Source: Oscillospiraceae bacterium (GTDB lineage Bacteria; Bacillota_A; Clostridia; Oscillospirales; CAG-272). From it: a stretch of DNA of 64,000 bases. The notes beneath the pieces were generated by a model, which did no database searches, was not told the origin of the DNA, and worked only from the letters and a program-made list of their open reading frames with translations. A program made the position numbers and the translations under genes. The first letter of the stretch is position 1. Every line of letters starts with the position of its first letter. Shown here piece after piece: positions 1 to 64,000 of the stretch. The DNA is taken from assembly GCA_015063335.1 (NCBI GenBank), contig SVUH01000003.1, forward strand, positions 15,763 to 79,762, read 5' to 3'.

Positions 1-477
1 GCGGCAGCTGCGGCAGGCGCATCCGTGGTGCACGTTGACGCATCAAAGGGAATGGTGGCGCAGGCAAAGCTCAATGCAAAAATTTCAGGACTTGAGGACG
101 CGCCTATCCGCTACATCGTTGACGACTGCAAGAAATTTGTTGAAAGAGAAATAAGACGCGGAAATAAGTATGACGCTATAATCATGGACCCTCCGTCTTA
201 CGGCAGAGGCCCTTCGGGCGAAATATGGAAAATAGAGGACAGCGTACACGAGCTTGTTACACTCACGTCGAAAATTCTTTCGGACGAGCCCCTGTTCTTT
301 TTGATAAATTCATATACGACAGGTCTCTCGCCTGCAGCTATGCAGTATATTATGGGCCTTACCGTTGCGGCAAAGCACGGAGGCGTTATTGAATCGGGAG
401 AGCTTGGCTTGCCCGTAACCGCAACCGGACTGTGTGTTCCGTGCGGAGCCAGCGCAAGGTGGTTTGCGAAGAAATAA
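1..477 (+). CDS. Class I SAM-dependent methyltransferase (5' truncated)
   Basis: The reading frame is open from base 1, so the N-terminal part, including the glycine-rich SAM loop, lies outside the window. What remains has an acidic motif after the second strand (HVDASKGMV) and a motif IV of the form DPPSYGRG, typical of the COG1092/RlmI-RlmK-like class that methylates rRNA bases. The substrate cannot be told from this fragment. It ends 20 bases before ecfA1, in the same direction, so it may share that transcript. The family call is firm; the exact target is not. Confidence 0.75.
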   Translation, partial: AAAAAGASVVHVDASKGMVAQAKLNAKISGLEDAPIRYIVDDCKKFVEREIRRGNKYDAIIMDPPSYGRGPSGEIWKIEDSVHELVTLTSKILSDEPLFFLINSYTTGLSPAAMQYIMGLTVAAKHGGVIESGELGLPVTATGLCVPCGASARWFAKK

Positions 478-497
478 AAATCAAAAGAGGATAATAA

Positions 498-1373
498 ATG
501 AATCCATTTATAAGGGTAAAGGATCTTACCTACTGTTATGAGGACAACGACAACGCTTCGGCACAGCCAACTCTAAAAAATCTCGATCTTGAGATCAACG
601 AGGGAGAGTTCGTTGCGGTTCTCGGTCATAACGGCTCGGGAAAATCAACGTTTGCAAAGCTTCTCAATATGATTCTCGTTCCGAGTTCGGGAGAGATATA
701 CATCGACGGTAAAAACGTAGGCAACCCCGATATGTCCGACAGTGATATTCTTGAGCTGAGAAAAAATGTAGGCATGGTTTTTCAAAATCCGGATAACCAG
801 CTCGTAGCTACAATAGTTGAGGACGACGTTGCTTTCGGTCCTGAAAATTTAGGTGTTCCGACAGAGGAAATACGTCAGCGCGTTGACAATGCGCTGAGAG
901 ACGTTGGTATGCTTGAATACGCACACCATGAGCCGCACAGACTCTCGGGTGGACAAAAGCAAAGAGTTGCTATTGCAGGAGTAATTGCAATGATGCCCAA
1001 GTGCATTATTTTCGACGAATCGACCGCCATGCTTGACCCAATGGGGCGCAAGGAGGTAATGAATACGATCATTCGTCTCAACAAAGAAAAGAACATTACC
1101 GTTATTATGATAACGCATTACATGGAAGAAGCCGCTATGGCAGACAGAATAGTCGTTATCAATGACGGAAGTCTTGTAATGGACGGAACGCCTGCCGAGG
1201 TTTTCGAGCGCTACGACGTTCTTAAATCTTGCGGACTTAACGTTCCGCAGTGTACCGAGCTTGTACACCGTCTGCGTAATGAAGGCTTCTGTATCGAAGG
1301 AAATTGCGTTACAGTAGAGCAGTGTACCGACGCATTGCTGGCATTCTTGACAAAGGAAGAGAAAAATGTCTAA
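498..1373 (+). CDS. ecfA1: ECF transporter ATPase EcfA1
   Basis: One of the two ATPases of the energy-coupling-factor module that powers vitamin and micronutrient uptake together with EcfT and interchangeable S components. The 291-residue protein has Walker A GHNGSGKST (about residue 43), the ABC signature LSGGQKQRV, and Walker B ending in FDEST rather than the usual DEPT, which is characteristic of EcfA1. The start follows an AGAGGA site. The stop overlaps the next gene by 8 bases, which implies translational coupling in ecfA1-ecfA2-ecfT. No S component lies in this window, as expected for a shared (group II) ECF module. Confidence 0.95.
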   Translation: MNPFIRVKDLTYCYEDNDNASAQPTLKNLDLEINEGEFVAVLGHNGSGKSTFAKLLNMILVPSSGEIYIDGKNVGNPDMSDSDILELRKNVGMVFQNPDNQLVATIVEDDVAFGPENLGVPTEEIRQRVDNALRDVGMLEYAHHEPHRLSGGQKQRVAIAGVIAMMPKCIIFDESTAMLDPMGRKEVMNTIIRLNKEKNITVIMITHYMEEAAMADRIVVINDGSLVMDGTPAEVFERYDVLKSCGLNVPQCTELVHRLRNEGFCIEGNCVTVEQCTDALLAFLTKEEKNV

Positions 1374-2226
1374 AATTACACTTGAAAACATAAGCTTTTA
1401 TCACGCTAAGGGAACTCCTTATGAGATAAAGGCGCTGAAAAATATCAACGTCAGTATCCCCGAGGGCTGTATAACAGGTCTTATCGGACACACGGGCTCT
1501 GGAAAATCAACGCTGGTGCAGATGTTCAACGGACTTCTTACACCACATGAGGGGCGAGTTCTTATCGACGGTAACGATATTTGGAGCGATAAAAAGAAAA
1601 TACGAGACGTAAGATTCAAGGTCGGTCTCGTAATGCAGTATCCGGAGTATCAGCTTTTTGAAGAGACTGTATACAGAGACATAGCGTTTGGACCTACAAA
1701 TATGGGACTTAATGAAAATGAGGTCAGGGACAGGGTTCTTGAGGCTGCCGAGTTCGTAGGACTTGAGTCTGCACTTCTCGAAAAATCTCCATTTGATCTT
1801 TCGGGAGGTCAAAAAAGAAGAGCCGCTATTGCCGGGATAATTGCCATGCGCCCCGAGGTCCTCGTCTTGGACGAGCCCGCCGCAGGGCTTGATCCAAGAG
1901 GACGCGACGCAATATTTGCAAATATCGCCGACTATCAGAAGAAAAGCGGAAGCACCGTAGTCATCGTCAGCCACAGCATGGAGGATATGGCAAAGCTTTG
2001 CGATCACCTCATAGTTATGTCCGACGGAGAAATACTTATGTCCGGAGACAGAGGTGCGGTTTTCGCAAAGGCTGATATGCTGACAAGCGTGGGACTTGAC
2101 GTGCCGCAGATCACTCGTCTTATGAATAATTTAAGAGCCCGCGGCGTTGACGTGGATGGCGGACTTTATACGATAGACATAGCAGTAGAATTTTTTAAAA
2201 AATATATAAGGGAAAACGGTAACTAA
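1366..2226 (+). CDS. ecfA2: ECF transporter ATPase EcfA2
   Basis: Second ATPase of the ECF module, 286 residues, forming a heterodimer with EcfA1 on the cytoplasmic face of EcfT. It has Walker A GHTGSGKST, signature LSGGQKRRAAIAG, and Walker B VLVLDEPAAGLDP, so unlike EcfA1 it keeps the standard DEP. The C-terminal extension with DVPQITRL matches the EcfA family and parallels NVPQCTEL in EcfA1. It overlaps the end of ecfA1 by 8 bases and ends 3 bases before ecfT, a very tight operon. Confidence 0.95.
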   Translation: MSKITLENISFYHAKGTPYEIKALKNINVSIPEGCITGLIGHTGSGKSTLVQMFNGLLTPHEGRVLIDGNDIWSDKKKIRDVRFKVGLVMQYPEYQLFEETVYRDIAFGPTNMGLNENEVRDRVLEAAEFVGLESALLEKSPFDLSGGQKRRAAIAGIIAMRPEVLVLDEPAAGLDPRGRDAIFANIADYQKKSGSTVVIVSHSMEDMAKLCDHLIVMSDGEILMSGDRGAVFAKADMLTSVGLDVPQITRLMNNLRARGVDVDGGLYTIDIAVEFFKKYIRENGN

Positions 2227-2229
2227 AAA

Positions 2230-3048
2230 ATGAAAGGTATTGCTCTTGGGCAGTATTATCCCGCTGACTCCTTTTTACACAAAGCAGATCCGAGAATTAA
2301 AATAATTCTCGCCGTGCTTTTTATCGTTTGTTCATTTTTGTGTAAAAACGTATTCAGCTTTGCGCTTTTGGCGCTTGGATCGATCGTATTGATAACGATC
2401 GGCAAAATCCCTCTGAAAATTGTATTCAGAGGCCTGCGCCCTATTTTAATAGTTTTAATAATAACCTCAACGTTCAATATCCTTTGGACGTCAGGAGAAA
2501 AGGCCTTGTTTAGCTGGTGGATCTTTGATGTTTATATCGAGGGCATATATGCCGCCATATTTATGGTTGTAAGGATTGCCTCGTTGGTTATAGGCACGTC
2601 AATGTTCTTGACCTATACCACAACTCCGATCGATCTTACAGATGCGATAGAGGATCTTTTGTCGCCGCTAAAAAAGCTTCACGTGCCTGTTCACGAGTTT
2701 GCGATGATGATGACGATCGCATTGAGATTTATTCCGACGCTCGTCGAGGAAACAGACAAGATCATGACAGCGCAAAAAGCAAGAGGCGTCGATTTTTCGA
2801 ACGGCAGTCTTATTAAACGCGCTAAGGCACTCATACCGATACTTATTCCGTTATTTGTTTCGGCATTCAACCGCGCGTCGGATCTTGCAACCGCCATGGA
2901 ATGCAGGTGTTATCATGGTGGCGAGGGCAGAACCCGTATGAAGGTAAGACATCTTAGATTTTTGGATCTCGTGCCGCTTATAATTATGATCATTTTTGCG
3001 GCAGCGATCGTATTTTTAAATATCCGCGGTTGGATATATACTATGTGA
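2230..3048 (+). CDS. ecfT: ECF transporter transmembrane subunit EcfT
   Basis: Membrane scaffold of the ECF transporter, 272 residues with about five hydrophobic segments. The two cytoplasmic coupling helices that contact the ATPases are visible: the first carries the ARG signature (AQKARGVDF), the second reads AMECRCYHGGEGRTRMK, a variant where the second ARG is replaced by CRC, a form I associate with clostridial EcfT. It begins 3 bases after ecfA2 and is followed by truA, whose ribosome binding site starts just after the ecfT stop. S components would be encoded elsewhere. Confidence 0.93.
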   Translation: MKGIALGQYYPADSFLHKADPRIKIILAVLFIVCSFLCKNVFSFALLALGSIVLITIGKIPLKIVFRGLRPILIVLIITSTFNILWTSGEKALFSWWIFDVYIEGIYAAIFMVVRIASLVIGTSMFLTYTTTPIDLTDAIEDLLSPLKKLHVPVHEFAMMMTIALRFIPTLVEETDKIMTAQKARGVDFSNGSLIKRAKALIPILIPLFVSAFNRASDLATAMECRCYHGGEGRTRMKVRHLRFLDLVPLIIMIIFAAAIVFLNIRGWIYTM

Positions 3049-3068
3049 GAGACAAGGAGAAAGGTAAT

Positions 3069-3827
3069 ATGAAAATATTGCTCGATATTTCTTTTCTTGG
3101 AACAGCATATTGCGGATATCAGGTTCAACCCAATGCTCCCACCGTCCAGGGCGAGCTTACCCGAGCTGCAAAAGAGCTGTTTGGCTTTGACTGCGATATA
3201 GTCGGATGTAGTCGCACGGATAGCGGAGTGCACGCAAACCATTTCTTTGCGGCAATAAACAAAAAGGAAAGCGAGGGAATAGATACCTCTATCCCATTAG
3301 AAAAAATCCCGAGTGCTTTTGATTTTTATTTACCCTCGGACATTACCGTTAATTCGGCAGTGTTGGTTGAAAACAGCTTTCATCCGAGATACGACGTAAA
3401 GCATAAGGAATATATATACAAGATCTGGAACGGCAGAGGCAGAAATCCGTTTTTGCAGGGGAGAAGCTGGCACTATCCCCGAAAGATCGACGATGACGCT
3501 TTAAATAGCATGAATATCGCCGCACAGGGCTTCGTAGGAACTTACGATTTTTTAGCTTACATGGCTGCAAATTCAAGCGTAAAAAGCACTGTGAGAACAG
3601 TATATTCGGCATCAGTAGAGCGAGACGGAGACCTCATTACGTTCCGTATATGCGGCGACGGATTTCTTTATAACATGGTTCGCATCATGACGGGAACCTT
3701 GATCTATGTTTGTGAGGGCAAGATAAGCCCCGAGGATATTATAAACATTACGAATTCAAAGGAGCGCAGCCGTGCAGGTATAACTGCCCCCGCCGAGGGT
3801 CTTTACCTAAATAATGTGACCTATTGA
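3069..3827 (+). CDS. truA: tRNA pseudouridine(38-40) synthase TruA
   Basis: Converts uridines 38-40 in the anticodon stem-loop of tRNAs to pseudouridine. The 252-residue protein begins MKILLDISFLGTAYCGYQ and contains the catalytic aspartate in SRTDSGVHA and the GDGFLYNMVR motif of the second half. An upstream in-frame ATG at 3030 overlaps ecfT, but the ATG at 3069 has AAGGAG 10 bases upstream and gives the family-typical N terminus, so it is preferred. ecfA-ecfT-truA is a common Firmicutes arrangement, often continuing from ribosomal protein operons. Confidence 0.95.
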   Translation: MKILLDISFLGTAYCGYQVQPNAPTVQGELTRAAKELFGFDCDIVGCSRTDSGVHANHFFAAINKKESEGIDTSIPLEKIPSAFDFYLPSDITVNSAVLVENSFHPRYDVKHKEYIYKIWNGRGRNPFLQGRSWHYPRKIDDDALNSMNIAAQGFVGTYDFLAYMAANSSVKSTVRTVYSASVERDGDLITFRICGDGFLYNMVRIMTGTLIYVCEGKISPEDIINITNSKERSRAGITAPAEGLYLNNVTY

Positions 3828-3859
3828 TCTTTAATTTTTACGAAAGGAGTCGAAACGCA

Positions 3860-5161
3860 GTGTTCGGTAAAAACAATAACAACGCACAAAACGAAAACAA
3901 AGAAACGAGCGCTAATAAAAAGTTCGGCTTCCTTAGTAAGCTTAGTAAGCTTGGAAATTATTTCAATCCCGAGCCTCAAAAGGAGCGAGTTCTTAGACAC
4001 GAGGATTTTAATGCGGCGGGCGACGTTTTTTACGCATCGGTTTCTGCGGGATATAAGATATCCCAAAGAATTATAGTAATTATTCTCGTTATATTCTTGC
4101 TGTTTTCGCTGATAACAAATTTCAGTCAGATAACGTATGATAATTTCTTTTATCTACTCAAGGATTTTGCCGCTGCGGCTGACGTGGAATCCACAAATTA
4201 CGACACCCTCTCATACACGTCGGATCCGAGAAACTTTTTTGCGCTTTACCGCGGCGGACTGACGGTTGCAAATCCGTCAAGAATATCTGCATATACGGCT
4301 ACGGGACGGCAGACAATAAATGCTTCGGTACAGTTTTCCTCACCCATTGTTGAAAGCTCGGATAAATATTTCGTAATATATGATATTTCAGGTACGACAT
4401 TTGCAGTCTATAATTCCTTTGCGAGAATTTATAAAGAGGATCTGGAATATCCTGTTACGGGCGCGTGCTTCGCAAAAAACGGCAATCTTGCCGTAATGAC
4501 TCGCGATATTGACCATAAATCTGTCGTACACGTTTATAACGATAATTTTAAGAGGCTGTTTACCGTGCCTTCCTCATCTGAGTATGCGTTTGATGTAGCT
4601 ATGGACAGCGATGCTGACAGAATTGCAATTACGTATTGGGGAATAGGAAACGGTACGGGAAGAATAACCGTTGATGTTTATGATTTATCCGGTAAAGAGG
4701 TTTCAAATATAATTATTGATGGCGAATACGTGCTCTCGACGGGATTTATATCGGAAAGTGTATTTTCAGTTGTAACCGACCGCGCAGTTCATTTGTACGA
4801 TAAAAATTTTGACGAATTAGACGATTATTACAGCTATGGCGGCGGTACGGTTACGGGATATGAGGTAAATGAGCACGGTGTTGCCGTGGCATATACGTCG
4901 AATTCGAGAAATACCGCCATTGTATTTGACAAATCCGGGAATTTGGTATATAATGAAAATATTGACAACAATATAAAAGATATTGATCTTTTTGATGAGT
5001 TTGTATTTTTCAGAACAGACGCGGGAGTCATGAGAGTTAACATATCAAGCTTCGAGGAAGAATTACTCACATCAGGGCAAGGTGAGATGCTCATATACAG
5101 TTCCGACACAGCACTGATCTGCGGAGATTCAAAGGCTGAATATTTAGTATTCGGAGAATAA
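3860..5161 (+). CDS. DUF5711-like membrane-anchored beta-propeller protein
   Basis: A 433-residue protein of unknown function. The GTG start at 3860 has AAAGGAG 10 bases upstream; a TTG further up overlaps the truA stop and has no such site. Residues 1-65 are cytoplasmic and rich in Asn, Lys and Ser. One transmembrane segment spans about 70-87. The rest is predicted outside the cell, with recurring short beta strands of the type D-L-S-G-K-E, Y-D-K-N-F and F-D-K-S-G-N, typical of PQQ/WD-like propellers. I recognise it as resembling the DUF5711 family. It may share a transcript with the next gene, 30 bases downstream. Confidence 0.7.
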   Translation: MFGKNNNNAQNENKETSANKKFGFLSKLSKLGNYFNPEPQKERVLRHEDFNAAGDVFYASVSAGYKISQRIIVIILVIFLLFSLITNFSQITYDNFFYLLKDFAAAADVESTNYDTLSYTSDPRNFFALYRGGLTVANPSRISAYTATGRQTINASVQFSSPIVESSDKYFVIYDISGTTFAVYNSFARIYKEDLEYPVTGACFAKNGNLAVMTRDIDHKSVVHVYNDNFKRLFTVPSSSEYAFDVAMDSDADRIAITYWGIGNGTGRITVDVYDLSGKEVSNIIIDGEYVLSTGFISESVFSVVTDRAVHLYDKNFDELDDYYSYGGGTVTGYEVNEHGVAVAYTSNSRNTAIVFDKSGNLVYNENIDNNIKDIDLFDEFVFFRTDAGVMRVNISSFEEELLTSGQGEMLIYSSDTALICGDSKAEYLVFGE

Positions 5162-5191
5162 AGTTAATGTAAAAGTAAAGGAGGTAACAAA

Positions 5192-5662
5192 ATGACTTAT
5201 AGTAAAAGAAGATATCGACAGCATATAAAAATGATGTTGCTCGTATTCTCGTTGATGCTTGCGCTGTTGCACGGTCTTGATTTCAGCTCCTTGTTGCTTC
5301 CTGAGCTTATCGATATTGGTACGGAAATTTTAAGTATAAGCTTTTCTGAAAAAATTTACAGTTCTTTGGTCGCCATTTTGGGGACAATTATATTACTAAT
5401 ATCGTTTTATGCACTGTTAAAGCGCGCATTTAAAATAATAGACGGAAAATCAGATAGCAAAGTAAAAAAGGCAATTGCTCAAAGAATATATACATCCCTT
5501 GACGGCTTTTTTGAAAAGTTTACCGTTATACAGGTCTGCTGTAAAGCAGTTCGCATTATAAGGAAGTATATAAGTACCTCCAATTTCAAATTCATATTAG
5601 ATAAACAGTTAAAAATCACAAGTCCTTTGCTTACCTTTAGATTTTCAAGAATTTTAATTTGA
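5192..5662 (+). CDS. Small two-helix membrane protein, unknown
   Basis: A 156-residue protein that I do not recognise. The start ATG has a strong AAAGGAGGT site 8 bases upstream, so it is very likely translated. Hydrophobic segments lie at about residues 12-35 and 58-80, followed by a basic region rich in Lys and Arg, with two adjacent cysteines near residue 113. The composition suggests a membrane protein with a cytoplasmic C-terminal tail. It lies between the propeller protein and pgsA in one direction. The 48-base gap to pgsA is AT-rich without an obvious terminator. Confidence 0.55.
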   Translation: MTYSKRRYRQHIKMMLLVFSLMLALLHGLDFSSLLLPELIDIGTEILSISFSEKIYSSLVAILGTIILLISFYALLKRAFKIIDGKSDSKVKKAIAQRIYTSLDGFFEKFTVIQVCCKAVRIIRKYISTSNFKFILDKQLKITSPLLTFRFSRILI

Positions 5663-5710
5663 TCAAAGTTGTGCTTTGATAAAATTAACAAATTAAATTA
5701 GAGGTAAAAA

Positions 5711-6295
5711 ATGAAGTTAAAAAATATACCCAATATTCTGTCTTTTATCAGAATACTGTTGGTTTTTGTATTTGTAATAATTCTTTTCGCGTTCAATAAT
5801 CTTCTTTTAGCTTTGCTTGTTTTTTTGATCGCAGGGCTTACTGACGTAATAGACGGATATCTCGCAAGAAAAAACAACTGGATAACTAATCTCGGTAAAA
5901 TTCTCGATCCTGTTGCCGACAAGCTTATGCAATGCACAGTGCTTGTAAGCCTTTGGATCAAGCAAATAGTTCCATGGTGGTTTGTAGTACCATTCTTCAT
6001 AAAGGAGATACTCACCCTGATTCTCGGCGCTGTCGTGATCAGGCGCAGAAGCGTAAACGTAGTAAGCAGATGGTACGGAAAATGTGCCGTTTGTTCATTC
6101 TATGCAACGATAGCGGTAGCCGTTATTTTCAATGATTTTCTCATAAAGCATCCGCTTGTTTATATTTTGATATTCCTTCCCGCAATTGGTTTTGCAGTAG
6201 GCGCAATGATAGCCTATATAAAGCACTACGCATATCTTAAAAAGGAAGACATAAACAAAAGCGGTATAATAGATAATATCCGAAAGGGACAGTAA
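5711..6295 (+). CDS. pgsA: CDP-diacylglycerol-glycerol-3-phosphate 3-phosphatidyltransferase
   Basis: Makes phosphatidylglycerol phosphate from CDP-diacylglycerol and glycerol-3-phosphate in the membrane, the committed step to phosphatidylglycerol and cardiolipin. The 194-residue protein has the full CDP-alcohol phosphotransferase motif D-x2-D-G-x2-A-R-x8-G-x3-D-x3-D at about residues 40-66 (DVIDGYLAR, then GKILDPVAD) and several hydrophobic helices. The start has an AGAGGT site. It lies 29 bases upstream of the clp gene in the same direction. Confidence 0.9.
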   Translation: MKLKNIPNILSFIRILLVFVFVIILFAFNNLLLALLVFLIAGLTDVIDGYLARKNNWITNLGKILDPVADKLMQCTVLVSLWIKQIVPWWFVVPFFIKEILTLILGAVVIRRRSVNVVSRWYGKCAVCSFYATIAVAVIFNDFLIKHPLVYILIFLPAIGFAVGAMIAYIKHYAYLKKEDINKSGIIDNIRKGQ

Positions 6296-6324
6296 CGCAA
6301 CAGCGTGCTGATTTGTAATTAACA

Positions 6325-8622
6325 ATGGTAATGTGTTCAAGATGCCACAAGAGAGTGGCGGTGGTTTTTGTAACCAAACTGGAAAACGGAAATAAAGTAA
6401 ATGAGGGCCTTTGTCTGAGATGCGCCAAGGAGCTTGGCTTGCCCGTAGATAACATGCTCGGAAACGTCATGAATCAGTACGGCATTTCTGCTGACGACCT
6501 TGAATCCATGGAGGATAGCCTCAACAGCATGATGCCTGCACCGTCCGACAATGACGATGTCGAGGAGGGCGGCGCACCTGCAATTGATCTGCCTAAGCTG
6601 TTTGAAGATGCAGGACTTCCCACAAAATCCCCCGACGCTCAAGGTCGCGCAAAAAAGAAAGGCGACGACACCTCAAAGCAAAAGAAATATAAATTCCTTG
6701 ATACCTATTGCCGTAACCTCACAAAGCGTGCGGCAGACGGCAAGCTCGACAGAATAATAGGCAGAGACAGAGAGCTTGACAGAGTAATACAGATCCTTTG
6801 CAGAAGACAGAAAAATAATCCCTGTCTTATAGGCGAGCCCGGTGTCGGAAAAACCGCTATTGCGGAAGCGCTTGCTCAAAGAATAGCCGACGGAAACGTT
6901 CCGTATAAGCTCAAGGGTAAGCAAATATATCTTGTTGACCTTACCGCGCTTGTTGCGGGAACACAGTTCAGAGGTCAGTTTGAGTCAAGAATTCTCGGAC
7001 TTCTTTCCGAGGTCAAGGCTGCGGGCAATGTTATTTTGGTTATCGACGAGGTTCATAACATTGTAGGTACGGGAGATGCTGAGGGTAGCGTTAATGCCGC
7101 AAATATTCTTAAGCCTGCGCTCTCGCGCGGCGAGGTACGTATTATTGGTGCAACTACGCTCAATGAGTATCGCAAGTATATAGAAAAGGATACCGCCCTT
7201 GAAAGAAGATTTCAGCCCGTTACGGTAAATGAGCCATCAATTGACGAAACGATTGAAATGCTTGAGGAGATCAAGCATTATTACGAGGATTTCCATTCTA
7301 TAAAAATACCCGACGGAGTGGTTCGCCGCGCGGTGATAATGTCAGAAAGATATATAATGGACCGCTATCTGCCCGATAAAGCTATCGACCTGCTTGACGA
7401 GGCGGCATCAAAGCTGTCTCTTACAAGTTCAGTATTGAACGAGGCACAGGAGATCCGAGAGAAGCTGCTGACTCTTAAAGAGCAACGTGAAAATCTTGAA
7501 GCGCAAACACCTGCTGACGAAAACGCAGCTCGCCGTTGCTACGAGGAAATTGCAGAGATCAAGGCGCAAGAAATACAGCTTTCCACAAAGCTTCGCGAAA
7601 TTGAGCCCTCATGCGAGAACGTAGTTCTTTCCGAGCAGGACATTGCAAACGTAATTGAGCTTTGGACGGGTATTCCCGCAGTAGACATATCAAAGAATGA
7701 ATTTGAGCAAATAGATAATCTCGAAAACAGACTTAAAAGCAGAATTATTGGTCAGGATAATGCCGTTGAAGCTGTCGCAAGAGCGATCAAGCGCAACCGC
7801 GCGGGAATATCCTATAAGAGAAAGCCCGTTTCCTTTATTTTTGCAGGCCCTACGGGTGTTGGAAAGACCGAGCTTGTTAAAACGCTTGCTACCGACCTTT
7901 TCCATTCCCCCGAGACCCTGATACGACTTGATATGTCGGAATTTATGGAAAAGCACTCTGTATCAAGAATTATCGGAGCGCCTCCCGGATACGTCGGATA
8001 TGACGAAGCAGGACAGCTTACAGAAAAAATACGCCGCCGTCCCTATTCCGTGGTGCTTTTTGATGAAATTGAAAAAGCACACCCCGACGTATTAAATATT
8101 CTTCTTCAGATTTTGGATGACGGAAGAATCACGGACGCAAGAGGTAAAACCGTTAACTTTGAAAATACAGTCATCGTTATGACAACCAATGCAGGCTCCG
8201 ACAGCACGGCTTCCACCGTGGGCTTCTTCAGTTCTGAGGAAAACGGAAGAAACGATAAAACAATGAAGGCGTTGTCCGCATTTTTGCGCCCTGAATTTAT
8301 AAACAGAGTGGATGAAATTATCACCTTTAATTCACTTACCGTAGATAACTTCAAGAAGATAGCCGTAATAATGCTTGATGAGCTAAAAACTGTTCTCGAA
8401 GAAAAGGGAATACGATTTACGTATTCCGACAGAGCAGTAGCATTCATTGCGCAAAAGTCGTTTTCGCAGAAGTACGGTGCAAGAAATATGCGCAGATTTA
8501 TTTGTACGAACGTTGAAGACCAGCTTGCCGAAAAAATTATTTCCGATTACGAAAGAAAAATTTGCGGAGTTTCCTTAAAATATTCTACTAAGGAAGATAA
8601 ATTAGTAATAGAGAGTATTTGA
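6325..8622 (+). CDS. clpE: ClpE-type AAA+ unfoldase with N-terminal zinc finger
   Basis: Hsp100/Clp ATPase that unfolds substrates for ClpP. The 765-residue protein starts with a four-cysteine zinc finger (Cys4, Cys7, Cys30, Cys33), as in ClpE, instead of the double Clp_N domain of ClpC. AAA domain 1 has Walker A GEPGVGKT at 170-177 and Walker B VIDE at 239-242; a short coiled middle domain lies at about 370-430; AAA domain 2 has Walker A GPTGVGKT at 508-515 and Walker B LFDE. A VGF tripeptide at 632-634 sits where ClpC/ClpE dock onto ClpP. The linker 65-125 is acidic and low complexity. No clear Shine-Dalgarno precedes either ATG (6325 or 6331). The stop lies 2 bases before the next gene. 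Confidence 0.9.
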   Translation: MVMCSRCHKRVAVVFVTKLENGNKVNEGLCLRCAKELGLPVDNMLGNVMNQYGISADDLESMEDSLNSMMPAPSDNDDVEEGGAPAIDLPKLFEDAGLPTKSPDAQGRAKKKGDDTSKQKKYKFLDTYCRNLTKRAADGKLDRIIGRDRELDRVIQILCRRQKNNPCLIGEPGVGKTAIAEALAQRIADGNVPYKLKGKQIYLVDLTALVAGTQFRGQFESRILGLLSEVKAAGNVILVIDEVHNIVGTGDAEGSVNAANILKPALSRGEVRIIGATTLNEYRKYIEKDTALERRFQPVTVNEPSIDETIEMLEEIKHYYEDFHSIKIPDGVVRRAVIMSERYIMDRYLPDKAIDLLDEAASKLSLTSSVLNEAQEIREKLLTLKEQRENLEAQTPADENAARRCYEEIAEIKAQEIQLSTKLREIEPSCENVVLSEQDIANVIELWTGIPAVDISKNEFEQIDNLENRLKSRIIGQDNAVEAVARAIKRNRAGISYKRKPVSFIFAGPTGVGKTELVKTLATDLFHSPETLIRLDMSEFMEKHSVSRIIGAPPGYVGYDEAGQLTEKIRRRPYSVVLFDEIEKAHPDVLNILLQILDDGRITDARGKTVNFENTVIVMTTNAGSDSTASTVGFFSSEENGRNDKTMKALSAFLRPEFINRVDEIITFNSLTVDNFKKIAVIMLDELKTVLEEKGIRFTYSDRAVAFIAQKSFSQKYGARNMRRFICTNVEDQLAEKIISDYERKICGVSLKYSTKEDKLVIESI

Positions 8623-8624
8623 CA

Positions 8625-11351
8625 ATGAACGAAAAATGGTTTCTGTTAAGCATTGCCGAAATTGAAAAAAAGCTGAAAACCAATGCCGCCTCGGGTCTTA
8701 CCCGCAAGGCGGCTCGTTCTGCTTGGTATCGCATAAGTCACAAAAACGGTGCTTTGTTTATAACCCAACGCAAGAGCTTTAGAAAAATGCTGGGTGAGAT
8801 CCTATCGGATTTTTCACTGATAATGCTCTTGCTTGCATCGCTGTTCGCTATACTTTTTGATGAAGGCCATATGGGCTGGACGGTAATGATCATTGCTTCG
8901 GTAAGCTTGATCTTTTCTTTCGTTCTTTACCACAATCTTCAGCGAAGCATGGAACAGGTCAATTTATACTTTTTGCCAACGGCAAAGGTCATAAGAGGCG
9001 GAAAGCTTTATAGAATTTCCTTTGATAATGTAGTGCCGGGTGACGTAATTATTCTTGAAAAGGGAGATATAGTTTGCGCCGACGCTCGCTTGGTCACCTC
9101 TGACAGTTTAAAGGTATCAATGCGGGTAAATAAGGGCAAATACATACCCTTGGATAAGCAATCTAACGGGGTTGTATCCCAGGAAGAAAACGATCCAGCA
9201 AAGTTCGTAAATACACTGCACGGTGGCTCTGTAATAACAGAGGGAAGTGCGCGAGCGATAGTTTACGCTACAGGAAAATATACCTATCTTGGAGCAATGA
9301 CCGGCGGTATCGTTGAACCGTATAACAATAACATCCCCGCAGAGCTTAGAAAAATGAGAAAAATGTGCGCTCGCATAAGTATGTTCTCACTTATTGCAAT
9401 ACTGCCGTTTTGCGCCGTAAGCATTTTACTCAGTAAGATGACAGGCGAGGGGGCGGTACTGTCCTCGACGTTTTTGACGGCTCTCGCAATAGCCGCATCG
9501 TCAATGACACAGCTTTCATGTACGCTTTACAAGGTGTTCTTTATAAGCAAAATTAAAAATGCGTTCAACGAAAAAAGCGCGGTTGCAATTCGCACGACCG
9601 ATGCTTTTGATAAACTTTACAACACAAGCTACTTATTCATGCTTGACGGAGCATCCGTCACGGATGGTATTTTGCATTTTGATACTGCTTTTACGGCCGA
9701 GGGCGAGGTCGCGGGAGCGGTAAAGCCGAGCGCATCGGTAAAGACGCTATTAGAGCTTTCTTTGCTATACAATATATCACAATCCAATATGCTTGCCGCG
9801 GGAATAAATTCACCCGACAAATACAAAACAGGGCTCGAAGAATTTATTTCAAAGGGTAATTTTGACGCACAGGCGCTGAAATTGCGTTGTCAAGTCAAAT
9901 CATTTATTTCGGGAACAACTAAAGTGCCCTCCGATCAGGTTATTTACACCGATGCGGGGCGGCAAACAGTTTTATGTGTATCTCGTTCGTCTAATATTCT
10001 TTCTGAATGCTCGCATGCACTCATTTCCGGCTCTGTTCAGCCCCTATCTAGCATCGGTACAGACAAGCTCAGACACACATACGAGCTTCATGCTGCAAAA
10101 GGTAAAACAGTACTATTCTTTACATTGTCAACACCTCAAAGTGTTGGTAACACTACAGGAAAGATATTTGTAGGCGGTGTGGTTTTGCGTGAGGGGGTTG
10201 ATAAGAACGCATATACGGGAATCCTCGATTTGCAAAAAAAGGGAATTAAAGTTATTTCCTTTGTGGGCAGTGAGCTTAATAAAAACGCTCCTCAAATTCC
10301 CATCGAATTCCACTCAAAACAGTCTGCGCGCAAGCAAGATTTTATCAATAACGGAGTACCGATCACATACAAATTCGGAGAAATCAATACGTATTACGAT
10401 ATGAGCTTATCTGATATCGAATTACTATTAGATCATGCACACAAGAATGGAGAATCGGTCGCGGTCGTGAGCTTTACTGAAGCATCTCCAACTATAATGA
10501 AGGCTGCCGACGTTCTTATCTCATGTTCTCCGCTTGTAGACGTTTTTTCAGCAAAAAACGAGGAAGAGCTTTACACGCTTGAAATGGCAGGCTCACAAAC
10601 GAGCGCTTCGTGCGAGCAAGTAATAAAATCCAAGTCCGACGTGCTTCTGTCACGTCCGTGGAACAACAAGGGCGGAATATCGTCTCTGGCTTCTGCCTTA
10701 TCCTTTGCCGAAGCGGCACATAAAAACCTTATCAGCTTTTTTAAATACATGCTTTGCGCACAGCTTTTAAGAATTATACTCGTTGCGTTACCCATGGCTT
10801 TTGGAACCCCTGCGCTTGACGCGCGCCACGTAGTGTTGTGTAGCTTTTTGATCGATATTTTAGTTTTGTTGATGCTTGCTTCCGATAAAACTCAAGCTCC
10901 TTCTGCAAAACGTCACAAATACGGAATGATGACTTTAAAAATGCATATTTTAAGCGAAAACAGACTTTTGATATGCGCTCTCGCTTCGGGAATTGTGGCA
11001 ATAACACTACCTGTTTTGATGAACGCCGTGGGAGTTTTCGGACAGCTCTTATATGACGTTGAATACTATTTCTGCGCCACTGTATGGCTTCATTTAGTGC
11101 TCGCGTATTATATCCGCTTCCAAAGTGTTCTCAGAATCAAGCACGTGCTTAAAAATAAGTATTTTCTTGGACTTACCCTAGGTACGATAGCTTTCATATC
11201 TCTCATATCAATTGTAAATTCGATAGGCGTTTGGTTTAACGTTGACACGCATCAATTGCCATATTTCATTGCATCGTTCGTACCGAGTATCGTATTCTCC
11301 GTAACATACGAGATCTTTATTTTCTCGCGCAAAACGCATAAGCGCAAATGA
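8625..11351 (+). CDS. P2-type ATPase homologue lacking catalytic motifs (pseudoenzyme)
   Basis: A 908-residue membrane protein with the overall plan of a P2-type cation pump: cation_ATPase_N-like start (GLTRKAA near 24-30), membrane helices at about 60-105, an actuator domain with VPGD (137-140) and KGD (146-148), two more helices, a large cytoplasmic domain, and a six-helix C-terminal region from about 700. Every catalytic signature is altered: TGES reads NKGK (169-172), PEGLP in helix 4 reads SSMTQ, DKTGTLT reads DGASVT (341-346), DPPR and TGD are lost (FVGS at 546-549), and GDGxND reads FTEASP (617-622) although the following KAADV is kept. The frame is intact, so the protein is likely made but cannot pump by the normal cycle. 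It starts 2 bases after clpE, implying coupled translation. Confidence 0.8.
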   Translation: MNEKWFLLSIAEIEKKLKTNAASGLTRKAARSAWYRISHKNGALFITQRKSFRKMLGEILSDFSLIMLLLASLFAILFDEGHMGWTVMIIASVSLIFSFVLYHNLQRSMEQVNLYFLPTAKVIRGGKLYRISFDNVVPGDVIILEKGDIVCADARLVTSDSLKVSMRVNKGKYIPLDKQSNGVVSQEENDPAKFVNTLHGGSVITEGSARAIVYATGKYTYLGAMTGGIVEPYNNNIPAELRKMRKMCARISMFSLIAILPFCAVSILLSKMTGEGAVLSSTFLTALAIAASSMTQLSCTLYKVFFISKIKNAFNEKSAVAIRTTDAFDKLYNTSYLFMLDGASVTDGILHFDTAFTAEGEVAGAVKPSASVKTLLELSLLYNISQSNMLAAGINSPDKYKTGLEEFISKGNFDAQALKLRCQVKSFISGTTKVPSDQVIYTDAGRQTVLCVSRSSNILSECSHALISGSVQPLSSIGTDKLRHTYELHAAKGKTVLFFTLSTPQSVGNTTGKIFVGGVVLREGVDKNAYTGILDLQKKGIKVISFVGSELNKNAPQIPIEFHSKQSARKQDFINNGVPITYKFGEINTYYDMSLSDIELLLDHAHKNGESVAVVSFTEASPTIMKAADVLISCSPLVDVFSAKNEEELYTLEMAGSQTSASCEQVIKSKSDVLLSRPWNNKGGISSLASALSFAEAAHKNLISFFKYMLCAQLLRIILVALPMAFGTPALDARHVVLCSFLIDILVLLMLASDKTQAPSAKRHKYGMMTLKMHILSENRLLICALASGIVAITLPVLMNAVGVFGQLLYDVEYYFCATVWLHLVLAYYIRFQSVLRIKHVLKNKYFLGLTLGTIAFISLISIVNSIGVWFNVDTHQLPYFIASFVPSIVFSVTYEIFIFSRKTHKRK

Positions 11352-11362
11352 ATATATAACTC

Positions 11363-11407
11363 TCTCCTTTGCATAAATTGTAATGATTTTTGCAAAGGAG
11401 ATTTTTA
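11363..11407 (+). promoter_or_regulatory. Perfect 11-bp inverted repeat covering the ylmC ribosome binding site
   Basis: Arms 11363-11373 (TCTCCTTTGCA) and 11391-11401 (TGCAAAGGAGA) are perfect reverse complements with a 17-base loop. The 3' arm contains the AAAGGAG Shine-Dalgarno sequence of ylmC, and ATTTTTATT follows, so in RNA it could act as a weak terminator for clpE and the ATPase-like gene, as a lid on the ylmC ribosome binding site, or both. Confidence 0.6.
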
Positions 11408-11409
11408 TT

Positions 11410-11709
11410 GTGGAACGATTCAACACTTGCGACTTGAGAGATAAAGAAGTGATAAATTTATGTGACGGAACGCGCTTAGGATGTCCGTCTGATTTTGAAT
11501 TCAATAGCTGCGACGGAAAGATCACCGCAATAATATTACCGGGGCAGGGGGGATTCTTGGGCCTTGGAAAATCGCGGGATATCGTAATACCGTGGAATAA
11601 AATTGAGTGTATAGGTGAAGATACAATACTTGTAAGACTGCCGCCCAATGAATTTTTCATGCCCGATGAGGACAGAAGGAAGAAGAAAAAAGGATTTTGG
11701 CAGCTTTAA
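11410..11709 (+). CDS. ylmC: YlmC/YmxH family sporulation protein (PRC-barrel)
   Basis: A 99-residue protein with the PRC-barrel pattern of the YlmC/YmxH family: an LRDKEVINLCDGTRLG strand pair near the start, then ITAIILPGQGGFLG, DIVIPWNKI and a VRLPP end. Members are linked to sporulation in Bacilli and Clostridia; the molecular role is unclear. The GTG start at 11410 is 9 bases after AAAGGAG; the ATG at 11383 lies in the hairpin loop and has no site. It follows the ATPase-like gene by 58 bases and precedes the rpsB promoter. Confidence 0.85.
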   Translation: MERFNTCDLRDKEVINLCDGTRLGCPSDFEFNSCDGKITAIILPGQGGFLGLGKSRDIVIPWNKIECIGEDTILVRLPPNEFFMPDEDRRKKKKGFWQL

Positions 11710-11742
11710 TTGTAAATAAAATGTAAATATTCTAAAAAGCGC

Positions 11743-11771
11743 TTGAAATGTAATATACTATATGTTATAAT
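11743..11771 (+). promoter_or_regulatory. Sigma-A promoter of rpsB-tsf
   Basis: TTGAAA at 11743-11748 and TATAAT at 11766-11771 with a 17-base spacer, in the AT-rich gap between ylmC and rpsB. Transcription would start near 11778, leaving a leader of about 105 bases. Confidence 0.85.
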
Positions 11772-11777
11772 ACATCG

Positions 11778-11885
11778 GTTGCGTAATTTGAGAGTTGCGC
11801 AATAAATTAAATACACACACATAGCACCTGCGGTGCGGTTTTATCGCTTGCTGTGTGGTGGAAAAAACCAAAGGAGGACATAAAA
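11778..11885 (+). promoter_or_regulatory. rpsB leader with possible stem structures
   Basis: The leader contains a short hairpin GCACC-TGC-GGTGC (about 11823-11835), enclosed by an outer pairing of CACACA..GC with GCTGTGTG. Autoregulated S2 leaders are known in other bacteria; whether this one binds S2 cannot be told by eye. Confidence 0.35.
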
Positions 11886-12623
11886 ATGTCTATTATCTCA
11901 ATCAAACAGCTTCTCGAAGCAGGCGTCCATTTCGGACACCACACAAGAAGATGGAATCCTAAGATGCAGGAATACATCTTCACAGAAAGAAACGGCATCT
12001 ACATCATCGACCTTCAGAAAACTGTAAAGAAGTTCGATGAGGCGTACGCATTCGTACGTGACGTTGCAGCACAGGGCGGCAACATCCTTTTCGTAGGTAC
12101 CAAGAAGCAGGCTGCTGACGCTATCAAGGAAGAAGCAACCCGTTGCGGAATGTACTACGTTAACGTTCGTTGGCCCGGCGGAATGATGACCAACTTCAAG
12201 ACCATTAAGCGTTCTATCGGTCGTCTTAACGCTCTTGAGAAGATGCAGGAGGACGGAACCTTCGACCTTCTTCCCAAGAAGGAAGTAGCTGCAAAACAGA
12301 AGGAGATCTTCGATCTCGAGAAGAACTACGGCGGTATCAAGAACATGGATACTCTCCCCGCAGCGATCTTCATCGTTGATCCCAAGAAGGAAAGAAACGC
12401 AGTTCTTGAGGCTAAGAAGCTCGGTATTCCGGTAGTTGCTATCGTTGATACCAACTGCGATCCCGATGATGCTGATTACATCATTCCCGGTAACGATGAC
12501 GCTATCCGCGCAATCAAGCTCATTTCTTCCGTTCTCGCTGACGCTGTTATCGAGGGCAAGCAGGGTGAGCAGCTCGTTGAGGCAGAGGCTACCGAAGAGG
12601 CAGCTGAGGCTGACGCTGAGTAA
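11886..12623 (+). CDS. rpsB: 30S ribosomal protein S2
   Basis: Small-subunit ribosomal protein S2, 245 residues. It begins [18 protein letters not shown], followed by the RRWNPKM motif, DLQKT and the conserved [10 protein letters not shown] region. The ATG at 11886 has AAAGGAGG 7 bases upstream; a GTG further up in frame lies in the leader and is rejected. The codon choice (AAG, GTT, CTT, TTC) is more biased than in neighbouring genes, as expected for high expression. It is followed by tsf in the usual bacterial pair. Confidence 0.98.
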
Positions 12624-12659
12624 TTAAACACTTTTAATTTTTGAAAGGAAGTAAGAAAA

Positions 12660-13586
12660 ATGGCTAATATTACTGCAAAGGACGTTGCTAATCTTCGTGC
12701 TCAGACCGGTCTTGGTATGATGGAGTGTAAGAAGGCTCTCGTTGAGGCTGACGGCGATTTTGAGGCAGCAGTAAAGATCCTTCGTGAGAAGGGACTTGCA
12801 ACCGCTGAAAAGAAGGCTGGTCGTATCGCGGCTGAGGGTCGTGTTGATATCCTTACCAAGGACGGCTACACCGCTATGGTAGAGGTAAATGCTGAAACTG
12901 ACTTCGCTGCTAAGAGCGATGCATTCAAGGCTTTCGTATCCGGAGTGCTTGAAACTATTATAGCTAACAAGCCCGCTACTCTTGAGGAGCTTCTCGCAAC
13001 CAACTATTGCGATACCGCAAACACTGTACAGCAGACTCTCATCGAGCAGATCGCTGTTATCAAGGAGAACCTTTCCGTTCGCCGCTTCGTGTTGGTTGAG
13101 GGTGTTACTTCTTCTTACATTCACGGCTTCGGCTCCACCGGTGTTATCGTTAAGTTTGACACCGACGTTGCTGACAAGGACGACTTTGCTGTATATGCAA
13201 AGAACATCGCGCTTCAGATCGCTGCCGGCAATCCCCCTCAGTATGTAAATATAGAGGATGTTCCCGCAGAGGCAGTTGCTGAGGAAAAGGCTGTTCTTAT
13301 TGCTCAGATGAAGAACGATCCTAAGAATGCAAACAAGCCTGACGCTATTCTTGAGAAGATCGTTTCCGGTCGTCTTGGCAAGTTCTACGAGCGCGTTTGC
13401 CTCGTGGAGCAGGCTTACGTTAAGGAAGACGACATGACTGTCGGCACTTACACCAAGAACACTGCTAAGGCTCTCGGCGGTTCCATCAAGATCGTTTCCT
13501 TTGTCCTCTATGAGAAGGGCGAGGGTATCGAGAAGAAGGAAGAGAACTTCGCTGAAGAGATTGCAAAGCTCACCGGCAATAACTAA
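12660..13586 (+). CDS. tsf: Translation elongation factor Ts
   Basis: Nucleotide exchange factor for EF-Tu, 308 residues. The N-terminal UBA-like domain (VANLRAQTGLGMMECKKAL) and the TDFAAKSD motif that contacts EF-Tu are clear. It lies 36 bases after rpsB with a GAAAGGAAG site and shares its strong codon bias. Transcription ends at a strong hairpin 12 bases after the stop. Confidence 0.98.
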   Translation: MANITAKDVANLRAQTGLGMMECKKALVEADGDFEAAVKILREKGLATAEKKAGRIAAEGRVDILTKDGYTAMVEVNAETDFAAKSDAFKAFVSGVLETIIANKPATLEELLATNYCDTANTVQQTLIEQIAVIKENLSVRRFVLVEGVTSSYIHGFGSTGVIVKFDTDVADKDDFAVYAKNIALQIAAGNPPQYVNIEDVPAEAVAEEKAVLIAQMKNDPKNANKPDAILEKIVSGRLGKFYERVCLVEQAYVKEDDMTVGTYTKNTAKALGGSIKIVSFVLYEKGEGIEKKEENFAEEIAKLTGNN

Positions 13587-13597
13587 TTAAAAAATTA

Positions 13598-13633
13598 ATC
13601 GGATACATCAATCTTGATGTATCCGATTTTTGT
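13598..13633 (+). terminator. Rho-independent terminator of rpsB-tsf
   Basis: Perfect 13-bp stem (13598-13610 with 13615-13627), loop ATCT, followed by a T run. Confidence 0.92.
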
Positions 13634-13640
13634 ATATAAA

Positions 13641-13669
13641 AAAAGCTTTTGCAGAGTGCAAAAGCTTTT
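13641..13669 (-). terminator. Terminator of the proC-membrane protein transcript
   Basis: Perfect 13-bp arms AAAAGCTTTTGCA / TGCAAAAGCTTTT with loop GAG. On the minus strand it follows the DUF624 stop codon directly and is followed by a T run; it could also back up tsf termination. Confidence 0.85.
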
Positions 13670-13676
13670 TTCTTTA

Positions 13677-14678
13677 TTAGTCTTCTTCGGTAATTTCCGT
13701 TTCCTCCGCAAGCGCCTCAGTGTCTTCTGTGTTTTCATTGACGAGCGCGGGTGCAATCATATATTTTTCGATAACGGGGAACGCCGCAAAGGTTGCAATA
13801 AAGCCTATTGCAGAAATAATATATACGAAGGGAAGCACCAAAGGAATAGAAATTCCGTAGGGCAACAGCAAAATTATAAGGAATATGTGTATTGACAAAA
13901 GAAGGGCAATTCCTATGAGTGCCACGACGTTTCTGGCAATTCCGAGAACTGAGAAAATAAGCGCGTTTTTTAGAATTTTGAGATTTTTAAGATTAAATGT
14001 CACAAGCAGATTGTATATATAAAATCTCATCATTATCCAAATTATCGCAAGTGCAAGGATCGCGATGTACATGAAGTCAAATCCAAAGGATCCCGTGAGA
14101 TTGTAAAAATACATGAAATCAACCACAAGAACAGCCGTACATATAAAATCGATAAGTCCCAATAAGAACGCTTGCTTGAAGTTCTTCTTAATTCCGTATA
14201 TGTAGTCCGAAAACACGAATACGGGGTCTCCACGGAAAAGACCGCGAAGAACGTATGCAGAGCCAACGTTTTGCCAGCCCCAAGTAACTGCCAAAATAAT
14301 AAACATCGCAATTATTATGATATTTATTACAGGTCTAAACACGGGAAGCTCCATCTGTATGAAGGAAAGATCCAGCATAGATGCAGCTGACGGTGCGTCA
14401 ACCAGCGCGTTTATTCCATAAAGAGGCGCGTATATCGCGCTTGTAGCAGTGGGCGTCTTTTCTCCAAGCAAGAAAATAAACAGAACAACAAGAAGCGGTA
14501 TCACCATAAGAAGCATCAAGAGATTTAGCTGTAAAAGCTGAGTAAATTTTCTAAAAAACAGCTTAAAGAAAAATATTAGATTTGGCTTTCTGCTTTCCGT
14601 TTCATAAACGCCCTTGCCGTCCCGATTCATGTCGAACAGCTTAAATTTCTTTTTCTTATTTTCGTTTGTCCTTTTCAA
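13677..14678 (-). CDS. DUF624 (YesL-like) membrane protein
   Basis: A 333-residue membrane protein with six or more hydrophobic helices. A basic, Lys-rich N terminus is followed by FFKLFFRKFTQLLQLN and later by the segment GSAYVLRGLFRGDPVFVFSD and DYIYGIKKNFKQAF, which match the DUF624/YesL pattern. YesL-like proteins often sit next to carbohydrate transporters, but none is near here and the function is unknown. The start appears to be TTG (14676-14678) with AGGATG 8 bases upstream. The last 25 residues are very acidic. It follows the membrane gene at 14699-15298 by 20 bases and ends at a terminator. Confidence 0.75.
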   Translation of the reverse strand: MKRTNENKKKKFKLFDMNRDGKGVYETESRKPNLIFFFKLFFRKFTQLLQLNLLMLLMVIPLLVVLFIFLLGEKTPTATSAIYAPLYGINALVDAPSAASMLDLSFIQMELPVFRPVINIIIIAMFIILAVTWGWQNVGSAYVLRGLFRGDPVFVFSDYIYGIKKNFKQAFLLGLIDFICTAVLVVDFMYFYNLTGSFGFDFMYIAILALAIIWIMMRFYIYNLLVTFNLKNLKILKNALIFSVLGIARNVVALIGIALLLSIHIFLIILLLPYGISIPLVLPFVYIISAIGFIATFAAFPVIEKYMIAPALVNENTEDTEALAEETEITEED

Positions 14679-14698
14679 TTTTAAACATCCTTTTTAAT

Positions 14699-15298
14699 TT
14701 ATAAAATGTATACAAACAGACAGTAAAGTCCATTAACAGCAAGAATAAACGCCATAGCAACAACGGTTGAAACTACGATGTGCAATAGGGATCTGCTATT
14801 AATTTTCGGGCGGCTGTTAGCACCGAATCTTCGTAGCTCCAACGCCTTAAAAGCCGCAACACATGCATAAAGCAATATTCCGAAAAGTATCGATCCCTTT
14901 AATATCCAATAGAAAAGGGAATTAGCAAGTCCGATTTGCGAAATTCCCGAAAGCTTAATAATTGCTGCGGTCATTCCAAACCTGAAGCCGAGAAAAATTA
15001 TGACTATATCGGAAACAACGTAATTTATAAAGGAAAAAGAGAATACAAACAACAGCGCAACACAAATAACGTCCACAAGAGCCACTTTGATAAATATATC
15101 GAGAAAGGATACGTCAACCGACGACGCGTTAAAGCTTATATAGAGCTTCGCGGTAAATCTTTGTATGGCAGACGGGCTCATCAAATTAGAAAAACACATG
15201 CCGCCAAGCACGGATGTGATCAGCATCACGGCAAACTGAAAAACAATTTTCGCTTTTTCTATGTCTGCGCTTTTTTTTCTATATTTACTGAATATCAA
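14699..15298 (-). CDS. Membrane protein, weak SpoIIM-like pattern
   Basis: A 199-residue protein with about five hydrophobic segments, no recognised catalytic motif and a short basic N terminus. The spacing of the helices and a central GFRFGMTAAIIK segment recall stage II sporulation protein M (DUF95), but the similarity is too weak for a confident call. The TTG at 15296-15298 is chosen because GGAGG lies 6 bases before it; an ATG five codons upstream would place that site inside the gene. It sits between proC and the DUF624 gene on the same strand, so all three are probably co-transcribed. Confidence 0.55.
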   Translation of the reverse strand: MIFSKYRKKSADIEKAKIVFQFAVMLITSVLGGMCFSNLMSPSAIQRFTAKLYISFNASSVDVSFLDIFIKVALVDVICVALLFVFSFSFINYVVSDIVIIFLGFRFGMTAAIIKLSGISQIGLANSLFYWILKGSILFGILLYACVAAFKALELRRFGANSRPKINSRSLLHIVVSTVVAMAFILAVNGLYCLFVYIL

Positions 15299-15355
15299 TT
15301 TAAACCTCCGCATAGATCATTTTGATAAATGATTATGCGAAAGCACTAAAATATA

Positions 15356-16168
15356 TTACTTGTCAGCGCCCAACTCATCAGCACGCTCTGTACAAGCAAG
15401 CATAGCATCAAGAACTATTCTGTCAATATCGGCACTCTCGAGGCAGAGAAGTGCTCTTTCTGTCGTACCGCCCTTAGAAGCGACCTTAGAAGCAAGCTGA
15501 TCGGGCGTCTCTCCCGATTGCTTAAGGAGGAGTGCCGAGCCTATAAATACGTCGCATATCGCATCTACAAGGCCATCGGCAGGAAGACCTTGGGCAAGTG
15601 CCCCCTTATAGATCGCATTGATAAATTTAAATACGTATGCGGGAGAAGACGAGGTAACACCTATAATTCTGTTCATTTCCGACTCATTGATAATGAGCGT
15701 ACTTCCCGTAGGCTCAAAAATGGAACAAATCAGGTCAAAATCAGGCTTTGCAACGTCCTCGTTCTTACAAATAACAGATACACCGTGACCGACAGTCATG
15801 GGAAGATTGGGAAGAACTCTTACAGTACGTGCATTTCCGAGAGAGCCCGAAACAGCATCTACCGTAATACCCGCCGCGATAGTTATATATAGCTTTTGTG
15901 AATGCGCCTCAACCTTTGAAATTTGGGCGAGCACGTCCGACATATTCTGCGGCTTTACCGAAAGCAATACACAGTCAGCATCATTTACCGCCGAAAAAAC
16001 AGAATCGGCAATTTTGTAAGAGCAAGCGCCGTCGGGAAGCGACAAATACTGCTCTTTATTTTTATCAAATAAAATGATTTCCGATATATTTGTATCAGAC
16101 TTTTGAATACCGGCAATTATTGCCTTCGCCATGTTTCCAACGCCGATCACAGCCAATTTACAGCTCAT
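15356..16168 (-). CDS. proC: Pyrroline-5-carboxylate reductase
   Basis: Last step of proline synthesis: NAD(P)H-dependent reduction of 1-pyrroline-5-carboxylate. The 270-residue protein has the Rossmann start KLAVIGVGNMAKAIIAG, the VLLSVKPQ strand, the VRVLPNLPMTVGHG segment, and the C-terminal family signature VASKGGTTERAL. A GGAG site precedes the ATG. It appears to be the first gene of a three-gene minus-strand unit with two membrane proteins that have no known link to proline. Confidence 0.95.
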   Translation of the reverse strand: MSCKLAVIGVGNMAKAIIAGIQKSDTNISEIILFDKNKEQYLSLPDGACSYKIADSVFSAVNDADCVLLSVKPQNMSDVLAQISKVEAHSQKLYITIAAGITVDAVSGSLGNARTVRVLPNLPMTVGHGVSVICKNEDVAKPDFDLICSIFEPTGSTLIINESEMNRIIGVTSSSPAYVFKFINAIYKGALAQGLPADGLVDAICDVFIGSALLLKQSGETPDQLASKVASKGGTTERALLCLESADIDRIVLDAMLACTERADELGADK

Positions 16169-16196
16169 ATTTATTACTCCAAAATAATTTATAAGT

Positions 16197-16224
16197 ATTA
16201 TAACAGAAATTTTTTAACAAACAA
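16197..16224 (-). promoter_or_regulatory. Promoter upstream of proC
   Basis: On the minus strand TTGTTT (16219-16224) and TATAAT (16197-16202) are separated by 16 bases, about 30 bases upstream of the proC start. Confidence 0.6.
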
Positions 16225-16246
16225 TAAAGACTTTTCCGTTATTTTA

Positions 16247-17020
16247 TTATTTTTTGTTATATCTTAAAATTTCAAATGCAAAAACAGCAGCAGAAGCTGA
16301 AGCAGACAAAGAGCCCATGAACTCCGTTCCGTAGTCTATACGCACTATCTTATCCGCCTTTTCAAGTACCGAGCTTGAAATGCCGCGTTTTTCACCGCCC
16401 AAGACCACCAAAAGGGGCTTTGAGAGATCCGTATCAAATAACGATTCTGAATTTCGTATTCCTGCGCAAATAACCGTATAGCCCTGATCCTTAAATATAT
16501 CTACCGCGGACACGGTATCGCAAATATAGGAGGGAAGTAGCTCGGACGTTCCAGCAGAAGCGCGGGCAACCGTACCGGCAACACCTAACCAATTTCGCTC
16601 ACCTAGTATTATTCCGTCAGCACCTGACGCATAGATAGAACGAAGCGCATTGCCGAAATTATAAGGGTCCTCAATGCCTTCGAGCAGATAATAAACACCG
16701 TCAGACTTGATACGATCAGCAGTAAGACGAGGTATCTCACGCTCGCTGCATACCGCTATAATGCCGCCGTGTGTGTTACCGACGGTCAAGCTGTCAATAT
16801 AGTCAGAATCCTTAAATTCCACCTCAAAGCCATGCTGATGGACTTTCGCATTTAAAAAGGATATTTCACGCGCCTTGCTTTTTTTCTTGCTTATATCAAC
16901 AAAAACGTTTAATATTTTTCTCGTGCTGACTCCGCTCTCGATAGATTTTATAACCGCAGAGATAGAGGGCATACCCTCAAAAATGTTGCTGTTTATAAAT
17001 TTGGTTTCTTCTTTCAACAT
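16247..17020 (-). CDS. TrmH-family (SpoU) RNA 2'-O-methyltransferase
   Basis: SPOUT-fold RNA ribose methyltransferase, 257 residues. It has the N-terminal substrate-binding domain, then motif 1 LEGIEDPYNFGNALRSIYA with the catalytic arginine, and motif 2 VLGGEKRGIS with its glutamate. Motif 3, usually SLNVSVA, reads SLSASASAA, so the conserved asparagine is a serine. The start is taken at ATG 17018-17020, which fits a GAAGGA site 11 bases upstream and leaves an 85-base gap to divergent spoIIID; a longer frame would run into spoIIID. The target nucleotide is unknown. Confidence 0.85.
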   Translation of the reverse strand: MLKEETKFINSNIFEGMPSISAVIKSIESGVSTRKILNVFVDISKKKSKAREISFLNAKVHQHGFEVEFKDSDYIDSLTVGNTHGGIIAVCSEREIPRLTADRIKSDGVYYLLEGIEDPYNFGNALRSIYASGADGIILGERNWLGVAGTVARASAGTSELLPSYICDTVSAVDIFKDQGYTVICAGIRNSESLFDTDLSKPLLVVLGGEKRGISSSVLEKADKIVRIDYGTEFMGSLSASASAAVFAFEILRYNKK

Positions 17021-17105
17021 TTTAACATTTATCCTTCGTGAAATTAATAAATATCCGTTTCCGTTCATATACTGTACAGAACACATGAATGGAGATAGAT
17101 ATGAT

Positions 17106-17369
17106 ATGATGTATATTTCATCCGGTAAAGAACGCTGCGTGATACTAGCGTCTTATCTCGTAGAAAACAATTCAACAGTAAGAGGAGTCGCAGCTCATTT
17201 CGGCATAAGTAAAAGCACCGTACATAAAGACATAACACAAACATTGAAGCGTGTAAACAAGCCGCTTTATTATCAGGTAAAGCGCGTGCTGGGCGTAAAC
17301 AAGCAGGAGCGACACATACGCGGGGGAGAAGCGACACGCAGAAAGTATCAGAATCTCAACCATATATAG
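17106..17369 (+). CDS. spoIIID: Sporulation transcriptional regulator SpoIIID
   Basis: Mother-cell DNA-binding protein that modulates sigma-E genes and helps switch on sigma-K during sporulation. The 87-residue protein has the helix-turn-helix VRGVAAHFGISKSTVHKDIT and the C-terminal RHIRGGEATRRKYQ that contacts DNA, both close to the Bacillus protein. The ATG at 17106 (or 17109) is chosen by alignment with the family and by a GGAGAT sequence upstream; the frame is open much further up but only antisense to the methyltransferase gene. It is a single gene. Confidence 0.93.
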   Translation: MMYISSGKERCVILASYLVENNSTVRGVAAHFGISKSTVHKDITQTLKRVNKPLYYQVKRVLGVNKQERHIRGGEATRRKYQNLNHI

Positions 17370-17501
17370 TCCCTGAATACAAAATTGATCCATATCCAGC
17401 CACACATCAAATTATACAAAATACAAATTTTGTATAATTAAGGGAATGGGTAATAATAAAATTTTATACGGTTGATGCACCAAAGATTTACAAAATGTTT
17501 A

Positions 17502-17529
17502 TTGCTTTTTCCCGGTAATGTGCTATAAT
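17502..17529 (+). promoter_or_regulatory. Sigma-A promoter
   Basis: TTGCTT at 17502-17507, TATAAT at 17524-17529, 16-base spacer with an extended TG before the -10. It serves the gene starting at 17569. Confidence 0.75.
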
Positions 17530-17568
17530 AGTTGTATATTAAGACTTTTTGGAGGATTATTTACTGTT

Positions 17569-18000
17569 ATGGCACTTAAAATGAGATTTCTTTACTATTC
17601 AAACAAAGCTAAAATGAAGACTATCGCCGAATCCGTTAAGGCGGAGTTCGACCTCGCTGCTGCAAACGCGATCGACGTTATCCCGCCTGCATACTCCTGC
17701 GAAAATGAGAGACTCGTAATTCTCGCAGTTTCCGGCAAAGGTGAGCCTACGGACGTACTACGCCGCTTCTGCCTCGAGCTTAACAAAAAGAAAGCTCAAA
17801 ACGTAGCGCTGCTCATCGACGGCGACGAAAAAATAGGCGCAAAGCTCTCCGATGCCCTTAAGCAAACCGGTACAAACTTTATCGACAACGTTAAGTACAT
17901 AAAGATCGGCGGACTGCCTTTCCTTGCGGGTAAGCTTACCGATGACGAAAAAGCCGATATTCTTTCTTGGGTACACAGCATCGTTGATAGCATGCAATAA
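17569..18000 (+). CDS. Small flavodoxin-like-fold protein, unknown
   Basis: A 143-residue cytoplasmic protein I do not recognise with certainty. It begins MALKMRFLYYSNKAKM and alternates predicted strands and helices: a beta strand and a Ser-Asn-Lys loop at the start, VIPPAYSCENERLVILAVSG in the middle, and NVALLIDGDEKIG. This resembles the flavodoxin fold, but no FMN-binding signature is clear. The ATG at 17569 lies 13 bases after GGAGG. It has its own promoter and terminator, so it is monocistronic. Codon use suggests moderately high expression. Confidence 0.6.
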   Translation: MALKMRFLYYSNKAKMKTIAESVKAEFDLAAANAIDVIPPAYSCENERLVILAVSGKGEPTDVLRRFCLELNKKKAQNVALLIDGDEKIGAKLSDALKQTGTNFIDNVKYIKIGGLPFLAGKLTDDEKADILSWVHSIVDSMQ

Positions 18001-18007
18001 ATCTTCT

Positions 18008-18035
18008 AAAACCGCCTTCCGAGGCGGTTTTTGTT
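18008..18035. terminator. Bidirectional terminator
   Basis: AAAACCGCCT / AGGCGGTTTT with a TCCG loop and T run, between the convergent genes ending at 18000 and 18061. Confidence 0.85.
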
Positions 18036-18060
18036 TGATTATACAAAATTAACGTTAATA

Positions 18061-18714
18061 CTACTTAAATTGAGTGTTCACGGTTACAAGTGAGTTGATT
18101 TTGATCTCGCCGGAGTCATTGACTAGGGTTATATACTGCTTTTTAGAGCCGTCCAAAATGTCGTTTCTAAACGTACCGTTATTCTTCAATATCTTATATT
18201 CTATACAGTACATCGTGCCTTTTCCGGTGTTGTTTTCGGATTGCGCGTAAGTTATATTTACGTCATAAATTTTTTGTTTGGTAAATTTTTCCATAGGGCT
18301 GTTAGTACGGTAATATTCCGTACTGAATCTTGCATTGTACGAATCTGCGTCGCCCTCAATAATGTCGTAGATCATATCTACAAGAAACACTACGTTCGCG
18401 TCCTTGCTATATAAGTTTTCGGGTGTTATTCCCACTATTCCCTCGTTATTTTGCCCGTCATATTTGATAAATTCGCCCGAAACAAGATCGGTATACTCCT
18501 TGTCAGCATATATATCCTCGTCCCAATCAGCAGGATAGAATTCGTCCGGAGATATCGTCTGCACCTCAGCATTTTCTTCACTTGACGCTTCAAAATAATC
18601 AATGACAAATACGGTTACAAACAGCAACGCTAAAACGGCAAGGATCACGATAAGGGCAATTATAATTCTCTTTTTTGCCGAGCTGCGCAACTCGTTTTGA
18701 GCTTTTTCGTTCAT
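18061..18714 (-). CDS. Membrane-anchored extracytoplasmic protein, unknown
   Basis: A 217-residue protein with a 15-residue basic cytoplasmic start, one transmembrane segment at about 17-40 and an acidic exported domain of about 170 residues. The exported part is rich in Asp, Glu, Tyr and Asn, with a mixed alpha/beta look (VVFLVDMIYDIIEGDADSYN, then four strands). No cysteine lipobox or catalytic motif is seen. A GAGGAAAG site precedes the ATG. It stands alone on the minus strand between two convergent or divergent neighbours. Function unknown. Confidence 0.65.
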   Translation of the reverse strand: MNEKAQNELRSSAKKRIIIALIVILAVLALLFVTVFVIDYFEASSEENAEVQTISPDEFYPADWDEDIYADKEYTDLVSGEFIKYDGQNNEGIVGITPENLYSKDANVVFLVDMIYDIIEGDADSYNARFSTEYYRTNSPMEKFTKQKIYDVNITYAQSENNTGKGTMYCIEYKILKNNGTFRNDILDGSKKQYITLVNDSGEIKINSLVTVNTQFK

Positions 18715-18826
18715 TTTTCTTTCCTCGAAACAATTATATGAGTATATATTATCATATTATCAAATTTTTTTCAACAATTAATGATAATTTTTATTTAAAT
18801 TTTTATTTAATAATTTAAGAAATTCA

Positions 18827-18855
18827 TTGTAAAAACCGTTAATTTGTGGTATAAT
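18827..18855 (+). promoter_or_regulatory. Sigma-A promoter of apgM operon
   Basis: TTGTAA at 18827-18832 and TATAAT at 18850-18855 with a 17-base spacer, 32 bases upstream of apgM. Confidence 0.8.
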
Positions 18856-18887
18856 AAACTATATATTTACATACGAGGTACACACAT

Positions 18888-20102
18888 ATGAAATATTTGA
18901 TACTTATACCCGACGGAATGGCAGATTATCCCGTAGCGGAGCTCGGAAATCTTACGCCTATGCAAAAGGCAAACAAGCCTATGATGGACACGCTTGCTTC
19001 CAGATCCTTGGTAGGAACGGTCTCTAACGTTCCCGAAGGAATGGTTCCCGAAAGTGATACTGCCAACATGGCGATCCTTTCTTTTGATCCCAAGGTTTAT
19101 TCCAAGGGACGCTCGCCTCTTGAAGCAGTTAGCATGGGCATCGACATGAAGCCCGACGAGACTGCGTACAGATGTAACGTCGTTACGTTAACTGAGGACG
19201 AGGAAAATTACGAGGACAGAATAATTCTCGACCATAGCGCCGATGAAATTTCTACCGCTGAGGCAGATCTGCTTATCAAGACTCTTGAAAAGGAGCTTGG
19301 CAACGATCTTCGCAAGTTCTATACCGGTGTCAGCTACCGTCACTGCCTCATTTGGAAAAACAGCGACGACAGATACAATTTTATGCGCCCTCACGATATT
19401 CTTGGAAAGCGCATAGGCGAATATTTGCCGCGCGCCCAAGATGGAGGTGCGGAATTCCTTGAGCTTATGAAAAAATCGTATGATATTCTCAAGGATCACC
19501 CTGTAAATCAGGCAAGAAAAGAAAGAGGCTTAAAGCCTGCTAACTCCGCTTGGCTTTGGAGTCCCGGAAAGAAGCCCCAGCTTCCCTCTTTTAAGGAGAA
19601 ATGGGGAATGGATGCTGCAGTTATTTCCGCAGTTGACCTTATCAAGGGCATCGGACTTTGTGCTGAAATGAATTCAATTGACGTCGAGGGTGCTACGGGT
19701 AACGTGCATACGAACTACGACGGCAAGGCGGCGGCAACTATTGATGCCTTCAAGAATGGCGCAGAGCTTGTTTACGTTCACGTTGAAGGTCCCGATGAGT
19801 GCGGACACCGCGCTGAAATTGAAAACAAGGTAAAGTCCATCGAGCTTATAGATCAGAAGATTCTCTCCCCTGTTTATAAATATCTTTGCGATTCGGGCGA
19901 GGACTTCAAGATAATGGTGCTTCCCGACCACCCCACTCCTATCTGCAAGAGAACTCATACCATGGACCCTGTTCCATTCTTTATCTACTCCTCAAAGGGC
20001 GATATTGATGGCTGTGATACCTTTAACGAATTCACTGCAAAGGATAAGGGATATTACGTAGAAAACGGATATACTCTCATGGAGCTGCTTACAAAAAACT
20101 GA
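18888..20102 (+). CDS. apgM: Cofactor-independent phosphoglycerate mutase, ApgM type
   Basis: A 404-residue member of the alkaline-phosphatase superfamily, the archaeal-type phosphoglycerate mutase that interconverts 3- and 2-phosphoglycerate. The N terminus MKYLILIPDGMADYP holds the first metal-binding aspartate, and VPESDTANMAIL holds the expected nucleophilic serine; later metal ligands are in HVEGPDECGHRAE and VLPDHPTPI. In some genomes this family is proposed to replace homoserine kinase. Here thrC lies about 2.5 kb downstream on the same strand, which leaves that open. First gene of a six-gene run. Confidence 0.88.
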   Translation: MKYLILIPDGMADYPVAELGNLTPMQKANKPMMDTLASRSLVGTVSNVPEGMVPESDTANMAILSFDPKVYSKGRSPLEAVSMGIDMKPDETAYRCNVVTLTEDEENYEDRIILDHSADEISTAEADLLIKTLEKELGNDLRKFYTGVSYRHCLIWKNSDDRYNFMRPHDILGKRIGEYLPRAQDGGAEFLELMKKSYDILKDHPVNQARKERGLKPANSAWLWSPGKKPQLPSFKEKWGMDAAVISAVDLIKGIGLCAEMNSIDVEGATGNVHTNYDGKAAATIDAFKNGAELVYVHVEGPDECGHRAEIENKVKSIELIDQKILSPVYKYLCDSGEDFKIMVLPDHPTPICKRTHTMDPVPFFIYSSKGDIDGCDTFNEFTAKDKGYYVENGYTLMELLTKN

Positions 20103-20121
20103 TTTAAGCGAGGTAACGTTC

Positions 20122-20709
20122 ATGAATGAGCAAAACAAGAAAGGAAAACTGCTTTCAGGCTTTATCGATTACGTAGAGCTGTTTGTTATTGCAATTTGTA
20201 TCGTACTTATACTTTTTTCAATGGTATTCCGTACCTGCACAGTTGACGGTGATTCTATGAAAAACACCTTGACTAACGGTGAGGTCATCATAGTTTCAGA
20301 TGCCTTTTATACGCCGAAGCGTGGTGATATTGTAGTTTTTCATATGACCGATGATTCGGGAAATCCGAACAACAACAAGCCTCTTGTAAAAAGAGTTATC
20401 GGCGTGAGCGGTGATACGGTAGAAATAGATTATCAGGGAAATCAGCAAATGACCGTAACCGTTACAGACAATGACGGAAATGTTACAGAACTTGTTGAAG
20501 AATACGTATACCTCGATCCGCAAAGAAACGCTATTATCGGCAACAGCAACGGAATTTTCAAAGTTCCGGAAGGACAGGTATTCGTTCTCGGAGATAATCG
20601 TAACAACTCAAAGGACAGCCGCATGATCGGTTGCATTGACGAAAGAAGCATTCTCGGCAAGGCAATCGTGCGCGTTTCTCCCATATCAAATTTTGGCTTT
20701 ATAGGCTGA
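20122..20709 (+). CDS. lepB: Signal peptidase I
   Basis: Membrane serine protease that removes signal peptides from exported proteins. The 195-residue protein has one N-terminal transmembrane helix (about 16-36), the catalytic Ser45 in GDSMKNTL, the general base Lys90 in PLVKRVIG, and the GDNRNNSKDSR box near the end. The length and single helix match the Gram-positive SipS type. It starts 20 bases after apgM with a GAGGT site. Confidence 0.95.
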   Translation: MNEQNKKGKLLSGFIDYVELFVIAICIVLILFSMVFRTCTVDGDSMKNTLTNGEVIIVSDAFYTPKRGDIVVFHMTDDSGNPNNNKPLVKRVIGVSGDTVEIDYQGNQQMTVTVTDNDGNVTELVEEYVYLDPQRNAIIGNSNGIFKVPEGQVFVLGDNRNNSKDSRMIGCIDERSILGKAIVRVSPISNFGFIG

Positions 20710-20738
20710 TTTAAATAAAAAAACAAGGAGGTTGTGTG

Positions 20739-21608
20739 ATGCCGTCACAATTTATTCAATGGTTCCCGGGTCACATGGCTAAAACAAGGCGTCTGATAAC
20801 CGAAAACCTGAAAAACGCAGACGCCGTAATAGAAATACTCGACGCAAGAATACCGTATAGCTCACGAAATCCCGAAATTGCACGTATATGCGGAAGCAAG
20901 CCTTCGCTGCTCTTGCTCAACAAGTCTTCCCTTGCAGACCCCAAGGTTACGGCTTATTGGTCGGAAAAGTATACCAACGAGCATACTGCCTGCATCGAGA
21001 CGGACTGTATTAGTGGCTACGGAATATCAAAAATCGCCCCTGCCCTCAAGGAGCTATGCAAGGACAAGCTTGAGCGATACGAAAGCAAGGGCATGCACGG
21101 CAGACCCATAAAGGCAATGGTTGTAGGTATTCCTAACGTAGGAAAATCCTCGCTTATAAATAAGCTTTGCGGAAGCAAAAAAGCCAAGGTAGAAAACCGT
21201 CCCGGTGTAACGCTTGATAAACAATGGGTTACTACAAGCATAGGTATTCAGCTTCTTGACATGCCCGGTGTGCTTTGGCCGAAATTTGACGAGCGCAGAG
21301 TCGGAGAAAACCTCGCAATTACCGGCGCAATCAAGGATGACGTTCTTGACATCGAGGAGATTGCAAGCGTTCTTTGCGGCAGGCTTCGCGACTCATATCC
21401 CGAACTGCTCATGCAAAGGTATAAGCTTGAAGCGATCCCATCTAAGAACGAGATCAACGATTACGAGCTTTTATCTATGATCGGCAGAAAACGTGGCTTC
21501 TTGATTTCGGGCGGTGAGATAAATACAGAGCGTACCGCTAATATGCTTATTGACGAGTTTAGAGCCGCAAAGATCGGCAAAATATCATTGGACGTCTGTG
21601 AGGAGTAG
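20739..21608 (+). CDS. rbgA: Ribosome biogenesis GTPase RbgA (YlqF)
   Basis: Circularly permuted GTPase needed for late 50S subunit assembly. In the 289-residue protein the G motifs appear in permuted order: G4 (LLLNKSSLAD) first, then G1 GIPNVGKSS, then G3 DMPGVLWP. The N terminus QWFPGHMAKTRR is diagnostic. The ATG at 20739 is 7 bases after AAGGAGG; a GTG one codon upstream is also possible. It is followed by rnhB, the common ylqF-rnhB order of Firmicutes. Confidence 0.96.
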   Translation: MPSQFIQWFPGHMAKTRRLITENLKNADAVIEILDARIPYSSRNPEIARICGSKPSLLLLNKSSLADPKVTAYWSEKYTNEHTACIETDCISGYGISKIAPALKELCKDKLERYESKGMHGRPIKAMVVGIPNVGKSSLINKLCGSKKAKVENRPGVTLDKQWVTTSIGIQLLDMPGVLWPKFDERRVGENLAITGAIKDDVLDIEEIASVLCGRLRDSYPELLMQRYKLEAIPSKNEINDYELLSMIGRKRGFLISGGEINTERTANMLIDEFRAAKIGKISLDVCEE

Positions 21609-21612
21609 TCGC

Positions 21613-22221
21613 ATGCTTGAATATACGCTTGAACGTCAATTAAAAGACCAAGGTTTTAAATATGTCTGCGGCGTAGACGAGGCAGGCAGAGGTCCATTGT
21701 GCGGTCCCGTGGTTGCTGCGGCAGTTATACTTCCCACAGATCTCCAGATAGAAGGACTTAACGACTCCAAAAAGCTTACCGAGAAGCGCCGAGAAAAGCT
21801 TTTTGATATAATTTGTGAAAAAGCAATCGCCTATTCTATCACTTACGGTACAGTTGAGCAGATTAATCAAACCAATATACTTGCGGCGACACTTGACGCT
21901 ATGCACCGTGCGGTGGATTCTATTTCGGTATATGCCGAGCACGCGTTAATTGACGGAAATATCGCAAAAGGCTTTTCCATACCCGCAACGGCAGTAGTGC
22001 ACGGAGATGCAATATCGCCGTCTATTGCTGCAGCATCTATTCTTGCCAAAGTAACACGTGACAGACTTTGCATTGAGCTTGATGCCGAATATCCTATGTA
22101 TGGAATTGCAAGGCATAAGGGATACGGTACCAAGGAACACATGGAAGCTCTCCGAAAATACGGACCTGCGCCGATACATAGAACTAAATTTATAAGGTTT
22201 CTTGACGAGGGAAATCAATGA
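21613..22221 (+). CDS. rnhB: Ribonuclease HII
   Basis: Cleaves RNA in RNA-DNA hybrids, including single ribonucleotides in DNA. The 202-residue protein has the metal-binding DEAGRG (Asp22, Glu23), a further aspartate in LIDGN, and the family segment GDAISPSIAAASILAKV. The ATG at 21613 follows GAGGAG, which overlaps the end of rbgA, by 7 bases. The next gene overlaps its stop by 4 bases. Confidence 0.96.
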   Translation: MLEYTLERQLKDQGFKYVCGVDEAGRGPLCGPVVAAAVILPTDLQIEGLNDSKKLTEKRREKLFDIICEKAIAYSITYGTVEQINQTNILAATLDAMHRAVDSISVYAEHALIDGNIAKGFSIPATAVVHGDAISPSIAAASILAKVTRDRLCIELDAEYPMYGIARHKGYGTKEHMEALRKYGPAPIHRTKFIRFLDEGNQ

Positions 22222-22598
22222 GTACAATTGAAATTGGAAAATTTGGAGAGGACTCTGCCACATCATATCTGAAAAAGAACGGATATCGAATAGTTGACAG
22301 AAACGTACACGTTTCTCACAACGAGATAGATATAATAGCAAGAGATAAAACTTATTTGGTATTTGTCGAGGTAAAAACACGAAGCACAGACAACTCGCTA
22401 TATTCCGATTATGGAACACCTGCGTCTGCGGTTACAAGGTCAAAACAGCTACGAACTCTTGAAGCGGCAAGAAAATATCTTGCAACCACAAAATATTCAA
22501 GGCTACAGCCTCGCTTTGACGTGCTTGAGATTTACATTGACAAAAACGAACGTAAGGTTATCAAAATAAACCACATAACCAATGCATTCGGCGCATAA
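22218..22598 (+). CDS. yraN: YraN-family (UPF0102) nuclease-like protein
   Basis: A 126-residue protein of the UPF0102 family with the restriction-endonuclease-like fold. The conserved residues are visible: the G-E-D start (GKFGEDSATSYL), NEIDIIARD, and FVEVKTRS, which together form the PD-(D/E)xK pattern. The biological substrate is not established for the family. It overlaps rnhB by ATGA, a typical rnhB-yraN coupling. Confidence 0.92.
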   Translation: MSTIEIGKFGEDSATSYLKKNGYRIVDRNVHVSHNEIDIIARDKTYLVFVEVKTRSTDNSLYSDYGTPASAVTRSKQLRTLEAARKYLATTKYSRLQPRFDVLEIYIDKNERKVIKINHITNAFGA

Positions 22599-22647
22599 AT
22601 AGCCGAAAGTTACATAAATAAACCGATAAATTGAAAGGAATATTCAA

Positions 22648-24126
22648 ATGAAGTATTTTAGCACCAGAGATGCGGAAAAGAAAAGCTTTGATTCCGCGGT
22701 AGTAATCAAAAAAGGACTTGCAAGCGACGGCGGACTTTTTGTACCCGACTCTCTTCCCTCGCTTACACGTGAGGATATTGAGAAGCTTTGCGGCTTGTCT
22801 TATCCTGAAAGAGCAGCTACTGTTCTTTCGAAGTACCTTACCGATTATACATACGATGAGCTGCTTGCAGACTGTGAAAAGGCTTATTGTGAGTCTTCTT
22901 TTCCCGGCGGTGCAGCGCCTCTCCGAAAAGTAACGGATACGCTTTATTCGCTTGAGCTTTGGCACGGACCTACCGCCGCGTTTAAGGACATGGCACTTCA
23001 GATAATGCCTCGTCTTCTTTCACGCGCTCTTACAAAGACGGGAGAAAAGAATACAGCACTAATTCTCGTTGCAACCTCCGGAGACACCGGTAAAGCTGCA
23101 CTCGAAGGCTACAAGGACGTCGATGGCGTAAAAATCATGGTATTCTATCCTATTTCAGGTGTAAGTAAGGTACAAAAGCTTCAAATGGTTACACAGACGG
23201 GTAACAACGTTAACGTTTGTGCTATTGAGGGGAATTTTGACGACGCTCAAAGCGGTGTTAAGAAGATATTCTCCGATGAAGATGCAAAAAAGATACTTCT
23301 TGAAAATTCCTATATTCTTTCAAGTGCTAATTCCATAAACTGGGGACGACTTGCTCCGCAGATCGTTTACTATGTTTCCGCATACTGCGATATGCTCAAC
23401 AGCGGCGAAGTTACTTATGGCGAGACGGTTAACGTTTGTGTGCCTACTGGAAACTTCGGAAATATTTTTGCCGCATATCTTGCAAAGCTCATGGGACTTC
23501 CTATCGGAAAGCTTATTTGTGCTTCAAACGACAATAACGTTTTAACCGAGTTCTTGTCAAGTGGAACATACAACAGAAACCGCACGTTCCACACAACTAT
23601 ATCTCCTTCGATGGACATACTTATATCCAGCAACCTTGAGAGACTTCTCTATTTCACTGCAGGTTCCGAAAAAACCGCTACATATATGAAGCAGCTATCC
23701 GAAAACGGAGCATATACTGTAAGCGAAGAAATTATGAGCGTAATTTCGGAAAACTTTGACGGATATTTCGCAGATGAAACGAGTACAAGAAAGACACTCA
23801 AGCATTTCTATGACGATTACGGTTATCTTGCAGACACACACACCTCTGTTGCTCTTGATTGTGCTGAACAGTATATTTCCAAAACGGGCGATACAAGAAA
23901 AATGATCGTTGCTTCAACCGCTAGCCCATATAAGTTTGCAGCTGACGTATACGAAGCAATAGCTCATAAGAAAGCCTCTGCTGATACGGGCGCGTTGGAT
24001 GATCTTTCCGCTCTTACAAACACTGAAATAACCTATCCTCTTAAAGGACTTGCAGAAAGAAAAGTAAACTTTGATACTGTTATTCCCAGCGAGGATATGC
24101 TCAAGGAAGTTTACAAATTTATGTAA
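22648..24126 (+). CDS. thrC: Threonine synthase
   Basis: PLP enzyme converting O-phosphohomoserine to threonine. The 492-residue length and N terminus MKYFSTRD fit the long (E. coli/yeast-like) class. Lys113 in GPTAAFKDMA binds PLP, VATSGDTGKAAL is the phosphate-binding region, and VPTGNFGN is conserved. It has its own GAAAGGAA site, 49 bases after yraN. No other threonine genes are in the window, apart from the possible homoserine-kinase role of ApgM. Confidence 0.95.
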   Translation: MKYFSTRDAEKKSFDSAVVIKKGLASDGGLFVPDSLPSLTREDIEKLCGLSYPERAATVLSKYLTDYTYDELLADCEKAYCESSFPGGAAPLRKVTDTLYSLELWHGPTAAFKDMALQIMPRLLSRALTKTGEKNTALILVATSGDTGKAALEGYKDVDGVKIMVFYPISGVSKVQKLQMVTQTGNNVNVCAIEGNFDDAQSGVKKIFSDEDAKKILLENSYILSSANSINWGRLAPQIVYYVSAYCDMLNSGEVTYGETVNVCVPTGNFGNIFAAYLAKLMGLPIGKLICASNDNNVLTEFLSSGTYNRNRTFHTTISPSMDILISSNLERLLYFTAGSEKTATYMKQLSENGAYTVSEEIMSVISENFDGYFADETSTRKTLKHFYDDYGYLADTHTSVALDCAEQYISKTGDTRKMIVASTASPYKFAADVYEAIAHKKASADTGALDDLSALTNTEITYPLKGLAERKVNFDTVIPSEDMLKEVYKFM

Positions 24127-24134
24127 AAGTAGGA

Positions 24135-24161
24135 GGGGTTGTCGCATTTTGCGACAGCCCC
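24135..24161. terminator. Hairpin between convergent thrC and DUF1540 gene
   Basis: Twelve-bp stem GGGGTTGTCGCA / TGCGACAGCCCC (one G-T pair), loop TTT. There is no long T run on either side, so terminator function is plausible but not certain. A related imperfect copy lies at 39849-39883. Confidence 0.5.
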
Positions 24162-24174
24162 CACCGTATGAGAT

Positions 24175-24363
24175 TTATTTTCTTTCCTTAAAAGTGTCGC
24201 AAGCAGCTTCAGTACCGCTGTTTCCAACTGCGATTTGATTTGCAGTACAGTGAGTATCGCAATCGTGATATACGCAGTTCTTTACCTCACACTTGATTCC
24301 TTTAATGTGGTCCTTGGTTATATCACAAGCACCCTTACTTGAGCATTTTTCATTTTTATACAT
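24175..24363 (-). CDS. DUF1540 small cysteine-rich protein
   Basis: A 62-residue protein with seven cysteines, ending in the DUF1540-like arrangement VKNCVYHDCDTHCTANQI..CDTF. Such proteins are common in Clostridia, sometimes in tandem, and are thought to bind metal, but the role is unknown. The ATG has AAGGAGG 10 bases upstream. It is a single gene, convergent with thrC and divergent from the phosphoesterase gene. Confidence 0.8.
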   Translation of the reverse strand: MYKNEKCSSKGACDITKDHIKGIKCEVKNCVYHDCDTHCTANQIAVGNSGTEAACDTFKERK

Positions 24364-24436
24364 TCTTTCAAAACCTCCTTGATAAGAATACTATTATTGT
24401 TATCAAAAACATTATTTTTATACATGAGGTGACGAT

Positions 24437-25153
24437 ATGTCAGTTTATGTTATTGCCGACCTCCATCTGGCTACTGCCGACTCACAAAAATCCATGGAGG
24501 TTTTTGGCAAAAGATGGAAAAATTATATTCAAAGAATACGCGACAATTGGCAACGAGTGATAACCGACAGCGATACTGTTATCATACCAGGTGATATTTC
24601 ATGGGGACTTGCTACGTCAGATGCTCTTGATGATCTTTTATGGCTTGAATCTCTTTCGGGCACGAAGGTAATAATGAAGGGGAACCATGATTTTTGGTGG
24701 TCGACCGTTTCCAAGCTTAACAGCTTTTTTGAGCAAAACAATATCAAAACTATAAAGATATTGAACAATAATGCTTTGGAGATTGAAAACTATATAATAG
24801 CAGGCTCACGCGGTTGGTTTACCGATAAATCAATGCAAAACACGGAAGAAGACGTTGATTATGATAAGATAGTAAACCGCGAATCAATAAGACTAAAGAT
24901 GTCACTTGACGAAGCAATTAAGCTTCGCGGTGAAACCGACAGAGAGATAGTAGTATTTTTACACTTCCCTCCTGTTTGGGGAGAATTTGTGTGTAGACCA
25001 ATAATTAACTTATTGAAAGAATATAATATTAAAAGATGTTATTTCGGACATATACACAGTGTTTATTCATATCCCGAGACGTTTGAGTTTGAAAACGTAA
25101 AATTTCATATAATTTCCGCAGATTTTCTCGATTTTCTTCCAAGAATTGTGTGA
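24437..25153 (+). CDS. Calcineurin-like metallophosphoesterase
   Basis: A 238-residue cytoplasmic phosphoesterase with the full dinuclear metal site: VIADLHL (Asp8, His10), PGDISWG, KGNHDFWW, LHFPP and GHIHS near the C terminus. The family includes phosphatases and nucleases, so the substrate is open. A GAGGTGA site precedes the ATG. It ends about 16 bases before the tig promoter and has no visible terminator. Confidence 0.88.
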   Translation: MSVYVIADLHLATADSQKSMEVFGKRWKNYIQRIRDNWQRVITDSDTVIIPGDISWGLATSDALDDLLWLESLSGTKVIMKGNHDFWWSTVSKLNSFFEQNNIKTIKILNNNALEIENYIIAGSRGWFTDKSMQNTEEDVDYDKIVNRESIRLKMSLDEAIKLRGETDREIVVFLHFPPVWGEFVCRPIINLLKEYNIKRCYFGHIHSVYSYPETFEFENVKFHIISADFLDFLPRIV

Positions 25154-25169
25154 TTTTTCGGAAAATCTA

Positions 25170-25198
25170 TTGACAAATCGCAGTAAAAAAAGTACAAT
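25170..25198 (+). promoter_or_regulatory. Sigma-A promoter of tig-clpP-clpX
   Basis: Consensus TTGACA at 25170-25175, TACAAT at 25193-25198, 17-base spacer, 48 bases before tig. Confidence 0.88.
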
Positions 25199-25245
25199 AT
25201 ATAATGTATGCAAAAATTTATTATACAACCGGAGGTTTAAACCAA

Positions 25246-26529
25246 ATGAGTTTAACAAAATCTGAATTGATCGAAAAGAACAAATATGAATTGCAGTTCT
25301 CGGTAGATAAAGCAACCTTTGACGCAGCTGTTGATAAGGTTTACCGCAAGCAGGTAAAGTCCATTACCGTTCCCGGATTTAGAAAAGGCAAGGCTCCTAA
25401 GTCCATTATCGAAAAAATGTACGGTAAGGGTGTTTTCTATGAGGATGCTATCAACGACCTCATTCCCGCAGCCTATACCGATGCTCTCGCTGAGTCGAAG
25501 CTCGACGTTGTAAGCCAGCCCGAGTTTGACGTTGTTTCCATCGACGACAACGGTCTTGTGCTTTCCGCTAAGGTTTACGTAAAGCCTGACGTTGAGATCA
25601 AGGACTACGTTGGCATCGAGGTTGAAAAGGAAGTCGTTGCAGTTACTGACGAGGACGTAAACAAGGAAATAGAGATCGTTCGCGAGAGAAACTCCAGAGA
25701 GATCGAGGTTACCGACCGTGCCGCTGAAATGGGCGACACCGCTGTTATCGATTTCGAGGGCTTCTGCGACGGAGTTGCTTTCGAGGGCGGAAAAGGAACT
25801 GACTACGCTCTTAAGCTCGGCTCCGGTTCTTTCATTCCCGGCTTTGAGGAGCAGGTTGCAGGAAAGAATATAGACGAGGAGTTTGACGTTAACGTTACCT
25901 TCCCCACCGAGTATCACGCAGCTGATCTCGCAGGCAAGGAAGCAGTATTCAAGGTAAAGATCCATTCTATTACCAAGGTTGAGCTTCCCGAGCTCGATGA
26001 TGATTTTGCAAAAGACGTTTCCGAATTTGATACCTTTGATGAATATAAAGCAGATTTGAAGGCTAAAATTGAAAAGAGACACGAGACCTCTGCTGACAAC
26101 GCAGTTGAGGAGAAGCTCGTTGAGGCTCTTATCGAGAAGCTCGAGGCAGATATTCCCGAGGCAATGTTCGTTGCAGAGACCGAGAACTTCGTTCGCGACT
26201 ACGACAACAGACTCCGTTCTCAGGGACTTGATCTCAATACTTATTTCAAGTATACCGGTCTTACTCTCGATACCCTTCGCACCCAGATGCGTCCTCAGGC
26301 AGAGCGTCAGGTAAAGGCAAGACTTGCTCTTGAAAAGATCGCAGCTCTTGAAAACCTCGAGGCTACAGAGGAGGACATCAACGGCGAGTACGAGACCATT
26401 GCTAACGCTTACGGTGTTGAACTTGAGCAGGTTAAAGCAAGCATTGATTCCGAAGCAATTGCCGCTGATATGAAGGTCAAGAAGGCAATGGACCTTGTTA
26501 AGGAAAAGGCGGTTATCAAAACCAAGTAA
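25246..26529 (+). CDS. tig: Trigger factor
   Basis: Ribosome-associated chaperone and prolyl isomerase, 427 residues. The N-terminal ribosome-binding domain has the signature [13 protein letters not shown]; the middle FKBP-type domain contains [11 protein letters not shown] and the segment [12 protein letters not shown]; the C-terminal chaperone arms follow. The ATG at 25246 is 10 bases after GGAGG; the upstream in-frame ATG at 25204 lies in the leader. Its codon bias resembles rpsB and tsf, indicating high expression. The order tig-clpP-clpX is conserved in many bacteria. Confidence 0.97.
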
Positions 26530-26558
26530 TTTATTTGCATTATAGCAAGGAGGCAGTT

Positions 26559-27170
26559 ATGTTTAACATGGATAACAATATGTATAGCGCTCTCGTACCT
26601 ATGGTTGTAGAGCAGACCGGCAAGGGTGAACGCTCATTTGACATATTTTCGCGTTTGCTCAACGACAGAATTATTTTTCTGTCCGATGAGGTAAACGATA
26701 CGACTGCCTCTCTTGTTGTTGCACAGCTTCTGTTTTTGGAAGCGCAGGATCCCGACAAGGATATAAGCTTTTATATCAACAGCCCCGGTGGCTCCGTTAC
26801 CGCAGGTATGGCTATTTACGATACCATGAATTACGTTAAGTGCGACGTTTCCACTATCTGTATAGGTATGGCGGCGAGTATGGGAGCGTTTCTCCTCAGC
26901 GCAGGCGCTAAGGGCAAAAGAATTGCGCTTCCCAATAGCGAGATCATGATACATCAGCCTCTCGGCGGCGCAAGAGGTCAGGCTACCGATATAAAGATCC
27001 AAGCAGACCTTATTCTCCGCACAAGAGATAATCTTAACAGAATTCTCGCCGAGAACACGGGCAAGTCTATTGAAGAAATTGCACGTGACACCGAGCGTGA
27101 TAACTTTATGACTGCAAAGCAGGCTCTTGAATACGGACTTATTGATAAGATCTTTGAAAGAAGAGCTTAA
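26559..27170 (+). CDS. clpP: ATP-dependent Clp protease proteolytic subunit
   Basis: Serine protease that forms the tetradecameric barrel. The 203-residue protein has the catalytic triad Ser107 (GMAASMGA), His132 (MIHQPLGG) and Asp181 (ERDNFM). The ATG at 26559 has AAGGAGG upstream; a longer frame from 26535 runs into that site. It lies between tig and clpX, with a 24-base gap to clpX. ClpE at 6.3 kb would also use this ClpP. Confidence 0.97.
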
Positions 27171-27194
27171 AACTCCCCTTGAAAGGATATTCAA

Positions 27195-28538
27195 ATGGCT
27201 TCAAATAATTCAAATAGCGGCGGTAGCGGCTCGAATTTGAGATACTGCTCATTTTGCGGCAGACGCGAAAATCAGGTAAATTTCTTAATCCCCTCCCCTA
27301 CCGGCGTATATATTTGCGATTTCTGCGTAGACGAGTGCCAGGAGCTGATATATGAAAATTCAGTTGCCGTAAGCTCTGTCGGCGACGAGCTTTCCTTTGA
27401 AACTCTTCCCAAGCCCGCAAAGATCAAGAGCATGCTTGACGATTACGTTATCGGGCAGGACGAGGCAAAGAAGGTATTATCCGTTGCTGTATATAACCAC
27501 TATAAACGAATCCTCTACAACAAGGAAAGAACGGATGCGCAAGGCAAGGCTTCAAAGGCTGAAGCTAATGAAAACGACATCGAGCTTCAAAAGAGCAACG
27601 TGCTGCTGATAGGTAACACGGGTGTCGGAAAGACTTATCTCGCGCAAACGCTCGCGAAATCCCTCAAGGTTCCCTTTGCTATTGCCGATGCCACGACTCT
27701 TACAGAGGCGGGATATGTCGGCGAGGACGTTGAGAATATTCTGCTCCGCTTGATTCAGGCGGCAGATTATGATATCGAGCGTGCTGAAAAAGGTATTATT
27801 TATATCGACGAGATAGATAAGATTGCTAGAAAAAGCGAAAACCGCTCTATCACTCGCGACGTTTCGGGCGAGGGCGTCCAGCAGGCGCTCTTGAAGATTC
27901 TTGAAGGTACTGTTGCAAACGTTCCCCCGCAGGGCGGACGCAAGCACCCCAATCAAGAATTTATACAGATAAACACTAAGAACATTCTGTTTATCTGCGG
28001 CGGTGCTTTTGAGGGACTTGATAAGGTCATTGAAAAGCGTCAAGGAAACCAGACTATTGGCTTTTCAAGTGAAATAAAGAAAAAAGCCGAGCGTCAAAGC
28101 AACGGCATTTATAAGGGCGTTGTTCCCCATGATATTGTTAAGTTCGGTCTTATCCCCGAGCTTGTCGGAAGAATACCCGTTATCGTTCCGCTTGACGACC
28201 TTGATAAGGATGCGCTCGTTCGCATTTTAAAGGAGCCTAAAAACTCTATCGTAAAGCAGTATATCAAGCTTATCGAGATGGACGGCGTTGAGCTTAAATT
28301 TGACGACGAGGCGCTTGAAGCAGTTGCAAAGCTTGCTATTGAGCGAAATACCGGCGCTCGCGGACTCCGTTCCATTATGGAAAACCTTATGATGTCCGTC
28401 ATGTACGATATTCCGTCAAGAGATAACGTGGCAAGCGTAATAATCGGCGCAGACTGTGTCAACGGACTTGCCGCTCCTCAATTGGTCGAAAAAGAGCTTG
28501 TCAGCTTGGATAATCCTATTGCAGGCAGTCTTGAATAA
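27195..28538 (+). CDS. clpX: ATP-dependent Clp protease ATP-binding subunit ClpX
   Basis: AAA+ unfoldase partner of ClpP, 447 residues. The N-terminal zinc-binding domain has four cysteines (Cys18, Cys21, Cys41, Cys44); Walker A GNTGVGKT is at 140-147, Walker [10 protein letters not shown] follows, and the ClpP-docking IGF tripeptide is present near residue 292 (QTIGFSSE). Residues 1-15 are a Ser-Asn-Gly tract. It is last in the tig-clpP-clpX run and followed by a terminator. Confidence 0.97.
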
Positions 28539-28540
28539 TA

Positions 28541-28575
28541 AAAAATCACTCTGTAAAAAACAGAGTGATTTTTTT
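28541..28575. terminator. Bidirectional terminator of clpX
   Basis: AAAAATCACTCTG paired with CAGAGTGATTTTT around an A-rich loop, flanked by A and T runs, between convergent clpX and the CobW-like gene. Confidence 0.9.
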
Positions 28576-28580
28576 ATTGA

Positions 28581-29522
28581 TCAATAAAACGTCGCAACTA
28601 CTTGCTTGGGGGGAACGGCGAATTCGGTTGATTCAACGTACAATACGGGGCCGTGCGAGCGGTAAAGCTTGTGCTTTTCAATTTTTACAGTTCCCTTTAC
28701 CGTAACCCAATCCTCATTCTTAAGAGCGATATTCTTTGAAAAGATGCTGATAAGTCCGCCGTACTGAATATCGTCAACACAGCACGTCATAATAGGTCTG
28801 CCAAGCACGCGAGAGTTCGCTCCAAGGCGCTCGTCCTCGGCAACCAACGCTTTAAACTTAACGGTCTTTCCGTTATAGTCTGCCATGTTCTCGGAAACGT
28901 CTCTGTACCAAATAGCATAATCCTCGTCGGCAATTTCAATCACGTCGGCGTTTATATCGAACGGCAACGGATCTTCAAGCTCGTCGTACTCTACATGTCC
29001 GTCGGGATAATCGTAAACTATTGCGGCGCGCCTTGTAATTCCTCGAATTATCTTATGAATCTCTGCCTTGTCGACGTCAGAGGGCGTACGGTTAAGCACG
29101 ACCATTTCCGCGTCGCGCACCTTATCGACCGTAAGCTGACGCATATTGTTATTATAGTTTATAAAGGTGTTCGCATCCGCAAACATCATATTCTGATAAA
29201 TAGCCCAGCTTGACGGGAAGCTATCATATAGCGTCTGCATTTCCCACATTCCGTTATACTCTATGATAACTCTGTCAATCTTGCGGTTTTTAATAAGTGT
29301 TTCAAGGTTTTCGCGAGTAAGCTCCGTTTTATCCTCAATGTTGTGAATAAACACGTTTTTACCCCAAAATTGCGAGGAATCAAGCTCGACCTCGCCCTCC
29401 TCGCACATAATTACGAGGGTCTTCTCACCGCTATTGAACTTTTCGTCGTTCAGAGATTCCTGAATTATTGAGGTCTTACCGCCCTCAAGAAATCCCGTAA
29501 AAATATAAACAGGTGTCTTCAT
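28581..29522 (-). CDS. CobW-like GTPase fused to a YcgQ/TIGR03943 C-terminal domain
   Basis: A 313-residue protein. Residues 1-170 resemble the CobW/COG0523 G domain with a P loop GFLEGGKT (10-17), an IEYNG strand-loop and a NRTP segment in place of NKxD. The CxCC metal motif of the family is missing: the region reads IMCEEGEVELD. From about 205 to the end the sequence matches the C-terminal domain of YcgQ/TIGR03943 proteins (NGKTVKFKALV, RPIMTCCVDDIQ at 242-253, DWVTVKGTV), normally found outside the membrane in a two-subunit putative permease. It follows the second CobW gene by 12 bases, so both are co-transcribed. A metal-handling role is inferred. Confidence 0.75.
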   Translation of the reverse strand: MKTPVYIFTGFLEGGKTSIIQESLNDEKFNSGEKTLVIMCEEGEVELDSSQFWGKNVFIHNIEDKTELTRENLETLIKNRKIDRVIIEYNGMWEMQTLYDSFPSSWAIYQNMMFADANTFINYNNNMRQLTVDKVRDAEMVVLNRTPSDVDKAEIHKIIRGITRRAAIVYDYPDGHVEYDELEDPLPFDINADVIEIADEDYAIWYRDVSENMADYNGKTVKFKALVAEDERLGANSRVLGRPIMTCCVDDIQYGGLISIFSKNIALKNEDWVTVKGTVKIEKHKLYRSHGPVLYVESTEFAVPPKQVVATFY

Positions 29523-29534
29523 TCCCTACTCCAA

Positions 29535-30704
29535 TCACGCTCCGAAAAGCTCGGCAATAGCCGCCTCGTTTATCTTCGATCCGATAACGCATATTTTTCC
29601 GATAGTTGACGCGCTTCCATTTCTTACGTCCTTTTCCTCGGGAACGTAATCAAAATGGATCCACTTGCCGTCCGTACCCTCGACGATACCCTTTGCGCGA
29701 AGAATGAAGCCGTACTTTTCGGTGTTTTCAAGCGCGGAAAGTATATCCTCAATTTGCTCTGCAGAATATTTTACAACCGTTTCCCTCCCCCAGCTTGTGA
29801 ATACGTCGTCCGCGTGGTGGTGATGGTGGTGATGCTCGTGATGGTGCTCGTGGCAATCGCAGTGCTCGTCATGCTCGTGGTGGTGATGCTCGTGATGGTG
29901 CTCGTGGCAATCGCAGTGCTCGTCATGATCGTGGTGATGGTGTTCATGATGGTGGTGCTCATGACAACCACAGTGCTCGTCGTGCTCATGGTGATGATGC
30001 TCATGCTCACAATGCTCACCGTGCTCGTGGTGATGCTTATGCTCATGGTGATGTCCGCACACGGGGCATTCTTCTTCCTCTATAAGCTCGTTTAACAGAT
30101 CATTAAGCGTTTTTCTTTTCTCAAAAGCAGTTATTATAGAATCAATATCGAGCTTATCAATAGGTGTCGTAATGATCTCTGCAGTAGCGTTATGCGCTCT
30201 TACAAGCGCGACCGCCTCTGCAATTTTTACGTCAGTCGCTTTGTCGGTATGACTGAAATAGATACAGCCTGCATGCTCGATCTGATCGTTAAAGAACTCG
30301 CCGAAGTTCTTCATATACATCTTGCATTTATTAACGTCAACGACAACGACTGCGCTGTTTATTACTGCGCCCTCAATATCCGCTTCAAAAACAGCCTTGG
30401 TGACGTCGCTGAGCTTTCCGACTCCCGAGGGCTCTATAAGAATTCTGTCGGGGTTATAGGCTGCTACGACCTCATGGAGCGCCTTACTGAAATCACCAAC
30501 GAGTGAGCAACAAATGCAGCCCGAATTCATTTCGGTGATCTCAACGCCCGCTTCCTGAAGAAAGCCGCTGTCAATTCCGATCTCGCCAAATTCGTTTTCA
30601 ATGAGAACAAGCTTTTCTCCCTTATACGCGTCGCTTATCAAGCGGTTGATAAGGGTGGTTTTTCCCGCTCCCAAAAAGCCCGAAACTATATCTATTTTCG
30701 TCAT
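29535..30704 (-). CDS. CobW/COG0523 GTPase with long His-Cys-rich metal-binding insert
   Basis: A 389-residue GTP-dependent metallochaperone-like protein. It has Walker A GFLGAGKT, the CxCC motif (Cys63, Cys65, Cys66 in GCICC), EPSGVGKL, and a C-terminal CobW_C domain (YGFILRAKGIV, WIHFDYVP). Residues 213-297 form a tract of His, Glu, Asp and Cys built on an 18-residue unit with DEHCxC. Such tracts in this family bind zinc, cobalt or nickel; zinc is the commonest inference. A CPVCGH motif begins the tract. It overlaps no other gene and is followed 12 bases later by the second GTPase. Confidence 0.88.
   Translation of the reverse strand: MTKIDIVSGFLGAGKTTLINRLISDAYKGEKLVLIENEFGEIGIDSGFLQEAGVEITEMNSGCICCSLVGDFSKALHEVVAAYNPDRILIEPSGVGKLSDVTKAVFEADIEGAVINSAVVVVDVNKCKMYMKNFGEFFNDQIEHAGCIYFSHTDKATDVKIAEAVALVRAHNATAEIITTPIDKLDIDSIITAFEKRKTLNDLLNELIEEEECPVCGHHHEHKHHHEHGEHCEHEHHHHEHDEHCGCHEHHHHEHHHHDHDEHCDCHEHHHEHHHHEHDEHCDCHEHHHEHHHHHHHADDVFTSWGRETVVKYSAEQIEDILSALENTEKYGFILRAKGIVEGTDGKWIHFDYVPEEKDVRNGSASTIGKICVIGSKINEAAIAELFGA
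29831..29992 (-). repeat. Tandem 54-bp repeat in the His-Cys tract
   Basis: Copies beginning at 29831 and 29885 differ at about 2 of 54 positions; a third, diverged copy with a 3-base insertion follows. The period equals 18 codons, so copy changes keep the frame. Confidence 0.85.
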
Positions 30705-30749
30705 TTCAAGTACCTCTTTTCGGTATTTTTCATATTATAAAAGTAAGCA

Positions 30750-30781
30750 ACAAAGGTTGCCGCATTCGCCGCAACCTTTGT
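30750..30781 (-). terminator. Hairpin after fba
   Basis: Arms ACAAAGGTTGC and GCAACCTTTGT are perfect; the minus-strand side is followed by a moderately T-rich stretch (TTGCTTACTTTTAT). Confidence 0.6.
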
Positions 30782-30792
30782 AAAGTTTTTAA

Positions 30793-31656
30793 TTACGCTT
30801 TGTTTACAGAGCCGAAGAGCTCCATCTTTTCCTTAACGGTAGCCTTGATAGCCTCAAAGCCGGGTGCGAGAATCTTTCTGGGGTCAAATCCCTTACCGGA
30901 AAGATCTTTGCCTGCCTCGATGTACGCTCTGGTAGCGGCAGCAAAGGAAAGCTGGCACTCGGTGTTAACGTTGATCTTAGCAACGCCCAAGGAAATTGCT
31001 TTCTTAATCATATCCTCGGGAATACCCGTACCGCCGTGAAGAACGAGGGGCATGTCGCCCGTCTTCTGCTGAACTGCGTCAAGAGTCTCGAAGGAAAGTC
31101 CCTGCCAGTTTGCGGGATACTTGCCGTGAATATTTCCAATGCCGGCTGCAAGCATGGTAACGCCGAGATCTGCGATCATCTTGCACTCGTCGGGATCTGC
31201 GCACTCACCCGTGCCGACAACTCCGTCCTCTTCACCGCCGATAGCGCCAACCTCTGCTTCAAGTGAAAGTCCCTTTTCGTTACATACCTTTACAAGCTCC
31301 GTAGTCTTTGCAACGTTCTCATCGATAGGATAGTGAGAACCGTCGAACATTACGGAAGAAAACCCTGCCTCAATGCACTTGTAGCAAGCGTCATAAGAGC
31401 CGTGGTCGAGGTGAAGAGCAACGGGAACGGTAATTCCGAGCTCCTCTATCATTCCGTTGACCATTCCAACGACAGTCTTGTAACCTGCCATGTACTTTCC
31501 TGCGCCCTCGGAAACGCCGAGAATTACGGGAGAGTTCATTTCCTGCGCGGTAAGAAGGATAGCCTTCGTCCACTCGAGGTTATTGATATTGAACTGTCCT
31601 ACGGCATATTTGCCTGCCTTTGCCTTTTGAAGCATGTCTTTTGCTGAAACCAACAT
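30793..31656 (-). CDS. fba: Class II fructose-1,6-bisphosphate aldolase
   Basis: Zinc-dependent aldolase of glycolysis and gluconeogenesis, 287 residues. It has the catalytic Asp84 and zinc-binding His85 in LHLDHGSYD, FDGSHYP, the second zinc histidine in GNIHGKYP, and the phosphate-binding LHGGTGIPE. An AAAGGAG site precedes the ATG. The strong codon bias and consensus promoter fit high expression. It has its own hairpin, so it is probably separate from the CobW pair downstream. Confidence 0.96.
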   Translation of the reverse strand: MLVSAKDMLQKAKAGKYAVGQFNINNLEWTKAILLTAQEMNSPVILGVSEGAGKYMAGYKTVVGMVNGMIEELGITVPVALHLDHGSYDACYKCIEAGFSSVMFDGSHYPIDENVAKTTELVKVCNEKGLSLEAEVGAIGGEEDGVVGTGECADPDECKMIADLGVTMLAAGIGNIHGKYPANWQGLSFETLDAVQQKTGDMPLVLHGGTGIPEDMIKKAISLGVAKINVNTECQLSFAAATRAYIEAGKDLSGKGFDPRKILAPGFEAIKATVKEKMELFGSVNKA

Positions 31657-31689
31657 ATTGTGTCTCCTTTAAAATATTATTACTGATTT

Positions 31690-31718
31690 ATTATACACCA
31701 TAAGACAACAAAAATCAA
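31690..31718 (-). promoter_or_regulatory. Sigma-A promoter of fba
   Basis: On the minus strand TTGATT (31713-31718), a 17-base spacer and TATAAT (31690-31695), 33 bases before the start codon. Confidence 0.82.
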
Positions 31719-31767
31719 GATATTAAGCAAATTTTTTATCTGTAAAATATAAAAATTAACAAATAGT

Positions 31768-31799
31768 TTGTAGAAAAAACACAGCGCAGATGTTATACT
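31768..31799 (+). promoter_or_regulatory. Probable promoter of ireB
   Basis: Extended -10 TGTTATACT (core TATACT 31794-31799). The best -35, TTGTAG at 31768-31773, is 20 bases away, so the extended -10 may matter most. Confidence 0.5.
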
Positions 31800-31877
31800 A
31801 TATCTGGGTTATTATTTCCCAATTTTCGGTCTTATATAAGTCCGTCAAATTTTTGCTTTTATAGTTTGGAGGTTACC

Positions 31878-32117
31878 GTGGCTGACAACATTCAATATAA
31901 CGATTCTGGAAAAATGCAAAAGACTCTGCTTGAGATTTATGAGGCTCTGTGTGAGCGTGGCTATGATCCCACAAAGCAGATCGCGGGATATATACTTTCA
32001 GAGGATCCTGTTTATATAACGGACTGGAAAAATGCTCGCGGCAAAATATCCCACATTAACAGAGACGACCTGCTGAACGTTCTCATTAACAGCTATTTGG
32101 GTATTGAAAGCAAATAA
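31878..32117 (+). CDS. ireB: IreB family regulatory phosphoprotein
   Basis: A 79-residue member of the IreB/YrzL (DUF965) family, studied in Enterococcus as a substrate of the PASTA kinase IreK that affects cephalosporin resistance. The core MQKTLLEIYEALCERGYDPTKQIAGYILSEDPVYI matches well (position 12 onward). The GTG start at 31878 has GGAGG 5 bases upstream. The N-terminal tail holds no threonine, while the Enterococcus protein is phosphorylated on N-terminal threonines; Ser10 is the only hydroxyl besides Tyr7 there. It is followed 19 bases later by a cell-wall carboxypeptidase homologue. Confidence 0.9.
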   Translation: MADNIQYNDSGKMQKTLLEIYEALCERGYDPTKQIAGYILSEDPVYITDWKNARGKISHINRDDLLNVLINSYLGIESK

Positions 32118-32136
32118 AAACGTAAGGAGAGAAAAA

Positions 32137-33477
32137 ATGAAATTTAACCGAATTAAATTTTTTTCTTTTCTCGTTATCCTTTCGACTCTTTTTTGTGTTT
32201 TTTCCGTATTTGCTCTTGCCGAGCCCGCAGATTCATTGAATATTGATGCAAGTCTCGCAGATGCAGTTTATCTATATAATTTAAATACAAGCAAGGCAGT
32301 TTACAGCAAAGAATCAACCAAAAAGATTTTTCCCGGCAGTACCGTAAAAATGATGATGGGCCTCGTTGCTTGCGAAATGCTTACGAACAGACTTGACGAG
32401 GTTATAGTAATACGTGACGAAATGCTTGAGGGTAACACCGGCGCTAATGTTAAATTAAAATCGGGAATGTCTGTCACCGTCGAAAACTTGCTGTGCGGAG
32501 TTTTGTGCGGTGGAGGCAACGATGCCTCTCTTGTATTGGCTTACGTGTGTGCAGGAAGCGTAGATGGCTTTGTTGACACTATGAATAAAAAGGCGCAGGC
32601 TCTCGGCATGAGAAATACACTTTACACTAACCCGACAGGGCTTGATGACGAGAATATGTACTCAACTGTTAGCGATACGGTCGTCTTAGCAAGGCATGCT
32701 GCTCAAAACAAGCTTTACGTTGACATAAGCTCAAAAGCGAATTACGAATTTACGCCTCTCGGCGAAAGTGACTCTATCAAAATATACAACAGAAATTCTA
32801 TGATCAGCAATTTTTACGCGTACGGATATACCAATCCCAATGCACAAGGCTTAATTGCGGGAAACACGGATCTTGGCGGTTACTGTGTCGTTACCTTGGT
32901 TGAAAAGCGCGGAACGCAATATATATGCGCCGTGATGGGCGCGGAGCGAGACGAGGATACCATTTATGCTTATAAAATTGCAAACGACTTAATTTCTTAT
33001 GCGCTTAATGACTTGATCTATACTAAGATAGCAGAAGCAGGAAGCTATGTATGTGATTCCCCCGTGCGTTTCGTTACCCCCGGAACCGACACCGACTTGT
33101 CGACCGTTCGCTGTATAATAAAAGACGACGTTTACGCTCTTACAGATTCAGACTTTTCCGATAACGAAAAGTTGCAATACCGATATTATTTACACAGCGA
33201 CGCGCTCGATGCCCCCGTAAGTGCAGGCGTAATCGTTGGCGGCGTCGATATTCTATACGACGGAGAATACGTTGGAAGTGCTATGCTCGTAGCCGAATCC
33301 GATGTAGAAGCCAACGGCATGCTTATATTCTTGAAAAGCATGAAATCTTTATTTACTTCTCTATCATTCTGGTGCTCGGTAATTTCTTTTTCGGCAATGC
33401 TTACCGTATATCTATATCTTTCCAACGTGCGAAACCGCAGAAAAATTGAGAGAAAGCTTTCGCGCCGTCGAAGATGA
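32137..33477 (+). CDS. D-alanyl-D-alanine carboxypeptidase homologue with degenerate active site
   Basis: A 446-residue exported protein of the S11 (PBP5/DacF) family. A signal peptide spans about 1-28, cut near ALA-EP. SxxK is present as Ser68-Thr-Val-Lys71, but SxN reads Gly126-Gly-Asn128 in CGGGNDAS, and KTG reads Ile-Ala-Gly at 240-242 in GLIAGNTD. Without the second serine and the KTG lysine, normal carboxypeptidase activity is doubtful, although acylation by Ser68 is not excluded. The C terminus has a transmembrane helix (about 408-432) and an Arg-Lys-rich tail instead of the usual amphipathic helix. The start is the ATG at 32137 after AAGGAGA. Confidence 0.8.
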   Translation: MKFNRIKFFSFLVILSTLFCVFSVFALAEPADSLNIDASLADAVYLYNLNTSKAVYSKESTKKIFPGSTVKMMMGLVACEMLTNRLDEVIVIRDEMLEGNTGANVKLKSGMSVTVENLLCGVLCGGGNDASLVLAYVCAGSVDGFVDTMNKKAQALGMRNTLYTNPTGLDDENMYSTVSDTVVLARHAAQNKLYVDISSKANYEFTPLGESDSIKIYNRNSMISNFYAYGYTNPNAQGLIAGNTDLGGYCVVTLVEKRGTQYICAVMGAERDEDTIYAYKIANDLISYALNDLIYTKIAEAGSYVCDSPVRFVTPGTDTDLSTVRCIIKDDVYALTDSDFSDNEKLQYRYYLHSDALDAPVSAGVIVGGVDILYDGEYVGSAMLVAESDVEANGMLIFLKSMKSLFTSLSFWCSVISFSAMLTVYLYLSNVRNRRKIERKLSRRRR

Positions 33478-33480
33478 TCC

Positions 33481-33517
33481 AAAAAATATCCCCTGCCGTA
33501 ACAAGTACAAGCAGGGG
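33481..33517 (-). terminator. Terminator of the minus-strand membrane gene
   Basis: CCCCTGC / GCAGGGG arms (33490-33496 and 33511-33517); on the minus strand ATATTTTTT follows. It may also stop transcription from the carboxypeptidase gene. Confidence 0.75.
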
Positions 33518-33525
33518 AAATGATT

Positions 33526-34116
33526 TTACTTTTCTTCTGTTTTTTTGAATTTTTTTGATATGAAAGCAAAGAAACGGAAATTTTTATGTCCAAGGAAATA
33601 TCCAAGCCAAGAGGCTACAAGTGAGGGAATTATAATTATAAAATATATCCACCAAAAGCGAGAAAGCTGAGTGCTTCCTATTGAGATGCTGGATATGACT
33701 CCACGGTACATTCCCTGAATAAAGAGAGACGCCGTTTGTGCAATTCCCGCGGTGTTCCCCGCCCATGCATGAGCCGACATAAACGGATATGCGATCGTGT
33801 ATGCTATTGCTATGATGTAGTTAGGTATATTAGCTACCAAAGCAAGAATGAGTCCTGTATGAGGCTTGTACGGCTTCTTTCCTACATCAACCGCAATCTT
33901 ATCCTTTGCGCCAAGATCCCATGTCATAGTGTATATGAGGAACAGGTAAAACAGAATAGATGCACAGCTTACCACTATGGTCAACACACTGCTCGAGCCG
34001 TTGATCTCCGCCGCCGACGTCGCGGCAAAAAGCACAAATCCAAAGATCGATATGGCTATCTGATTCACAAACATTTTGACTATGTTATAGGAGTGCTTGC
34101 TAAAGAAATCTTTCAC
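33526..34116 (-). CDS. Four-helix membrane protein, unknown
   Basis: A 196-residue membrane protein that I do not recognise. Hydrophobic segments lie at about 12-32, 45-65, 88-112 and 150-172. Between the third and fourth is a Gly-Ala-rich stretch (HAWAGNTAGIAQ). The C terminus is basic. The start is set at GTG 34114-34116, which has GGAGG 6 bases upstream; an in-frame ATG ten codons earlier has no site. It is a single gene, convergent with the carboxypeptidase gene and divergent from xer. Confidence 0.6.
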   Translation of the reverse strand: MKDFFSKHSYNIVKMFVNQIAISIFGFVLFAATSAAEINGSSSVLTIVVSCASILFYLFLIYTMTWDLGAKDKIAVDVGKKPYKPHTGLILALVANIPNYIIAIAYTIAYPFMSAHAWAGNTAGIAQTASLFIQGMYRGVISSISIGSTQLSRFWWIYFIIIIPSLVASWLGYFLGHKNFRFFAFISKKFKKTEEK

Positions 34117-34256
34117 TGTATACCTCCGAAAATTGTGATAAAACATTATCGCTTACAAGTAATTATATACAATTTCCGTTCTTTTTTCAAGGACGTATTT
34201 CAAAAATTTACACTTTATCAATTAAATTCTCACTTATACAACACAAAGGAGAAAAA

Positions 34257-35267
34257 ATGGCATATAACGTTTCGCTTGATACTCTTCCCTCGCTCGTGCG
34301 AGAGTTTGCCTCATACAAATCGGTAATTCAAAACGCATCCGAAAAAACCATTTCGGAATATCTTTTAGATCTACGTACATTTTTCAGATTTTTAGTGGCG
34401 AGAGATAAAAAGATTTCTCCAAACTCCGATGAATTTGAAAAAATAGACATTCGACATATTGATCTTAATTACATAAAAAACATTACAACGGAAGATATAT
34501 ACGAATTTCTTATGTACGCCGACAATGTGCGAGGAAACATGGCGGCGGCAAAATCACGCAAGCTTTCTTCAATAAAGGGATTTTTCAAATATCTTACCAC
34601 AAAGAGAATGATGCTTGAGGACAACCCCGCAATAAATATCGAGGCGCCGAAGAAAAAGCAAGCACTCCCTAAATTTCTTTCTCTTGAAGAAAGCCTTGAG
34701 CTTTTGAATGCGGTAAAGAACGACAAGGAGTCAAAGAGCACCGTCAGAGATTACGCAATAATCACGCTGTTTTTAAACTGCGGCATGCGTGTATCGGAAT
34801 TAGTTGGTATAAACATTGAGGATGTAGATGCCAAATTTCGCTCACTGACCGTAACGGGAAAAGGAAACAAACAGCGTATTGTTTACCTCAACGAGGCTTG
34901 CAGAATAGCGCTTGCAGAATACGTCGAGGAGCGATTGAGCGAGAGCCACAAGTCGTGCATGAGCAACGCGCTCTTTCTTAGCAGCCGTGAGCAACGCATA
35001 AGTGTAAAAACCGTTCAATGGATGGTTTATAAATATCTTGATATGGCAGGACTTGAATCAAAGCACTACTCCGTTCACAAGCTTCGCCACACTGCGGCAA
35101 CGCTTATGTATCAAACGGGTAACGTTGACGTTCGCGTCCTTAAAGACATACTCGGTCACGAGCAGTTGAACACAACGCAAATTTATACTCACGTAAGTAA
35201 CCGAAGTATGGAGGAAGCGATGGCTAATAATCCGCTGTCATCTCAAGGAGGAGTTGACGATAAATAA
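34257..35267 (+). CDS. Tyrosine recombinase, XerC/XerD type
   Basis: Site-specific recombinase of 336 residues. The N-terminal SAM-like domain (about 10-125) is followed by the catalytic domain with Arg178 (NCGMRVSEL), a lysine in GKGNKQR, His274 and Arg277 (HKLRHTAATL), His301 (LGHEQ) and the nucleophile Tyr310 (QIYTHV). The size and motifs fit chromosomal dimer resolution by Xer proteins rather than phage integrases. AAAGGAG precedes the ATG. It stands alone and ends at a strong terminator. Whether it is XerC or XerD cannot be fixed by eye. Confidence 0.88.
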   Translation: MAYNVSLDTLPSLVREFASYKSVIQNASEKTISEYLLDLRTFFRFLVARDKKISPNSDEFEKIDIRHIDLNYIKNITTEDIYEFLMYADNVRGNMAAAKSRKLSSIKGFFKYLTTKRMMLEDNPAINIEAPKKKQALPKFLSLEESLELLNAVKNDKESKSTVRDYAIITLFLNCGMRVSELVGINIEDVDAKFRSLTVTGKGNKQRIVYLNEACRIALAEYVEERLSESHKSCMSNALFLSSREQRISVKTVQWMVYKYLDMAGLESKHYSVHKLRHTAATLMYQTGNVDVRVLKDILGHEQLNTTQIYTHVSNRSMEEAMANNPLSSQGGVDDK

Positions 35268-35273
35268 TTTTTC

Positions 35274-35315
35274 AAAAAAAGCAAAAGCCACCGAAAATGT
35301 GGCTTTTGCTTTTTT
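35274..35315. terminator. Bidirectional terminator between xer and spoIVA
   Basis: AAAAGCAAAAGCCAC paired with GTGGCTTTTGCTTTT, loop CGAAAAT, flanked by A and T runs. Confidence 0.92.
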
Positions 35316-35320
35316 CTGCT

Positions 35321-36799
35321 TTAAAGTATTATACAAATAAGTCCATTGCTTCCCTCGTTTATAATACGTTCAAGCGTTTCGGAAAGCTTGGTTCTGGACT
35401 CCTCGGACATATGCTCAAGCTTGGTATGTAAGCCATCGTTTACAAGCTCGTAAAGGCTCTTTCCAAACATATTGGATTCCCAGATCTTGGCGGGATCTGC
35501 TTCTAATTCTCTTTGCAAGTGCTTGACAAGCTCCTCGGACTGCTGTTCAGTACCTACTATCGGATTGATCTCAGTTTCGATATTTGCCCTTATCATGTGA
35601 ATGGATTGAGCTGAGGCGCAAAGCTTAACTCCGTATCCACCCGATTGCTTGACGATTTTAGGATCTTCAAGGCGGAGATCATCAATAGAAGGCATTACTA
35701 TACCGTAGCCCTTTTCTTCCGCCAATTCCAATGCCTCGGCAACACGCTCATACTGCTTCTTTGCAGCAGCAAGGTCTTTAAGCAGCGCGATTAACGTCTC
35801 CTCGCTATCTATTTCAAACCCTGTCAGTTCGCTGATAACGTCATAATACAAGGATTGGTCAAGCTCTACGCGGATTGATGCCTTGCCGTTTCCGAGATTT
35901 ATTTCGTCAAGTGAATACGATTTAATATATTCATTTTCGCTAAGCATGCTCACAGCGGCCTTTATATCTCCTGCCTTGTGGATCTTCTCGGCGCATGCAC
36001 GTGCGCTTGAATATATTGAGGATTTAATTTCATGCGTTGAGTCAATTGCGCTCATCCAGCTCGGCAGCTTTATTTTAATCTCCGACACAGGAAACTCATG
36101 CAGCACAAGATCCAAAATATTCTTTATATCTTCAAAGTCAAGATCAATACAGCTCACAAGCGCTACGGGAACCTTGTATTTTGCTTCTAATTCATACGCA
36201 AGCGCAATTGCCTTTTCAGAGGTTGGCTGCGCTGAGTTCAATATCATTGCAAACGGCTTTCCTATAGCCTTAAGCTCATTAACAACACGCTCCTCTGCGT
36301 CGACGTAGCTTTCTCTTGAGATCTCTCCTATCGTTCCGTCCGAGGTAATAAGCATACCAATGGTCGAATGCTCCTTTATTACCTTCTCCGTTCCCATCTC
36401 TGCCGCCTCGACAAATGGCATAGGTGCCTCCTGCCATGGAGTATGTACCATTCTTGGCTGACCGTTTTCGATAGTTCCAAGTGCCTCGTTTACGATATAA
36501 CCAACGCAATCTATCATCTTAACGCGCAAAGATGCACAATCATCAAGCTTGATAGTAACCGCCTCGTCAGGCACAAACTTCGGTTCGGTCGTCATAACCG
36601 TTTTACCTGCCGCAGACTGCGGCATTTCGTCTCTCGCTCGGTCGCGGGAATATCCGTCATCGATATTCGGAAGGACAAGCGCCTCCATAAATCTTTTGAT
36701 AAAGGTGGATTTACCCGTGCGCACGGGGCCTACGACTCCGATATAAATATCACCGCCCGTCCTTTCGGCAATATCCCGATAAATTGAGTGTTCACCCAT
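35321..36799 (-). CDS. spoIVA: Stage IV sporulation protein A
   Basis: ATPase that polymerises on the forespore surface and forms the basement layer of the spore coat. The 492-residue protein has the N-terminal TRAFAC-like domain with Walker A GPVRTGKST, the MIDCVGY strand and a conserved middle and C-terminal region ending in Leu-Ile-Cys-Ile-Ile-Leu. The ATG at 36797-36799 follows GGGAGG by 9 bases; a TTG two codons upstream is less likely. Its ribosome binding site lies inside a long inverted repeat. It is last in the minus-strand run uvrC-rsmD-coaD-spoIVA. Confidence 0.95.
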   Translation of the reverse strand: MGEHSIYRDIAERTGGDIYIGVVGPVRTGKSTFIKRFMEALVLPNIDDGYSRDRARDEMPQSAAGKTVMTTEPKFVPDEAVTIKLDDCASLRVKMIDCVGYIVNEALGTIENGQPRMVHTPWQEAPMPFVEAAEMGTEKVIKEHSTIGMLITSDGTIGEISRESYVDAEERVVNELKAIGKPFAMILNSAQPTSEKAIALAYELEAKYKVPVALVSCIDLDFEDIKNILDLVLHEFPVSEIKIKLPSWMSAIDSTHEIKSSIYSSARACAEKIHKAGDIKAAVSMLSENEYIKSYSLDEINLGNGKASIRVELDQSLYYDVISELTGFEIDSEETLIALLKDLAAAKKQYERVAEALELAEEKGYGIVMPSIDDLRLEDPKIVKQSGGYGVKLCASAQSIHMIRANIETEINPIVGTEQQSEELVKHLQRELEADPAKIWESNMFGKSLYELVNDGLHTKLEHMSEESRTKLSETLERIINEGSNGLICIIL

Positions 36800-36805
36800 A
36801 AACAA

Positions 36806-36860
36806 TATCCTCCCAATTGATTTAGCAATTTATTTTTCTGCTAAATTATATGGGAGGATA
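36806..36860 (-). promoter_or_regulatory. 22-bp imperfect inverted repeat covering the spoIVA ribosome binding site
   Basis: Arms 36806-36827 and 36839-36860 match at 18 of 22 positions around an 11-base loop. The outer 10 bp pair TATCCTCCCA with TGGGAGGATA. Read on the minus strand, the 3' arm contains GGGAGG, the Shine-Dalgarno sequence of spoIVA, so the folded RNA would hide it. Confidence 0.7.
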
Positions 36861-36884
36861 TTTCACATTATGAAAGCTTTTTAT

Positions 36885-37388
36885 TTAATTGTTTTTCCTT
36901 TGAGATAGGATCGCGCATATCTCATCTATTGCCGTTTTTGGAAGCATACCGTCAAGTGAGTCGTTGTTCTTCATTTTTTCTCTTACGGCAGTAGAGCTCA
37001 GATCAGAATATCGGCTATCAGCCTTGAGCAGAACGGTTTTAGCTAAGGGGTTCTTCTCGGCGTTAAATTCTGCCATTTTTTGCTCGTACTCGTAGTCAGC
37101 CTGATTTCTGTACCCCTTAACGATCGCATCTGCAGAAAGCTCCTCTGCAAGCTTCCAGAGCATTCCACGCGAGGATATAACTCTTACGTTGCAGGCGTCG
37201 CAAAGCGCCGCTCTTGCGATTCTTTCTCTCTGCTCAATGGTAAAGATATACTTTTTTTGATCGTTTATCATAACCGCAAGATAAACCGTATCGTAAAGCT
37301 GTGCGGCGCGTTTGGCAATATCAATATGTCCGTAAGTTATCGGGTCAAAGCTGCCCGGTACTATTGCAACGGTTTTTCCGTCCTTCAT
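36885..37388 (-). CDS. coaD: Phosphopantetheine adenylyltransferase
   Basis: Fourth step of coenzyme A synthesis: transfers AMP from ATP to 4'-phosphopantetheine. The 167-residue protein has the nucleotidyltransferase TxGH-type motif in VPGSFDPITYGHIDI, the KGYRN segment and YSDLSSTAVRE near the C terminus. It begins 2 bases after rsmD, the very common rsmD-coaD pair, with a GGGGAG site inside the rsmD end. Confidence 0.96.
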   Translation of the reverse strand: MKDGKTVAIVPGSFDPITYGHIDIAKRAAQLYDTVYLAVMINDQKKYIFTIEQRERIARAALCDACNVRVISSRGMLWKLAEELSADAIVKGYRNQADYEYEQKMAEFNAEKNPLAKTVLLKADSRYSDLSSTAVREKMKNNDSLDGMLPKTAIDEICAILSQRKNN

Positions 37389-37390
37389 GC

Positions 37391-37957
37391 TTACTCCCCC
37401 ATTTCAGGCATAAGAATAGTTATAAACGTTCTTCCGTATCTTGACCTTTTAATAGTCTTAAACTCTTCTTGAAGTGCTTGGTTTTTATCAAAAATATTTT
37501 CCTCACCACTCTCGCAAACAATAAGCGTGCTTTGCTTTAAAAAGCCACCGTTCAAAAGTGCTTGTAGCGCAAGCTGATAAAACCCCGAGGCATACGGCGG
37601 ATCAATAAAAATCAAATCAAATTTTTTGCCCGTGCTTTTCTTTAGATACGACAGATACTCGTCCTTACGAATGTCACATTTCTCGTGGAGCTTGGTTTTT
37701 GCGGCATTTTCTTTTATTATTTTGATTGCGTCCGTAGATTTATCTACAAGTACCGCGCTTGCCGCTCCTCTACTGATCGCTTCAAGCCCCATCTGACCCG
37801 ATCCCGAAAAAAGATCCAGCACTTCTCTTTCCTCAATATCTCCTTGAAGCATGGAAAACACAGCCTCTTTTACGCGCTCAGCCGTAGGTCTTGTGGCATC
37901 TCCATCCAAGGTTTTAAGACGTATGCCCTTAGCCGTTCCGGATATTATTCTCATCAT
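37391..37957 (-). CDS. rsmD: 16S rRNA (guanine966-N2)-methyltransferase
   Basis: Methylates G966 of 16S rRNA. The 188-residue protein begins MMRIISGTAKGIRLKT, has RPTAERVKEAVFSML, the SAM-binding LDLFSGSGQMGLEA and the catalytic IDPPYASG. The first ATG overlaps the uvrC stop by 4 bases. It is followed by coaD with a 2-base gap. Confidence 0.95.
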   Translation of the reverse strand: MMRIISGTAKGIRLKTLDGDATRPTAERVKEAVFSMLQGDIEEREVLDLFSGSGQMGLEAISRGAASAVLVDKSTDAIKIIKENAAKTKLHEKCDIRKDEYLSYLKKSTGKKFDLIFIDPPYASGFYQLALQALLNGGFLKQSTLIVCESGEENIFDKNQALQEEFKTIKRSRYGRTFITILMPEMGE

Positions 37958-39816
37958 TTGTTAAAGTCACCGTCCTCGTCATTCTTGTGAAAATACGAAT
38001 ATACCGCAGTTGCGTCCTTTTCGCCTATTCCCGAAACCTTTGATATATCCGCCTGAGTTGCCGCCTTAAGCTTTGAAAGCGTGCCAAAATACGTAAGAAG
38101 CCTTCTTGCCTTTGCCTCGCCTATACCGGGAATATCCCTCAACGATGAGCGAGTAAGCGTTGCGCTTTTGGCTCGCGTTGTTTTACCGACTGTAAAGCGG
38201 TGGACCTCCTCCTGTATACCGTAAATAAATGTAAATATAGTTCTGTCCTTGGCAATATTGATCTCCTGCGTATCGGTACAGAGTGCTCGCGTCTTATGGA
38301 AATCATCCTTTACCATACCGAAAACGGGAATATCCACTCCCGCCCCAAAAAGGACCTCCTTCGCAACAGAAACGTGTCCGCGTCCGCCATCAACAAGTAT
38401 CAAATCGGGATATTCAGAAAACGATCCGGACGTATCATCTTGTAAGTGCTTTATGCGGCGTGTCAAAGCTTCTCTCATTGAAGCATAGTCATCGGGTTGG
38501 TTCAGCATTTTAATATTAAACGCTCTATAATCGCTCTTGGATCTTTTACCGTTTTTGTAAACGACCATTCCTGCCGTAATATTTTCCTTACCGATATTTG
38601 ATATGTCGTAAGCCTCAATGCGCTCCGGAACGCTTTCAAGCTCCAGAAGCCTTGCGAGGCTAAACGTAACGTTTTCGTCCTTTTGAGCCTCCTTTGTGCT
38701 CTGCTTTACCTTTTGCTCGGCGTTAGACACAACAGTGTCGCACAGCGCTTTTTTATTTCCGCGCTCGGGCGTTTTGAGAGATACCTTTCTTCCCGCTTCA
38801 CGGCAAAAATACTCTTCAAGTACCGCCACGTCATCAGCATCAAGCTTAAAAGAAGTCAAAACTTCCTTTGGAATACCCTCGCGCTTCTTATAGTGCTCGA
38901 CTAAAAACGCACAAAGCGCGCCGCCGTCCATTTCCGTTTCGGCGCTGAAAATAAAATCACTCTTATCAATTACTGCGCCACCTCTTACGTACGCGCAGGA
39001 AATACATGAGAAGCACTCGTCCTGCCAGAGTCCAAACACATCCATTTCTGTATCAGGCGAGGCAACCACCGTCTGCTTTTGGTGCAAAGCATCTAATGCC
39101 TCGATAGTATCACGGCATTTTGCCGCCGCCTCAAAATATTCAGCTTCCGCAAATTCTATCATTTGAGACGAAAGTTTTTTCTTTGATTCAGCGGTATTTC
39201 CCTTTAAAATGTCTGTCGCACATTTTATAAGTGAATGATATTCTTTCTTTGTAACGTTACCCGTACAAAGTCCGCAGCATTGCCCTATTTGATAATAAAG
39301 ACAAGGTCTTGACTTTCCTATATCCTGCGGAAATTTGCGTTTACAAGTAGGTATTCCCAAGCTCTTATGAAGTATGTCAATCAGAGCGTATGCAGTAGAC
39401 GAACCGGAAAACGGTCCAAAATATTTAGCCTTGTCAGACGTTCGTGAACGAGTAAAGGCTATTCTTGGGTATTCTTCGTTAGTTATTTTTATATAGGGAT
39501 ATGATTTTGCGTCCTTCAGCTTGATATTATATTTAGGCGAATACTGCTTGATCAGCGTATTTTCAAGCGTAAGTGCTTCAATTTCCGTTTTGCATATTAT
39601 AAAATCGAAGTCCTCCGCAAAATAAACCATACGTGAGGTCTTAGCGTTCTTTTGAGAATTTTGAAAATACTGCGATACTCTGTTTTTTAGCTTTCGTGAT
39701 TTTCCAACATAAATAACCTTGCCGCTCTTATCCTTCATTATATAAACGCCAGGAAGCAAGGGCAGCTCATTCGCCTTTTCAAGCAGCTCATTAGTTCTCT
39801 TTATCGTTTGGGGCAT
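37954..39816 (-). CDS. uvrC: Excinuclease ABC subunit C
   Basis: Dual-incision nuclease of nucleotide excision repair, 620 residues. The N-terminal GIY-YIG domain (PGVYIMKDKSGKVIYVGK) is followed by a four-cysteine cluster (CKRKFPQDI, CLYYQIGQCCGLC), a UVR motif, an RNase H-like nuclease domain (EAYDISNIG, LILVDGGRGH) and C-terminal helix-hairpin-helix motifs. The ATG at 39814-39816 has AAAGGAG upstream; a longer frame to 39897 would run into ptsH. uvrA and uvrB lie about 9 kb away. Confidence 0.96.
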   Translation of the reverse strand: MPQTIKRTNELLEKANELPLLPGVYIMKDKSGKVIYVGKSRKLKNRVSQYFQNSQKNAKTSRMVYFAEDFDFIICKTEIEALTLENTLIKQYSPKYNIKLKDAKSYPYIKITNEEYPRIAFTRSRTSDKAKYFGPFSGSSTAYALIDILHKSLGIPTCKRKFPQDIGKSRPCLYYQIGQCCGLCTGNVTKKEYHSLIKCATDILKGNTAESKKKLSSQMIEFAEAEYFEAAAKCRDTIEALDALHQKQTVVASPDTEMDVFGLWQDECFSCISCAYVRGGAVIDKSDFIFSAETEMDGGALCAFLVEHYKKREGIPKEVLTSFKLDADDVAVLEEYFCREAGRKVSLKTPERGNKKALCDTVVSNAEQKVKQSTKEAQKDENVTFSLARLLELESVPERIEAYDISNIGKENITAGMVVYKNGKRSKSDYRAFNIKMLNQPDDYASMREALTRRIKHLQDDTSGSFSEYPDLILVDGGRGHVSVAKEVLFGAGVDIPVFGMVKDDFHKTRALCTDTQEINIAKDRTIFTFIYGIQEEVHRFTVGKTTRAKSATLTRSSLRDIPGIGEAKARRLLTYFGTLSKLKAATQADISKVSGIGEKDATAVYSYFHKNDEDGDFNK

Positions 39817-39893
39817 ATTAAGCTCCTTTAAAATCAATATTAAACCATACGGGGCTGTCACACCATAGGCGCGACAACCCCGTACAAAGCAGA

Positions 39894-40163
39894 TCATTCA
39901 AATTCTGCAAATCCTGTATTTATAAGATTAGCCAATCCGTTTATAGCCTCTGTTTCATCAAGTCCCTCGGCGCTGATGGTAACTGTCATTCCCTTTGCGA
40001 TACCAAGTGACAAAACGCCAAGCAAGCTCTTTGCGTTGATTTTACGGTCTTCCTTTTCTATCCACACAGACGACTTGTACGAATTTGCCTTTTGAATAAA
40101 GAACGTAGCGGGTCTTGCATGCAAGCCTATGTTATTTGTTATAGTTACATCTATTTTAGTCAT
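39894..40163 (-). CDS. ptsH: HPr family phosphocarrier protein
   Basis: Phosphocarrier of the sugar phosphotransferase system, 89 residues. It has the active-site His15 in GLHARPAT and the regulatory Ser46 in NAKSLLGVLSLG that HPr kinase modifies in Firmicutes, so it can act both in sugar uptake and in CcpA-type control. The RKINAKS context is less canonical than the usual motif, so a Crh-like or second HPr is possible. It has its own promoter and lies 77 bases before uvrC. Confidence 0.9.
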   Translation of the reverse strand: MTKIDVTITNNIGLHARPATFFIQKANSYKSSVWIEKEDRKINAKSLLGVLSLGIAKGMTVTISAEGLDETEAINGLANLINTGFAEFE

Positions 40164-40232
40164 AAAGTTTGCTCCTGTTCGTATGCATATTAAGCAGAAA
40201 CCGTAAAGTTACAGCAATAATACTTTATAAAT

Positions 40233-40261
40233 AGTATATCAAAAAAACCGTATAAAATCAA
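40233..40261 (-). promoter_or_regulatory. Sigma-A promoter of ptsH
   Basis: On the minus strand TTGATT (40256-40261), a 17-base spacer and TATACT (40233-40238), about 70 bases before ptsH. The rest of the 214-base gap from 40164 to 40377 is AT-rich with nothing else clear. Confidence 0.7.
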
Positions 40262-40377
40262 TAGCGAAATATTGGTTATTTTCAATAAACTTTTAGCTTT
40301 AAAAGTGCCAAAACACCCTCATTTTTCACACTTTTTTGATTTTTTTGCTAAAAAATACGTTTTTCTTCAACAATTAG

Positions 40378-40926
40378 TTACTGTTCTGCTTCAACCGCCG
40401 TAATTTCTTCGATCCTTATGGTAATAGAAACAAGCTCGGTACGAACGTCTATTTTCTGTCCAGGAGCAATATAGGTTGAGCCGTTTACCAAAAATCCGCT
40501 CTCCTCTGAATATCTTCCGCTGCAGATAAGTCTTCCCTCTGCGTTAACTCTCGTTTGCGTGTCGGGATATTTAACTTCAACAATCGATCCGTCCGTCTTT
40601 GTAAAATACATAGACGCAGGGACAATACCCGCCAGCGCTTCCGTACCGTTTTCGGCAGCATTCGTAAGAACGCCAAAGCGCTCACCGCTTGAAGCGAAAA
40701 ATACCTCATCGCCTATTTTAATATAGTTTGGTGTCGTGTGACGAATATCCTCTACTGTATAACTGACGGTGTAATCAGAAATGTTTTGGGTTGAGGAGAT
40801 CCAATCAAGTATATTATATCTGAAATACACACCAACAACGGCAACGATTATCAACAATATAATTACAACGTCCAGGATCCCAAATCTGGGGGCTGTTCCG
40901 GGTGCTCTCTTCTTTTTTTCTCTCAT
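40378..40926 (-). CDS. DUF4330 protein, copy 2
   Basis: A 182-residue membrane-anchored protein. A basic start is followed by one transmembrane helix (about 16-36) and an exported beta-rich domain containing YTVEDIRHTTPNYIKIGDEV and RLICSGRYSEESGFLVNG, the pattern I associate with DUF4330. The last 20 residues are strand-rich and acidic. It lies 9 bases after its paralogue and ends the rimM-trmD run. The function of DUF4330 is not known; the context suggests cell-surface polysaccharide. Confidence 0.75.
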   Translation of the reverse strand: MREKKKRAPGTAPRFGILDVVIILLIIVAVVGVYFRYNILDWISSTQNISDYTVSYTVEDIRHTTPNYIKIGDEVFFASSGERFGVLTNAAENGTEALAGIVPASMYFTKTDGSIVEVKYPDTQTRVNAEGRLICSGRYSEESGFLVNGSTYIAPGQKIDVRTELVSITIRIEEITAVEAEQ

Positions 40927-40935
40927 AACAACTCC

Positions 40936-41466
40936 TTACTGCTCCTCTACGCCAATGCAAAACGCTTCGCAAGCAAAATCTGGGAATTTAGTATATATCT
41001 TCTCTCCAACGGCGATTCTTGTGCCGTTAACGGTATATCCCGCCCCTTCTTCATAGCGCGCGTCAGCCGTGATCGTAATTCTTAGGTCGTACTTTCCATC
41101 GATTTGCGATATCACCCCGATACCACTATCGGTTTCCTGCTGCAGATCGTATCTCAGCTCGGAATATGGATTGTTTTCAACAGCCTCAACGTATCCGATC
41201 TCACCCTTTGAAACAGAATCCTGAACAAGTTGTGCAGCCGCAATATTATTTATATATTGGCCGTCAACGCCCTTTACCTCTAACACGTAACGAATTTGTA
41301 CCGTTCTGTCTGCGGTTATATTTTTAACTAAAGATGTGGGCAAAAACAAATACACGAGGCCGGCAGTTATCAGCAATACAACAACAATCAGCAAAAAGTC
41401 AATGAGGTTGAATTTTTTGCGTGAACGCTTTTTTATCTGTTGTGTAGAATTATTAATTTCGTTCAT
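40936..41466 (-). CDS. DUF4330 protein, copy 1
   Basis: A 176-residue paralogue of the downstream gene with the same plan: basic start (KKRSRKKFNLIDF), one transmembrane helix (about 22-44) and an exported domain with RYVLEVKGVDGQYINNI, a conserved YSELRYDLQ segment and RITITADARYEEGAGYTVNG. The shared ending (x-VNGT-x-I-x-x-G-x-K) shows a tandem duplication. AAAGGAG precedes the ATG. It follows the ligase-like gene by 19 bases. Confidence 0.75.
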   Translation of the reverse strand: MNEINNSTQQIKKRSRKKFNLIDFLLIVVVLLITAGLVYLFLPTSLVKNITADRTVQIRYVLEVKGVDGQYINNIAAAQLVQDSVSKGEIGYVEAVENNPYSELRYDLQQETDSGIGVISQIDGKYDLRITITADARYEEGAGYTVNGTRIAVGEKIYTKFPDFACEAFCIGVEEQ

Positions 41467-41485
41467 ACCAAAGCTCCTTTTATTT

Positions 41486-43474
41486 TTACATTTGAACGTC
41501 TATCGAAGAAGAACAGTCGTAAGACACTTCATGAATTTTCGTCTTTTCGATCTGCCGTTTTCCTATTCTGATACATGCGATCCCCAATGCAAGCGATGCC
41601 CAGAACATAAAGAATATTCTTTGATTATACCAAACGTAATCAAACATTCCCATGATCAATAACGAGCAAACTGCGCAGAAGGCGGCCATCACAAACAGGT
41701 AGCTCTCGCGCGATACCGATGACTTGGAGTATTCAAAGCTCTTTTGCATATAGAAGAATATTATAAGTCCGAAGCACAAGAGTCCACCGACACCCATACT
41801 TATTAGGATCTGCAGATACAGGTTGTGGCTGTGGACTGCCGACTCAATGCCTGCATATGCATAAACAGGATAAAGCTCTGCAAACGCCGAATTTCCGTAG
41901 CCAATTCCGCCCCAGAAATATTCCTTTAACATTTCGGCACAGCCCTTCCAAGTATAGACTCTGTACAGAGTCGACGAGTCTGCAATATTACCGATGCTTG
42001 CAAAGCGTCTCACGATATTTTCGGGAAGAACGAACGGTAAAAACGGTATTGCAATAAGGGACGCAAAAATCGCGCGCATCGTCTTTCTGCTGTAGAAAAG
42101 GAAAAATGCAGTCGCACAAATGATAATAGCAAGCCACGCGGCACGCGACCAAGTAAACACGGAACACAGCACGATCATTAAACAAGAAATTACGCAAAGC
42201 GCACGGCTTCGTTTGGTTTTACAGGACACCGTCTGATACAAAGCGAACGGGAATACGACTGCAAGGTAAGCCGCCAAATAATTGGGATTTTCAAACAGCG
42301 ATGTCGTTCTTCCGTAAATGTCAGTAAAATAATCGAGATCAAGCCATGCATTTGTTGAGAGCCCAAGAACATACTCCATCACACCGATAAAAGCAACCGT
42401 GCTTCCCGCGCTAACAATAGCGACAAGACATCTACGGAGCCATTTTTCTGTTCTTATAAGGTTTACTACCAAAAAGTATATACAACCTAAAATGCATGCA
42501 ACGACCGCCGATATGAGTGAATCTCTGCCGCCTACGGATATAGCCCCCGAGAAATACGTGAGTATAAGGAAAATAATCACGGAGCAATCAATAAGCTCAA
42601 CCTTAAATATACGCTTTCCTCTTATGAGCTTAATAAGATAAGAGGCAACCGTTATAAGAACAAGAGCTATCAACGAAAGCGTCGGATTTTCCAAGAACGA
42701 AAAGAACGGTAGTCCAAAAAGGCATATCAAAACTCCGATTTCGGGCGCATACATAATAAGAATGACCGCAACACACGCCGCAAATCCAAGAATTATACTT
42801 ATAGGATGCACGATGAATGTAAAAACTCCCGCCGCTATTCCAAGCAAAACAGACGAGCCGCCGCGCTTATTCTTTTTGGTCACGTTTCCATCGAATGACT
42901 CGTTTCTGTATCCAAGCGCATCAACAAATATCGCACCTGTCATGCGTCCGTTTTGGACAGCCTTGGCAAGCGTTAGCTTTGAGATGTTCATAGGAATAGC
43001 AAGAACACAAACCGCTATACCCACGAAAAGATAATCCGCATCTGCCTTTCCCATTACGGGTAACAACATCTTAGTAAAGTAAACGAGTACCGTATATATA
43101 CCGAACGTAAGGAAAAACGTTCCGTATGATTTTAGCGGAATAAATGCAAGCGAACAAATCTTTTGACGTATTTTTTTTAGAAAAAAGCTATTTTCAAAGC
43201 TTCCCGAAAGATACTCCCGTATCCTTCTTATAAGCTTTTTGTTCTTTTTTCCACCACTGAAATAGTCAACTACATAACCGTTTTGAAAGGACTCAGAAGA
43301 CGAAGAATACGATGAAAACAAGTAGCCGAAAAAGCCTTTAATAAATGCGTTATAAATAAGATCCGACAGCTTGTCAAACAAATATACAAACAAGCTCACG
43401 GAAGCAAGTCCTCGAACGCCGAGCTTTCTTGCACCGTTATTCTCTGCCGTATTCGACTCTTTATGCTTTTTCAT
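41486..43474 (-). CDS. O-antigen ligase/polymerase-like membrane protein
   Basis: A 662-residue protein with about 12 or more hydrophobic helices and the Wzy_C/WaaL-type core: TWSRAAWLAIIICAT, then a periplasm-side loop with GGIGYGNSAFAELYP and the HSHNLYLQILISMG motif. Such proteins join or polymerise cell-surface glycans at the membrane. The N-terminal about 80 residues are cytoplasmic and unrelated. The ATG at 43472-43474 has AAAGGAG located inside the end of trmD, so it is translationally linked to that tRNA-modification gene, an unusual neighbour. Confidence 0.82.
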   Translation of the reverse strand: MKKHKESNTAENNGARKLGVRGLASVSLFVYLFDKLSDLIYNAFIKGFFGYLFSSYSSSSESFQNGYVVDYFSGGKKNKKLIRRIREYLSGSFENSFFLKKIRQKICSLAFIPLKSYGTFFLTFGIYTVLVYFTKMLLPVMGKADADYLFVGIAVCVLAIPMNISKLTLAKAVQNGRMTGAIFVDALGYRNESFDGNVTKKNKRGGSSVLLGIAAGVFTFIVHPISIILGFAACVAVILIMYAPEIGVLICLFGLPFFSFLENPTLSLIALVLITVASYLIKLIRGKRIFKVELIDCSVIIFLILTYFSGAISVGGRDSLISAVVACILGCIYFLVVNLIRTEKWLRRCLVAIVSAGSTVAFIGVMEYVLGLSTNAWLDLDYFTDIYGRTTSLFENPNYLAAYLAVVFPFALYQTVSCKTKRSRALCVISCLMIVLCSVFTWSRAAWLAIIICATAFFLFYSRKTMRAIFASLIAIPFLPFVLPENIVRRFASIGNIADSSTLYRVYTWKGCAEMLKEYFWGGIGYGNSAFAELYPVYAYAGIESAVHSHNLYLQILISMGVGGLLCFGLIIFFYMQKSFEYSKSSVSRESYLFVMAAFCAVCSLLIMGMFDYVWYNQRIFFMFWASLALGIACIRIGKRQIEKTKIHEVSYDCSSSIDVQM

Positions 43475-43478
43475 CGCG

Positions 43479-44180
43479 TTATCTCCTTTCGTATTTTTCA
43501 AATAGATCGGGGCGTCGCTCCTTGGTCAGCTCTATTGCCCTTTCCCTTCTCCATTTATCTATGTTTTCGTGATGTCCCGATATGAGAACGTCAGGCACTG
43601 TTACTCCGTGAAACTCATACGGGCGCGTATATTGTGGATATTCAAGCAGTCCGCCGGTAATGCTTTCATCAAGATAACACTCCGGTGCGGCAAGTACTCC
43701 ATCAACGAGTCTTGCAACACTGTCAACAAGTATACATGCGGGGATCTCTCCACCCGTGAGAACAAAATCTCCGATTGATATTTCCTCATCAACTATTTCG
43801 TCTATAATTCTTCGGTCAACACCCTCATAATGTCCGCACAAAATAACAAGATGCTCGCACTGCGAAAGCTCCTCTGCCTTTTCTTGGTTAAGTATCTTTC
43901 CTGCCGGTGACATATAAACTACCTTGCGCTCTCCCGAGACGTATTTTCGTTTATTGAGTATCGCTTCGTAGCAATTATATATCGGAGGCGCCATCATAAG
44001 CATTCCCTTGCCTCCGCCATAAGGAGTATCGTCAACTCTGCGGTGCTTGTCTTGCGTGTAATCGCGAATATTATGACACTCTATCTCGATAGCGCCGCTT
44101 TTCTGCGCGCGTCCGAGAATACTTTCTCCGAGCACGTAATTAACAAGCTCGGGAAACAACGTCATAATATCAAAAATCAT
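43479..44180 (-). CDS. trmD: tRNA (guanine37-N1)-methyltransferase
   Basis: Methylates G37 next to the anticodon, preventing frameshifts. The 233-residue SPOUT protein has the start FDIMTLFPELV, DDTPYGGGKGM, the knot segment CGHYEGVDRRI and GDFVLTGGE. It lies 7 bases after rimM, the normal rimM-trmD order; rpsP before and rplS after are absent here. Its last codons carry the ribosome binding site of the ligase-like gene. Confidence 0.96.
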   Translation of the reverse strand: MIFDIMTLFPELVNYVLGESILGRAQKSGAIEIECHNIRDYTQDKHRRVDDTPYGGGKGMLMMAPPIYNCYEAILNKRKYVSGERKVVYMSPAGKILNQEKAEELSQCEHLVILCGHYEGVDRRIIDEIVDEEISIGDFVLTGGEIPACILVDSVARLVDGVLAAPECYLDESITGGLLEYPQYTRPYEFHGVTVPDVLISGHHENIDKWRRERAIELTKERRPDLFEKYERR

Positions 44181-44187
44181 AAATACC

Positions 44188-44700
44188 TCAGTCCAAAAGT
44201 CCGGGAATAGTATTAACGAAAATACCTTCCTTTACGTCAATTCTATCAATAAATTCATCGACTGCGGGAATCATTCGCTCGCCGTTAGGAGTATCCACAA
44301 CGTAAATGTCCGAAGCTCCTCGGTTTATTATATCGGACACTTGCCCGTAAACTGTACCGTCAGTCGCATCAATAACCTTGATACCAATCAAATCGGCAAT
44401 GAAAAACTCGCCCTCCTCAAGCGCAAAGTCATCGCGGCTCGCATAAACAACTGTGTTTTTGAGCGCCATGGCGGCATCCATATCGTTTATGCCGTCAAGC
44501 TCGGCGATAACAAACTGCTTAAAAACACTCGTCCTTTTTACGTTATATTTTTCATATGTGCCATTCTTGCGAACGAACAGCTTTTTTAGAGATGCAAGCT
44601 CCTCGGGAGAGTTGCACCACGAATCAAGCTTCACTGCACCGTGACAGCCGTGTGTATTGATTATTTTTCCACATTCTATATACTTTTCTGTATTGGACAT
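44188..44700 (-). CDS. rimM: Ribosome maturation factor RimM
   Basis: 16S rRNA processing factor that helps 30S head assembly by binding S19. The 170-residue protein starts MSNTEKYIECGKIINTHG, with the RimM pattern GAVKLDSW and later EEGEFFIADLIGIKV and the C-terminal PRC-barrel with NGERMIPAVDEFI. The ATG at 44698-44700 follows TGGAGT by 6 bases; an upstream ATG has no site. It is the first gene of its transcript. Confidence 0.93.
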   Translation of the reverse strand: MSNTEKYIECGKIINTHGCHGAVKLDSWCNSPEELASLKKLFVRKNGTYEKYNVKRTSVFKQFVIAELDGINDMDAAMALKNTVVYASRDDFALEEGEFFIADLIGIKVIDATDGTVYGQVSDIINRGASDIYVVDTPNGERMIPAVDEFIDRIDVKEGIFVNTIPGLLD

Positions 44701-44737
44701 AACTGACTCCAAAAACGTATTCAATATTTATTATATT

Positions 44738-44766
44738 ATTATATCACATTTTTTGTAATATTTCAA
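44738..44766 (-). promoter_or_regulatory. Sigma-A promoter of rimM-trmD
   Basis: On the minus strand TTGAAA (44761-44766), a 17-base spacer and TATAAT (44738-44743), 38 bases before rimM. Confidence 0.85.
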
Positions 44767-44826
44767 CAGTTTTACCATTAAATTTTAATATATCTAAATA
44801 TAAACAATTTGTTCACAATTATTTAA

Positions 44827-44855
44827 TTGCAAATACCCTTTTAATGTGATATAAT
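44827..44855 (+). promoter_or_regulatory. Sigma-A promoter of yajC
   Basis: TTGCAA at 44827-44832 and TATAAT at 44850-44855, 17-base spacer, divergent from the rimM promoter. Confidence 0.85.
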
Positions 44856-44885
44856 ATATCAAATCGTTTTTTGGAGGATATAAAA

Positions 44886-45170
44886 ATGGGCGATATTATA
44901 ATGACAATTCTTATGGTCGTTGCATTTGGCGCGATCATGTACTTCTTTATGTACAGACCTCAGAAGAAGCAGGAAAAAGAAGTTAACAATATGAGAAACA
45001 ACCTGCAGGTCGGTGACGAGATAACCACTATCGGCGGTATTATCGGTAAGATCGTTAGTCTTAAAGAGGAAACCGTTCTTATTGAAACAGGTCATGACCG
45101 CACGAAGATAAGAATTCTCCGCACCGCAGTTCGTTGCGTTGACGTTCACGCAGAGGACGCACAGGACTGA
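44886..45170 (+). CDS. yajC: Preprotein translocase subunit YajC
   Basis: Small accessory membrane protein of the Sec-SecDF system, 94 residues. One transmembrane helix (about 3-22) is followed by the YajC signature MYRPQKKQEKE and a cytoplasmic barrel with LQVGDEITTIGGIIGKIVSL. The ATG at 44886 has GGAGG 8 bases upstream. It stands alone with its own promoter and terminator; secD and secF are not adjacent. Confidence 0.94.
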   Translation: MGDIIMTILMVVAFGAIMYFFMYRPQKKQEKEVNNMRNNLQVGDEITTIGGIIGKIVSLKEETVLIETGHDRTKIRILRTAVRCVDVHAEDAQD

Positions 45171-45208
45171 TTAAAATAAATAAAATACAGCAATTGTGCA
45201 AAACAAAA

Positions 45209-45258
45209 TCACCGCCGAGAGTGACCTAATGGGTTTCTCTCGGCGGTGAATTGTTTTT
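45209..45258. terminator. Terminator between yajC and the ABC operon
   Basis: Perfect 13-bp arms TCACCGCCGAGAG / CTCTCGGCGGTGA; T-rich stretches follow on both strands (ATTGTTTTT and TTTTGTTTTG). Confidence 0.85.
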
Positions 45259-45298
45259 GATATTGTTAGATTAAAAACTTTTGAATCCGATTTTTTTA

Positions 45299-46030
45299 TT
45301 ATAAAATATTTTGCAAAAACTGTTGAAGTCTTGGATTTTGAGGATTCTCAAAGAAATCCTTAGGTGGAGCTTCTTCCGCAATTACTCCGTCGCACATAAA
45401 CAGTATTTTATCTGCGACCTCTCTTGCAAAGCCCATTTCGTGGGTAACCACTACCATGGTCATGCCTTCCGCGGCAAGCTCTTTCATAAGGTCAAGAACT
45501 TCACCAACCATTTCGGGGTCAAGCGCCGACGTGGGCTCGTCAAACAGCAGCACCTCGGGATTCATTGCAAGCGCGCGTGCGATTGCAACTCTCTGCTTCT
45601 GTCCACCCGAAAGAGTCGAGGGATACGCATTTGCCTTATCGGGAAGTCCGACTCTCTCAAGAAGCTCCATTGCGCGCTTCTTTGCCTCGTCGGGCTTCAT
45701 AAGCTTAAGCTGTATGGGGGCAAGTGTCAGATTATCAAGTATTGTCATGTGCGGGAACAAATTGAAGTGCTGGAATACCATTCCCATCTTCTGACGAAGC
45801 TTATTTATATTACACTTCTTTGAATTTATCTTTTCTCCGTGAAAATATATTTCTCCGTCAGTAGGTATTTCAAGGAGATTAAGGCATCGCAAGAACGTGC
45901 TCTTTCCTCCGCCTGAAGGACCAACAATAACTATCTTATCACCCTTATTGATGTGATAATCAATACCGCGAAGGACTTTTATTTCTCCGTCCTCGCCAAA
46001 TTCTTTATATAGATTTTTAACGTCTATCAC
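45299..46030 (-). CDS. Polar amino acid ABC transporter ATPase (GlnQ type)
   Basis: ATPase of an amino acid importer, 243 residues. It has Walker [10 protein letters not shown], the Q loop in [11 protein letters not shown], signature [15 protein letters not shown] and Walker [14 protein letters not shown], all typical of the GlnQ/HisP group. The GTG start at 46028-46030 has AAGGAGG 10 bases upstream and overlaps the permease end by 14 bases. The longer frame to 46105 is rejected because it lacks a site. It is the last gene of the operon binding protein-permease-ATPase. Confidence 0.93.
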
Positions 46031-47432
46031 TCTTACGCAGCCTCCTTTCCAAAAGAGATACAAGATAGGAAAGTCCAAGTACCAATACCAAATAAATGAG
46101 TGCAACTGCTATGAGAGGCATAAAGTTACTGTATGTCAAGGATCTTATCTTGAGTCCTCCCTGTGTAAGATCGGCAACACCTATATAGAACGCTACCGAG
46201 GTTTCCTTAAGCAAAGTAATAAACTCGTTTGCCAAGGACGGAAGTATTGCCTTAAACGCCTGAGGAATAATGATATGCCACATCGTGGGAATATATCCAA
46301 GTCCCAGGCTTCGTCCTGCCTCCATCTGTCCGTCGTCTATTGACATAATACCGCCGCGTATGATTTCAGCTACGTAAGCACCGGAATTTATACCAAAGCA
46401 AATAACCGCAGCTGGGAATTTTTCAATACCGATCGGCAATAGCAACACGAAATAGATTATCATGAGCTGTACCATTACCGGTGTACCGCGCACTATTGAT
46501 AGATAGAGGTTACATACCTTGTCGGGAACTCCAAGCTTGCCGGTCTTTGCGTAAGTACAACGGATCATTGCAACAACAACGCCGATAACAACGCCAAGAA
46601 CTAACGAAAGAGCGGTAATTGCAAGTGTTGTGCCTAATCCCTTAACCAAATACGTCCATCTGTTTTCAAATATAAAGTTACGGTGAAATTCATCTTTAAA
46701 GCTATTCCACGTACGTCCGACGAATGTAGATGTATCCGGCTTATCTTTTGAGTAGTTTACAAGTTCAAGCCCAGCAGTACATCCTGAGCGGAGCGTATTC
46801 TCAGCCGATATATCCTTGGTTTCAACAAGCTTTCCGCTTTCGTCGTAAATCTTTACGGAAGTAGTATTATCTATAACAGCAATCGCGTCAATAAGACCGC
46901 CGTAAACTGTATTAACCAGCTCGTCTGAAAGATAAACCTTAAAGCCGTCGTTTATAGTTTCATAAAGATAGATCTCGACCTTACCGGACTTATCAGATGC
47001 GCCCGCCAAGATCTCAGTCATTTTTTCTTTCAGCTCGAGCTTTATTTTTGTTGCATTCTTAGGTCTTCCGTTAGAATCGTTAATTTCTACGCTCGTAAGA
47101 ATTTCGTTTACGTTATTGCTTACAGCAGTATAAACATCCTTTGTCGTATAAGTACAGCTAAGTATCAGCTCGCGGTTTTCACCGTGACTAATTTCATCAA
47201 CAACGATATTACTGTTCTCTCCAAGCCATTGTGCCGCAGATGCTTGCTTCGCAGGTAAACTATCGAATGCGGAGTTTACTATCAGCTGCGCTTCTTCAAC
47301 GGTCAAATCTTTTGCAGGTCTGTCGTTAAGTACACTATCCACAAAGACAACGGATGCCAGTATAGTTACCACAGAAAGAATGACTGCAATACAAATCAGC
47401 AGGTTGCGAAGCTGCTTGTTTCTTTTTTTCAT
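46017..47432 (-). CDS. Polar amino acid ABC permease with large extracytoplasmic N-terminal domain
   Basis: A 471-residue permease. The C-terminal 210 residues are a standard HisM/GlnP permease: [14 protein letters not shown], several helices, [12 protein letters not shown], and the EAA loop [21 protein letters not shown]. In front of this are a transmembrane helix (about 11-33) and roughly 230 residues of predicted extracytoplasmic sequence (33-262) with an acidic Asn-rich composition and alternating strands and helices. The usual permease of this class is about 220-240 residues, as in the second operon here. The ATG at 47430-47432 follows AAAGG. Confidence 0.85.
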
Positions 47433-47464
47433 CAAAATTTAGCCTTTCTAAACAATATAAAACA

Positions 47465-47500
47465 GCAAAAAATAGAAAGCCTCGGCTTTCTATTTTTTGC
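47465..47500 (-). terminator. Palindromic attenuator between binding protein and permease genes
   Basis: A 17-bp perfect arm pair GCAAAAAATAGAAAGCC / GGCTTTCTATTTTTTGC around a 2-base centre. The T run makes it a terminator-like hairpin inside the operon, which would make more binding-protein mRNA than permease mRNA. Confidence 0.75.
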
Positions 47501-47520
47501 GAAATCTATCTTTTTGGTAA

Positions 47521-48309
47521 TTACTCTGCGGGAATGTACTTTGCGACTATTCTGTCGATAGTTCCATCGGCAGTAAGCGCCTCGATCGCCTCGTTGATCT
47601 TATCAAGAAGCTCGGTGTTACCCTTCTTTACGCAGATTGCATAGTCCTCGTTTGCATAAGCGGTCTCAAGGATCTTAAGACCGGTGTTTGCCTTAACAAG
47701 TGCCTTTGCGGGCTCGTTGTCGATAATAACGCAATCAACAGCATCCTTGTTAAGAGCCATTACTGCGTTGTTACCGTTGGTGTGTCTCTCAACGTTATCT
47801 GCACCGAAGTCGTCGGTGGAATAAATATCACCTGTGGTTCCTGCCTGTACGCCGACCTTGTAGTCTGCGCCTTCAGCATAGAGATCGTCAACAGACTTGA
47901 TGGGAGAGTTCTCCTTTACGATGATCGCCTGTACACCGGTTGCATAGCTGGAGCTGAAGTCAACCTCAAGGAGTCTTTCCTCGGTTACGGTCATACCTGC
48001 CATACCGAAGTCAACGTCGCCTGCGTTAACCGCAGTAATAATGGAGTCGAACTCCATGTTTACGATCTCGAGCTCCATGTCGAGATATTCAGCGATAGCA
48101 GCTGCGATCTCTGCGTCAATTCCAACGATCTCGTCGCCCTCATAGTATTCGTAAGGCTGGAAGTAAGCGTTCGTTGCCATTACGAGCTTGTTGTCGTCTT
48201 CGCCCTTATCCAAAAACGAGAGCAGTTCCTTTACATCACAAGATGTCATGGAAAGCATCAAGGTAAGCATCATTACTGTTGCAAGAACAATTGCAATAAT
48301 CTTTTTCAT
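47521..48309 (-). CDS. Amino acid ABC substrate-binding lipoprotein
   Basis: A 262-residue exported solute-binding protein (SBP_bac_3 type). A signal peptide with a lipobox ends at Cys24 (SMTSC). The ligand-binding fold is clear from the FQPYEYYEG region, VGIDAEIAAAIAEYL, VDFGMAGMTVTEER and VDCVIIDNEPA. Candidate substrates are polar amino acids or cystine; this cannot be fixed by eye. The ATG at 48307-48309 has GGAGG 8 bases upstream. It is the first gene of the operon and is highly codon-biased. Confidence 0.92.
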   Translation of the reverse strand: MKKIIAIVLATVMMLTLMLSMTSCDVKELLSFLDKGEDDNKLVMATNAYFQPYEYYEGDEIVGIDAEIAAAIAEYLDMELEIVNMEFDSIITAVNAGDVDFGMAGMTVTEERLLEVDFSSSYATGVQAIIVKENSPIKSVDDLYAEGADYKVGVQAGTTGDIYSTDDFGADNVERHTNGNNAVMALNKDAVDCVIIDNEPAKALVKANTGLKILETAYANEDYAICVKKGNTELLDKINEAIEALTADGTIDRIVAKYIPAE

Positions 48310-48350
48310 TTGTAATTCCTCCAATGAATTAAAATTTGTTTACAAGCAGT

Positions 48351-48379
48351 ATTATAACGCATAATTATGCATTTGTCAA
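48351..48379 (-). promoter_or_regulatory. Consensus promoter of the ABC operon
   Basis: On the minus strand exact TTGACA (48374-48379) and TATAAT (48351-48356), 17-base spacer. Confidence 0.92.
48356..48373. promoter_or_regulatory. Operator-like palindrome in the promoter spacer
   Basis: The core GCATAATTATGC (48359-48370) is a perfect 12-bp palindrome; the 18-bp extension matches at 16 of 18 positions. It fills the spacer between -35 and -10, where a repressor would block RNA polymerase. Confidence 0.5.
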
Positions 48380-48451
48380 TACTATTACTGATAATTTATT
48401 CGCAAATATTCCCTTATATTTGCGCAAATACAGTCCAAAATGCATATTTTC

Positions 48452-51280
48452 TTAATTATGCAAAATTTTATGCAAATATTGTCCCGTATACGAGTTCTTA
48501 CACTCCGCAACCTGCTCGGGTGTTCCCTCTGCTACGATAGTTCCACCCTTATCACCGCCCTCGGGTCCCAAATCGATAATATAATCTGCCGTCTTGATAA
48601 CGTCAAGATTATGCTCAATAACGATAAGGCTGTTTCCAAGGTCGCAAAGACGTTGCAAGACACTTATGAGCTTTGCTACGTCATCGGTATGGAGTCCCGT
48701 GGTAGGCTCGTCAAGAATATAAAGAGTTTTACCCGTTCCCCGCTTTGCAAGCTCGGTAGCAAGTTTTACACGCTGTGCTTCACCGCCTGAAATGGTTGTT
48801 GACGACTGACCAAGCTTAATATATCCAAGCCCTACATCGTAAAGGGTTTTGAGTTTTTGCTTGATCCTCGGTATTCCATCAAAGAATATAAGCGCTTCTT
48901 CGACAGTCATTTCAAGCACGTCGGAAATATTCTTATCCTTGAATTTAACCTCAAGCGTATCTTGATTATAGCGCTTTCCCTTACATACGTCACAAGTAAC
49001 GTAAACGTCCGACAAAAAGTGCATTTCTATCTTCTTTACGCCGTCGCCCTCACATGCTTCGCATCTTCCGCCGCGAACGTTGAATGAAAATCTGCCCGAT
49101 TTATAGCCTCTTGCATTAGCGTCTGCCGTTCTTGCAAAAAGATCTCTTATATCGGTAAATAATCCTGTATAGGTTGCTGGATTTGAACGAGGTGTTCTTC
49201 CGATTGGGCTTTGATCGATAATAATTATCTTATCAAGATTTTCATACCCCTCAATGCTCTTGTATTTACCCGAGCCGCGTATTGCGTGGTTAAGCTTTTG
49301 AGAAAGCACGGGAGCAATTATTCCGTTTACAAGTGAGGATTTACCCGATCCCGACACACCTGTTATGCAAGTAAAGCAGCCCAGAGGTATTGAAACATCA
49401 ATGTTTTTGAGATTATGCTCGTATGCTCCCTTGACTGTAAGCACGTGCCCATTTCCCTCTCTACGCTCCTCGGGGATTTTAATAAGCCTTCTTCTTGCAA
49501 GGTACGCACCAGTTATAGACTTCGGGTTATTCATAACCTCCTCGGGAGTACCTGCCGCAACTATCTCACCGCCATGTATTCCCGCGCCCGGACCAATATC
49601 CACGATATAATCGGACTCAAGCATAGTTTCCTCATCGTGCTCAACGACGATGACTGTGTTTCCGATATCGCGAAGCTGCTTTAGGGTTGCTATCAGTTTT
49701 GTATTATCGCGCTGATGCAGCCCTATACTTGGCTCGTCGAGTATATAAAGCACTCCGACGAGAGCCGAGCCTATCTGAGTAGCAAGACGTATTCTTTGTG
49801 CTTCTCCGCCCGAGAGCGAGCCTGACTTTCTTGACAGCGTAAGATATTCAAGTCCTACGCTTTGCAAAAATCCAAGTCTAGCTTTTATTTCCTTTATGAT
49901 CTCATTTGAGATGACCTTTTCCATGCCCGTAGGCTGAAAGCTGTTAATATAATTAAGCGCTTCCTCGATAGACATGGAGCAGAATTCGTCGATGTTAATA
50001 TCCCCGACCGTAACTGCAAGAATGTTGGGATTAAGTCGCTTTCCGTTACAAACGGGGCACGGTGCTTCCTCGATAAACTGCTCGTAGTAGTCGTCGTTGC
50101 CACCCTGCTGGATACGCGCCTCGATCATACGCACAATACCGTCAAACTGTGTTTTCTGGCGACGCTCAACACCGCCAAACCAACGGTCGATCTCGTAAAA
50201 TTCATTTCCCGTTCCGTAAAGCAAAGCGTTGTAGGCTTCCTTTGAAAAATCCTTGATCGGGGTATCCACATCAAAGCCAAATCTCTTTCCGACCGCGATA
50301 AACAGCGGACCGTTCCAGCTTTGCTCGTCCAAGGTTTTAAATCCATTCACGGCGATCGCACCTTGACTTAACGAAAGCGAATCGTCGGGAATAAGTCTGT
50401 CAACTGCTACACGTCTCATGTCTCCAATACCTGCACAGTGCGGACAAGCGCCCGCGGGATTATTAAAGGAAAACATACGAGGCTCTAAATCTCCAAAGGA
50501 AATATTATGCTTTTCGCAAGCATAGCTTTGAGAAAATTCAAGTTCCTTAGACTCACCCTCTCTCGGAACGGTCGCAATAATAAGGTGTCCGTCTGCAAGC
50601 TTCAATGCATTCTCAATAGAGTCCGCAAGTCTTGAACGTATGTCAGGCTTCATTACAAGTCTGTCTACGACCACCTCAATATCGTGCTTTTTATTTTTAT
50701 CAAGAACAATATTTTCGGAAAGCTCGTACATGCTTCCGTTGACACGAACTCTTACGTATCCGCTTTTTTTAGCGTTTGCGAATACTTTTTCGTGCATTCC
50801 CTTTTGAGCGCGGACTACGGGAGCCAATACCATAAAACGCTCGCCTTCGGGAAGCTCAAGCACCTTTTCGATAATTGATTCCGTTGTCTGTCTACGTATT
50901 TCCTTACCGCATATCGGACAGTGCGGAACACCTATTCTTGCGTAAAGCAAACGCAGATAGTCGTATATTTCCGTTACCGTTCCTACGGTCGAACGCGGAT
51001 TTTTTGAGGTTGTTTTCTGGTCTATGGAGATCGCAGGGGAAAGTCCCTCGATAAGGTCTACGTCGGGCTTATCCATCTGACCGAGAAACTGACGCGCATA
51101 CGCGGAAAGTGACTCAACAAAGCGTCTGTGTCCCTCTGCATATATGGTATCGAACGCAAGCGAGGATTTACCCGAGCCCGACAGTCCCGTAAGAATCACG
51201 AGCTTGTCTCTCGGTATGCTGACGTCTATATTTTTCAGGTTGTTTACCCGTGCGCCTTTGATTACAATTGCTTTCGCCAT
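48452..51280 (-). CDS. uvrA: Excinuclease ABC subunit A
   Basis: Damage-recognition ATPase of nucleotide excision repair, 942 residues with two ABC-type ATPase halves. The first has GLSGSGKSS near the N terminus, the zinc finger CPICG with CEKHNISF region, and the signature [14 protein letters not shown]; the second has GVSGSGKSS, the zinc motif [17 protein letters not shown], and [14 protein letters not shown]. It begins 9 bases after uvrB, with a GAGAG site. Confidence 0.97.
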
Positions 51281-51289
51281 TCTTTTTTG

Positions 51290-53260
51290 CTACTCTCCTC
51301 TTATTTCTTTGATCCTGTCTCTTATGAATGCAGCCTGTTCAAATTCAAGACGTCTTGATGCATCTCTCATTTGCTTCGTAAGCTCCGTAATAAGCTTTTC
51401 CTTTTCCTTTGCGGAAAGCTTCTTCGCCTTTTCTTTCTTTGCGCTCTTTTCGTCGGCTCTGCCGATCTCAATTATGTCGCGTATATCCTTCTTTATGGTT
51501 TTGGGAATTATGCCGTGAGCCTCGTTAAACTCTGTCTGTATTTTACGGCGGCGGTTAGTTTCGTTGATCGCTCGCTCCATCGAGCCGGTAACGGTATCGG
51601 CATACATAATTACTTTACCCTCTGCATTTCTTGCCGCGCGGCCGATTGTCTGTATGAGGCTTCGCTCCGCGCGCAAAAAGCCCTCCTTGTCCGCGTCGAG
51701 TATAGCGACAAGAGACACTTCGGGTATATCCAAGCCCTCGCGCAAAAGATTTATTCCGACCAAAACGTCAAATTCTCCAAGGCGCAAATCGCGTATTATC
51801 TGCATTCTTTCAATAGTGTCGATATTGAAGTGAATGTATTTGACCTTGATCCCGTTACTTTCAAGGTATTCGGTAAGGTCCTCTGCCATTTTTCTTGTAA
51901 GCGTAGTAACGAGGACGCGTTCATTTTTAGCGGCTCTTATGCGAATCTCTCCGATAAGGTCGTCAACCTGCCCTTGAATGGGGCGCACAACGACCTCGGG
52001 ATCAACAAGTCCCGTAGGACGTATAAGCTGCTCTACCACTGCCGAGGAGTTTTCAAGCTCAAAATCCCCGGGGGTTGCGCTCACGAACACCGTCTGCCCG
52101 ATCTTTTCTTCAAACTCCTCAAAAAACAACGGTCTGTTATCAAAAGCCGACGGCAGACGAAAGCCGAATTCAACGAGATTTTTCTTTCTTGCGGTATCTC
52201 CCCCGCTCATTCCGCGCACCTGCGGAATGGTAACGTGAGACTCATCTATAAACAAAACGAAATCTTCGGGGAAATAATCAAGCAAGGTATAAGGAGTCGA
52301 GCCCTCGGGTCTACCTGCGAGCACGCGCGAGTAATTTTCGACACCCGAGCAAAATCCCACCTCACGAAGCATTTCAAGATCGTATTTAACACGTTCCTCT
52401 ATACGCTGTGCCTCAATAAGTCTTCCCTCGGAGGTAAAAAAGTCGCGTCTATCGATCATTTCGTCCATGATCTGGGCAAGTGCTCTTTCCTTTTTATCAT
52501 CGGAAACAGCGTAGTGAGTTGCGGGATATATGGGAGCGTAGCTGAGCAACCTCAAAACCTCTCCCGTAACCACGTTTATTTCAGAAATTCTGTCGATCTC
52601 GTCGCCGAAAAACTCAACGCGAAGCGCCTTGTCGCCCATATTTGCGGTAATAATATCTACCGTATCTCCCTGCACGCGGAATTTATCACGTTCAAGAGAA
52701 AGATCGTTTCTGTCATAGCTTATCTGCACGAGCTTTTTGATAAGCTCTTCTCTGCTCATCTGCATTCCGGGGCGCAATGCAACGACAAGCTTTTGATATT
52801 CAAGAGGATCACCAAGCGAATATATGCACGAAACACTCGCCACGATTATGACGTCACGGCGCTCAAAAAGCGCTGACGTTGCGCTGTGTCTTAGCATATC
52901 TATCTCGTCGTTTATCATAGCATCCTTTTCGATATACATATCCTTGCCCGGAATATATGCCTCGGGCTGGTAGTAGTCATAATAGGATACAAAATATTCC
53001 ACTGCATTTTCGGGGAAAAGCTCTCTGAATTCCGAGCAAAGCTGAGCGGCAAGTGTCTTATTATGCGCCAGAACGAGAGTAGGTCTGTTAAGCTTTGCGA
53101 TCACGTTAGCCATAGTAAAGGTCTTTCCCGAGCCCGTAACGCCGAGCAGCGTTTGATATCTGTTGCCGCTCTCGATGCTCTCGACCAAACCGCTAATTGC
53201 CTCAGGCTGATCTCCGCTTGGCTCAAATTCAGCGCGCAGCTTGAATATTCCGTTATTCAT
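51290..53260 (-). CDS. uvrB: Excinuclease ABC subunit B
   Basis: Helicase-like subunit that verifies damage and loads UvrC, 656 residues. It has Walker A GVTGSGKT, the beta-hairpin region [12 protein letters not shown], the DESH box in [11 protein letters not shown], and a C-terminal UVR motif ([13 protein letters not shown]). The ATG at 53258-53260 has GAGGAGG upstream. uvrB-uvrA is co-transcribed; dinB is divergent 160 bases away. No LexA-type box is visible in that gap. Confidence 0.97.
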
Positions 53261-53357
53261 AAAGCATATACCTCCTCTCAAAAATATCACTTATACAATT
53301 ATAACACATATCCGTAAAAAAATAAAGTAGAATATATAATTTTTATCGATTTCTTAC

Positions 53358-53386
53358 TTGACTTTTATATTTACATGGGATAAAAT
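53358..53386 (+). promoter_or_regulatory. Sigma-A promoter of dinB
   Basis: TTGACT at 53358-53363 and TAAAAT at 53381-53386 with a 17-base spacer, 34 bases before the start codon. Confidence 0.75.
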
Positions 53387-53420
53387 TATTGTAGCACTAA
53401 AAAATTGGAGGTAAAATTTA

Positions 53421-54629
53421 ATGAGAATAATCATACATTCAGATCTGAATAATTTTTTTGCCTCAGTTGAGTGCTTAAAAAAACCTTGGCTTAAGGACGT
53501 TCCTATGGCAGTAGCAGGCGACAGCACGCTTCGCCACGGAGTGATCCTTGCCAAGAATATTCATGCGGCGGCATGCGGCGTAAAAACCGCAGAACCTATA
53601 TGGGCGGCAAAAAGAAAATGCCCCACGCTTGTTACCGTACCGCCCAATCACGACGATTATATAATCATATCCCGCAAGGTGCGGAAAATTTATGAGGAAT
53701 ACAGCAACAATATCGAAGCCTTTGGCATTGACGAATGTTGGATAGACGTAAGCGATATAGCCAAGGATTTTGAAGCAGGAAGACAGATTGCAGATGAGAT
53801 AAGGACAAAAATATTCGAAGAGATCGGTATTACAGCTTCGTGCGGTGTCTCCTTTAACAAGGTCTTTGCGAAGCTTGGCTCGGATATAAAAAAGCCCGAT
53901 GCCACGACAGTAATAAGCGACAAGAATTATAAGGAGATCGTCTGGCCGCTTGATGCCGACAAGCTTTTATTCGTCGGACGGTCTACAAACAAGAGCCTAT
54001 CGCAAATGAACATCCATACTATTGGCGATATCGCAAGCACTGACGAGCGCAGCCTTGAGCTCATATTCGGAAAGCACGGAAAGACTCTTTGGCAAAACGC
54101 AAACGGACTTGACGACTCTCCCGTAACAGACGTTGATTTGCCGTCAATAGTAAAGTCGGTAAGCCACAGCATTACCCTACCGCGCGACATAATCAATGAC
54201 GACGACGTAAGGGTGGTGCTTCTCTCCCTCTCGGAAAGGGTTTCCGCAAGGCTCAGACGGCTCGACATGGTTTGCAGTACCGTGCAGCTATACGTCCGTG
54301 ATTTTGAGCTTAATTCTTATGAAAGACAACAAAAGCTTGCATTCCCAAACAGAACGGCATCTGCTCTTTTTGAATCGTCATTTTCGCTTTTCAAGGCTAA
54401 TCACAAAAGCGGTAAGCCAATACGCTCCCTTGGTGTGCGCGCCACAGACCTTTCCTACGATAGCGTACAGCAGCTTTCCATTTCAAAGGCTCACGACGAC
54501 GTGGAAAAATATGAACGAATAGAATCAGTTACAGACGGTATACGCGAAAAGTTCGGCAATGCGGCGCTGAAGCGCGGTGTTATGCTCACCTCAAACGTCC
54601 TCGACGGCTTTGAATCCAAAAACGAATAA
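53421..54629 (+). CDS. dinB: Y-family DNA polymerase IV
   Basis: Translesion polymerase, 402 residues. The catalytic carboxylates are in HSDLNNFFASVE near the start and FGIDECWIDVSD (Asp-Glu pair) in the palm; the helix-hairpin-helix (GDIASTDERSLELIFGKHG) and little finger domains follow. A C-terminal beta-clamp motif is not obvious. GGAGG lies 10 bases before the ATG. It is a single gene, divergent from uvrB and convergent with dxs. Confidence 0.94.
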   Translation: MRIIIHSDLNNFFASVECLKKPWLKDVPMAVAGDSTLRHGVILAKNIHAAACGVKTAEPIWAAKRKCPTLVTVPPNHDDYIIISRKVRKIYEEYSNNIEAFGIDECWIDVSDIAKDFEAGRQIADEIRTKIFEEIGITASCGVSFNKVFAKLGSDIKKPDATTVISDKNYKEIVWPLDADKLLFVGRSTNKSLSQMNIHTIGDIASTDERSLELIFGKHGKTLWQNANGLDDSPVTDVDLPSIVKSVSHSITLPRDIINDDDVRVVLLSLSERVSARLRRLDMVCSTVQLYVRDFELNSYERQQKLAFPNRTASALFESSFSLFKANHKSGKPIRSLGVRATDLSYDSVQQLSISKAHDDVEKYERIESVTDGIREKFGNAALKRGVMLTSNVLDGFESKNE

Positions 54630-54662
54630 AACGGGAACAAGAGTCTTTCTCTCGTTCCCGTT
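54630..54662. terminator. Bidirectional terminator between dinB and dxs
   Basis: AACGGGAAC-AGAG / CTCT-GTTCCCGTT with one mismatch, flanked by an A-rich and T-rich sequence. Confidence 0.82.
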
Positions 54663-54666
54663 AATT

Positions 54667-56571
54667 TTATTTATCAGCAAGCTTCATAGCCACCATGCAT
54701 ACGTGCTCCGCATCTACCTTTGCAGATTTCAAAATATGATCGTCCTTTTGGCGCTCCGCAACGAACGTATCGTCGGTTGCAATTATTTCTATCCGTTTCT
54801 CGTTAATGCCGTCAAGAGAAACAAGCTTATCGCGAAGATTCATACCAAAGCCACCGCTCTTTATTTCTTCCTCAAGCAGAATTATACCGCAATCCTTACT
54901 GCCAAGAAGATCATAAACGTTTTGTGCGGCTACGTCATACGGTTTAAGCACCTCAAGTAAAATCACGCCCGCTTCAATCCCCTCGGAATTAAGCATTTCG
55001 CAAGCCGAAAGTGCAACTGACACCATACGCCCATGAGTGACGATAACAACGTCTTTCTTTGCATTCTCATCAAAATTTCTTCTTGCGCCAAGATTGGTGG
55101 GCTCGGTATAGCCGTAAAACTGAGATATTACTTTCTCATTTTCATATCCGTTAGGATATCTAATTGCAGTAGGAACACCCTCGGCGAGCGCCTGCTTTAT
55201 TGAAAGCTCCAATCCCTTATAGGTTATTGGCGTATATATTTTGAGATTAGGGATCTGTGAGAGAAACGCAACGTCAAAAATACCGTGATGCGTAGCGCCG
55301 TCTCTCGCGTTGAGCCCCGCTCTGTCAACGCATATAATGACAGGAAGCTTTTGAAGCGCAATATCGTGAATTATATTGTCGTATCCGCGTTGCAAAAAGG
55401 TTGAATATATCGCTACGACGGGCTTCATTCCGTTTGCCGCAAGTCCTGCCGCAAACGTCAGCGCGTGCTCCTCAGCAATCCCGACGTCAAAGAAGCGCTC
55501 TTTGTAGTTGTCCCTAAATTCGCAAAGCCCCGTTCCATCGCACATTGCGGCGGTAATGGCGCATATTTTTTCGTCTTCTCGCGCAAGCTCGGTTATTATA
55601 TGTCCCATGCTTTGGGAAAAGCTCTGACATTTAGCAGACTGCATAACGTCCGGAGACATTCCATGATACACGTCGGGAGCGTTTTCCGCAGGAGAATAGC
55701 CTTTTCCCTTAACGGTCTTTACGTGCACGAGCACGCTCTCGCCAAGCTTTTTGGCCTCGGCAAGAAGTCTTGAAACAGCTTCAAAATCATTTCCGTCAAT
55801 AGGTCCGAGATATGTAAGCCCCATGCTTTCAAAATAATTAGAGCCGTAAAGTGTATTTTTGATTCCCCGCTTTATAGCTAAAACGACCTTAAAGAGCCAC
55901 TTTCCTATGAGGGGTATCTTTTTGAGGAATGCCCCCGTTGCCCTCTTGGTCTTAAAGTAACCCGAACGAGTTCTGAGCTTTGAAAGATTGCTCGCAAAGC
56001 GTCCTATATTCTTCGATATGGACATCTCATTTTCGTTAAGTATTATTATCAAATTCAAATCCTTGCGGCAATTGTTGAGCGCCTCGTGGATCATACCTCC
56101 CGTATATGCGCCGTCTCCTATAACGGCAACGGTATAGGCATCAGAGCCTGCAAGCTTGTCCGAAGCGGCAAATCCAAGTGCCGCCGAAAACGACGTGGAG
56201 CTATGCCCCGCGCCAAAGCAATCGTGCTCACTCTCAAAGCGATTGGTAAATCCGCAAAGACCGCCCGACTCGCGAAGAGTGTCCATTTTTGAGTATCTTC
56301 CCGTAAGAAGCTTATGAACGTAGCTTTGGTGTCCAACGTCAAAAATAATATGGTCCTTAGGCGAGTCAAAAACTCTGTGAATTGCCATACTTAATTCAAC
56401 TGCACCGAGATTAGACGACAGATGTCCGCCGTTTTTAGAAACTATACGCACAAGCTCCGCGCGTATTTCCTCGGCAACCTCGCCCATTTCTTCGTCGGGA
56501 ATATTTTTAAAATCCTTTGGGGATCTTATTTTGTCTAAATATTTGATTTTCTGCTTATTGTATTCGTTCAT
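54667..56571 (-). CDS. dxs: 1-deoxy-D-xylulose-5-phosphate synthase
   Basis: Thiamine-diphosphate enzyme that joins pyruvate and glyceraldehyde-3-phosphate, the first step of the MEP isoprenoid pathway. The 634-residue protein has GHLSSNLGAVEL, FDVGHQSY, the ThDP-binding GDGAYTGGMIHEALNN motif, the transketolase pyrimidine domain (DVGIAEEHA) and DRAGLNARDGATHHG. A GAGGGA site precedes the ATG. It is a single gene, lying downstream of cotJC on the same strand, but a terminator separates them. Confidence 0.96.
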   Translation of the reverse strand: MNEYNKQKIKYLDKIRSPKDFKNIPDEEMGEVAEEIRAELVRIVSKNGGHLSSNLGAVELSMAIHRVFDSPKDHIIFDVGHQSYVHKLLTGRYSKMDTLRESGGLCGFTNRFESEHDCFGAGHSSTSFSAALGFAASDKLAGSDAYTVAVIGDGAYTGGMIHEALNNCRKDLNLIIILNENEMSISKNIGRFASNLSKLRTRSGYFKTKRATGAFLKKIPLIGKWLFKVVLAIKRGIKNTLYGSNYFESMGLTYLGPIDGNDFEAVSRLLAEAKKLGESVLVHVKTVKGKGYSPAENAPDVYHGMSPDVMQSAKCQSFSQSMGHIITELAREDEKICAITAAMCDGTGLCEFRDNYKERFFDVGIAEEHALTFAAGLAANGMKPVVAIYSTFLQRGYDNIIHDIALQKLPVIICVDRAGLNARDGATHHGIFDVAFLSQIPNLKIYTPITYKGLELSIKQALAEGVPTAIRYPNGYENEKVISQFYGYTEPTNLGARRNFDENAKKDVVIVTHGRMVSVALSACEMLNSEGIEAGVILLEVLKPYDVAAQNVYDLLGSKDCGIILLEEEIKSGGFGMNLRDKLVSLDGINEKRIEIIATDDTFVAERQKDDHILKSAKVDAEHVCMVAMKLADK

Positions 56572-56655
56572 GATATTCCCTCATGCTAAAATTCAACGAC
56601 TTATCATAATTATAACATATTACTTTAAAAAAATAAAGGGGTTTTTGAAAATTAA

Positions 56656-56688
56656 AGAGGGCTATCCTTTCGATAGCCCTTTTTTGTC
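56656..56688. terminator. Terminator of cotJABC
   Basis: AGGGCTATC / GATAGCCCT with loop CTTTC directly after the cotJC stop; the minus-strand side continues CTTTAATTTT and the plus side has six Ts. Confidence 0.8.
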
Positions 56689-57291
56689 TTATTTTCTTCT
56701 GTCAAATTCAGGATTGAAAGCGTAAAAGTTCTTAGAATCGAGATCGTCCTGCGCCAAACGCATAGCGTCACCGAAGCGTTGGTAATGTACTATTTCTCTT
56801 TCGCGCAAGAACTTGATAGGATCACGCACGTCGGGGTCGTCAACAAGTCTCAATATGTTGTCGTAGGTCGTACGCGCCTTTTGCTCCGCCGCAAGGTCTT
56901 CGTTAAGGTCGGTGAGCAGATCTCCCTTTGACTGTATATATTTGATATCAAAAGGTACTCCCGATGCCGCAACGGGATACACGCCCGTGGTATGGTCAAC
57001 GAAATAAGTTGCAAACGGTGTTCCTGCAATTTGCTCGGGAGTGAGATTGCGGGTAAGCTGATGTACTATAGCTGCCACTATTTCCAAGTGCGCCAGCTCC
57101 TCAGTTCCGATATCAGTTAAGATTCCCGATATTTTTGCGTTGGGGCAAGAATAGCGTTGGTTCAAATATCTCATTGATGCGCCAAGCTCTCCGTCAGGAC
57201 CGCCAAGCTGTGATATAACTATCTGTGCGGTCTGCGTGCTTGGATTTTTTATTTTTACAGGATATTCAAGCTTTTTTTCATAAATCCACAT
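56689..57291 (-). CDS. cotJC: Spore coat protein CotJC (manganese catalase family)
   Basis: A 200-residue spore coat protein of the ferritin-like manganese catalase family. The metal ligands are visible: a glutamate in GGPDGELGASMRYLNQRY, the pair in TDIGTEELAHLEIVAAIVHQ, and further ones in EQKARTTYDNI and REREIVHYQRFGD. Catalase activity in the coat is plausible. GGAAG precedes the ATG. It is the third gene of the conserved cotJA-cotJB-cotJC operon, 23 bases after cotJB. Confidence 0.95.
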   Translation of the reverse strand: MWIYEKKLEYPVKIKNPSTQTAQIVISQLGGPDGELGASMRYLNQRYSCPNAKISGILTDIGTEELAHLEIVAAIVHQLTRNLTPEQIAGTPFATYFVDHTTGVYPVAASGVPFDIKYIQSKGDLLTDLNEDLAAEQKARTTYDNILRLVDDPDVRDPIKFLREREIVHYQRFGDAMRLAQDDLDSKNFYAFNPEFDRRK

Positions 57292-57314
57292 ATAGCTCTT
57301 CTTCCTTTCTTCGT

Positions 57315-57665
57315 TTAGTTAGCGTCAAGTTCCCAAGGCCACGGAGCATTTGTCCAGTCCCAGGAATGTTCGCTTGTGTTATCAAGATTCGTTATGGGTG
57401 TGTTACAACGCGCCATTTTCTCAAGTATTTCCATTCTTTCTTGGCGCAACTTATGATAGTACGCAAGCGCCTCAGATGAGCAAGGGTATGCATCGAGATA
57501 CAAAACTGTATCAACAAGCGCAAACTCAACTGTTTGGAGCTGTTTCATAAGCTTTTTGCAATCATTCGTATTTCCGTTACAGCCACAACCGTGAGAGCAA
57601 GAGGAATTATTACTGTTTCTACTATTCCATCTGATTCCCATTCTTGAAGAATATCTATCAACCAC
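57315..57665 (-). CDS. cotJB: Spore coat protein CotJB
   Basis: A 116-residue spore coat protein. The conserved CotJB core runs from about residue 36: KLMKQLQTVEFALVDTVLYL, AYYHKLRQERMEILE and the tryptophan-rich ending WDWTNAPWPWE. In front is an extra Ser-Asn-Cys-Gly segment (residues 14-36, CSHGCGCNGNTNDC), which makes it longer than the Bacillus protein of about 87 residues. It overlaps the end of cotJA by 8 bases. Confidence 0.92.
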   Translation of the reverse strand: MVDRYSSRMGIRWNSRNSNNSSCSHGCGCNGNTNDCKKLMKQLQTVEFALVDTVLYLDAYPCSSEALAYYHKLRQERMEILEKMARCNTPITNLDNTSEHSWDWTNAPWPWELDAN

Positions 57666-57942
57666 GGCAGCATCCTCCTTTATAAACGCTATCTCCCATA
57701 AACGGAAGATTAAGCTCCTCGAACAACGTTCCGTTTTTTATTGCGAGTTCGGGCTCATACAAGCATTTGAAATCCTGAATTGGTGCGTAAAGTGATGCAA
57801 GGGGGTAATCCTTAATGCCCCATTTGTTGGCAGGACAGTTCTTCCCCGTGATGCCCTCACAGCCACACGTGCTTCTCATACGTAAGCTTTTTTCACCGTT
57901 ATCACAGCACGCTGTGCTTTCATAATCCATATACATAAGCAT
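57658..57942 (-). CDS. cotJA: Spore coat associated protein CotJA
   Basis: A 94-residue protein with the CotJA core: PLASLYAPIQDFKCLYEPELA, then ELNLPFMGDS. The N-terminal half has six cysteines (CC, CGCEG, NCPANKW), more than the Bacillus homologue. GAAAGGT precedes the first ATG. First gene of the cotJ operon; expression in the mother cell under sigma-E is expected from Bacillus, but I can point only to a weak CATACTAT box near 57984-57992 on the minus strand. Confidence 0.88.
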   Translation of the reverse strand: MLMYMDYESTACCDNGEKSLRMRSTCGCEGITGKNCPANKWGIKDYPLASLYAPIQDFKCLYEPELAIKNGTLFEELNLPFMGDSVYKGGCCRG

Positions 57943-57962
57943 ACATGACCTTTCTGTTTATT

Positions 57963-57978
57963 TGAGGATATATCCTCA
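57963..57978. promoter_or_regulatory. 16-bp perfect palindrome upstream of cotJA
   Basis: TGAGGATATATCCTCA is its own reverse complement and ends 21 bases before the cotJA start, within the probable leader. A second short inverted repeat (ATACT-CAT-AGTAT) follows at 57979-57991. Confidence 0.5.
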
Positions 57979-58015
57979 TACTCATAGTATGCCTAAATAC
58001 ATATTTTGGTTATAT

Positions 58016-58051
58016 AAAAACACCGACTGCCGTATGACAGTCGGTGTTTTT
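58016..58051 (-). terminator. Terminator of the phosphoglucomutase gene
   Basis: AAAAACACCGACTG / CAGTCGGTGTTTTT, 14-bp arms, 8-base loop, directly after the minus-strand stop at 58066. Confidence 0.92.
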
Positions 58052-58065
58052 CAGTTATATCTATA

Positions 58066-59745
58066 TCAGTTGCAATAAGCCTCAAACGCTTCTCTTACGT
58101 AAGGAAGCTTTTTCTTTGCCTCGGCCTCATTCTCTGCAACTATGCTGAAATAGAACTTGCACTTAGGCTCTGTTCCGCTCGGACGAACCGCAACCCAGCT
58201 TCCGTCTGCAAGGGTAAATTTAAGAACGTTAGAGGGTGTGAATCCCAGATTTATCATTTCTTCAGAAAGGAAATCTTCGATCTTAACCACGTCAATTCCG
58301 TTTACGGATACGGGAGCGTTGCTGCGAAGATTTTCCATAAGCGCGTCCATCTTCTCAGCACCGTCTATTCCCTTGAACATAAAGTTATCAAGAGCATCGA
58401 GGAAGAAGCCGTGCTCTGCGTACAACTCATCAAGAACGTCGAACAAGGTCTTACCCTCTGTCGCATAGAATGCAGCCGCCTCACAAAGCATAAGAGATGC
58501 CTGAACGGCGTCCTTATCGCGAACAAAGTCAGCCACAAGGCAGCCATAGCTTTCCTCATATCCGAATACAAATTCCTTGTCGCCCGCAAGCTCATGCTTA
58601 TATATCTTATCGCCGATAAACTTAAAGCCGGTAAGCGTTTTCTCTGTTACGACTCCGTACTTTGCGCAAACTCTGTCGCCAAGGTCGGACGTAACGACCG
58701 TATTGAACATTACTCCGTTCTTCGGAATAGTTCCCGCCTTTGCTCTGTTTGAAAGAATGTATTCCTGCAATACAGCCGCGGATTGGTTGCCCGTCATACG
58801 TACGTAATCCCCGTTCAACTTCACTGCTACACCAAGTCTGTCACAGTCGGGGTCTGTGGTTATAACTATATCAGCGTCGTGCTTTCTTGCATATTCAAAT
58901 GCAAGCTCGTACGCTGCGTCAGTTTCGGGATTAGGGTTCTTTGTATTACTAAACTCAGTATCGGGCTCGCACTGCTCGACTACGGGAATTACGTTATATC
59001 CGAGTCTGTCAAGCACCGTCCTTACTGGAACGTTGCCCGTACCGTGCTGAGGAGAATAAACTATCTTTATATCCTTCTTCACGTCGGGACAAATGGTTAT
59101 TCCCATAACCGCCTTATAGTAAGCCTCGTCAACGTCCTCTCCGAGTACGGTTATAAGATCCCCCGCTTCCTCAAAGGTAAGAGCCTTGACGGTCAACGGA
59201 TCTTCGATCTTTGCTATTTCGGCAACTACCAAATCGTTAATCTCAGGAATAAGCTGACAGCCTCTCTCGTCATAAAGCTTGTATCCATTATATTCGGGAG
59301 GATTGTGAGATGCCGTTATCATAACACCGCCAAAAGCTCCAAGTGTTCTTACGGCAAAAGAAAGTTCAGGAGTCGGACGAAGAGAATCAAAAATGTATGC
59401 CTTGATTCCGTTTGCTGCAAAAACACCAGCCGTTTCCTTACAGAACTCAACACTAAAACGTCTGTTATCATGAGCAATAACTATACCTCTTTGGCAAGCA
59501 TCTGCACCAACACTTTTAATATACTCTGCGTAGCCTTGAGTTGTTTTTCTCACAAGATATTTATTCATTCTGTTAATTCCCGCACCAAGAACTCCTCTGA
59601 GTCCCGCAGTACCGAATTCAATCTCACGGTAAAATCTTTCCTTGATCTCTTCATCGTTGTCTGACATTTCCTCGAGTTCTTTTCTGGTAGCCGCGTCAAT
59701 ATCCGCACTTTCCAACCAATGCTTGTATGTTTCTCTGTAATCCAT
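58066..59745 (-). CDS. Phosphoglucomutase/phosphomannomutase (alpha-D-phosphohexomutase)
   Basis: Interconverts hexose 1- and 6-phosphates for cell wall and polysaccharide precursors. The 559-residue protein has FGTAGLRG near the start, the phosphoserine loop ITASHNPP (Ser146), the metal-binding DPDCDRLG, the sugar loop GYEESYG, and the C-terminal RPSGTEPKCKFY phosphate-binding motif. The length matches the long Firmicutes PgcA type. AAGGAGG precedes the ATG. It stands alone, divergent from the second ABC operon. Confidence 0.94.
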   Translation of the reverse strand: MDYRETYKHWLESADIDAATRKELEEMSDNDEEIKERFYREIEFGTAGLRGVLGAGINRMNKYLVRKTTQGYAEYIKSVGADACQRGIVIAHDNRRFSVEFCKETAGVFAANGIKAYIFDSLRPTPELSFAVRTLGAFGGVMITASHNPPEYNGYKLYDERGCQLIPEINDLVVAEIAKIEDPLTVKALTFEEAGDLITVLGEDVDEAYYKAVMGITICPDVKKDIKIVYSPQHGTGNVPVRTVLDRLGYNVIPVVEQCEPDTEFSNTKNPNPETDAAYELAFEYARKHDADIVITTDPDCDRLGVAVKLNGDYVRMTGNQSAAVLQEYILSNRAKAGTIPKNGVMFNTVVTSDLGDRVCAKYGVVTEKTLTGFKFIGDKIYKHELAGDKEFVFGYEESYGCLVADFVRDKDAVQASLMLCEAAAFYATEGKTLFDVLDELYAEHGFFLDALDNFMFKGIDGAEKMDALMENLRSNAPVSVNGIDVVKIEDFLSEEMINLGFTPSNVLKFTLADGSWVAVRPSGTEPKCKFYFSIVAENEAEAKKKLPYVREAFEAYCN

Positions 59746-59880
59746 AGTAGACCTCCTTAAATTTATACAAATCCATTATATATTATTTCTTTCAAAAATT
59801 CAATGTATAAAATGTAAATATTAAGATATTTCAAAAAGAAAATTTCGACAAATATTTTTTTATAAAGTTAGTGAAAAGGC

Positions 59881-59909
59881 TTGACAAAACGCAAGAAGTA
59901 TGTTATCAT
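59881..59909 (+). promoter_or_regulatory. Promoter of the second amino acid ABC operon
   Basis: Consensus TTGACA at 59881-59886, TATCAT at 59904-59909 with extended TG, 17-base spacer. Confidence 0.85.
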
Positions 59910-59917
59910 ATTATAGC

Positions 59918-59935
59918 GCTTTACCAAGGTAAAGC
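59918..59935. promoter_or_regulatory. Operator-like palindrome at the transcription start
   Basis: GCTTTACC-AA-GGTAAAGC, perfect 8-bp arms, beginning 8 bases after the -10 box. It could bind a repressor or form a small hairpin at the 5' end of the mRNA. Confidence 0.5.
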
Positions 59936-59975
59936 ATTAAAATCATAATCGCTTTGCGATACGGAGGACAATTTT

Positions 59976-60776
59976 ATGAAAAAAGTAGTATCCCTTGTGC
60001 TTGCACTTATACTGTGCAGCGTTTGCCTTTTGGCAACAACTTCCTGCCAGAAGAACGACAATAAGCTGATCGTTGGCTATACCATTTATGAGCCGATGAA
60101 TTATCTTGACGAAAACAACGAGCTTGTTGGCTTTGACACAGAGCTTGCAAAGGCTGTTGCAGATAAGCTTGGTATGGAGATCGAATTCCAGAAGATCGAA
60201 TGGTCCAACAAGTACCTCGAGCTCGAGGCAGGAACCATCAACTGCATCTGGAACGGATTTACCTCTAACTGTGCTGATGACGACGGTGTTCAGAGAAGCG
60301 ACAAGGTTGACTTCTCTTACGCTTACATGAACAACGAGCAGTGTGTAGTAGTTCAGTCTAAGGATCTTGCAGCTCTCAACTCCGCTGCTGCTCTCGCAGA
60401 CAAGAAGGGCGCAGCTGAAAAGGGCTCTGCCGGTGAAGGCGTTGCTAAGGACTACATAGACAACACCGATACCAACTACTTTGGTAAGGATTCTCAGGCA
60501 GCCGCTATGATGGAGCTTATCGCAGGAACCGTTGACTTTATCGTCATCGACAAGACCATGGCTAAGGCAATGGTTGGCAGCGGAAGCTACGCTAACCTCG
60601 CTATCGTTGAGGATATCGAGATCGAATCTGAGGTTTACTCTATCGGCTTCAAGAAGGGCAGCGACCTTACCGCAAAGGTAAACGGCGCGCTCAAGGAGCT
60701 TGCTGAGGACGGCACGATGATGGAGCTTGCTAAGAAGTACGGTCTTGAGAACTACGTAATCACCGATCTTAAGTAA
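59976..60776 (+). CDS. Amino acid ABC substrate-binding lipoprotein
   Basis: A 266-residue solute-binding lipoprotein with a lipobox ending at Cys24 (ATTSC). The SBP_bac_3 fold shows in the IYEPMNYLDENNELVGFD segment, ELAKAVADKLGMEIEF, NCIWNGFT and VDFIVIDKTMA. It differs from the other binding protein at 47.5-48.3 kb across most of its length, so the two systems likely take different ligands. A CGGAGGAC site precedes the ATG. First gene of binding protein-permease-ATPase; strong codon bias. Confidence 0.92.
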   Translation: MKKVVSLVLALILCSVCLLATTSCQKNDNKLIVGYTIYEPMNYLDENNELVGFDTELAKAVADKLGMEIEFQKIEWSNKYLELEAGTINCIWNGFTSNCADDDGVQRSDKVDFSYAYMNNEQCVVVQSKDLAALNSAAALADKKGAAEKGSAGEGVAKDYIDNTDTNYFGKDSQAAAMMELIAGTVDFIVIDKTMAKAMVGSGSYANLAIVEDIEIESEVYSIGFKKGSDLTAKVNGALKELAEDGTMMELAKKYGLENYVITDLK

Positions 60777-60796
60777 TTAGTAAGTCAATTAAATCA

Positions 60797-60831
60797 CATT
60801 ATTGCACTCTGCCCCGCAGAGTGCAATAATG
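60797..60831 (+). other. 16-bp perfect stem-loop between binding protein and permease genes
   Basis: CATTATTGCACTCTGC / GCAGAGTGCAATAATG with loop CCC. No T run follows, so it is more likely an mRNA-stabilising or processing hairpin than a terminator. Confidence 0.7.
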
Positions 60832-60865
60832 CTGAATAGATATTTTTCAAGTAAGGATAACCGTT

Positions 60866-61558
60866 ATGGAATTTTTAAAGGTCACACAATTTCTCCTTGA
60901 AGGATTTGGTACGACCTGCGCGCTGTTTGCACTGACTCTTATTTTCTCACTACCGCTCGGACTTCTTATATCCTTGGGCACTATGACCAAGTTTAAGCCC
61001 GTCCGCTACGTAATGAAAACCATCGTGTGGATAGTACGCGGTATCCCCCTTATGCTTCAGTTGTTTATAATATGGTTCGGTCCCGGAATGCTCTTTGGCG
61101 TTTCTATACCGAGCCTTACTCTGTTCTCTTTTAATGTTTCAGGCCGTTTCACTGCCGCTCTTATTGCATTTGCAATAAACTATGCGTGCTATTTCAGTGA
61201 AATATACCGTGGCGGTATTGAGAGCATTTCCAGAGGACAGTATGAGGCAGGACAGGTCCTTGGCATGTCGCGCACTCAAATCTTCTTCAAGGTAGTTCTC
61301 AAGCAGGTAATTAAGCGAATTTTGCCTCCTATGTCAAACGAGATAATTACGCTCGTTAAGGATACAGCTCTTGCACGTGTTATAGGCGTTATCGAGATAA
61401 TAGATAAGTCTTACATACTGCTCGGCCCTAACGAGATAGTCGGAGGCGGACTTATATGGCCGCTATTTTACAGCGGAGTGTTTTATCTTCTTTTTGTCGG
61501 AGCGCTTACGCTTCTCTTTAATTACTTTGAGAAAAAACTAAGTTATTTTAAATCTTAA
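60866..61558 (+). CDS. Polar amino acid ABC permease
   Basis: A 230-residue HisM/GlnP-type permease with about five helices. The EAA loop is EAGQVLGMSRTQIFFKVVLKQ, and IVRGIPLMLQLFII is the conserved segment after the second helix. Its length is standard for the family, in contrast to the extended permease of the other operon. The start is ATG at 60866; the site upstream (AAGGAT) is moderate. It lies 10 bases before the ATPase gene. Confidence 0.92.
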   Translation: MEFLKVTQFLLEGFGTTCALFALTLIFSLPLGLLISLGTMTKFKPVRYVMKTIVWIVRGIPLMLQLFIIWFGPGMLFGVSIPSLTLFSFNVSGRFTAALIAFAINYACYFSEIYRGGIESISRGQYEAGQVLGMSRTQIFFKVVLKQVIKRILPPMSNEIITLVKDTALARVIGVIEIIDKSYILLGPNEIVGGGLIWPLFYSGVFYLLFVGALTLLFNYFEKKLSYFKS

Positions 61559-61568
61559 GGTGGCACAT

Positions 61569-62357
61569 ATGGCTTTACTTGAAGTTTCAAATATCAAGAA
61601 AAATTTTGGGAAGACCGAGGTCCTTAGGGGCATTGATTTTTCTCTCGAAAAAGGAGACGTTCTTTCTATCATCGGCTCGTCCGGTAGCGGAAAGACGACC
61701 CTTCTCCGCTGTCTCAACTTTTTGGAGGTTCCCGACTTTGGAACGATCTCAATAAACGGTGAGACTATTTTCGACGCATCGAAAAAGAGCAAGTCGAGCG
61801 ACAAAGAAATACGCAATAAGCGTCTTCATTTCGGTCTTGTATTTCAGTCCTTTAATCTTTTCCCTCAGTACAACGTATTGGACAATATAACGCTTGCACC
61901 CATTCTTCGTTTGAAGGACGAGAAGCTATCCAAGGAAGAAAAGAAAAAAAGAATTGCTAAAATCACCGAAGACGCGTATGAACTACTTGCCAAGGTCGAC
62001 CTGACTGAAAAAGCAAGTGCATATCCTTGTGAGCTTTCGGGCGGTCAGCAACAGCGTGTCGCTATCGCAAGAGCTCTTGCGCTCTCTCCCGATATTCTCT
62101 GCTTTGACGAGCCTACGTCGGCGCTTGACCCCGAGCTTACGGGCGAGGTGCTCCGCGTTATCAAGGACTTGAAAAATCATGACTGCACTATGATAGTCGT
62201 TACCCACGAAATGGAGTTTGCAAAGAGTGTTTCCGACAAGGTTATCTTCATGGCAAACGGCGTTATTGAGGAATGTGGAACTCCCGAGGAGGTATTTGAT
62301 AATCCCAAATCGGCGCTCACGCAGTCATTTCTTCGTAAATCGGTTGAATTGTTTTAA
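61569..62357 (+). CDS. Polar amino acid ABC transporter ATPase
   Basis: A 262-residue GlnQ/HisP-type ATPase with Walker A GSSGSGKTT, the Q loop VFQSFNLFPQ, signature [15 protein letters not shown] and Walker [15 protein letters not shown] Lys-Glu-rich insert (about residues 65-80 and 115-130) is longer than in the other ATPase here. The ATG at 61569 lies 7 bases after AAGGTG; a GTG three codons earlier is possible. Last gene of the operon, followed by a terminator. Confidence 0.93.
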   Translation: MALLEVSNIKKNFGKTEVLRGIDFSLEKGDVLSIIGSSGSGKTTLLRCLNFLEVPDFGTISINGETIFDASKKSKSSDKEIRNKRLHFGLVFQSFNLFPQYNVLDNITLAPILRLKDEKLSKEEKKKRIAKITEDAYELLAKVDLTEKASAYPCELSGGQQQRVAIARALALSPDILCFDEPTSALDPELTGEVLRVIKDLKNHDCTMIVVTHEMEFAKSVSDKVIFMANGVIEECGTPEEVFDNPKSALTQSFLRKSVELF

Positions 62358-62360
62358 TAG

Positions 62361-62392
62361 AAAAAACGGCAGAATAGTCTGCCGTTTTTTTT
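62361..62392 (+). terminator. Terminator of the second ABC operon
   Basis: AAAAAACGGCAGA / TCTGCCGTTTTTT with loop ATAG and eight Ts; the A run makes it usable for the convergent minus-strand gene as well. Confidence 0.93.
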
Positions 62393-62402
62393 GCGTTTAA
62401 GT

Positions 62403-63245
62403 TTAATTACCGCAACCGCACTTGCCGTGCTTATCTCCTCCCTGATGCGGTGTAAAATCGGGGGGGCAGAATTCAGCCGTCGGGAACGCCATATTTCTGA
62501 AAACAGAGCAAGGATTATCGTCCTCAGTCGATACACATACCTTATCGGGAACGCAGTATTCGGTAGCGTGTATGAGATATTGAGCGGGTCTTACGAGTCT
62601 TACTACCGAGAAAATACCGAGAGAAACCGTAAGGAAGCGTCCATTGCTGTCACTCAGCTGGTCGTTCATGGAGTTCATGATACCCTGTGGGATATCGCCG
62701 CAGCAGCAGCAACAGCAGCAACATGTATCCTCAGGCTCTCTTACCTTAACGTTGAGAATTATAGGGTCAACTGCCTCTACAATAGCGGTAGGTACGTTCT
62801 TTGCGGAATAGCAGGGGTCAGGTGTAGAGCAGAAATCGTTGCAATCATTCTGACTCTTGAAAACACTTACGTTGCTCTCGCTTCCGTAAAGTATAACCTT
62901 CTTTTCAAGTACCGCAATTCCTTCAAATTCCTGACTTCTTCCACCGCAAAGGCAAGCCTCAAAGCCGATGCTTACGTAAAACTTTATTGTTACCGAATAA
63001 AAGCCTCTGTTGAATTTTATCGGGTCTATGAGTATCTGTGTCCAAGAAATTTTTGCGCTCTTTGCGCGAATATTTGTCGTGTGCTCAAGAATATCGTTTC
63101 CGAAGCTTGTGAGCAGCACCTTTACATCCTCGAAACAATCCCTGTCGCGGCACGAATCAAGTACGCGATTGGTATCTATACACACAGTTTCCGACTTTTG
63201 GGGTGCTTTATCCGTACACGAGCATGGGAATCTGTTTTCAGACAT
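62403..63245 (-). CDS. Cysteine-rich protein with an eight-cysteine run, unknown
   Basis: A 280-residue protein with 24 cysteines and no signal peptide or membrane segment. It starts with a Cys-Ser-Cys, has ETVCIDTNRVLDSCRDRDCF, then a beta-rich domain (FNRGFYSVTIKFY, FEACLCGG), eight consecutive cysteines at 175-182, and a second region ending in KCGCGN. I have the impression that similar proteins occur in many spore-forming Clostridia without a known role; a spore-surface or metal-binding role is only a guess. GGAGG precedes the ATG. It stands alone. Confidence 0.7.
   Translation of the reverse strand: MSENRFPCSCTDKAPQKSETVCIDTNRVLDSCRDRDCFEDVKVLLTSFGNDILEHTTNIRAKSAKISWTQILIDPIKFNRGFYSVTIKFYVSIGFEACLCGGRSQEFEGIAVLEKKVILYGSESNVSVFKSQNDCNDFCSTPDPCYSAKNVPTAIVEAVDPIILNVKVREPEDTCCCCCCCCGDIPQGIMNSMNDQLSDSNGRFLTVSLGIFSVVRLVRPAQYLIHATEYCVPDKVCVSTEDDNPCSVFRNMAFPTAEFCPPDFTPHQGGDKHGKCGCGN
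62700..62723 (-). repeat. TGC/TGT codon microsatellite
   Basis: Eight consecutive cysteine codons, six TGC and two TGT, encode residues 175-182 of the cysteine-rich protein. Slippage could change the number of cysteines without shifting the frame. Confidence 0.85.
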
Positions 63246-63391
63246 ATCGTTATCCTCCTGTAATTATGTTTGAGCAATAGCTCTTCTCTACCATATTATG
63301 CAAGAGCACACTTTTTGACAATGCTTTTTTCGGGTATTTCTCCGAATTCCCAAAATGTTTACAAATTAAAAAAATTATTTATAAATATCCC

Positions 63392-63420
63392 TTGAAAAAA
63401 ATCGAAAAATGTATTAGAAT
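63392..63420 (+). promoter_or_regulatory. Sigma-A promoter of the DUF1846 gene
   Basis: TTGAAA at 63392-63397 and TAGAAT at 63415-63420 with a 17-base spacer, in the 218-base gap that otherwise shows only AT-rich sequence. Confidence 0.75.
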
Positions 63421-63463
63421 ATATAGTGTAGTTTTGTTTAAAATATGTTTATGAGGTTTTCAA

Positions 63464-64000
63464 ATGGCAAATATCGGTTTTGACAACAACAAATATATAG
63501 AACTGCAATCGCAGAAGATCCTTGAGAGAATTTCAAGCTTTGGCGGAAAGCTGTATCTTGAATTCGGCGGCAAGCTTTTTGACGATTTCCATGCAGCAAG
63601 AGTTCTTCCCGGATTTTGCCCCGACAGCAAGATCAAGATGCTCTTAAATATGAAGAATGACGCTGAAATGATAATCGTTGTTTCCGCTACCTCAATTGAG
63701 CAGAACAAGATGCGCGGCGACCTCGGTATTACCTATGATATGGATACTCTGCGCCTTATTGACGCATTTACTGAGATCGGCATGTACGTCGGCGGTGTCG
63801 TAATAACTCAGTATTCCAATCAGCCTGCGGCTGACGCATTTATCAAGCGCCTTGAAAATCTCGGTGTGAAGGTATATAAACACTATCCAATTGACGGCTA
63901 CCCCACAAACGTAAGAAAGATCGTCAGCGACGAGGGCTATGGCAAAAACGAATATATCGAAACAACAAAGCCCCTTGTGGTAGTTACCGCCCCCGGCCCC
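63464..64000 (+). CDS. DUF1846 protein (3' truncated)
   Basis: The first 179 residues of a protein running off the window. The start [41 protein letters not shown] and the [12 protein letters not shown] region match DUF1846, a cytoplasmic Firmicutes family of about 500 residues whose function is not established. The frame is open to base 64000 with no stop. A GAGG site lies upstream of the ATG at 63464. It has its own promoter. Confidence 0.85.

What the first reader, a model, noticed from the sequence alone, without database searches (positions are those of the whole stretch)
8625..11351. Full-length P-type ATPase that has lost every catalytic signature, coupled to clpE
The protein keeps the P2-ATPase layout and non-catalytic landmarks (VPGD, KGD, GLTRKAA, KAADV), but TGES, PEGLP, DKTGTLT, DPPR, TGD and GDGxND are all replaced, in an intact 908-codon frame starting 2 bases after a ClpE-type unfoldase. 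Loss of all motifs with retention of length suggests a selected non-pumping role such as a membrane receptor, a regulatory subunit or a ligand sensor. Coupling to clpE and proximity to ylmC hint at a membrane quality-control or sporulation link; that part is inference.
Basis: partly seen in the sequence, partly recalled or inferred. Interest (0 to 1): 0.78.

Follow-up and report, generated by a model that had tools for sequence, protein, structure and literature searches.

The report
Dead ion-pump protein paired with ClpE
Certain gut-type Clostridia keep, right behind the gene for a protein-unfolding machine, a full-size membrane protein shaped like a calcium pump whose engine parts are gone yet which selection still preserves, suggesting the pump shape now does a different, unknown job.

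The parts
6325..8622 (+). clpE-type AAA+ unfoldase (765 aa): N-terminal CxxC..CxxC zinc finger, two AAA modules, VGF ClpP-type loop at residues 632-634
   Evidence: Pfam AAA_2, AAA, ClpB_D2-small; Cys 4, 7, 30, 33 aligned in 74-75 of 81 ClpE with the pair; xGF loop in 75 of 75. Named ClpE from the zinc finger (recalled trait); no NCBIfam model among the 25 shown passed its cut-off.
8625..11351 (+). pseudo-P2-type ATPase, 908 aa, starts 2 nt after the clpE stop
8625..8774 (+). N-terminal segment (residues 1-50): the most conserved part, relative to the rest, in 120 close homologues; the least conserved part in 15 working pumps
   Evidence: relative identity 1.51 against 0.73
8976..9332 (+). A (actuator) domain (residues 118-236), conserved but without TGES
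9132..9143 (+). residues 170-173 KGKY in the place of TGES
   Evidence: bases read
9642..9647 (+). L340-D341 in the place of Asp-Lys of DKTGT
   Evidence: Leu in 111 of 120, then Asp in 120 of 120
10467..10487 (+). residues 615-621 VSFTEAS in the place of TGDGVND
10770..10772 (+). R716 in helix M5, at the position of a Glu (recalled: cation site) in working P2A pumps
   Evidence: Arg in 115 of 120 close and 43 of 56 distant family members; Glu in 15 of 19 working pumps (Ala in 4)
10854..10856 (+). D744 in helix M6, at the position of the conserved Asp (recalled: cation site)
   Evidence: Asp in 117 of 120, 45 of 56 and 19 of 19 working pumps
11383..11709 (+). ylmC/ymxH neighbour; not counted as part of the unit because it is not constant
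   Evidence: TIGR02888 72.3 bits over cut-off 44.2; within 600 nt in 43 of 75 loci

Best explanation
A full-length P2-type Ca2+-ATPase paralogue lost the phosphorylation cycle early in the lineage (a single loss is the simplest reading of the tree) and was kept as a membrane pseudoenzyme in a gene pair with clpE. Shown here: the predicted fold, the absent catalytic residues, purifying selection, shared loss in homologues, clpE as the constant neighbour while downstream genes vary, and, in the window's clade, constraint that has moved from the P domain to the N-terminus and A domain. Inferred: the protein does not pump; the former ion site holds an Arg (M5) - Asp (M6) pair that may be a fixed salt bridge; the N-terminus and A domain form a cytosolic docking face; the protein works with ClpE, most likely as a membrane receptor or anchor that brings ClpE (with ClpP) to membrane substrates or lets a membrane-side signal gate ClpE.
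For: Motif loss: no pseudo row keeps more than 5 of 9 catalytic residues and 136 of 223 keep none; the 19 working pumps keep each site in 19 of 19. Fold: two models, the window protein and a distant relative (P0125, pLDDT 84), both align over all domains with SPCA1, SERCA and MgtA. Selection: dN/dS 0.046-0.118 in the five pairs with dS under 1 (three of them share the trio L096, L098, L102), 0.046-0.210 in all 18 pairs; for clpE 0.020-0.034 in the same five pairs, for truA 0.090-0.178 in four of them. Tree: 58 pseudo rows against 19 working pumps, one change, support 100. Linkage: clpE directly upstream in 77 of 80; of the others L072 (408 nt upstream, with a clpE piece) and L087 (none) meet contig ends and L089 is a true exception; first ATG of the frame within 60 nt of the clpE stop in 70 of 77. 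The pair is in 23 of 40 order-drawn clpE loci. Of 6 genus genomes without the pseudo-pump, 5 have no clpE match at E 1e-200 and in the sixth clpE is cut by the contig end. Constraint: N-terminus 0.73 (working) to 1.51 (close homologues), A domain 1.09 to 1.35, second P segment 1.17 to 0.93.
Against: No physical link to ClpE was tested. ClpE from loci with (81) and without (10) the pseudo-pump shows no discriminating residue. Correlated distances are weak (r 0.66 with clpE, 0.59 with truA, partial 0.38; 58 loci). clpE occurs without it: 10 of 18 family loci with room (second copies L263, L264 and cut L245, L262 left out), 17 of 40 order-drawn loci (two of them, L163 and L202, with little downstream sequence) and 40 of 40 class-drawn loci. 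Joint absence of both genes in genus genomes can come from assembly gaps. No CtsR box near clpE. In the order-level rows the second P segment has not lost relative constraint (1.14 against 1.17 in working pumps).
Confidence: 0.4

Rival explanations
1. Non-pumping pseudoenzyme whose partner is not ClpE: it shares the operon only for co-expression (for example under stress) and senses ions, lipids or nucleotide for some other target.
For: No ClpE residue discriminates loci with and without the pair; clpE often occurs without it; L089 carries it without clpE.
Against: clpE is the constant neighbour in 77 of 80 loci, while ylmC follows in 43 of 75; in order-drawn loci with the pair the next gene was ParA/Mrp-type (L166), radical SAM (L168) or TrmK (L169, L172), the four scanned.
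Confidence: 0.3
2. Regulatory partner of a working P2A Ca2+-ATPase of the same cell, by hetero-oligomer or competition.
For: 16 of 16 tested genomes have pump matches to TIGR01116 (none over the family's cut-off) with DKTGT in at least one locus each (in G001 only as contig pieces). In L120 a working pump (880 aa, TGES, DKTGT, GDGVND) lies just after tsf, on the same strand, about 2.5 kb from the pseudo-pump.
Against: That is 1 of 80 fetched loci; no other has a frame with DKTGT. G588 and G597, where no pseudo-pump was found, also have working pumps, though their clpE is missing or cut.
Confidence: 0.13
3. Passive conduit, channel or lipid scramblase using the pump's membrane domain without ATP.
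For: M5 and M6 keep polar residues in the window's family (R716, D744), and M4 is broken near residues 292-294 in the model.
Against: M7-M10 is the least conserved part (0.67 relative); the strongest constraint is cytosolic. The order-level group lacks both polar residues.
Confidence: 0.1
4. Still an ATP-driven transporter by non-canonical chemistry, as claimed for human TMEM94/ERMA.
For: ERMA authors report ATP-dependent Mg2+ uptake without TGES and with DKQGI (PMC13322241, passages). Order-level relatives keep Asp in 31 of 59, Thr 59 and Gly 58 of TGES, and the later Lys in 55 of 59; distant family row L130 keeps 5 of 9 catalytic residues.
Against: In the window's own clade the Asp is absent (0 of 120), as are the other catalytic residues tested. 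TMEM94 is reported by others to have no detected ATPase activity (PMC12134183, part 1 of 2 of the text).
Confidence: 0.05
5. Decaying gene.
For: Catalytic loss alone.
Against: 79 of 80 fetched frames are 881 aa or longer; dN/dS well under 1; shared loss and tight clpE linkage.
Confidence: 0.01

Closest known systems
P2A-type Ca2+-ATPases (LMCA1/lmo0841, PMR1/SPCA1, SERCA)
   Same: Length, ten-helix membrane domain, A, N and P domains, M4 break; best PDB sequence match by phmmer is LMCA1 (2e-22)
   Different: No phosphorylatable Asp, TGES, GDGxND, TGD or KGA; M5 Glu replaced by Arg
Human TMEM94 / ERMA
   Same: P-type fold without TGES and GDGxND, ATPase activity disputed (PMC12134183 part 1 of 2; PMC13322241 passages)
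   Different: TMEM94 keeps the Asp (DKQGI) and is eukaryotic; no sequence or fold comparison with it was made here; the window protein lacks the Asp and is linked to clpE
ClpE and its CtsR regulon (Bacillus subtilis and relatives)
   Same: Zinc-finger two-AAA unfoldase with ClpP loop
   Different: The listings (papers not opened) name no pump-like partner; no CtsR box here

Membership tests
P-type ATPase (working pump) | DKTGT with the phosphorylated Asp | tested here: not met
   Leu at the Asp position; Leu in 111 of 120, Asp in 0 of 120 close homologues and 4 of 223 rows overall; Asp-Lys in 0 of 223
P-type ATPase (working pump) | TGES dephosphorylation motif | tested here: not met
   KGKY; aligned TGE in 0 of 120 close rows, 4 of 80 fetched family rows, 0 of 23 order-drawn rows
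P-type ATPase (working pump) | GDGxND Mg2+ site | tested here: not met
   VSFTEAS; first Asp in 3 of 223; GDGxND in 0 of 120 close and 0 of 80 fetched proteins
P-type ATPase fold superfamily | A, N, P domains and ten-helix membrane domain in P2 order | tested here: met
P2A Ca2+-ATPase | Cation-site residues of M4, M5, M6 (site roles recalled) | tested here: not met
   Glu of PEGLP to Gln in 114 of 120; M5 Asn to Gln in 106, Glu to Arg in 115; M6 Asn to Ser or Gly in 112; M6 Asp kept in 117. Distant family members keep the M4 Glu in 50 of 56
TMEM94 family | Sequence or fold kinship with TMEM94 | not tested
   Resemblance by missing motifs only; TMEM94 structures were not compared
ClpE (for the neighbour) | N-terminal zinc finger, two AAA modules, ClpP loop | tested here: met
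Pseudoenzyme | No ATP hydrolysis in vitro | not testable with these tools
   needs purified protein

The most novel reading that the evidence does not exclude
A lineage of Clostridia turned a calcium pump into the membrane receptor of a AAA+ protease: the dead pump's N-terminus and A domain dock ClpE(P) at the membrane, and conformational change in the frozen pump body, driven by a ligand or lipid instead of ATP, gates proteolysis.
Probability: 0.25. Interest if true: 0.87.

Novelty: new variant of a known kind. Interest (0 to 1): 0.7.

Why it matters
P-type ATPases are textbook pumps, and pseudoenzyme versions are barely known: searches of the held open-licence library for P-type ATPase with pseudoenzyme, pseudo-ATPase and related words listed no paper on one, apart from the dispute over TMEM94. 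This is a bacterial clade, diverged to about 23-24% mean pairwise identity among distant members, with graded stages of motif loss and a constant AAA+ neighbour. It makes testable what a pump scaffold can do without a pump cycle. Some members are named cation-transporting P-type ATPase or Ca2+-transporting ATPase in public sources, so such transport annotations are probably wrong.

Tried and rejected
Catalytic Asp retained: my first reading of the 45-row alignment (repeated in my note) took invariant D341 for the phosphorylated Asp. HMMER alignments, hhalign and MAFFT place L340 there and D341 at the Lys position, so this was dropped.

Decay: rejected. Sporulation link through ylmC: not supported. 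CtsR control of clpE: 2 matches with 3 mismatches in the whole window, 1.96 expected, none near clpE. ClpE residues specific to the pair: none. Co-divergence of clpE and the pseudo-pump: only a weak excess over truA. Class-drawn clpE loci: 0 of 40; the one P-type gene seen after a clpE there (L219) is a pump with an HMA domain and TGES, cut by the contig end. The letters DKTG occur by chance in one distant member (L113, residue 658) and one close one (P0101, residue 410), not at the phosphorylation site.

Sampling limits: the 40 order-drawn and 40 class-drawn clpE loci were picked mostly from the top of the printed lists, so they lean to close ClpE. The tool gives no family names: 6 of the 40 order-drawn genomes were in the 59-genome family draw, leaving 19 of 34 positive, but some of those 34 may also belong to the family. 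L163, L202, L210, L215, L219 and L230 have little or no downstream sequence. Counts at E 1e-50 are lower bounds: 9 further clpE loci in 8 genomes of the handles carry the protein under that threshold. I fetched 80 loci: all 24 genus-positive genomes and 56 further family ones, not all of the 111 family positives. In the tree, L167 was left out, the FAM rows were every second one from L077 upwards and only 8 of 120 close homologues were used; quick method, SH-aLRT support, long branches, and 21 rows flagged for unusual composition. P0177, a short row, was left out of A4. dS is over 1 in 13 of 18 pairs. The 223 rows include overlaps: at least 4 fetched frames contain a protein of the 120.

Literature: searches were search listings; PMC12134183 was read in part 1 of 2, PMC13322241 and PMC7313052 as passages. 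No statement on subscription papers. Site roles of SERCA residues and the traits that define ClpE are recalled.

Full report
Observation. The window carries pgsA, a ClpE-type unfoldase (6325-8622) and, two bases after its stop, an intact 908-codon frame (8625-11351), then ylmC, rpsB and tsf (pgsA, rpsB and tsf named by recall from their sequences). The 908-residue product matches Pfam E1-E2_ATPase at 2.1e-20 and no HAD family; pump models of NCBIfam match only its first 290 residues or so, far below cut-off. The best solved relative by sequence is the Listeria Ca2+-ATPase LMCA1 (2e-22).

Catalytic sites. Nineteen working pumps from related genomes were aligned with 120 close homologues, 24 genus, 56 distant family and 23 order-drawn clpE-linked proteins. 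The working pumps keep each of nine catalytic residues in 19 of 19. Among the 223 pseudo rows 136 keep none, 44 one, 21 two, 15 three, 6 four and 1 five (the sets overlap a little). In the close clade the phosphorylated Asp is Leu in 111 of 120, and D341 at the Lys position is invariant. Distant family members keep scattered remnants: aligned TGE in 4 of 80 fetched rows and Asp at the phosphorylation site in 1 of 80, but Asp-Lys in none. A set of 59 relatives of an order-drawn member is less eroded: 59 keep Thr and 58 Gly of TGES but 0 the Glu; 31 have Asp and 26 Asn at the phosphorylation site; 0 keep the next Lys; 55 keep the later Lys; 54 the last Asp of GDGxND but only 4 the first; at most 3 of 7 residues in any. 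This looks like stepwise erosion after an early loss.

Ion site. Of the cation-site positions only the M6 Asp is kept in the close clade (117 of 120; 45 of 56 distant). The M5 Glu, present in 15 of 19 working pumps, is Arg in 115 of 120 and 43 of 56; the M4 Glu is Gln in 114 of 120 but still Glu in 50 of 56 distant members. A fixed Arg-Asp pair is an inference, not measured. The less eroded group lacks both, so this trait belongs to the window's family, not to the whole clade.

Selection and ancestry. dN/dS is 0.046-0.118 in five pairs with dS below 1, three of which share one trio, against 0.020-0.034 for clpE and 0.090-0.178 for truA (four pairs). So the protein evolves under purifying selection like an ordinary gene, looser than clpE. 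In a 77-row tree the 58 pseudo rows and 19 working pumps separate on one branch with support 100; the drawn root is a midpoint and the branches are long. All 16 genomes tested also have pump matches, none over the TIGR01116 cut-off; 29 of the 30 loci fetched show DKTGT. Constraint, relative to each set's mean: residues 1-50 rise from 0.73 (15 working pumps) to 1.51 (120 close homologues), the A domain from 1.09 to 1.35, and the second P segment falls from 1.17 to 0.93. In distant family rows these are 1.31, 1.47 and 0.95; in order-drawn rows 1.18, 1.46 and 1.14, so there the P segment keeps its weight. Not phylogenetically corrected.

Distribution and gene order. With the 45-row profile at E 1e-50 the genus of the nearest genome (G001, contig title Oscillospiraceae bacterium SIG616) has it in 24 of 30 genomes, the family in 111 of 395, the order in 6 of 245 and the phylum in 1 of 299, that one being G001. 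These are lower bounds: 9 further loci in 8 genomes turned up next to clpE below threshold. In 80 fetched loci clpE is directly upstream in 77; L072 and L087 meet contig ends and L089 is a real exception. The first ATG of the frame lies within 60 nt of the clpE stop in 70 of 77. Anchoring on clpE instead: 23 of 40 order-drawn loci carry it downstream (19 of the 34 not in the family draw; the tool does not tell families) and 0 of 40 class-drawn loci do. Of 6 genus genomes without it, 5 have no clpE match at E 1e-200 and one has clpE cut by a contig end. Of 18 other family clpE loci with room, 10 have no P-type gene next to clpE. Downstream genes vary: ylmC within 600 nt in 43 of 75; ParA/Mrp-type, radical SAM and TrmK genes in four order-drawn loci scanned. 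In L254 rpsB follows clpE directly, without the pseudo-pump. In L120 a working pump follows tsf, the only one of 80 loci with a DKTGT pump.

Mechanism. Best reading: a membrane pseudoenzyme with a cytosolic docking face (N-terminus plus A domain) that serves ClpE. Shown: predicted fold, loss, selection, linkage. Inferred: non-pumping, docking, ClpE partnership. Against: ClpE sequences do not differ with the pair, correlated divergence is weak, and clpE is often found without it. I put about 0.95 on no P-type pump cycle and 0.4 on the ClpE receptor, anchor or gate reading as stated.

Known relatives. The nearest precedent is human TMEM94/ERMA, whose fold lacks TGES and GDGxND. One group detects no ATPase activity (PMC12134183), another reports ATP-driven Mg2+ uptake (PMC13322241). 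It keeps the Asp, which the window protein does not. The searches of the held papers listed no bacterial pseudo-P-type ATPase and none linked to ClpE (listings only).

Noticed in passing
L254:504-1313: In this family genome rpsB follows clpE directly without pseudo-pump or ylmC between them, so the gene can be gained or lost cleanly there.
   Followed up: partly
L120:1422-4061: A working pump (880 aa, TGES, DKTGT, GDGVND) lies downstream of clpE, pseudo-pump, rpsB and tsf on the same strand; the only one among 80 fetched loci.
   Followed up: partly
L219:619-1851: In one class-drawn genome a P-type pump with an HMA domain and TGES starts about 4 nt after a clpE-like gene; contig ends inside it. 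Probably coincidence.
   Followed up: partly
L042 and L043 (genome G604): Two pseudo-pump copies with the same score on two contigs; duplication or assembly redundancy.
   Followed up: no
P0048, P0083, P0125, P0129, P0146: Public sources name members cation-transporting P-type ATPase or Ca2+-transporting ATPase although catalytic residues are missing.
   Followed up: partly
window 3824-5161: A 445-aa protein between truA and clpE is kept at this place in most related loci (24-81% identity) with no function assigned here.
   Followed up: no
L089: The one fetched locus with ample upstream sequence where the pseudo-pump has no clpE beside it.
   Followed up: no
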